Source: a virus. From it: DNA of 25,432 nt. This document shows positions 1-25,432 of this stretch, piece by piece (position 1 is the first letter of the stretch; each line of letters starts with the position of its first letter). The stretch is taken from positions 1 through 25,432 of the IMG/VR virus record IMGVR_UViG_3300005468_000056, one strand, 5' to 3'. A program made the translations under genes and the position numbers. Under the pieces are notes generated by a model. The model saw nothing but the letters and a program-made list of their open reading frames with translations. It had not been told where the DNA came from and searched no databases.

Positions 1-63
1 GTCCAAACCGTTCGGGTAGGGCAGGCCCATCAGCGGCGTGTAGTTCAAATCGAGCGTCGTCAC
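1..63 (-). CDS. Minor tail or tail-tip protein, N-terminal fragment (cut by window edge)
   Basis: A reading frame opens with GTG at 63-61 and runs off the left edge after 21 codons (start MTTLDLNYTPLMGLPYPNG). Its GTG overlaps the TGA of the upstream minor tail gene by four bases (GTGA), the same coupling used elsewhere in this operon, which supports the start. Too little is visible to assign a family. Its place directly after two minor tail genes suggests another tail-tip or fibre component; that is inference from position only. Confidence 0.6.
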   Translation of the reverse strand, partial: MTTLDLNYTPLMGLPYPNGLD

Positions 64-1226
64 ACGAAACCTCCCTCCTCGATATTGCCGATGACCTGCG
101 ACCGGCCGACGCATGACATCGGCGACCCGACGTCGAGCGGCATCGCCAGCGACGAGACGACCTGAACCCGGCTCACCTCACGTTGCGTGATCTCTATCTG
201 GTAGATGTCGCCGAGCTCGACCGACGCGTCGGGCACTTGGGTCCACGTGATTTGGTGGGTGGGGGTGATGCCGGTGCGCAGGCGGGCCTGCGCGGCGGCG
301 AGCGTGCCGCCGTCTGTGGTGGCTGACACACGGCGCATCAGCATCGACTTCAGCCCGAACTTGCCGCCGACGTAGGTGGGGCTGTCCGGGTTGGTGTCCT
401 GCGCGGTGCGCACAAACGGAAGGTCTCCGTTGAGCCGTTCGGCGGTGGCCGTGACCGAGTTGAACATGGAACGGCGGGAGCGGCGCCGGTTCGTCGACAG
501 GATCACCCCGGTCGGCCCGTCGGACAGGGTCATGATCGGCGCGCCGGGGTTGGCCCACGGGTAGCGGCGGGCGACGAACGCGCCGTCGGCCAGCGGATAC
601 CACAGGCCACCCACCGAAGAAAACATTTCGTCCAACGCCGAACCGCGGTTGAATTCCCAGCTCAGACCAGGCATCGGCTGGTTGAACGTGTCGGAGGCGC
701 CGAAGCGGGCCGACGGTACGGCAGCGGTCACGAGCCGCTGAAACTCCGATATACGGTCCGCGCCCTTGATCGAGTTGACGGGGGTGACGAAGTTCGCGTC
801 GAGGACGTCCTGCGCCGGGTCGGATGCGTTGATCGTCACCTGCCCGGTGGTGTCCTCAATGTCGGCATCCTGGATTTTCCCCTTGAAAACCTGCCAAATG
901 TAGCTGAGTGATCTGTCGGCCGGCAGGACACCGCGCCAGATCCGCAGCTCGTTCCCGTTCGGTGCGAGCAGGTCGTCGTCGCTTTCCGGGTAGAGCTGCT
1001 CGGGCACGAACAGGGTCGCGTTGCGGGCCACCTGCGACTGCAGGGTCGCGGTCACCATCGACCCGGGCAGCACGACGAGACTGGCGTCCTCGCGCGGCAC
1101 ATCGGAGCGCAGCTCCTCGAGCACCTCGAGGCGCTGCACGTCGTCCCACACTTCGACACGCAGGTAGTGAATGGGCTGCGTGACAAGCATGTCGCGGTAC
1201 AGCGGGTCGTCTCCACCAGTCAGCAT
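60..1226 (-). CDS. Minor tail protein, DUF5047-like
   Basis: This 388-aa protein starts at ATG 1226, which shares one base with the stop of the preceding gene (TGATG). The upstream extension of the open frame lies inside that gene and is not used. The N-terminal half resembles actinophage minor tail proteins of the DUF5047 type: a strand-rich start (YLRVEVW, about residues 21-27), a Gly-Ser turn (LPGSM, 53-57), then DLLAPNGNELRIWRGV (85-100), a pattern I recognise from that family. The rest is mixed alpha/beta with no signal peptide or membrane span. Following tape measure and another tail protein, it probably forms part of the tail tip or baseplate. The family match is from memory of conserved patterns; the tail-tip role is inferred from gene order. 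Confidence 0.72.
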   Translation of the reverse strand: MLTGGDDPLYRDMLVTQPIHYLRVEVWDDVQRLEVLEELRSDVPREDASLVVLPGSMVTATLQSQVARNATLFVPEQLYPESDDDLLAPNGNELRIWRGVLPADRSLSYIWQVFKGKIQDADIEDTTGQVTINASDPAQDVLDANFVTPVNSIKGADRISEFQRLVTAAVPSARFGASDTFNQPMPGLSWEFNRGSALDEMFSSVGGLWYPLADGAFVARRYPWANPGAPIMTLSDGPTGVILSTNRRRSRRSMFNSVTATAERLNGDLPFVRTAQDTNPDSPTYVGGKFGLKSMLMRRVSATTDGGTLAAAQARLRTGITPTHQITWTQVPDASVELGDIYQIEITQREVSRVQVVSSLAMPLDVGSPMSCVGRSQVIGNIEEGGFV

Positions 1227-2671
1227 CAGGCACCGTTCCGCAGCTGCGTGAAGGTACGCCCGCCAGTGTTGACGGCGTTGAACGACGCAAACTGGGCGTT
1301 CATCTCGTCGAAGGTGCGCAGCGACGCGAACGACACCTGGCCCGGCCCGTACGGGGAGGCGTTGCCGTAGAGAAGGTCGGTATAGGTCAGCCCGGCCATT
1401 TTGATCGCATTCCACGAGGTGTACGTGTCGCACAAGTCGTTGACACGGGCGCCACACACACCGTTGGCCGGGCCGGCGGGGCGGGCCATGAGCCGATGCG
1501 GCAGGGTGAAGATCCGCGGAGGGATACGGTGGTCGGCCAACGCCCGATCTACCGTGTAATCGCCGACCGAAATGTACCGTTCGGCGATGCCGTATTCGGC
1601 GGGGGCCTGGAAGAACAGCACCGTTCCGGGTTTGAGCGTCGCCTTGAGGTCGTCGCGGTCAGTGAACAGCCGCGTGATCACCGTGAGAGTGGATTCGCCC
1701 GACCTGCGTTTGCGGACGTGGGGCACAGGAAACTCGCGGTTGACACCTTCGAACAGCACCGTGCCCGCACCAACACGCTCCTGCGGCCCGTAGGACTGGA
1801 CCATCATCCCGGACGAGGTGTCGCAGGCGATCTGCGGGCCGGCCATGCATTTGGTCATGGCCCGGTCGTGGCACGGGTAGACCGGGTCTTTCAGGTAGAA
1901 CGGGAAGGTGGCGGTGACGGTGACCGTGGCCGAGAGGGCGAAGAACCCGGACGGCTGGTATTGGCCCAGCTCGAATTGGTCGACGTAGAACAGCGTCGAC
2001 GCGGGCGCGATCCCAGTCACCTCAAAATTGATCTGGGCTGTGGCGGCGTCGGTCGGCGGGGTGGTGGTCAGATACATGTAACGCCATTCGGCGTCGTCGA
2101 GCACCTCGAGCGGCGTGACCACGGTCGTGCCGGTCTGTGTGCCGCCGGCCGTGAAGAACTTGATGGAGAGCCGGACCGAATTCCAGCCCTGCGGGGTGAG
2201 CGCCCACGCCGACACGGTCACGTCACGGGTCGGGTCGACGGGGATCGCATCCTGGCGGATCACGTTGGAGAACGTCGGCGAGCCGGCCGGGGTGAGCCGG
2301 CCCGAGTTGGCGCCCGAGTGGGCGAACGTCGCCGACTGGACGAGCGTCCCACCGATGCCCTGCCACGGTGCGGTGCCTGCCTCAAACGACGAGTTGAGCG
2401 CCTTGTTCACGTACGAGTCTGCCGGTTCGGTGCGGTATTGCACGGCTGTGTTCAGCGGCGGTTCGGTGTCCCACCAGACGCCCTTGGAGCAGTTGAGCAG
2501 CAGATCACCGGCCGCGTTGTAGGCCACATATGGGCGCAGCAGAACCTGCTCGCCGGTCACGGTGTTGATCCGGATCACACGGGCGTACTGCACGGCCGGC
2601 TGGTCGGACCAGTCGACGTCGATGCGCACATACGCCTCGTCGGGGAAAGTCGTCGCGGTGATCGTCGGCAC
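1226..2671 (-). CDS. Minor tail protein with inserted carbohydrate-binding-like module
   Basis: A 481-aa protein with a GTG start at 2671, directly abutting the tape measure stop (TAG then GTG). Three parts are visible. Residues 1-85 form a beta-rich N-terminal domain. Residues 89-237 look like a CBM4/CenC-type jelly roll: N-x-x-LNSSFEAG at the start, a conserved Trp, VSAWA near 153, a W-R-Y pair near 196, and YVDQFELGQ at the end (229-237). Residues 240-481 resemble a distal-tail-type domain with DPVYPCHD and a strand-rich core. CBM4/CenC modules bind glycans, so a host-surface contact is plausible. The module looks inserted between two halves of a tail protein. Tail-tip location is supported by neighbours; the glycan-binding role is inference. 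Confidence 0.75.
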   Translation of the reverse strand: MPTITATTFPDEAYVRIDVDWSDQPAVQYARVIRINTVTGEQVLLRPYVAYNAAGDLLLNCSKGVWWDTEPPLNTAVQYRTEPADSYVNKALNSSFEAGTAPWQGIGGTLVQSATFAHSGANSGRLTPAGSPTFSNVIRQDAIPVDPTRDVTVSAWALTPQGWNSVRLSIKFFTAGGTQTGTTVVTPLEVLDDAEWRYMYLTTTPPTDAATAQINFEVTGIAPASTLFYVDQFELGQYQPSGFFALSATVTVTATFPFYLKDPVYPCHDRAMTKCMAGPQIACDTSSGMMVQSYGPQERVGAGTVLFEGVNREFPVPHVRKRRSGESTLTVITRLFTDRDDLKATLKPGTVLFFQAPAEYGIAERYISVGDYTVDRALADHRIPPRIFTLPHRLMARPAGPANGVCGARVNDLCDTYTSWNAIKMAGLTYTDLLYGNASPYGPGQVSFASLRTFDEMNAQFASFNAVNTGGRTFTQLRNGA

Positions 2672-4408
2672 CTATCCCACCAACCTCGGTTGCTGCGCCA
2701 GGGTCCGCGCGGTGCCCTTGTTCGAGCTGCGGATGGTCTTGACTATGCGGGCCTGGAAAGGTTCGCCGTCGAACACGGCGTAGACGGTCATGTTCGGGTC
2801 GCCGAGGACCGCAGTCACGCGCGGGTCCTGCGCGACCGCGCGGGCGCGGGCGGGATCGTCGAGCGGGATGATCGCCTCGTCGCCGGCTTCGCCGGCCAGC
2901 GACGGGCCGTCGGTGATGCCGCCGCGGGCGAATCCGGGCAGGAACCCGGCGATGAACCCGACCAGCGGGTTACCGCCGAAGGCTTTAGTCCGGTTGAAGA
3001 ACCGCTCGAGGGCGTCGCCTGCGTCATCGAAAGCCTCGATAGCCATCGCGAAAAGGTGGATCAGGTTAGCGACCTGCTCGGCTACCCAAATCAGGATGAT
3101 GCCGAAATCGTGCGCCAAGGTGATCATGTTTTCGATGAATTCTTTACCGTCCGGGGACTGGAAGAATTCACGCAGCCGCTTGATCGACTCGGCGACGTCC
3201 TCGAGGAACCGCTGCCCCGCCTCGTCGGTCGTGCCGAACATGTCTTTGAGCAGGCCCAGAAGCTCGCCTGTGACGTCGCCCAGGTCGGACATGGTGGTGA
3301 ACGCCGACTCGAGGAAGCTCTGAAAGGAGCCGTCGGCGACCGAGCGCTCGAGGAAGCTCGCGAACTTCTCGACGCCTTCGCCGAGCCGGTCGAAGAATGC
3401 CGAGATGGCAGGTAGCGACGCATTGGCGATGGTGAACATCGAGTCGAGGAAGTGGATCAGGACGGGGCCGCCGCGGTTGATTCCGTCGGCCACATGTTCG
3501 AACAGGTTCGCCAGGAAGGTCACAAACTTGGGGGTGGCCAGCAGCTGGAGCAGCTGGGAGACGACCCCGCCGAGGGCAAAGGCCACGTTGGACAGTCCGC
3601 CGTTGAGCGGGCCGGCTATCGCGTTGATCAGGCGCGTGAAGTCGCCAGAGATCCGGCCGAAGAACGCTTCCTGCACGCTCTTACGGATCTGTGAGAATAC
3701 GGGCATAAGGGACTTGAATTCGCGGAGAACACCCGCGGCCGACGGTGTCAGCTTCTTGAGCGATTCGTTGAATTTGTCCATGTCGCCGGATACGAGCGCG
3801 CTTATCGCGTCGCCCAATCCGATGAACACCAGCACGAGCGGCGCCAAGGTGGCGATCAGCCCGAGCCCGATGCCGGGCACCGCGCCGAGCAGGCCGATCA
3901 GCGAGAACAGCGCGCCGCCCAGCGCGAACACGGCCGAGGTCAATAGGGGAATGACCACCACGAGGATGCCGGCGGTGATGAGGAACCCGCCGAGGCCGGC
4001 CAGGAATTCGGGCGCGATCAACGCCGCGCCGATCTTCGATATGCCCGAGCCGAGGAACGAGAAGAACTCGCCTAGCTTGCCGCCCTGACCGAAGAACGAG
4101 GACCCGGCCCGGAAGATCTCCCCGGTGAACAGCTCGGCGAACCCGGAGCCGGCCACCTCACCGACCTTGGATAGGTCGTGCACGATCTCGGGGCGGTGCC
4201 GGCGCAACGCGCGCAGGAACCGGACTTCCCACTCGTCGCCGCTGCGCTCCCCGGCGTCGCCGAGCGCATGCACAAGACCGTCGTATTTGTCGCTTTTCGA
4301 GGCGGCGCGGGTGGCACGGTCGATCGAGCGTTCAAGCTCACGCTCGTACCGTTCGGTTTCGGCGACGACCTCGATAAAGGCCTCGCCTTCCTTCCGCCCG
4401 ACTGCCAC
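2672..4408 (-). CDS. Tape measure protein
   Basis: A 578-aa protein that sets tail length and is threaded through the tail tube. It has a charged helical N-terminus (1-80), a long hydrophobic tract rich in Gly, Leu and Val (about 127-206) with several membrane-compatible spans, then amphipathic helices. The C-terminal signature FARGGITDGPSLAGEAGDEA (493-512), followed by IIPLDDP, is typical of actinophage and Gram-positive phage tape measures. The start is GTG at 4408 and no strong ribosome site precedes it, only AGGGTG. It follows the two chaperone genes, as expected. At about 0.15 nm per residue, 578 residues predict a rather short tail near 85-90 nm; this uses the standard helical-ruler rule, not measurement. 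A terminator-like hairpin lies between it and the chaperones. Confidence 0.95.
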   Translation of the reverse strand: MAVGRKEGEAFIEVVAETERYERELERSIDRATRAASKSDKYDGLVHALGDAGERSGDEWEVRFLRALRRHRPEIVHDLSKVGEVAGSGFAELFTGEIFRAGSSFFGQGGKLGEFFSFLGSGISKIGAALIAPEFLAGLGGFLITAGILVVVIPLLTSAVFALGGALFSLIGLLGAVPGIGLGLIATLAPLVLVFIGLGDAISALVSGDMDKFNESLKKLTPSAAGVLREFKSLMPVFSQIRKSVQEAFFGRISGDFTRLINAIAGPLNGGLSNVAFALGGVVSQLLQLLATPKFVTFLANLFEHVADGINRGGPVLIHFLDSMFTIANASLPAISAFFDRLGEGVEKFASFLERSVADGSFQSFLESAFTTMSDLGDVTGELLGLLKDMFGTTDEAGQRFLEDVAESIKRLREFFQSPDGKEFIENMITLAHDFGIILIWVAEQVANLIHLFAMAIEAFDDAGDALERFFNRTKAFGGNPLVGFIAGFLPGFARGGITDGPSLAGEAGDEAIIPLDDPARARAVAQDPRVTAVLGDPNMTVYAVFDGEPFQARIVKTIRSSNKGTARTLAQQPRLVG

Positions 4409-4420
4409 ACGATCACCCTA
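4409..4420 (-). promoter_or_regulatory. Possible -10 element before tape measure gene
   Basis: On the minus strand TAGGGT (4420-4415) lies six bases before the GTG start at 4408. This hexamer and spacing are the same as those upstream of the plus-strand gene at 15673. It fits the TANNNT -10 element of an actinobacterial leaderless promoter, but no good -35 is present. AGGGTG in the same place could instead be a weak ribosome site. Confidence 0.3.
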
Positions 4421-4432
4421 GAGACACAAACA

Positions 4433-4458
4433 CCCCACGCACGCAAGGTGACGTGGGG
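4433..4458 (-). terminator. Intrinsic-terminator-like hairpin between chaperone and tape measure genes
   Basis: CCCCACG (4433-4439) pairs with CGTGGGG (4452-4458), and CAC/GTG can extend the stem into the loop. Read leftward, the stem is followed by TGTTTGTGTCTC, a moderate T-rich tract. It lies in the 74-base gap between the second chaperone and the tape measure gene, so it probably lowers or stages read-through rather than ending the operon. Confidence 0.5.
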
Positions 4459-4482
4459 CGTCGGGTTTTTGCTCGAGGTGTT

Positions 4483-5055
4483 CTACTCGTCGCCGTAGCC
4501 GGCGCCGCCGTTGGCCATCATCATTTCGAGGGCACGCTCGGCGGCCTCTTCGTTCCAGTTGTCGTGGTCGAGCATGTCGGCCGGTGGCATGGCCAGCTCG
4601 TTGAGCCACTTCGTCCGGTCTTCCTTCGACTTGTACTCGAGGATTTTCGCGTTCACCGCGGCGAGCACGGCGGCGAGCGGCTGCCGCTGTAGGTCGACAC
4701 CGGACATGATGAGCAGGCCGCCCACCATGTCGAACTGGTGGTAGAGGACACCCATTAGCTTCCCGGCCGACCACCACGGCCACCCTGAGATCATCTCGAG
4801 TGCGTCGCGGTTGGCCTGCACAAGGTCGTCGTGGGTGACGTGGCCTTCGTATTGGGCGTCCATGAGCAGCTCGCGCTCGTCGTCGCCGAGCAGGCCGGGC
4901 AGGTAGGACAGGTGTCCGGTTTCGAAGCTGGCGATGAGCCAGTCGGCGGCGGGTAGCGGCGGGATACGGAAGATGTGCGGGTAGCCGTTCGCGCCGAGCA
5001 CGTTCGGGAAGGTTCTCTCGTACGCCCACAGGCGCAGGGCTGCGAGCGCCTCCAT
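4483..5055 (-). CDS. Tail assembly chaperone, second (distal) component
   Basis: A 190-aa, mostly helical acidic protein placed between the first chaperone and the tape measure gene, where the gpGT-type chaperone of siphophages is found. It is rich in Trp in its middle (ISGWPWWSAGK) and ends with NWNEEAAERALEMMMANGG. Its ATG at 5055 is in the same frame as the upstream chaperone, separated from that gene's TAA by a single CCC codon, and no purine-rich ribosome site is visible before it. Most phages reach this product by a programmed -1 frameshift; here the frames are identical, so reinitiation or stop-codon readthrough is more likely. The assignment depends on gene order and general character rather than a clear motif. 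Confidence 0.72.
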   Translation of the reverse strand: MEALAALRLWAYERTFPNVLGANGYPHIFRIPPLPAADWLIASFETGHLSYLPGLLGDDERELLMDAQYEGHVTHDDLVQANRDALEMISGWPWWSAGKLMGVLYHQFDMVGGLLIMSGVDLQRQPLAAVLAAVNAKILEYKSKEDRTKWLNELAMPPADMLDHDNWNEEAAERALEMMMANGGAGYGDE

Positions 5056-5058
5056 GGG

Positions 5059-5517
5059 TTATCGGGCCAGTCGGCCGGTGGTCTTCTTCGCCCGGCGCGT
5101 CGCGCGGTTGCCGCCGAGCGGCTCGCCGGTTTGGGCGTTGTGCGCCTCGATGATCAGGGCCGGGATGTCGGCGACGTGCTGCCACTTGATCGACTTGTCG
5201 GCCATGCCGTCCTGGATGAAGTCCCAGTCGGCCTGGTCGAGCAGCAGGGTCTGCAGGATGGTTTGGAACCGGCCGGCGTGTTTCATGCCCTCCCGGTTGA
5301 GCCGAGCGGCTTCCTGCACGACCGGATGCTCGGCGGTGCGGGCGGCGCCGAGCGCCTCGAGCTCGGGGAGGATCTCGTCCATGCGGCGCATGTGCCGGCG
5401 GAAGAACTCCTGGGAGGCGATCAGCACGGCGAGCTGGTCTTCGTTCGGCAGGATGACCCGCATGTCGCGGTTCTCGAACGTGATCTGAAACTCGGTGGGT
5501 GTGTCTACGGTGGTCAC
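5059..5517 (-). CDS. Tail assembly chaperone, first component
   Basis: A 152-aa protein with a short beta-rich N-terminus (about 1-25) and then helices, ending in a basic tail (NRATRRAKKTTGRLAR). This layout and its place before a second chaperone and the tape measure gene fit the gpG-type chaperone that coats the tape measure during tail tube assembly. The start is GTG at 5517, eight bases after the stop of the gp10-like gene; the preceding bases give only a weak ribosome site. I looked for an X-XXY-YYZ slippery heptamer near the 3' end and found none. The TAA stop is followed in frame by CCC and the ATG of the next gene. Confidence 0.78.
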   Translation of the reverse strand: MTTVDTPTEFQITFENRDMRVILPNEDQLAVLIASQEFFRRHMRRMDEILPELEALGAARTAEHPVVQEAARLNREGMKHAGRFQTILQTLLLDQADWDFIQDGMADKSIKWQHVADIPALIIEAHNAQTGEPLGGNRATRRAKKTTGRLAR

Positions 5518-5524
5518 ACCGACA

Positions 5525-5956
5525 TCATAGGTGGTGTGTCCGGCTGACGCGGAACCCGCGCGGGGTGGCGACCTCGACCAGCGACTCGTACAGCCACGGT
5601 CGCCCGCGCGCGTGGGCGGGCGAGTAGACCGCTTTCACGATCACCGTCCGGCCGGCGATCTTGAACTTGAGAGCTTTCTTGTTCACGGGGAAGATCGGCT
5701 CGGTGCGTGACCATCCGTCGTGCACGGGCACCGCGTAGGGCACGAGCACGCGGACGGTACCGACCACGCGGGTGAAGTGGCGGACCACCTTCACCACGTG
5801 CGAGGCCCGCATCAGGCCGGTATCAACCGGCGAGGTTACCTTCGCCCGGTTCTGTGTGCCGCGTGTCGTCTGCAGCACCAGCCGCTCCGCCACTTGCATC
5901 GAGTCGGCCCGTGCTCGAGCGCGGTCGACTTTCACGCGGACGCGCACTCTTGCCAC
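5525..5956 (-). CDS. HK97 gp10-like head-tail joining or tail completion protein
   Basis: I place the start at GTG 5956: GGAGGAGG lies nine bases upstream and the frame then reads VARVRVRVKV. The longer upstream frame is Arg/Pro-rich shadow sequence overlapping another gene. The 143-aa product has a basic N-terminal helix and then the gp10-family pattern: SPVDTGLMRAS near residue 40, YAVPVHDG near 73, and GRPWLYESL near 121. HK97 gp10-like proteins act at the head-tail junction or tail terminus, and the position just before the tail chaperones agrees. The gene overlaps the preceding 125-aa gene by 134 bases in another frame, much longer than other overlaps here. Confidence 0.8.
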   Translation of the reverse strand: MARVRVRVKVDRARARADSMQVAERLVLQTTRGTQNRAKVTSPVDTGLMRASHVVKVVRHFTRVVGTVRVLVPYAVPVHDGWSRTEPIFPVNKKALKFKIAGRTVIVKAVYSPAHARGRPWLYESLVEVATPRGFRVSRTHHL

Positions 5957-6200
5957 CGGTCGTCGCCTCCTCCGTGCTCTCCTCGCCGGCTGGGGCGGCT
6001 TCGACGTCCTCGGTGTCGGCCGCCGGCTCGGCGGGCGGGTCGAGGAACACTGCGGCGTGCGCCGAAACGAGCTCGGCTGCCCGCTCGGGTGCGACGTCGA
6101 CGATCTGGCCTTTGACGCCCACACCGACGACCGAGAACACCAGACGGATCGCGATCACTTCCGCGGCCTCTTGCGCGGTCACTTCTTCGTCAGCACTCAT
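5823..6200 (-). CDS. Small acidic connector-region protein, function unknown
   Basis: A 125-aa protein from ATG 6200, overlapping the end of the 398-aa gene by 11 bases; AAAGGTGA lies about ten bases upstream. The first 55 residues form a compact alpha/beta segment (VVGVGVKGQIVDVAPERAAE, then LVSAHAAVF) of a kind often seen in small actinophage head-tail region proteins, where a strand is followed by a helix with Ala-rich ending. Residues 55-85 are acidic, Ala/Glu/Pro-rich and probably disordered. Residues from about 82 on are encoded by DNA that also encodes the gp10-like protein in another frame, so the C-terminal third may be a non-functional extension. I cannot assign a function. Confidence 0.68.
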   Translation of the reverse strand: MSADEEVTAQEAAEVIAIRLVFSVVGVGVKGQIVDVAPERAAELVSAHAAVFLDPPAEPAADTEDVEAAPAGEESTEEATTGGKSARPRESRPRSSTGRLDASGGAAGAADDTRHTEPGEGNLAG

Positions 6201-7386
6201 TGCAGTTGATCACCTTTATGGTTATGGACAGCGCGTGTTGGAAACAGGCGCCGTCGGGGCCGGTTTTCTGCCATGACCCGATCACCATATCGTCGGGCAC
6301 GGTCAACGGTATGGCGTTGAAACAGCAGTTGATCGTCTTGCGCATGGCCTGGACGTCGGCGAGCACCTGCGCGTGGAAGGCGTTGAGCTCGGCGATCGTG
6401 GGCAGGACCTGCTCGGTGCCGATCGGCGGGCAACGGCCGATGCCCAGCTCGAGCACAAGACCGTACGCGGCCGGGCATATTTGAGCCTGCAGCGAAGTGT
6501 CGGAGGAAGGAAAGGTTTCGTCGGAGGTGATGAACCAGTCGACGAAACGGACCCACGCCGAGCCGCATTTGCACTCGTCCTCGTTCAACGCGATGCCCAT
6601 CGACGGCAAGGTCGCGTCGAAGCGGAACCCGATCCGGGCGGGGCGTTGCGCGGCGGGCAGCGCCTCGAGCTGGGCCGTCCAGCAGTCCAGCAGGCGTTGC
6701 GCGATCGGCGAGAACAGGGTGTCGTCGACGACCACACCGGGCGCGGTCGCGGTCATGCCCAGGACGGGGACGGGCAGCACAATGTCGAGGGTGGCGGTGG
6801 CTGCGGTGGTGACGGCCGCCGCGACGGTGGGCACTGGCAGGGTGATTGCCAGGGTGGCGGTGATGTCGGCGGCTGCATCGTCGATCGCGATGTCGACCGC
6901 GAACCCGCCGAGGACGAACGTCTCATCGTCGGGTGGGACCGTGGCTACGCCGCCGTCTTTGAAAATGCAGTTACCCGACAGGCTTCCATTGACCGGATTA
7001 CCGAAACCGCCCTTAAACCAATAATTCGATGTCTCGGTGTCGGGGTGGAAGATCGTAGCGAAGTAGAAGTCGTTCTGCACCAACGCCGTCTGGGCAACGC
7101 CGGGGACCGCGATCTCGAGCCCGGCTGCTCCGGCCAGACCACCAATATCGATGTTCTGTATCAGCGTCGACGCGCTGATGGGCGATGCTCGCTTCCACAG
7201 CTGGACCCGGGTTCCTGCAGCGAACACACCGGCGTTGTTCATTTTGACGTACATCGCGACGACCTTTTTACCCGCCGCGTTGGTTTTGAAGTTCCAGCCG
7301 AGTTGATGTGAGGTGCCGCCGATGGCGCCAACCTGGTTGATCGACTGAAGGTTTGCGGTGTTAGTGAGCAGCCGTTCGACAGCCAT
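6190..7386 (-). CDS. Composite virion protein: DUF4082-like domain, repeat linker, connector-type domain
   Basis: A 398-aa protein with a clear ribosome site (GGGAGGT, eight bases before ATG 7386). Residues 1-170 resemble a DUF4082-like jelly roll: HQLGWNF, a central VQLWKR, and QNDFYFATIFHPD. Residues 174-215 hold two similar units of about 21 residues (ITATLAITLPVP and ATATLDIVLPVP). Residues 222-398 match a conserved actinophage connector-region family: RIGFRFD, NEDECKCGSAWVR, GLVLELGIGRCPP, VIGSWQKTGPDGACF and a Cys-rich end (NCNEC). The C-terminal domain is usually a stand-alone protein in this genome position, so the jelly roll looks like an added surface domain. I do not know its exact role; head-tail junction or tail terminator are both possible. 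Confidence 0.75.
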   Translation of the reverse strand: MAVERLLTNTANLQSINQVGAIGGTSHQLGWNFKTNAAGKKVVAMYVKMNNAGVFAAGTRVQLWKRASPISASTLIQNIDIGGLAGAAGLEIAVPGVAQTALVQNDFYFATIFHPDTETSNYWFKGGFGNPVNGSLSGNCIFKDGGVATVPPDDETFVLGGFAVDIAIDDAAADITATLAITLPVPTVAAAVTTAATATLDIVLPVPVLGMTATAPGVVVDDTLFSPIAQRLLDCWTAQLEALPAAQRPARIGFRFDATLPSMGIALNEDECKCGSAWVRFVDWFITSDETFPSSDTSLQAQICPAAYGLVLELGIGRCPPIGTEQVLPTIAELNAFHAQVLADVQAMRKTINCCFNAIPLTVPDDMVIGSWQKTGPDGACFQHALSITIKVINCNEC

Positions 7387-7401
7387 CGCCTGTCACCTCC
7401 C

Positions 7402-7812
7402 CTATGTTTCGGGTGTGGTCATGGTGCCCGCGGTCAGGTTGATGTTCTGCCCGATCGCGACCGTGGCATTGTCGAGGATCATGTCGGTGCCGGCAACGCC
7501 CGCGGTGCCGTCCATGACCGTCGCGCCGGTCGAGTCTTTGGCCCTCCACCATCCTGCGGTGCCGGCGGCGACAGCCACAGCGGTGATCACAGGGGTGGCG
7601 TCGAGGGTCGCGACACCGACCGCGGCCACACTGAACGACGGGTCGGCCAGGGTGAACGTGAACAGCAGTGTGCCCGTTGCCCCGGCTTGCGGGTTGGCCG
7701 GTTTACCGCCCGTACGCACCTCGATCGTGGCCGCGCCCGGGCCGGCGTCGAACCGGGCGGTGGTCGCGTCGGTGTTGGCGTTACGGGTCGGCGTGGCCAG
7801 TCCTATCGCCAT
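7402..7812 (-). CDS. Conserved actinophage structural protein, role unknown
   Basis: A 136-aa, beta-rich, Ala/Thr/Gly-rich protein. It begins MAIGLATPTRNANTD, continues with FDAGPGAATIEVRTG and GTLLFTFTLADPSF, and includes GTAGWWRAKDSTGATVMDG. I recognise this pattern from actinobacterial phages and prophages, where it lies close to the head-to-tail adaptor as here, but it has no settled function. It is ten bases downstream of the adaptor gene, with AGGAAGGTGATCT as the ribosome-site region before ATG 7812. No membrane span or signal peptide is present. A virion component near the neck is likely from position. Confidence 0.75.
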   Translation of the reverse strand: MAIGLATPTRNANTDATTARFDAGPGAATIEVRTGGKPANPQAGATGTLLFTFTLADPSFSVAAVGVATLDATPVITAVAVAAGTAGWWRAKDSTGATVMDGTAGVAGTDMILDNATVAIGQNINLTAGTMTTPET

Positions 7813-7823
7813 AGATCACCTTC

Positions 7824-8630
7824 CTAGGAGATGAGTGTGTAGCGGGGTTCGTCGTCGTCGAAGGAGAACACCCGCGGCCGTTGGATCAGGCCTCTCGGGT
7901 TCGCCGCGAACACCCACTGATTGACGTTCGCCATCGGCGTGAACCCTTTGGCGATCAAATCTTCGGCGGCGAGGATCTCGTAGGTGACCCCGTCGCGGCT
8001 GATCGACGTCGCGGCCGGCGACAGGGCGCACGCCTGCCCGGCGCACAGCTTCGCGAATTCGCACGCCAACAGGCCGTTGATTTGCGGTCCGCCCGCGGGC
8101 AGCGCGTGCCCGCGCGTGTAGGTGACCTGGAAGGCGTTAGACCCGTTCGCGGGCTGGTTGAAGTCCTGGCAGTCGGGCCAGACACGCCCGTTTTCGGCGA
8201 CGAGCCAGTAGATGCCCTGCGCGACGTCGACGCGGTAGTCGGAGGCGGGGACGACCAGGCCGTTGACGAGCACCTCGGTTATCGCGGTGACCGGCCCGGC
8301 CAGTTTCACTTGCGAGCTGGGCACGCAGCTGCAGGCGGACGCGCAGCCGCAGTTACGCCATGCGCCGCCAACATCCACGTAGGGTGTCCAGTTCGGGCCG
8401 ATCGACCCGTCGTAGTACCCGTCGGTCCACACACCATAGGTTCGATAGGTTTGCCCGATTTGCTGGCCGCAGGGGCGGACCACGATCGGGCAGTCGCCGA
8501 ACTGGCGCCCGGTCAACGCCCACAGCACATACGACGACAGGGTGACCGCGTTGTCGCGGATCGTTTGATCGATTTCGGCCCAGCCGGGGCAACAGGATGT
8601 GTCAACGGTCCAGTTGCAAGGTGCTGCCAT
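7824..8630 (-). CDS. Head-to-tail adaptor
   Basis: A 268-aa protein with the features of actinophage head-to-tail adaptors, which dock under the portal. It has a Cys-containing N-terminus (PCNWTVDTSCCPGW, residues 4-17), helix YVLWALTGRQFG (34-45), a Cys cluster CGCASACSC (94-102), GPVTAITEVLVNG (112-124), a VTYTRGHALP segment, and EFAKLCAGQACAL. The start at ATG 8630 has GGAAGGGG seven bases upstream. The multiple Cys pairs could stabilise the fold or bind metal; which one cannot be told from sequence. It is followed by other connector-region genes. Family recognition is strong, but this placement downstream of the major tail protein gene is less usual. Confidence 0.85.
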   Translation of the reverse strand: MAAPCNWTVDTSCCPGWAEIDQTIRDNAVTLSSYVLWALTGRQFGDCPIVVRPCGQQIGQTYRTYGVWTDGYYDGSIGPNWTPYVDVGGAWRNCGCASACSCVPSSQVKLAGPVTAITEVLVNGLVVPASDYRVDVAQGIYWLVAENGRVWPDCQDFNQPANGSNAFQVTYTRGHALPAGGPQINGLLACEFAKLCAGQACALSPAATSISRDGVTYEILAAEDLIAKGFTPMANVNQWVFAANPRGLIQRPRVFSFDDDEPRYTLIS

Positions 8631-8669
8631 CCTGCTGCCCCTTCCGCGCGATTTGATCAGCAGTTTACG

Positions 8670-9236
8670 TTACGGGATTGCCGTAACCAGCACGCTGACT
8701 CCGAGCCCGACGAGGCCCGTGTTGTGGATGGTGACGCTGGCCGTGTTCTCGTCGACCACCGACAGGGCGGTGACCGACAGGTTGCCCAGGTTGACCCCGC
8801 CGAACAGTTGCGCCCGCGGCGTCCACGAGCTGTCGGCTTGCGCCGGCTGGATGTCGACGGTGACGGTGGTGTCGCCCGGCCCGGCGGTGAGGGTGAGCAC
8901 CCCGGCGCCGAGCACGACCGGCTGCCCCTCGAGGCCGTCGATGCGGTCGTCAAGACTTGTCAGGTTGGTTTGCTGCGCGGCGAAATCGGGCAGTCTCACC
9001 AGCTCATGGGAGAACCGGGTGGGGTCCACCGAATCGGTGACGATGCCGTCCTGACGGTAGGTCAGGCACCAGCCTTCTAGCGCGTAGAAGATTCCGGTGT
9101 CGCTGGTGAAGTCCAGTCGGCCACCCGATTCTGCCGTGATGACGATGTCGAGCAGGGCGTCCAGGTCCGCCGAGTTCGTTCCGTCGTATGTAACACCACG
9201 GGACTTGGGGACGAGATCATAGGGGACAGCAGACAT
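8670..9236 (-). CDS. Virion-associated protein with two beta-rich domains, function unknown
   Basis: A 188-aa protein. Residues 1-85 contain VTYDGTNSADLDALLD and EGWCLTYRQDGIV, a pattern found in small actinophage head proteins (Y-D-G-T-N-x-x, then a Gly-x-Trp-hydrophobic turn). A short helix (residues 86-103, LTSLDDRIDG) joins this to a beta-sandwich-like C-terminal domain ending GVSVLVTAIP. The ending resembles that of the upstream PKD protein (FAVAIP). The start at ATG 9236 has AAAGGAG about ten bases upstream. It follows a 195-base gap containing a terminator-like structure. It could be a capsid decoration or neck protein; I cannot choose between these. Confidence 0.68.
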   Translation of the reverse strand: MSAVPYDLVPKSRGVTYDGTNSADLDALLDIVITAESGGRLDFTSDTGIFYALEGWCLTYRQDGIVTDSVDPTRFSHELVRLPDFAAQQTNLTSLDDRIDGLEGQPVVLGAGVLTLTAGPGDTTVTVDIQPAQADSSWTPRAQLFGGVNLGNLSVTALSVVDENTASVTIHNTGLVGLGVSVLVTAIP

Positions 9237-9257
9237 ACGGATCTTGCTCCTTTCTCA

Positions 9258-9276
9258 GGCCACGGGCTAGGTGGCC
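9258..9276 (-). promoter_or_regulatory. Small hairpin just before the ribosome site of the 188-aa gene
   Basis: GGCCAC (9258-9263) and GTGGCC (9271-9276) form a perfect 6-bp stem with a 7-base loop. It lies a few bases upstream of AAAGGAG and about 20 bases before the ATG at 9236. It may protect the 5' end of a processed transcript or affect translation; no T-tract follows it. Confidence 0.35.
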
Positions 9277-9343
9277 GGGAGATCGGCGGCAAGGCGTCGA
9301 CGGCCCCGGCTGGACCGTCAAACAAGACGCTTTGGCGCCGAGC

Positions 9344-9412
9344 AAAACAGGGCGGCGGCGACCGTCAGCTTTAGGGGATAGGCAGTCCCCCAGGCTGCGG
9401 CGCCGCCGCCCT
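9344..9412 (-). terminator. Terminator-like structure inside the structural operon
   Basis: AGGGCGGCGGCG (9349-9360) pairs perfectly with CGCCGCCGCCCT (9401-9412). Within the 40-base loop GGGG (9374-9377) can pair with CCCC (9387-9390). Read leftward the stem is followed at once by GTTTTG (9348-9343), so it works for minus-strand transcripts only. It sits in the gap 9237-9431, the longest non-coding stretch between structural genes downstream of the capsid gene, and probably gives higher expression of the upstream capsid and tail-tube genes. The rest of the gap holds only the small hairpin at 9258-9276. Confidence 0.6.
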
Positions 9413-9431
9413 TCGCGTCTCCTGGACGGTG

Positions 9432-9986
9432 TTACGGGATGGCGACAGCGAACGTGGCAACCGGCGCGGTCGTGTCCGACGCGTCAGCTACCGAGATCGT
9501 CCACGTGCCCACGTCCGGGTAGGTGTGGTTGGAGCTGCCCGATTCGGCCGCGCCGAGCGTCGACGTCCCGTCACCCCAGCTGATGTTGACGGTGCCGGCG
9601 CCGCCCGCGTTTGCGTAGGCGAGCGTGACCGCGCGCGGATCACCACCGACCGACTTGGTGAGGCTGGCCGTGGTGGTCGGCTGCAGCGTCGACGCCGGGC
9701 AGGTGTTGACGTTTTGCGAGATGGCGTCAGCGTCGGCGACGTCGACGACGATGTTGGTTCCGGCGACGTAGCCGGCGACCAGGTTCGTGCCGCCGCGCTT
9801 CAAGTTGAGCGCGCCCGCACCGAAGACTTCCTCGGGCACCCGCAGGCCGAACTTGAGGTTTCCAGGGCTCATCTGAACCTGGATCTTGTCCCGGTTGCCT
9901 GCCGCAACCCAGCACAGGAGCCGCTCGGCGACCTGCTGCAGCTTGCGCGAAGAGTTGACCGTGAGTGTGAGCGATCCGCCGGCCAT
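9432..9986 (-). CDS. Virion protein with C-terminal PKD domain
   Basis: A 184-aa protein. ATG 9986 follows AGGAGG by seven bases. Residues 1-90 form a mixed domain (LTLTVNSSRKLQQVAERLL, then KFGLRVPEEVFGAGALNL). Residues 105-184 read as a PKD/Ig-like domain: NISWGDGTST (134-143) and NHTYPDVGTWTISVAD (153-168) match the family W-G-D-G and H-x-Y-x-x-x-G-x-W core. Such domains are common on phage capsids and tails and often mediate weak surface adhesion. With the PKD domain of the nearby major tail protein this is the second in 2 kb. The N-terminal domain is unassigned; a capsid or tail decoration role is inferred. Confidence 0.75.
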   Translation of the reverse strand: MAGGSLTLTVNSSRKLQQVAERLLCWVAAGNRDKIQVQMSPGNLKFGLRVPEEVFGAGALNLKRGGTNLVAGYVAGTNIVVDVADADAISQNVNTCPASTLQPTTTASLTKSVGGDPRAVTLAYANAGGAGTVNISWGDGTSTLGAAESGSSNHTYPDVGTWTISVADASDTTAPVATFAVAIP

Positions 9987-9997
9987 GGCCGTACCTC

Positions 9998-10567
9998 CTA
10001 GTAGATGTAGGCCGCGCCGCTGGCGGCGCCGCTCTGCTGGTCGTAGAACAGGCCGGTGCCGATGTTGACACCCTTGCGGAACTTGAGATGCCGTGTCTCA
10101 TTCGCCGCGTGGGTGATGCCCATCATCGGGGTACCCGAGATGGCCGTGTTGTCGTAGAGCCGCCATTCGGCGGCAGCGCCCGCGGTTTCGGCGGCGAGCA
10201 CCGAGTCGAGGAAACACGCCCCGGTGAACAGGCCCAGGTCGGCGCCCGCGAACGGCTTAGCGCGCAGGCCACCGCTCGACCCGTACAGGATCATGCCCTG
10301 GATGTCGGCGCCGGTCGCGGCAACGGTCAGACCGGTGCCGAACTTGACGCCCTTGTCCCACTCGAAATAGTCCTCGCCGTCGGCGGGCAGCCGCAGCGGC
10401 GCGAGGACGGTGCCGGATGCGGCGGTGTTGTCGAAGACCTGCAGCAGCCCAGCCGCGGCGACGCCGGTCACTTCCTTAACCATGATCCCGTAGACGCCGC
10501 CGGCCCCGGTGAACAGCGTCGCGTTCGCACCCGCCGCCACGCTGAAGGGCAGTTTCGCCAATGCCAT
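9998..10567 (-). CDS. Two-repeat beta-rich virion protein, function unknown
   Basis: A 189-aa protein made of two similar halves. Landmarks of repeat 1 are LFTGA (18-22), DNTAASGT (46-53), KGVKFGTGL (72-80) and MILY (92-95). In repeat 2 they are LFTGA (113-117), DNTAISGT (139-146), KGVNIGTGL (165-173) and AYIY (186-189), giving an offset of 93-95 residues. The start is ATG 10567 with AAGGGA just upstream. Each half looks all-beta. Position after the major tail protein and before a PKD protein suggests a decoration protein of head or tail. I know of no named family that fits with certainty; a tandem jelly-roll or Ig-like dimer is possible. Confidence 0.75.
   Translation of the reverse strand: MALAKLPFSVAAGANATLFTGAGGVYGIMVKEVTGVAAAGLLQVFDNTAASGTVLAPLRLPADGEDYFEWDKGVKFGTGLTVAATGADIQGMILYGSSGGLRAKPFAGADLGLFTGACFLDSVLAAETAGAAAEWRLYDNTAISGTPMMGITHAANETRHLKFRKGVNIGTGLFYDQQSGAASGAAYIY
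10001..10516 (-). repeat. Internal tandem duplication in the 189-aa gene
   Basis: Codons 18-95 (10516-10283) and 113-189 (10231-10001) encode related sequences. Four landmark motifs recur in the same order and spacing, while intervening residues have diverged, so this is an old intragenic duplication rather than a recent DNA repeat. Confidence 0.75.
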
Positions 10568-10585
10568 GATCGTTTCCCTTCGTGG

Positions 10586-11548
10586 TTACGAGGCGGTGAT
10601 GGACGCCGAGACGTAGTTCGGCGAGCTGTACGCCGTCGGGGTAAAGGTGGCCACCCGGGTACCCGGCGTGGCGTACGTGTGCGTCTTGGTCGTCCCGGAG
10701 GTGACCACGTCGACCGCGGTAGCGTCGCCCCAGTCGATGCGGGCCGGCAGAATCGGCGTGGACGTCCCCGGGTAGAGCGGGAAGGTGCCGGTCACCAACA
10801 GCGGCGACGCCCCGGACGTGGGCGTGACCGAAAAGACCGGCGATGTCGGGTCGAGACACACGTCGTACGGTGCCGGCGGCGGCAGCGTGGTCACCAGCTC
10901 CCGGGAGAGCTCCTCGTCGCCTTGCGTGGTGCCGATCGCGGTCAACAGCGGGCGCGGGTTGCCGGCGTTCACACCGGCCGCGAACCGCTCGACGTTGTAC
11001 GGGCCGACACCCCACGGCGACGGCACACCCGAGCGGGCACCTTCGATCACTCCGGTGACGACCGAGTTGCCGACGGTCTGCTCGCCGATCTTGCCCTGTG
11101 TGATCCACGGCCCGACCCAATACACATACGGGGTTTGAGTCGGATCGACGCAGGGCTCGTTGGCCTGCCGCTTCCACAGCTCGATCCCCGCGTTCGCGTT
11201 GATCACCTGGTTGCGGCTGGTGGACACGCCGACAGCTTCGGGTGTCGGCGACGCCTCGTTGAAATAGAGCGCGGCACCGGTCAGCATCGCCCACGCGCGC
11301 AGGTTCACCGCGTTGAGCGTGATCGTGTACTGCTCCCATTTGAGCTGCGGCGGGGTTTGGAACACCCAGCACAGCGACCCGTCCATGTTGACCGGGGACA
11401 AGTCCTGCGGGTCCACATATTGCGGGGTGATCTGCACGGTGGCGACGCAGCGGCTGACGATCGAGCAGTTCTGCGGCACACCGCAGGCGTCGACGGCGGT
11501 CACACGCATGACCGTTCCGCCGGCCATCTTGAACGTCTTATCGGCCAT
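10586..11548 (-). CDS. Major tail protein (tail tube) with C-terminal PKD domain
   Basis: A 320-aa protein. Residues 1-230 follow the pattern of the actinophage major tail protein family: VMRVTAVDACGVP (13-25), the VNMDGSLCWVFQTPPQLK segment (53-70), LTGAALYF (89-96), ANAGIELWKRQ (118-128), YVYWVGPWITQG (141-152) and SPWGVGPYNV (177-186). Residues 235-320 are a PKD-like domain with IDWGDATAV (271-279) and THTYATPGTRVATF (289-302). Terminal Ig-like domains are a known decoration of siphophage tail tubes and would project from the tail surface. The start at ATG 11548 overlaps the previous gene by 11 bases, with GGAAGG about 11 bases before it. Its location upstream of the head-to-tail adaptor is unusual. 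Confidence 0.82.
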   Translation of the reverse strand: MADKTFKMAGGTVMRVTAVDACGVPQNCSIVSRCVATVQITPQYVDPQDLSPVNMDGSLCWVFQTPPQLKWEQYTITLNAVNLRAWAMLTGAALYFNEASPTPEAVGVSTSRNQVINANAGIELWKRQANEPCVDPTQTPYVYWVGPWITQGKIGEQTVGNSVVTGVIEGARSGVPSPWGVGPYNVERFAAGVNAGNPRPLLTAIGTTQGDEELSRELVTTLPPPAPYDVCLDPTSPVFSVTPTSGASPLLVTGTFPLYPGTSTPILPARIDWGDATAVDVVTSGTTKTHTYATPGTRVATFTPTAYSSPNYVSASITAS

Positions 11549-12035
11549 CGCCGTCGCCGCCTTCCTTCTTCGCCGCCGCCTTGCGGCCGGTCGCCTTGCG
11601 GGCTACCGGCGGTTTGACGGTGGCGGCTCGTTTCTGCCGGGAGCCTTTCGGCGCCTCGACCGGGCCATGGTCGCCGGTTTCTGCCGTGTGCGCGGCGTAG
11701 GCCTCGGCGAGCTCACGCGGGACGACGAAGCCGCCCGCGCGGGGCTGGTAGTCGACCACATGCGGGTGCATGCCGAGCGCGGCGGCGATGTCGAGCAGGA
11801 GCCGGGCGAGCGGCTCGAGGCCAGGCCCGTCGCCTACCGCCACAACCTCGGTCACGGCCAGGTGCACAACTTGCGCCTCGTCGTCCTCGAGCTCGTCGTC
11901 GACCGGCTGGTCGTCGACAGTCGGGGCATCCGCCGCGGCCGGTGTTTCGGCCACGGCCGAAGGGTCCGGCGGTGCGCCGCCCGGTGCTGCGCCGACACCC
12001 ACGTCGACTGGGGGATCTTGGATCGGTTCGGTCAT
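11538..12035 (-). CDS. Protein with acidic N-terminus and basic C-terminus, function unknown
   Basis: A 165-aa protein from ATG 12035, sharing one base with the stop of the capsid-like gene before it (TGATG). The longer open frame extending upstream lies inside that gene and is Arg-rich shadow sequence. Residues 1-55 are Pro/Ala/Asp-rich and strongly acidic (VDDELEDDEAQ), residues 56-115 form a compact helical or alpha/beta core (LEPLARLLLDIAAALGMH), and residues 125-160 are Lys/Arg/Ala-rich (RKATGRKAAAKK), like histone-tail repeats. The basic tail could touch packaged DNA and the acidic arm a protein partner; both are inference. Position between capsid and tail tube genes suggests a head protein. 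Confidence 0.7.
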   Translation of the reverse strand: MTEPIQDPPVDVGVGAAPGGAPPDPSAVAETPAAADAPTVDDQPVDDELEDDEAQVVHLAVTEVVAVGDGPGLEPLARLLLDIAAALGMHPHVVDYQPRAGGFVVPRELAEAYAAHTAETGDHGPVEAPKGSRQKRAATVKPPVARKATGRKAAAKKEGGDGDGR

Positions 12036-12991
12036 CAGACTGCCACCTTCGGGATAGCCACCTTCGCGGTGATGTTGAAACAGTCGTATGTGGCCAGGTA
12101 CTCGCGCTCCCACAAAATCTGGAGCTGGTTCAGGGAACGGTCCATGACCTCGAGCGCGTCTGGTGGTGTCCATTCCGGCTTGCGCCACAGGGCCACGTTG
12201 CCGGTCATCCAGATGTAGGTGTTCCCGGCGCCGGGTGCAGCACCCGCGCCGGCAACGCCTGGGCCGGTGCCGGCATAGCCGCCGCCGAAAACCCACTTCG
12301 ACCCGAGCGGGGTACGCAGCATGGCCTCGTTCGCGCCGACACCCCACACCGCGCCGTGCGTGTTCGCGGTGACGACCAACGCTGCTTGCGCCGCGTAGGC
12401 GTGCACGGCCGGGATGGCGTGCAGCACCCCGAAGTAGCCGTATGGCGAGATGACAGGCGGGCCTGCCGCGCCGCCGTAGGCTGCCTGCTCGAGCGCGGCC
12501 ACAGCGTCGGTGATGTTCGCGTAGGTGCCCGCGCCGCCCACGTTCAAGCTGGTCGAGTTGTCGATGATGAACGGGGCGTTGCCGAACCCACCCGACCACA
12601 GAGCCGCCTCGACGGCCTGCTGCTCGGAAGCGAACAGCCGTTTTTGCGTCTTGCTGGTCAGATATTCGACGGAGTAGCCGCCTTTGCTGCATTTGATCGT
12701 CGCGTACACGGAAAACGGCAGCACCTGCCGCTCGGCCGAGTTGGCGTCGAAGCTTTTCGCGGCGCCGCCCGAGGGCGGGCAGACGATCGCGTACGGGTGG
12801 GCCGAGCCGCAGCCGACCGGGTCGTAGTACATGCCGGCGGCGAACGCGTGGCCGCCGCGGTTCGGGTCGTCGCTGACGGACGTGGGCAGGCTCTGCGGCG
12901 GGGCCACGTTGAAGATGCCGTAACGCAGGTTCCCCGGTTGGGGCACCTCCTCGGGGTGCAGCCGGGTCGACCCGACTGTTCCGAATGCCAT
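12035..12991 (-). CDS. Second HK97-like capsid protein (candidate pentamer or minor capsid protein)
   Basis: A 318-aa protein with an excellent start: AGGAGG six bases before ATG 12991. It follows the major capsid gene. The middle has features of an HK97-type shell protein: EAALWSGGFGN after a helix, then DAVAALEQAAYG, GYFGVLHAIPAVHAYAAQ, and TPLGSKWVFGGGYAGTGP, which resembles the A- and P-domain segments of capsid and encapsulin-like proteins. The end is MDRSLNQLQILWEREYLATYD. In several actinophages a gene in this place is called a capsid pentamer or minor capsid protein, which would let vertices and faces use different subunits. The fold assignment is moderate; the pentamer role is inferred from position. 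Confidence 0.65.
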   Translation of the reverse strand: MAFGTVGSTRLHPEEVPQPGNLRYGIFNVAPPQSLPTSVSDDPNRGGHAFAAGMYYDPVGCGSAHPYAIVCPPSGGAAKSFDANSAERQVLPFSVYATIKCSKGGYSVEYLTSKTQKRLFASEQQAVEAALWSGGFGNAPFIIDNSTSLNVGGAGTYANITDAVAALEQAAYGGAAGPPVISPYGYFGVLHAIPAVHAYAAQAALVVTANTHGAVWGVGANEAMLRTPLGSKWVFGGGYAGTGPGVAGAGAAPGAGNTYIWMTGNVALWRKPEWTPPDALEVMDRSLNQLQILWEREYLATYDCFNITAKVAIPKVAV

Positions 12992-13014
12992 GTGATCCCT
13001 CCTTCGCTTCGGTG

Positions 13015-13045
13015 GCCCACGCCCGCTTTGCAGGCGGGCGTGGGC
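13015..13045 (-). promoter_or_regulatory. Stable hairpin after the major capsid gene
   Basis: GCCCACGCCCGC (13015-13026) and GCGGGCGTGGGC (13034-13045) form a perfect 12-bp GC-rich stem with a 7-base loop. It lies 25 bases after the capsid stop. Read leftward it is followed by GCCACCGAAGC with no T-tract, so it is more likely to protect the capsid message from 3' exonucleases or cause partial attenuation than to act as a full intrinsic terminator. Confidence 0.55.
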
Positions 13046-13070
13046 GCTAGTTAGTTGGCGTCAGAGGTGA

Positions 13071-14795
13071 TCAGGCGCAGGACCGAGTGACCAGGTCACT
13101 CGTCGCGCCGGTCGGGCACATGGTGTAGACCACACGGCGGGAGTCGGGGCAGGTCTTCGCGACGAGGACCCCCTCCTCCGTGAACAGGGCGGTGTATTGG
13201 TTGGTGGACAGCTTGGCGCTGTCGTAAACCGTTTCGAGGCGGATAGTCTCATCCACACCCTTTGCCCAAGTTCCGGCCGGGTAGATCATGAACTCGATCG
13301 CGGCGGGGAACGTGGTGATACCAGGAGCGGCCGTACCGGGGCCGCCAGCGACACCGCTGTAGGCGTCCTGCCAGTCGTACACGAGCCGCAGCGACAGGTG
13401 ACGGTCGGAGAAGAACCCGGCGATGGCCTGGTCGGTGACCGAGAGCAGGTCGACGCCCGTGCGGCGGGACAGGTCCGCGCGGATCTGCGCGAGCGCCCAC
13501 ACGGGGAACACGGCCTCGAGGGTCGCGGTCGGGTCCATGCGGTTGCGGTAGCGCATGTCGGTTGCCACCATCTCGGCCGCCGCGAGCAGACCAGACGTGG
13601 TGACGTCGCCGACGAGCGAGCCGACCGGGATCGGGTCGAGGTCGACCAGGGTCGAGCCTGCCGCCATCTCGGAGATGACGAAGGCGTTGACCATGTGCAG
13701 GTGGGCGATCATCGCGCCGCGGATGAACCGGGCGATCAGCTCCGGGTAGCCGCGCCGCTGCAGGATGCCGGCGGTGATGCACACGCCGAGGTTACGCAGC
13801 CGCTTCTCGGTGAACGCCGGGCAGTCGATCTCCATGCACGGCTTGACCGTGTTCGCGATGACCTGGGCCTCGGTGTAGTTCCAGTAGCCGGAACCGTTGA
13901 AGATCGACGCGAAGTCGGGGCCGGTGGTGAAGAAGATGCCGCCGCGCGAGATCTGAATCTCGGTGATCGGCAGGATGCCCGTCGACGTTTCCAGCTCGCA
14001 CAGGTCGTAGATCGTCAGCGAGGGCGCACAGTAGGCCGCGGCGGCGGTCTGGTTGGCGTTCTCCGCCTTGTACTTGTCGACCGCGCCCATGAGCGCGGCG
14101 AACTCGACACCCTGGTCGGCTGCGCCTTCGACGGTGGTGAGGCGGAACTCGGTCGGGTAGTCGCGGACGAACTCGATCAGCGGGTCCTGCAGCCGGCCCT
14201 GACCGACGGAGCGGTAGCGGTCCAGTTGCTTGATGAACGCCCCGGCGAGCTGCTTCATGCCGGTGAACTCGTCGAGCTTGAGCGGCGCGAAGTCACCCGA
14301 CGTCGGGTTCTTGATCATGTAGCGGGCGCGGCCGTACAGCTCACGCTCGGGTGCGGCGACGGCGCCGCCCGGGTTGACGGCGGGCACGAGTGCGGTGGCC
14401 TCCGCGGCGCGCGGCAACGCGAACGTCGGGTCGGCGGCAGGCGTGACGACCGGTGCGGGCGCGGCAGGTGCCGGCTCGGCCGGCGCGGCAGGTGCTGCGG
14501 GCGTGGTTGGCTTGAGCTCCTCGTCGAGCGCCGCGAACGAGGCGACGATCTTCTCACGCTCGGCGGCGTCCTCGGCGCGCTTGGCGATGCGGCCGTCCAG
14601 CTCGGTCTTGGCCTGCATGGCGTAGGTGTGCAACTCGCGGACGGTGGCACGCTCGGCCTCGGTCAGCGTGTTGATCCGGTCGGGTGCCAGCAGCGGGCGG
14701 GCTTCGGTCGCCGCTGCGACTTTGACGGCGGTGAGCTCTTCGTCGGTCGCGGCAGCGAACGCTGCGGCGTCCTTCCAACGGGTGAAATCGAACAT
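13071..14795 (-). CDS. Major capsid protein, HK97 fold, with N-terminal scaffold domain
   Basis: A 574-aa shell protein. I start it at ATG 14795 (MFDFTRWKDAAAF), with AAGGAG ten bases upstream; the frame stays open further up but those codons overlap the promoter. Residues 1-95 are charged and helical, followed by an Ala/Pro linker (96-122), which is the layout of a built-in scaffolding (delta) domain removed by the prohead protease. The remaining 430 residues carry actinophage capsid hallmarks: CAPSLTIYDLCELE, ITEIQISRGGIFFTTGPDF, MEIDCPAFTEKRLRNLG and GILQRRGYPELIARF. Length is greater than the usual 300-400 residues because of the scaffold domain. Its own upstream promoter and a hairpin after the gene fit high expression. 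Confidence 0.93.
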   Translation of the reverse strand: MFDFTRWKDAAAFAAATDEELTAVKVAAATEARPLLAPDRINTLTEAERATVRELHTYAMQAKTELDGRIAKRAEDAAEREKIVASFAALDEELKPTTPAAPAAPAEPAPAAPAPVVTPAADPTFALPRAAEATALVPAVNPGGAVAAPERELYGRARYMIKNPTSGDFAPLKLDEFTGMKQLAGAFIKQLDRYRSVGQGRLQDPLIEFVRDYPTEFRLTTVEGAADQGVEFAALMGAVDKYKAENANQTAAAAYCAPSLTIYDLCELETSTGILPITEIQISRGGIFFTTGPDFASIFNGSGYWNYTEAQVIANTVKPCMEIDCPAFTEKRLRNLGVCITAGILQRRGYPELIARFIRGAMIAHLHMVNAFVISEMAAGSTLVDLDPIPVGSLVGDVTTSGLLAAAEMVATDMRYRNRMDPTATLEAVFPVWALAQIRADLSRRTGVDLLSVTDQAIAGFFSDRHLSLRLVYDWQDAYSGVAGGPGTAAPGITTFPAAIEFMIYPAGTWAKGVDETIRLETVYDSAKLSTNQYTALFTEEGVLVAKTCPDSRRVVYTMCPTGATSDLVTRSCA

Positions 14796-14881
14796 TGCGG
14801 CAGGGCTCCTTAAACACGGACGGGAATATCTCGCGGTGTTTCCGGTCCGGCCGGCCCTTAGCGCTGCGCCTGCGACACATG

Positions 14882-14898
14882 GATCACCATCGGTGATC
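14882..14898. promoter_or_regulatory. Palindrome at the start of the capsid transcript
   Basis: GATCACC (14882-14888) and GGTGATC (14892-14898) are perfect inverted repeats around ATC. On the minus strand the palindrome begins nine bases after the candidate -10, so it covers about +3 to +19 of the predicted transcript. It could be an operator for a dimeric repressor or form a 5' stem-loop in the message. Confidence 0.5.
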
Positions 14899-14907
14899 GA
14901 CACGGTC

Positions 14908-14935
14908 AGGATAGCGTCACCTTCCCCAGACACAA
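14908..14935 (-). promoter_or_regulatory. Candidate promoter for capsid and tail genes
   Basis: On the minus strand TTGTGT (14935-14930) and TATCCT (14913-14908) are separated by 16 bases, resembling -35 and -10 elements of a primary-sigma promoter (TTG of -35 kept; TANNNT at -10). It stands after two hairpins that would stop transcription from the right, exactly where a new start for the capsid unit is expected. The predicted leader is about 105 bases. Confidence 0.5.
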
Positions 14936-14940
14936 AGAAC

Positions 14941-14974
14941 GCTCCCGGCCACGGGGGTCGTGGTGTCCGGGAGC
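14941..14974 (-). terminator. Second hairpin upstream of the capsid promoter
   Basis: GCTCCCGG (14941-14948) pairs with CCGGGAGC (14967-14974), and CCACG (14949-14953) pairs with CGTGG (14959-14963) with a 3-base bulge. Read leftward it is followed by GTTCTTTGTG, a partial T-tract that merges into the -35 region of the capsid promoter. It probably backs up the terminator at 15045-15080. Confidence 0.5.
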
Positions 14975-15044
14975 GGTCTATCAGGAAGGAAGAAAATCAC
15001 GACGTGCGCATACCCGTCATAGTAGCGCCGCGTGTTTGGGGCAC

Positions 15045-15080
15045 AAAAAAGCACCCCCGCCTTACCCGGGCGGGGGTGCT
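15045..15080 (-). terminator. Intrinsic terminator closing the leftward cassette genes
   Basis: AGCACCCCCGCC (15050-15061) and GGCGGGGGTGCT (15069-15080) form a perfect 12-bp stem with a 7-base loop, and read leftward the stem runs into six T residues (15050-15045). On the plus strand it is followed by CTTTTG, so weaker activity in that direction is possible. It lies 38 bases after the stop of the 41-aa membrane protein gene. Confidence 0.85.
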
Positions 15081-15117
15081 CTTTTGAGGAGAGGTGTACC
15101 GGGCCGAGCCTACTCCG

Positions 15118-15243
15118 CTACACCTTGCGGCGAGTGCTCCACGGGGCAAGCCACGAGAACAGGAGCGAGAGGGCCAGCCCGGCGAGGCCGACGAGCGGCA
15201 CCATCACGTCGGACGCGTGGAAGATCCAATGTCCGTCATTCAT
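15118..15243 (-). CDS. 41-aa single-span membrane protein
   Basis: A short gene from ATG 15243, sharing one base with the stop of the 124-aa gene (TGATG), with AAGGGAGGT five to six bases upstream, a very strong ribosome site. The product is a hydrophilic N-terminus (MNDGHWIFHASD), one hydrophobic segment (residues 13-34, VMVPLVGLAGLALSLLFSWL) and a basic end (STRRKV), which predicts a single membrane span with the C-terminus inside. A second ATG six bases on is in another frame and stops after eleven codons. Small membrane proteins of this kind in phages include holin-like, anti-holin and superinfection-exclusion proteins. None can be chosen from sequence, and no endolysin gene is near. Confidence 0.72.
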   Translation of the reverse strand: MNDGHWIFHASDVMVPLVGLAGLALSLLFSWLAPWSTRRKV

Positions 15244-15617
15244 CACACACCTCCCTTTGTGCTGTCGATCAGGCGGATTCCGCCCTGGTAGGCCCACGCA
15301 TCTCCGGTGAACCGGTTGTTACGGTCCAGCCACGGCCCTGCCTGGTAGGCGACGGTGGGGATGCCGCCACGGGGCTGTGTCGGCGGCAGGTCCGCGAAAC
15401 GGACCGCGCCGCATGGACATCGCTCGGTGACCTCCCAGCCGAACACGCCTTTAGACTGCGGGATGCAGCGGTGCAGGAGGCGGAACAGAAGACCTCGGAC
15501 ACCTGTGGGCAGTGGCACGGACCAGAACGGTACCGGTGTGCCTTCGACGATTTTGTGGGCTACGTGGCCCGATCCGGTGTCTCGGGTCCACATCCAGTCG
15601 GTAATGCTCTCCGACAT
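15243..15617 (-). CDS. 124-aa protein of unknown function in cassette
   Basis: I start at ATG 15617, preceded by GGGAGG four bases upstream; a GTG directly before it is an alternative. The sequence is rich in Trp, Pro and aromatic residues and shows no known family to me. Visible parts are an N-terminal MSESITDWMWTRDTGSGHVA, a hydrophobic stretch (VRGLLFRLLHRCI, 40-52), a CPC pair (RCPCGAVRF, Cys 67 and 69; Cys 51 nearby) that could bind metal, and a Gly/Trp-rich C-terminus. It is co-transcribed and translationally coupled with the 41-aa membrane protein and faces away from the plus-strand gene at 15673. This suggests a two-gene functional unit unrelated to virion assembly, but function is unknown. 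Confidence 0.7.
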   Translation of the reverse strand: MSESITDWMWTRDTGSGHVAHKIVEGTPVPFWSVPLPTGVRGLLFRLLHRCIPQSKGVFGWEVTERCPCGAVRFADLPPTQPRGGIPTVAYQAGPWLDRNNRFTGDAWAYQGGIRLIDSTKGGV

Positions 15618-15656
15618 CACGCCTCCCTATCTCCTAACGCGGGTGGTTGGCTTTCC

Positions 15657-15672
15657 ATGCTAGGGTGTGTCC
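15657..15672 (+). promoter_or_regulatory. Extended -10 leaderless promoter of the plus-strand gene, overlapping a divergent -10
   Basis: TGCTAGGGT (15658-15666) matches the extended -10 form TGnTANNNT. The ATG at 15673 follows the hexamer by six bases, so transcription would start at or next to the start codon. That is the arrangement of leaderless actinobacterial genes, and no ribosome site is present, which agrees. On the minus strand TAGCAT (15662-15657) overlaps it and could be the -10 of the divergent 124-aa gene. No clear -35 is seen for either. Confidence 0.55.
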
Positions 15673-16254
15673 ATGGACAATACAACCCTGCCGGTCGGCG
15701 AATCTGTCGACCTCACGACAGTTCAGCAGCTTGCCGAGGCGGTCCACATGCGGCTAGGCGCTATCGAGGCGTTCACCGGGTACGGGTACACCGACGCCCG
15801 GCGAGACGTCATGACGCGCGCGCACGAGGTCGTCGACGAGCTGCGGGCGTGCCGCCTGCGCACGGTCAACCCCGGGTTCGAATGGCACGCCATCCTGCAG
15901 GCCAACGCGGTCTGTCACGTGCTGTTCGGCGAGCTCCACCCGCCGGCCCAGTTTTGGATGACACCGCTGGGCGCAGACGTCGCCTGGCTCATCGGCTACC
16001 CCCATTCGGTGGTGCCGGTGTGGGCAGCTGCAGCGGTGTGCAACCTGAATCGGTCGGTCGCTTCGACGGCCGTCAAGGAAGGCCGGCTCGTGCTCACGCC
16101 CGCGGGCGTGCGCGATTACGTGCGCCGCTATCCGCGGTGGACGCGGTGGGCGAAAACCCTGCAGCCGGACGCGTCGACGATGCAGCCGGTCGCACCCGCG
16201 CACTCGTGGGATGTCGGCAAGCTGACCCGGCGCACCGCAGTGCAGCCGGCATGA
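15673..16254 (+). CDS. Candidate helix-turn-helix protein, only plus-strand gene
   Basis: A 193-aa protein; ATG 15673 is chosen over GTG 15667 because of the promoter spacing. Its coding potential is better than plus-strand shadows elsewhere: it has normal amino-acid composition and it ends just before a terminator. Residues 15-65 are helical. Residues 112-152 resemble a MerR- or excisionase-like helix-turn-helix (VWAAAAVCNLNRSVAST, then AVKEGRLVLTPAGVRDYV), where the GRL-L-P turn and following helix are typical. The C-terminus (165-193) is probably disordered. It could regulate the divergent 124-aa and 41-aa genes or the capsid promoter. The fold call is moderate; the regulatory target is speculation. 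It lacks any feature of a virion protein. Confidence 0.75.
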   Translation: MDNTTLPVGESVDLTTVQQLAEAVHMRLGAIEAFTGYGYTDARRDVMTRAHEVVDELRACRLRTVNPGFEWHAILQANAVCHVLFGELHPPAQFWMTPLGADVAWLIGYPHSVVPVWAAAAVCNLNRSVASTAVKEGRLVLTPAGVRDYVRRYPRWTRWAKTLQPDASTMQPVAPAHSWDVGKLTRRTAVQPA

Positions 16255-16256
16255 CG

Positions 16257-16291
16257 AAAAGCCCGAGGGGTCTCCAGTCCCTCGGGCTTTT
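16257..16291. terminator. Bidirectional intrinsic terminator between convergent genes
   Basis: AAAAGCCCGAGGG (16257-16269) and CCCTCGGGCTTTT (16279-16291) are perfect inverted repeats around a 9-base loop. T-tracts are present on both strands. It lies three bases after the plus-strand gene and about 70 bases after the last gene of the leftward head operon, so it ends both converging transcripts. Confidence 0.93.
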
Positions 16292-16363
16292 CTATTGCCC
16301 CGGCAGGTGTTTCTTATGACTGAACACACCCCTACCAAGACTTCCGGGCAGCACATTATCAGG

Positions 16364-16534
16364 CTAGCGGGGTACCACCTTGCCCTGACCTTTGTAGCTG
16401 GTCCGCAAAGCCACCTCGGCGTGCGCGGCCGTCGGGTAGCGGCCCATCTTGGTGCCGTTGAGCAGCTGCACCGAATACACGGTCGCGGGGGCTGCCGCCG
16501 CGGCGGCGTCACCTCCACCACATCCACATGCCAT
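16364..16534 (-). CDS. 56-aa Cys/Gly-rich small head-region protein
   Basis: A small gene with an excellent ribosome site (GAGGAGGT, five bases before ATG 16534), 12 bases after the stop of the protease gene. The product starts MACGCGGGDAAAAAAPAT and continues VYSVQLLNGTKMGRYPTAAH with a short helix and GKVVPR at the end. The C-x-C pair and Gly run may bind metal; the later part looks like a small beta-beta-alpha fold (strand, turn NGT, strand, helix AAHAEVALRTS). Small proteins of this sort are often found near actinophage protease and capsid genes without known function. It is the last gene of the leftward head operon and is followed by the bidirectional terminator. Confidence 0.78.
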   Translation of the reverse strand: MACGCGGGDAAAAAAPATVYSVQLLNGTKMGRYPTAAHAEVALRTSYKGQGKVVPR

Positions 16535-16546
16535 CTGTTACCTCCT

Positions 16547-19500
16547 CTATTCGAATGCGCCGACCAGGGCGGCCGATTCGTCGGCCCACGCGAGCGCGTC
16601 CAGCTCGGCGGCGATCTGCCCCAGGTCGTCGGCCGGCTCGTCGAACCATTGCCCGGCGGCGACCATGTTGGCCATTTGCCCGTCGATGATGTGCGCGCGG
16701 GGGACAACGTGGCCGGGCACGTTCACCGCGAGGATCGCCATCAGCTCGAAGTTCGTCCAGTGCCCCGACGGCGGCGACATCATGAACCGGGTCGCGTCGA
16801 CCGCGGTCACGTCCGGGGCGAGCACGCCGGAGAAGAACGGCCCGAACTCGTCGTCGACGACCCGGCCGTAGGCGAACTCTTTCGACGTGGCGTCGTAGAA
16901 GGCGCGCACCACGCGCGGGGTGCCGTTGACGTCGGCGTGACCCTCACCCATGACGATCTTGCCTGCTTTGATGGGTCCCTCGGTGGTGCGCAGCTCGCCG
17001 AGGTGAAACTCCTTGTAGCCGCTGCGCGAGCGTGGCGGCGGGACGCATACGCCGCGGTGGCCGCGGTTACACGACGACCACGATCCGATGTGCCCGTAGA
17101 CGCGGGTGAACGGCTCGTCGGGCCGGTCGTCGAGCGTCATCGGCGTCAGGCCTTTGGCCTTCACCCGGAACGCGTCGGCCGGGTACGGGTCGAGGCCGGC
17201 GAACACGGCAGCCGCGGTCTGCGACCCGTCCCCGGCGAGGGAGCGCGCCCACTTTTCGGCGCAGCCGCAACCGTCGGAGGCGAGCGCCATTTCGTTCGAC
17301 GTCGAAGCGTCCCAGGGGGCCTGGAGGCTGTCGTCGTCGAACTCGTCGGCCATCTGGTCGTACAGGTCGTCGAGGACGTCGCGGACGTCCTGTTTCGCTG
17401 TGGCCGGGATGTCGGTCTGGTTGAGCCGGGCCGCCACAGCGAACACAGCGCGGGGGACGATGGTGAGCTCGCCGTCGATCACGTCGGCGATCGGCAGTTT
17501 GAACGCGCCTTGCGCGTCGGCCGGGTCGTCGTGCCACAGGAACGCGCGCCCGTACTTGTCCAAGTCCAGCTGGTCGCCGTCGCTGGCCCATTCGACGAGC
17601 CGGCCCACAGCGGCGCCCTTGTCCCATTCGACATCGCGGTCGGCGAACGGAAGATCGTCCCAGCCGTTCGCGCGGACCGCGGCCACCTGGTCGGAGCAGC
17701 CGCACGACGGGCGCATCAAACCCATGACGGCCATGTCGTCGCGGGCGGTGCGCGTGTACAGCTGCGGGGCGCGTGCTTCCGCGAACGCGGTGATCGGGAC
17801 GAGGGTGGCGCCGGCAACCGTCGCATTGGTGATCAACGCGGTGGGTTTGGTGGGGCAGCTGCCGTCCATGGCGCAGGTGTGCGGGTTGAACGTGTTGCCT
17901 GCCTCGTCGGTGAAACTGACATCCATGTCCGGCTCGAGGTCGACCGACGGGCCGATCAGCCCGTGCTCGACGAGGTACATCGCCTTTTCGGCCTGCGGGA
18001 TCTTCTCCGGGTCCAGGAAATACCCTTCGCCCATGATCGTGCCGGGAGGCAGTACGGTGCCGTTCGGCATGGTGTACGGGTCGGAGAGCACCGAATATCC
18101 GGTGAGCGCACCAACGACGACCGCGCCGTCGTGACCGGACTTCTGTTCTTCCTGCCACCGGAACGGCAGCGGAAGCCTGCGGGTCGCCAACGCCTCGGCG
18201 GTGAACTCGCGCCGGTCGCCGGTTTTGACGTCGACCGGGGCGAGCGGGCCACGCCAACCCATCGACGGCGACGGCGCATCCAGGTCCGGCGCTGCTGTGG
18301 TTTCGTCGTCGCCGAGGTCGACCATCATCTGATCGTTTCCGCACATGGCGCAGGCGGTCTGCATCGGCAGCATGATCCGAGTCCCCATAGCGGCCATCCT
18401 TCCAGGTCCAGTCAGGTTGCGGCGGCGCCCGTGCGGGCCGGGGTGTTTGCCGGTGGCCCGCTTGTAAAGGTTGGCCACGGTGCCGTTCACCATGCGCAGC
18501 GGGACGCCCTCTTTCAGCAGGAGCCGGCGGGCGCGGCGGAACGACCCGCGGGTACCCCATCGCACCTTCGCCGCGCCCTCACCCTCGGTCCAATACCGTT
18601 GCAAATGCTCGGGCATGGTGGAGATGTCGAATTCGGTGAGCGCCCACTGTGCGAACGCTTCGGCGTAGTCGAGTAGGTCGGCCTGGAACAGGGCGGCGGC
18701 GGTCTGCTGCGCCTCGGCTTCCATCCCGCGCGGGGTGAGCAGGTACGAGGCGAACTGCCCATATAGGGCGTCCATCTCGTCGTTGGTCATGTCGAAGTTG
18801 ACCTCGTCGCCGTCGTCGCCGAGCGCGGACAGGTGCCACCCGGCGTTGCCCTCTTTCGGGTAGATCGAAAAGTGCTCGTCGTAGCCGGGGTCTTCGGGGT
18901 GCCACGTGCGCGGCTGCAGATCCATGAGCGCGACCATGTAGGGCGCGCGAGGGTCGTTGCCTTCGAACGGCTGCGTCTGCAGCTCACGGCGCAACAATTC
19001 GGTTCCGACGAACGCGGCCAGGCTGCGCATGTCGCCGTCGGACAGGTGCAGGCGGGCGGTTTTCTCCTCCCAATCCTCGCTGACTACCTCGTCGTTTTCG
19101 TCGTATTCCACCTCGCCTTGTGACGGGCCGGTGATGTCGAGCAGGTGTTCCTGATTGCCGCGGCGGGTGACGTCCCGATCGCGCTGCGACCAGTCGAACG
19201 ACCGGTTGTAGTACTGGCCGTCGGGGATGTCAGAGCCGGCGCCGTCGAAGTCGATCGCATCGTCGCCAGTGCGGTTGCCGGCCTTGGCGGCTTTCGCCTT
19301 GAGCATGTTAAACAGGGCCGTGGAATGCCCGAAACGGCCACCCACACCGCGCGGGTGTTTGCTCTTGAAGTCCTCCAGGTCGGCGCCGGAAAGCGCGAAT
19401 TCCCAGCCGGCGATGAGGTCCACCACGTCGGCGGCGGTCTCGCCGAACACGCTGTCGGCCTCGAGCGGCTCGAGTGTGAACGTGCCGGCGCCGCCCGTGC

Positions 19501-21007
19501 GGCCACCCACCACCCGGGGCACAGGCTCATTCAGGTTCTTGATCAGCCGCTTGCGGCGGCCATCGCTGTCGACCGTCTCCAACACGATGACCGGCTGACC
19601 TCCCACAATGTCGCGTTTCGTGCCGCGGATGTGGAGCGTCTCGCCGTTCTCTTCGATCTGGTCGCCGACGCTGAGCGAGTGCGCGTTCATCTTCGACGTG
19701 TGCGACTTGGGCCGGTTCGCCTTCACATGTTCGATCCGGTCGAGGATCTCCTGCTTGGTGCGCAGGTCGCTCATGTCGATGCCGAGATCGCGGGCCTGCC
19801 GCTGCACCTCGCGGATATTGGGCAGGTTGCCGGCGGCGGGCTGGCCTTGCACGTGCGAGTCGGACAGGACCGCGGCCAGCTCGTCCACGGTCAGCTTGTT
19901 CGGGTCGCCCACGGCCAGCTTGCGGCGGCGCACAGCGGCCACCAGCGACCGCTTAGAGAACCCGTTCAACGCGTCGTGCTCGCCCGACTCGAGCGCAGCA
20001 TCGACCGTCTTAGGGCGCTTCTTAGGCACCGGAGGAGGACCATACTCGAGGGTCGCGTTGCCCCGGATCGCGCGTGAATCGAGTTTCGCACCGACAGACG
20101 CATCCATGATCATCGTACGTTTCTGGTCGGCGGTCGTATCGCTGGGCACGCTGTAGTGCTTAGCGAGCGCCGCCAGACTTGCGCCCTTGACACCAGCCAA
20201 ATACTTCTGGGCGTCCTCGCGCGACTCGAGCCCCTCGAGATGGCTCGCATGATCACCGGGCGGTGTGGCCTTGGTCGGCTTCAGGCCGGCGTCAGGGTTT
20301 AGCCGGCCTTGCGCTGTCTTCACGGCCTCGGTCATGTGGCCAACCTGCTCATGCAGCTTCGCCGACCGGGCGTTCTGCGCGGCCTTGTCGGCGGCGATGA
20401 TCGCATCGAGCTTGCCGGCGGCGGCCTGATCTTTCTTCGACCACTTCGACCGGTCGCTACCATGCATCCGTTCGGCGTTGCGCAGCCGCTCACGAGCCTT
20501 GTTCACCACGGCCGGGGCGGGCGCAGGCGGCGGCGCCTCACGCAGCGCGCCGCGCAACGCGCCAGGCACATAGCCCTTGTGTCCGCGGATGGCGACAGCC
20601 TGCGACGGTTTGACCTCCTCGACACCACCCGAGTCGCCTTCCGCTTTCGCCTTGACCGCGGCGGCCGACGGGGTGTCGGGCGCGTCTGCGTGGGCGAATA
20701 GGCCACCCTTGCCGCGGTGGTGTTTCTTGTTGAATTCGGCCCTGGCCAAACCTGCCAGCGATGCGACCTGCCCGACGGGTTCCTCGTACGGGATCTCGGC
20801 GATGTCGAGCAGGTCGTTTGACCATCCGTCGATCCGCTCGAGCACCTGGTCGACGGTGAGGTCTTCGGTATCGATCGGGGCGAGCTCGTCGAAGAGGTCT
20901 TCGGCCGCGCCGGTACCGAACGCGACCTCGCCCGTGGCCGGGTCGATGACGATCAGGTCCAGCACGGTTGCAGTGTCGGCGGTGGCGACGGCGAAAACGC
21001 GCATCAT
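16547..21007 (-). CDS. Giant head protein with C-terminal prohead (capsid maturation) protease
   Basis: A 1486-aa protein from ATG 21007 (ATGA overlap with the gene before). Usual prohead proteases are 200-650 aa. The C-terminal part (about 874-1486) has the S78-like actinophage pattern: GHDGAVVVG with probable catalytic His959, and GLIGPSVDLE with probable Ser1021. It ends with SGHWTNFELM (from 1414) and LAVNVPG, a signature of actinophage maturation proteases. Upstream are an N-terminal beta-rich domain (1-70), HHRGKGGLF (96-104), helical segments resembling Rho-N/SAP modules (about 275-315, 350-382 and 400-430), a small beta barrel-like region (445-490), a second HPRGVGGRF (551-559) and an acidic domain (580-760). 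Likely role: enters the prohead and cleaves the capsid scaffold domain. N-terminal functions are unassigned. Confidence 0.85.
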   Translation of the reverse strand: MMRVFAVATADTATVLDLIVIDPATGEVAFGTGAAEDLFDELAPIDTEDLTVDQVLERIDGWSNDLLDIAEIPYEEPVGQVASLAGLARAEFNKKHHRGKGGLFAHADAPDTPSAAAVKAKAEGDSGGVEEVKPSQAVAIRGHKGYVPGALRGALREAPPPAPAPAVVNKARERLRNAERMHGSDRSKWSKKDQAAAGKLDAIIAADKAAQNARSAKLHEQVGHMTEAVKTAQGRLNPDAGLKPTKATPPGDHASHLEGLESREDAQKYLAGVKGASLAALAKHYSVPSDTTADQKRTMIMDASVGAKLDSRAIRGNATLEYGPPPVPKKRPKTVDAALESGEHDALNGFSKRSLVAAVRRRKLAVGDPNKLTVDELAAVLSDSHVQGQPAAGNLPNIREVQRQARDLGIDMSDLRTKQEILDRIEHVKANRPKSHTSKMNAHSLSVGDQIEENGETLHIRGTKRDIVGGQPVIVLETVDSDGRRKRLIKNLNEPVPRVVGGRTGGAGTFTLEPLEADSVFGETAADVVDLIAGWEFALSGADLEDFKSKHPRGVGGRFGHSTALFNMLKAKAAKAGNRTGDDAIDFDGAGSDIPDGQYYNRSFDWSQRDRDVTRRGNQEHLLDITGPSQGEVEYDENDEVVSEDWEEKTARLHLSDGDMRSLAAFVGTELLRRELQTQPFEGNDPRAPYMVALMDLQPRTWHPEDPGYDEHFSIYPKEGNAGWHLSALGDDGDEVNFDMTNDEMDALYGQFASYLLTPRGMEAEAQQTAAALFQADLLDYAEAFAQWALTEFDISTMPEHLQRYWTEGEGAAKVRWGTRGSFRRARRLLLKEGVPLRMVNGTVANLYKRATGKHPGPHGRRRNLTGPGRMAAMGTRIMLPMQTACAMCGNDQMMVDLGDDETTAAPDLDAPSPSMGWRGPLAPVDVKTGDRREFTAEALATRRLPLPFRWQEEQKSGHDGAVVVGALTGYSVLSDPYTMPNGTVLPPGTIMGEGYFLDPEKIPQAEKAMYLVEHGLIGPSVDLEPDMDVSFTDEAGNTFNPHTCAMDGSCPTKPTALITNATVAGATLVPITAFAEARAPQLYTRTARDDMAVMGLMRPSCGCSDQVAAVRANGWDDLPFADRDVEWDKGAAVGRLVEWASDGDQLDLDKYGRAFLWHDDPADAQGAFKLPIADVIDGELTIVPRAVFAVAARLNQTDIPATAKQDVRDVLDDLYDQMADEFDDDSLQAPWDASTSNEMALASDGCGCAEKWARSLAGDGSQTAAAVFAGLDPYPADAFRVKAKGLTPMTLDDRPDEPFTRVYGHIGSWSSCNRGHRGVCVPPPRSRSGYKEFHLGELRTTEGPIKAGKIVMGEGHADVNGTPRVVRAFYDATSKEFAYGRVVDDEFGPFFSGVLAPDVTAVDATRFMMSPPSGHWTNFELMAILAVNVPGHVVPRAHIIDGQMANMVAAGQWFDEPADDLGQIAAELDALAWADESAALVGAFE
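18386..18403 (-). promoter_or_regulatory. Candidate internal ribosome site and start within the protease gene
   Basis: On the minus strand GGAAGG (18403-18398) lies nine bases before ATG 18388-18386, which is in frame at codon 874 (MGTRIMLPMQ). Translation here would give a 613-aa protease of more usual size without the N-terminal domains. Another in-frame ATG at 18397 is too close to the GGAAGG to be used well. Confidence 0.45.
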
Positions 21008-21189
21008 GCCCCTTCCACAGGTTGATCGGCAGGCTCATTATCGGCCCGGTACCCACGCGTCCACCACAAGGCGAGCACCTGTTCGGGTTGCCCGTCGCCG
21101 GGGTCGAACGGGCATGCGGACAGCGGCAGGCCGGAATCGGCGGCGTGTTTGCCGGCGGTGTAGGCGGCGTCTTTGAGCGTCTCGCTCAT
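21004..21189 (-). CDS. Rmf/CrpP-like small protein
   Basis: A 61-aa protein from ATG 21189, overlapping the preceding stop by four bases (ATGA) and the next start by four bases. The pattern A-x-x-A-G-x-x-A-x-x-x-G, then CPF (26-28), then W-W-x-x-G-Y (42-47) fits the ribosome modulation factor/CrpP superfamily, in which bacterial Rmf pairs ribosomes into 100S dimers and other members have varied or unknown roles. Related small proteins occur in many actinophages. Its tight coupling between two head genes suggests co-production with the head proteins. Whether it binds ribosomes, is packaged, or helps head assembly is not known. The family call is from a short motif, so moderate. Confidence 0.72.
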   Translation of the reverse strand: MSETLKDAAYTAGKHAADSGLPLSACPFDPGDGQPEQVLALWWTRGYRADNEPADQPVEGA

Positions 21190-22463
21190 ATGAAGTCCCT
21201 CCCACTCGACCGGGCCTTTGTTGCCTTTGCGGCTTTCACATCGGAGGGGCGGGCGAGCAGCTGCGCCCGGAATTGGGTCCGGTTCAGGCGCGGGTTGTCG
21301 GCCCACCAGCGCAGCAGCTCCTCGGACGCGTATTTACGCGCGCGGGTGAGCGGGCCTGTGAACAGGCTCCGCGGGTCGATACGGGCGGCTTTGCCTTCCG
21401 GGGAGAGCATGTGCCCGGACGTGTTCTGTTCGGCCTGCAGGTAGGACAGGTCGAGCCACTCGTCGTGGTAGCGGCGCACCGCAGCGTCGAGGGTTTCCCC
21501 GGGCTTGCGGTCGATTACTGCGGCGGCGGCCGAACGGTAGTCGCGGCCCTGCTCGAGCTGGGCGTCGAGATCCTGCTGCGCCTTGGTCGGGCGGCGTGGG
21601 CGTGGTTTCTTCTCACGACGGTCCATTTCGCCGATGACCTCGCGCAGCGCCGGCTCGTCCAGCTGGTCTTGGCGTGAGATGTCGGCGAACCGGGCGGCGA
21701 GTTGGTCGTCGGTCATCGCGCGCAGACGCGCGCGAGGGATGGACGGCGACGCGGGCGGCAGCGGCTCGGCGCCTTTGATCGCGGTCTGCCTGGCGCGGCG
21801 GAACGCGTCGATTTCTTCCGGTTCGGCCTGCTCGACGTCGGCCTTGATGACCTGGATTTGTTCGCCGTCGGGTCGGGTGTAGGTGAAGCCGGGGCGGATG
21901 ACGTGGACGGGGGTTCCGCGTTGCGGGTTGCCGCCGATGTGGCGCATGGCGTGGCCGTCGAACGGGGCGATTTCACCCGCACCCGCCGTTTGTTGAACCT
22001 TCAACTTTTTGCCGAGCGCCGTCATTGCTTTGCCCAGCGCGGCCATGTCGTGGGCGTCCGCGGCGGCGAGCAGCTTACGCACGGCCGGGTCGTCCTGCAC
22101 ACCGTGACGGCGGGCGTCGGCGTTGAGCCGATGCGCCAACGCCTCGGGCGTGGCCTGGTAGTCGATCAGCTGGGCCGCCTCGGCTATCAGGTCAGCGCGT
22201 GCGCGTACCCGGTCGATGTCGGCCTGCCGTGCGCGCGCCTGCTGCACCCCATCCGGCTCGGGCGCCTCGGCCGGCACGCGGGCCTTGCGTGTCCGGGACC
22301 GTCCGGGCTTGTCCGGTGCCGCCTTGACCGCATGCACGCTCGGGCCGCCGTCGCCGTCGCCGAACTTGCCGCCTTTCCCGCGGTGGTGCAGGTCGTTGAA
22401 GCGTTTCAGCTCGGCGCCGGTCAGGCCGAACTGCGCGAGCGTGAATTCGGTGAGGGTAGGCAT
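21186..22463 (-). CDS. Head accessory protein with RGxGG motif, function unknown
   Basis: A 425-aa protein, ATG 22463, three bases after the MuF-like gene. It starts with an N-terminal segment (FGLTGAELKRFNDL) leading into HHRGKGGKF (26-34), the motif found twice in the giant protease protein. A basic, Ala/Arg-rich linker and helices follow (50-150). Next is a small barrel-like domain (about 153-205: APFDGHAMRHIGG, then VHVIRPGFTY), a pattern I recall from actinophage MuF-associated proteins, and MTDDQLAARFADI with EMDRRE (about 250-285). The C-terminus is helical and basic. Location after MuF and before the protease suggests an internal head protein or assembly factor; no enzymatic motif is visible. 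Confidence 0.72.
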   Translation of the reverse strand: MPTLTEFTLAQFGLTGAELKRFNDLHHRGKGGKFGDGDGGPSVHAVKAAPDKPGRSRTRKARVPAEAPEPDGVQQARARQADIDRVRARADLIAEAAQLIDYQATPEALAHRLNADARRHGVQDDPAVRKLLAAADAHDMAALGKAMTALGKKLKVQQTAGAGEIAPFDGHAMRHIGGNPQRGTPVHVIRPGFTYTRPDGEQIQVIKADVEQAEPEEIDAFRRARQTAIKGAEPLPPASPSIPRARLRAMTDDQLAARFADISRQDQLDEPALREVIGEMDRREKKPRPRRPTKAQQDLDAQLEQGRDYRSAAAAVIDRKPGETLDAAVRRYHDEWLDLSYLQAEQNTSGHMLSPEGKAARIDPRSLFTGPLTRARKYASEELLRWWADNPRLNRTQFRAQLLARPSDVKAAKATKARSSGRDFI

Positions 22464-22466
22464 GCC

Positions 22467-23303
22467 TCACCCCCGATATCCGCGGTTGGTTGGCAGCGTC
22501 ATCCGCTCGCCGACCTCTTCGATAAGCTGATCGCAGCGGCAGTTGATCCGCAACGCGGGCGGCAGGATCGGGTCACCGGGGAACATGGCCGGGAACTTCG
22601 GGCCGCCGTCGAGCCCGACCGAATAGGGTTCGAATATTTTGCGGCGTTGCCCGTCGGTGTCGACGTGTGCCGGGCGTACCCGTGTGTCGTGGGAGTCGAG
22701 CCACTGCTTGATGAACTCCAGGTCGCGGCGGTCGCCGAGCTCCGTGTAGGCGTTGACCAAGCCGCCTTGCGTGGCCGCGCGTAGCTCGGTGCGGGCGATC
22801 GTCTCACCGCGGTTGGTCCAGTAGGGTGAGCCGCCGTCGAGCAGGGTTCCTTTGATCTGCGCCGCAAGATCAGGTATCGGTGTGCCTTGGTCGGCTGCGG
22901 TCTGGACCTGCGCGCGGATCTTCCGAAACAGCTCGTCGGGTACCTGGACGAGGAAGTTTTGCAGCGTGTCAGCGTATTGCACCGCGAAGGGCAACTGGTC
23001 AAACAGCACCTCGCCCTCCTTCTGTCCAAAAAGGACAGTCAACGGTTTGCGGAGCTGCGGCAGCACCTGCGTCTCAATCCAGCGGGTGACGGCTTGCTTC
23101 CACAGGCCGGCGGCGGCGAGGACGCCGAGCGGGTCGACGATCGCCGGGGCGGGGAACATCGGCCCGGCGACCGCGGCCAACCATGGTGCGACGACAGCGG
23201 CGAGGAAAGCGAACCGGGCCGCGCCGATTTCCTGCTCGGTGGGCGCCGACGGGGGTGAGCCGTTCTGGCCGGGCGGCAACGGCGGCGGCGTGGGGCTGCT
23301 CAT
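22467..23303 (-). CDS. MuF-like minor head protein
   Basis: A 278-aa protein. I choose ATG 23303, which overlaps the portal stop as ATGA, over a start 63 bases upstream that would lie deeper in the portal gene. The N-terminus is Pro-rich (1-20), with a hydrophobic helix (28-50). The Mu gpF-like domain is in the C-terminal half: ARTELRAATQGGLVNAY (170-186), WLDSHDTRVRPAHVDTDGQ (201-219), FPGDPILPPALRINCRC (241-257) with the terminal Cys-Arg-Cys. This family sits inside the prohead near the portal and takes part in head assembly, and in many phages is the carrier of injected effector domains. Here there is no extra effector domain on it. Confidence 0.92.
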   Translation of the reverse strand: MSSPTPPPLPPGQNGSPPSAPTEQEIGAARFAFLAAVVAPWLAAVAGPMFPAPAIVDPLGVLAAAGLWKQAVTRWIETQVLPQLRKPLTVLFGQKEGEVLFDQLPFAVQYADTLQNFLVQVPDELFRKIRAQVQTAADQGTPIPDLAAQIKGTLLDGGSPYWTNRGETIARTELRAATQGGLVNAYTELGDRRDLEFIKQWLDSHDTRVRPAHVDTDGQRRKIFEPYSVGLDGGPKFPAMFPGDPILPPALRINCRCDQLIEEVGERMTLPTNRGYRG

Positions 23304-25252
23304 GCGGGCACCGGGATACGGCACGGCTGCGGGTGTTGCTGGTTGACGCACCGCTCGAGGGTGCACAGCCGATGACCGGCTGCTAGGACGCCTTCGGAGA
23401 GCAGGAACGCGAGCGTGCCCGCATCGTGCGGGGCGCCGGTCACCATCTGCCCCGAGCAGTAGAAACGCAGGATGTCGCCGAGGATGCCCGGGTCGGTGCC
23501 GGTGCGTGCCGCCAGTTGCGGCAGCAGGTCGAATGTGCCGTCGAGCAGGCGCAGGGCGTGCTGCTCGTCCTCGACCTGCAGGCGGGTGTGCAGGTCGAAC
23601 GTGCGGCCGGCGAACGCCGTCATCAGGTCGTCGCGTACGCCGCGGGTGAGCATCTTCTTACCGGCGATCGCGAGCGAGTGCAGGGCGGCGACCTCGACCG
23701 CGGCGAGCAGGGCCAGCTGCCCGGCTGTGGTCGGCGGTTCCTGCGGGGCGCCGCCGGCCGGTGCCGCCTCCAATGCCGGCTGTGTCTCGCCCGGGGGCAG
23801 CGCGGGCGCGCCCGGGGCCGCGGGCGCGGTCGCGGTGAAGGTGAGCCCAAGCGCCTTCGTGACGGCCGGATCGGTGAGCATTTGCGGGTTAGACAGGATC
23901 GCCTTCGTGATCAGCCACTTTTGGAACGATTCCGGGGTGTGGGCGGCGGTCTTGGGGAAGTTGGCCGCCTCGAGCACCGCGTCGTCGGAGAGCAGGCCGA
24001 GCTCCCACAGCTGGATGGCGTCGGCGAGCCGGTTGGCGTGCACGACCAGCGGGGACATGTCGAACCACACCATGTACTCGTTCGGGTCGACGCCCATCGC
24101 TGCGAGTAGCGGCTGCAGCCATGTCTCGGTCAGGCAGTGGCATACCCGGGCGAGCAGCGGCGCAACAAAGTCGGTGTGGGTGCTGGCTTCGGCCTGCCAG
24201 GCACCCCAATGGTTCATGCCGCCCAAACCGAGCAGGATTTCGGGGGGGACGTCGAGGCCGAGCGCGAGCCGGCGGATGCACTGGTCGAGGCGGTCTTTCG
24301 TCTCCTGGTCGAGCGGCGTCTCAAACGTCTGCCACTTGATTTTGTCGATGTCTTCGCCGCGGACGGTCGCGAAGATAGGCACCAACGATCGGGCGTTGCC
24401 CTGATCTTTCAGCGTGCGGCCGGCGACGTCGGCGAGCCGCGCCTCGAGCGCCTCGCCGGGGTTGCTCGGCTCGTCGTCGCCGCGGGGGAAGTCCAGGCTG
24501 TCGGGTAGGAAGATGATCCCAGCCCCGGCGAGACGGGAGTCGTTTTGCGCGCTCGAGCGTTTGTCGTACTGCTCGATCAGGTTCAACAGGGTCAGCGCGG
24601 AACGCACCGACGAGTCGGCGTGATCGGGTTTCTGCGGGTGCGGTGTCCAACACCGGCCGAGTAGGCCCGTGTTCTGCTTGGCCCGTGCGGCGTCGACGGC
24701 CTTGTCTTTGCCCTGCGGAATCCAATATTTGACCTTGCCGCCGCCGTACTTGTGGGGCCGTTCGAACTCGAGCGCCGGCTCGCCTGGCGCCTGCTTGATC
24801 TGCGCCACCGACAGGATCATCCACCGGTCGACGGTTTCGCCCTGCCCGGTTTCGACGAATTGGAAGTATTCGCCCGGCGCGTACAGGTTGAGCATCGCGA
24901 GGCGGATCAGCTCTGGGCGTTCCTCGGCGCCGCCGAAGATCTGGTCGGACAGCTCGGCGATCTTCGCTTCGGTGACCTTTTTACCCGGCTCGCCGTTCTC
25001 CTTCTTGGTGATGAACAGTTCGCAGCGTGACCCCATCGACGCGATCGCGTTGGCTACCGCCCGCAGCTCGGGGCACCGGTCGTAGTGGCGCATCGTCTCG
25101 AGCTGCCACGCCGAAGACCCGAACTTGAAATCTTTCCAGCCGACCCCCTCCAACGTCATGGATGCGGCGGCGGCGGTCTGGTTACGTGGCCGCTGTTTCG
25201 GCATGACGGCCGGGGTTACGGCTGCGGTCTTCTTCCGCAACGTGAGCGCCAT
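23300..25252 (-). CDS. Portal protein
   Basis: A 650-aa protein that forms the DNA-entry ring at one capsid vertex. The pattern is that of actinophage portals: a basic N-terminus, MRHYDRCPELRAVANAIASM (54-73), LNLYAPGEYFQFVE (121-134), LIEQYDKRSSAQNDSRL (225-241), then LGLDVPPEILLGLGGMNHWG (331-350) and WQAEASTHTDF with FVAPLLARV. Residues 430-520 include an Ala/Pro/Gly linker, and the C-terminal 120 residues may form the crown and barrel helix region. ATG 25252 shares one base with the preceding stop. Length is somewhat greater than typical 450-550 aa portals because of the C-terminal extension. The terminase genes would be expected to the right of the window. Confidence 0.95.
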   Translation of the reverse strand: MALTLRKKTAAVTPAVMPKQRPRNQTAAAASMTLEGVGWKDFKFGSSAWQLETMRHYDRCPELRAVANAIASMGSRCELFITKKENGEPGKKVTEAKIAELSDQIFGGAEERPELIRLAMLNLYAPGEYFQFVETGQGETVDRWMILSVAQIKQAPGEPALEFERPHKYGGGKVKYWIPQGKDKAVDAARAKQNTGLLGRCWTPHPQKPDHADSSVRSALTLLNLIEQYDKRSSAQNDSRLAGAGIIFLPDSLDFPRGDDEPSNPGEALEARLADVAGRTLKDQGNARSLVPIFATVRGEDIDKIKWQTFETPLDQETKDRLDQCIRRLALGLDVPPEILLGLGGMNHWGAWQAEASTHTDFVAPLLARVCHCLTETWLQPLLAAMGVDPNEYMVWFDMSPLVVHANRLADAIQLWELGLLSDDAVLEAANFPKTAAHTPESFQKWLITKAILSNPQMLTDPAVTKALGLTFTATAPAAPGAPALPPGETQPALEAAPAGGAPQEPPTTAGQLALLAAVEVAALHSLAIAGKKMLTRGVRDDLMTAFAGRTFDLHTRLQVEDEQHALRLLDGTFDLLPQLAARTGTDPGILGDILRFYCSGQMVTGAPHDAGTLAFLLSEGVLAAGHRLCTLERCVNQQHPQPCRIPVPA

Positions 25253-25432
25253 CAGCGGTGCGCCTCCTGGTCATCGTGTAACGGCATGGGCTGGTTGTAG
25301 AGGGTCGCCTTGCCATTGACGAGGCGCTGCAGGTCGGCGGCCATGACCGCGAGCCATGAGAACGTGAGCAACGCGGCGGGAATCAACGCGGCCGGATGGT
25401 GCGGCACCAGCACGTATGCGGCGGCGTTGATT
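25252..25432 (-). CDS. Small hydrophobic protein, C-terminal fragment (cut by window edge)
   Basis: The last 59 codons of a gene run in from the right edge and stop at TGA 25254-25252, sharing one base with the portal start. The visible part has a hydrophobic segment (HPAALIPAALLTFSWLAVMA) and a polar tail (LVNGKATLYNQPMPLHDDQE), so it is probably a membrane-associated or helical-hairpin protein. Small proteins occur between terminase and portal in some actinophages. I do not recognise it and its start is outside the window. Confidence 0.6.
   Translation of the reverse strand, partial: INAAAYVLVPHHPAALIPAALLTFSWLAVMAADLQRLVNGKATLYNQPMPLHDDQEAHR

Follow-up and report, generated by a model that had tools for sequence, protein, structure and literature searches.

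What are three genes that look nothing like virion genes doing among the head genes of a phage, just ahead of its major capsid protein (MCP) gene? The DNA we analyzed, which we call the window, is an entire IMG/VR record of 25,432 bases. A sequence-only reading of it had described the three genes as moron-like, with their own promoters and terminators, inserted in a late operon and of a type that often acts in the lysogen. We agree the cassette is a real, insulated accessory unit led by a helix-turn-helix (HTH) gene. It is kept by the nearest relative and is of a familiar kind. We part from that description over the operon and the lysogen.

The virus and its late genes

A longer contig of the same virus, IMGVR_UViG_3300044711_000113 (G001; 55,743 bases), is 99.99-100% identical to the window. 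Its ends lie 41 bases apart inside the window, at 12025-12065, so the two records together form a closed circle of about 55.8 kb. The virus is an actinobacterial-type phage of the Rosebush/phiAsp2 supergroup. Its late genes lie on the minus strand in the order portal, MuF-like, two protease/head proteins, a 56-aa DUF7196-like protein, the cassette, MCP and tail genes. The MCP gene (13071..14795, minus strand; phrog_777 major head protein, E 5e-127) is the right flank of the interval discussed here. The left flank is the conserved 56-aa gene, P4 (16364..16534, minus strand), which comes after the maturation protease and matches PF23826 at E 3.5e-4, below the family cut-off. It has counterparts at the matching position in four relatives (L009, L010, L013 and L014). 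The cassette had been placed between protease and capsid genes; the gene that adjoins it on the protease side is P4. A head protein of 1486 aa (16547-21007, minus strand) is a composite maturation protein; separate parts of it match portal, protease and other head PHROGs, and it exceeds its relatives' counterparts in length.

Three genes between two hairpins

Terminators bound the cassette on both sides, just as the first reading held. Between P1 and P4 lies a perfect bidirectional terminator (16256..16292), an inverted repeat with 14-nt arms (16256-16269 and 16279-16292) that are 100% complementary (z -5.9 for one strand, -5.4 for the other). A near-perfect one (15044..15086) separates P3 from the MCP unit; its 18-nt arms (15044-15061 and 15069-15086) are 94% complementary (z -6.0 and -6.8). 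Folded as RNA, whichever strand is taken, both reach -27 to -34 kcal/mol, with 0 of 200 shuffles equally good, so both are bidirectional in form.

P1 (15673..16254, plus strand) encodes 193 aa, runs counter to the late genes and has an HTH in its C-terminal half. P2 (15243..15617, minus strand) encodes a zinc-ribbon-like protein of 124 aa with the pattern H-x-C...C-x-C-G, and is preceded by a good Shine-Dalgarno sequence, AGGGAGG. P3 (15118..15243, minus strand) encodes a single-pass membrane protein of 41 aa with a hydropathy maximum of 2.04 over 19 residues. The stop of P2 and the start of P3 share one base (TGATG), which bears out the earlier description of two coupled minus-strand genes. 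GC content by codon position is coding-like for P1, P2 and P3 (GC3 0.85, 0.75 and 0.88). Homologues and codon bias both back P1 and P2 as genes; we found no sequence homologue of P3 and call it a gene on just two grounds, its position and its hydropathy. By PHROG matches no gene of the cassette resembles a virion protein, as had been noted.

The HTH of P1 is read through its family, and this upholds the plus-strand HTH candidate of the first reading. The family has members in five other non-redundant relatives (L009, L010, L011/L076, L013 and L014), all at the protease-MCP interval beside the DUF7196 gene. Five of the six members match HTH_17 (PF12728), the best at 26.9 bits (E 6e-6) against a Pfam gathering score of 27 bits. 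P1 itself has no match in Pfam, PHROG or NCBIfam. Its AlphaFold2 model is confident over the C-terminal half (pLDDT 82-94, residues 91-150). Foldseek with this model had no match better than E 0.001; among its viral matches HTH proteins were many, none of them significant. The best PDB profile match, Pfl 6 Cro, was set aside as too weak (E 0.01). The six-member alignment is too diverse for pattern scans. The P1 family resembles the HTH_17/excisionase-like small DNA-binding proteins in its HTH_17 matches, but differs from them in the size of its members (146-193 aa), in their long helical N-terminal part, and in the matchless P1 of the window. Judged through its family, P1 would work like an HTH_17 protein; we do not claim membership for it. 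Searched by tblastn against the GenBank phage collection, P1 had no match, and the L009 homologues of P1 and P2 and the L013 P1 gave nothing of value. The P1 family was not found in 50,697 sequenced phage records or in 84,980 bacterial and archaeal genomes.

P2 has homologues in L010 and L009, which makes a family of three. Residues H49, C51, C67, C69 and G70 are conserved, and their retention suggests that P2 binds metal. No Pfam, PHROG or NCBIfam family matches P2, and tblastn against the GenBank phage collection turned up a single hit, weak at E 0.01, to a metagenomic phage without annotation. The structure model of P2 was unusable (pLDDT 41).

The interval as an insertion hotspot

We compared the interval across 63 loci, with relatives recruited as contigs by MCP similarity. 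Our gene caller makes mistakes in places where GC is high, with antisense ORFs in L015 and errors in parts of G001, so the gene lists of this survey are approximate; interval lengths rest on protease matches. The distance from protease to MCP ranges from 228 nt to 5.3 kb and is under 600 nt in 22 of the 63 loci. Near-empty intervals also occur in isolated phages, Soos, Zemanar and Coffee among them; these three, with SmokingBunny, Chah and Dewdrop, have no more than one or two small genes there beside MCP. Elsewhere the interval is occupied by unrelated genes (integrase, HicA, phiAsp2 pas8-13). In phiAsp2 six counter-oriented genes, pas8-pas13, sit between the protease (pas7) and MCP (pas14). 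This block resembles the cassette in its orientation against the late genes and in its place, but its six proteins are different and the two have no genes in common. Since the interval is near-empty in so many loci and filled with unrelated cargo in others, we take the cassette to be a moron-like insert at a hotspot.

Other occupants deserve a brief record. A tyrosine integrase sits alone in the interval of L073 (6359-7360, minus strand), and also of L074 and L082, an odd place for an integrase. L013 has a HicA-like toxin gene there (5548-5760, minus strand; Pfam over cut-off), and L014 has a gene (8363-8563, minus strand) that is HicA-like by eye, both without an evident HicB partner. In L048 a gene at 8673-9302 (minus strand) looks by eye like a DNA cytosine methyltransferase and has no Pfam match.

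The closest relative is L010, with an MCP 60% identical. It repeats the divergent arrangement: P1 reversed, a P2 of 124 aa, a coupled membrane protein and hairpins at both ends. The membrane protein, of 100 aa, is the positional counterpart of P3 and is likewise coupled by TGATG. In L009 (MCP 54% identical) the DUF7196 gene is followed by adjacent homologues of P1 and P2, whose reading frames overlap on one strand. Hairpins are found at the cassette edges of L010 and L009 as well, but of different sequence. Only the window and L010 have P1 running against the late genes; the other four members have it on the late strand. In L013, L014 and L076 it adjoins other genes and P2 is missing. About five small genes of 104-143 aa that resemble tandem diverged paralogues lie between P2 and MCP in L009 (6756-8684, plus strand).

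The first reading proposed to check whether close relatives lack the cassette and keep its flanks. The short intervals agree with this; L010, the closest of all, does not, and four more lineages keep P1, so P1 and P2 are not peculiar to this phage.

A probable boundary ahead of the capsid gene

The first reading put the cassette in a late operon, but MCP appears to have signals of its own. A second terminator-like hairpin (14930..14980, minus strand; -28.5 kcal/mol, z -5.3) is followed by a promoter-like -10, TATCCT (14908..14913, minus strand), which aligns with TAGCCT in L010, and by a conserved leader motif, GCAGGCGCAGCGCTAAGGGCCGGCCGG (14847..14873, minus strand), kept in L009, L010, L011, L012 and L014. 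Directly ahead of MCP the same three kinds of element (terminator-like hairpin, promoter-like -10, conserved leader) recur in most loci with enough upstream sequence. Given these elements we dropped the idea of a single uninterrupted late operon that includes MCP. MCP is probably transcribed as a unit of its own. The interval would then be a natural transcription boundary, at which insertions interrupt no operon and do the least harm. Accessory genes apparently collect here because the terminator, promoter and leader of the MCP unit spare any operon.

A moron is one or more inserted genes with their own promoter and terminator between genes that are contiguous in relatives (PMC3029335). The cassette fits in that it lies between genes adjacent in relatives, has its own terminators and candidate promoters, and carries no virion-like gene. 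It departs in being three divergent genes rather than one, in being common to the closest relative, in sitting at a pre-existing boundary rather than inside an operon, and in having no link to a lysogen. The moron label holds for the insertion and the terminators, fails for the operon and finds no support for the lysogen.

Candidate promoters and a candidate operator

Divergent promoters had been proposed in the middle of the cassette. A sigma-70 consensus scan found none, so comparison is needed to support them. The sequence TAGGGT (15661..15666, plus strand) is a candidate -10 for P1 that ends 6 nt before its ATG, which would give a leaderless start. The spacing is the same in L010 (TATGGT) and L009 (TAGATT); TANNNT thus stands exactly 6 nt ahead of the start in three of six family members, against a background of 0.5%. 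Leaderless actinobacterial genes have TANNNT centered 7-12 bp before the start site (PMC3898074), and the P1 start appears to have this layout. For P2-P3 the candidate promoter is TTGTAT-17-TAGCAT (15657..15685, minus strand), with a matching layout, TTGTAT-17-TACCAT, in L010. It is the weaker evidence because its -35 falls in P1 codons. The proposal of divergent promoters thus fails by consensus and gains some support by comparison.

A perfect 12-bp palindrome, TGTCCATGGACA (15668..15679), covers the P1 start within the spacer of the candidate P2 promoter and is a candidate operator. The whole window has 15 perfect 12-bp palindromes, so one would fall in this gap by chance about 3-4% of the time. 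Its counterpart in L010 is imperfect.

What the cassette may do

We favor, with about even confidence, the view that this is an HTH-controlled, self-regulating accessory cassette in a recurrent hotspot of a virulent-looking phage, and that P2 and P3 are its early anti-host cargo. P1 would be made from a leaderless promoter, and its target would be the short palindrome that covers the P1 start and lies within the divergent P2 promoter. Binding there would repress both P1 itself and P2-P3, an autoregulated switch. The terminators at both sides would exclude the cassette from the protease and MCP transcripts. P2 and P3, as HTH-controlled cargo, would probably be early proteins aimed at the host or at its defenses; this last step is our guess from their position and company.

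Aca repressors are HTH proteins that act at inverted repeats in acr core promoters (PMC9410906). P1 is an HTH protein by the HTH_17 matches of its family and the helices of its AlphaFold2 model. Like aca-acr loci, the cassette has a small HTH protein beside changing small genes and a palindrome within a candidate core promoter. Unlike them, its HTH gene is divergent rather than downstream in an operon, and it has no named Aca or Acr match, NCBIfam giving no named Aca for the P1 family. By this analogy P1 may be Aca-like in logic; we claim no membership.

In favor of our reading we count the cassette shared with L010, the hairpins, the P1 family, the TANNNT spacing, the changing cargo, the missing lysogeny genes and the Aca logic. 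Against it we count the empty promoter scan, the chance level of the palindrome, the matchless P1, the three-member P2 family, the three relatives with P1 and no P2, and the fact that no homologue of a known defense or anti-defense protein was found. A bolder version, which we regard as doubtful, gives virulent actinophages an anti-host island at the capsid boundary whose cargo rotates while its control gene, P1, stays fixed. P1 would belong to a single environmental HTH family governing whatever anti-defense genes lie beside it, with P2-P3 as a new zinc-ribbon/membrane anti-defense pair.

The lysogenic-conversion moron of the sequence-only reading has P1 regulating P2-P3 in the prophage, where the pair would give superinfection exclusion or defense. 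The terminators, the candidate promoters, the non-virion genes and the small membrane protein all suit this idea, as does the moron definition of PMC3029335. However, no tyrosine or serine integrase (PF00589, PF00239) was found in G001 or the P1-bearing relatives, some of whose records are fragments. PHROG found no integration or excision family among 28 larger non-structural ORFs; neither integrase, resolvase nor any other integration family turned up in the genome or in those relatives, and PADLOC had 0 families matching P1 or P2. The phage looks virulent, the basis being the missing integrases; it might still form lysogens by a route that needs no integrase, but the lysogen reading is without positive support. 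We think it unlikely.

P1 might instead regulate the adjoining MCP or late promoter, which would make the locus a developmental one and its neighbors passengers. Among the nearest relatives P1 is indeed the best-conserved gene of the interval, and its place is always the interval that precedes the MCP unit. But it was not found in the remaining relatives, which also have the MCP promoter and leader, and the palindrome occurs at P1/P2 and not near MCP. This makes such a role distinctly unlikely.

Is P1 the HTH antitoxin of a toxin-antitoxin-like pair, with P2 (and P3) as the toxic part? The P1 family has weak AbiEi_4 and Rv0078B antitoxin matches, the two frames overlap in L009, HicA occupies the interval of L013, and toxin-antitoxin genes of M. 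tuberculosis typically have leaderless starts (PMC3898074). A type II pair would be co-transcribed and show a toxin-family match. In the window and L010, however, P1 and P2 diverge and so are not co-transcribed, no toxin family matches P2, and three relatives have P1 without P2, all of which leaves this explanation quite improbable.

That P1 is an excisionase or a terminase small subunit is very improbable indeed: weak excise matches, the phrog_57 terminase small subunit match of the L009 member (E 0.0036) and the integrase in the L073 interval speak for it, but every match is below cut-off, P1 lies in its own insulated unit and some 10 kb separate it from the gene that place and size suggest is the large terminase, and with no integrase in the genome or in any P1-bearing relative searched we dropped the excisionase.

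Returning to the accessory cassette, its hotspot has a use of its own. The protease-MCP boundary of a large actinophage group is marked as a collecting place for accessory genes, which gives a defined coordinate at which to seek new anti-defense or host-takeover genes in actinophages. The conserved HTH gene P1 can serve as an anchor for such searches.

The capsid gene leader

The leader ahead of MCP is possibly an undescribed capsid-gene RNA element; Rfam gave nothing over threshold, the leader included. In the phiAsp2-like group it appears to form a stem of 5 bp around a loop of about 17 nt, with compensatory changes on both sides in 3 of the 5 pairs. The stem is 98.9% paired, and its covariation is 0.385 versus 0.246 in shuffles (0 of 500). 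At E < 0.01 a covariance model places the leader immediately ahead of MCP in 24 loci (L005 8296-8329, L041 9414-9447 and 22 others), five of them outside the training set, and has no match elsewhere in those loci at that threshold. The leader of the window falls in a sister group, whose related motif, GGY-GCNGNGCTRWGRGCCG-RCC, goes unrecognized by the phiAsp2-like model. Other leaders, including those of the isolated phages Soos, SmokingBunny and Coffee, have the form GCTGGC...GGGCCGG.
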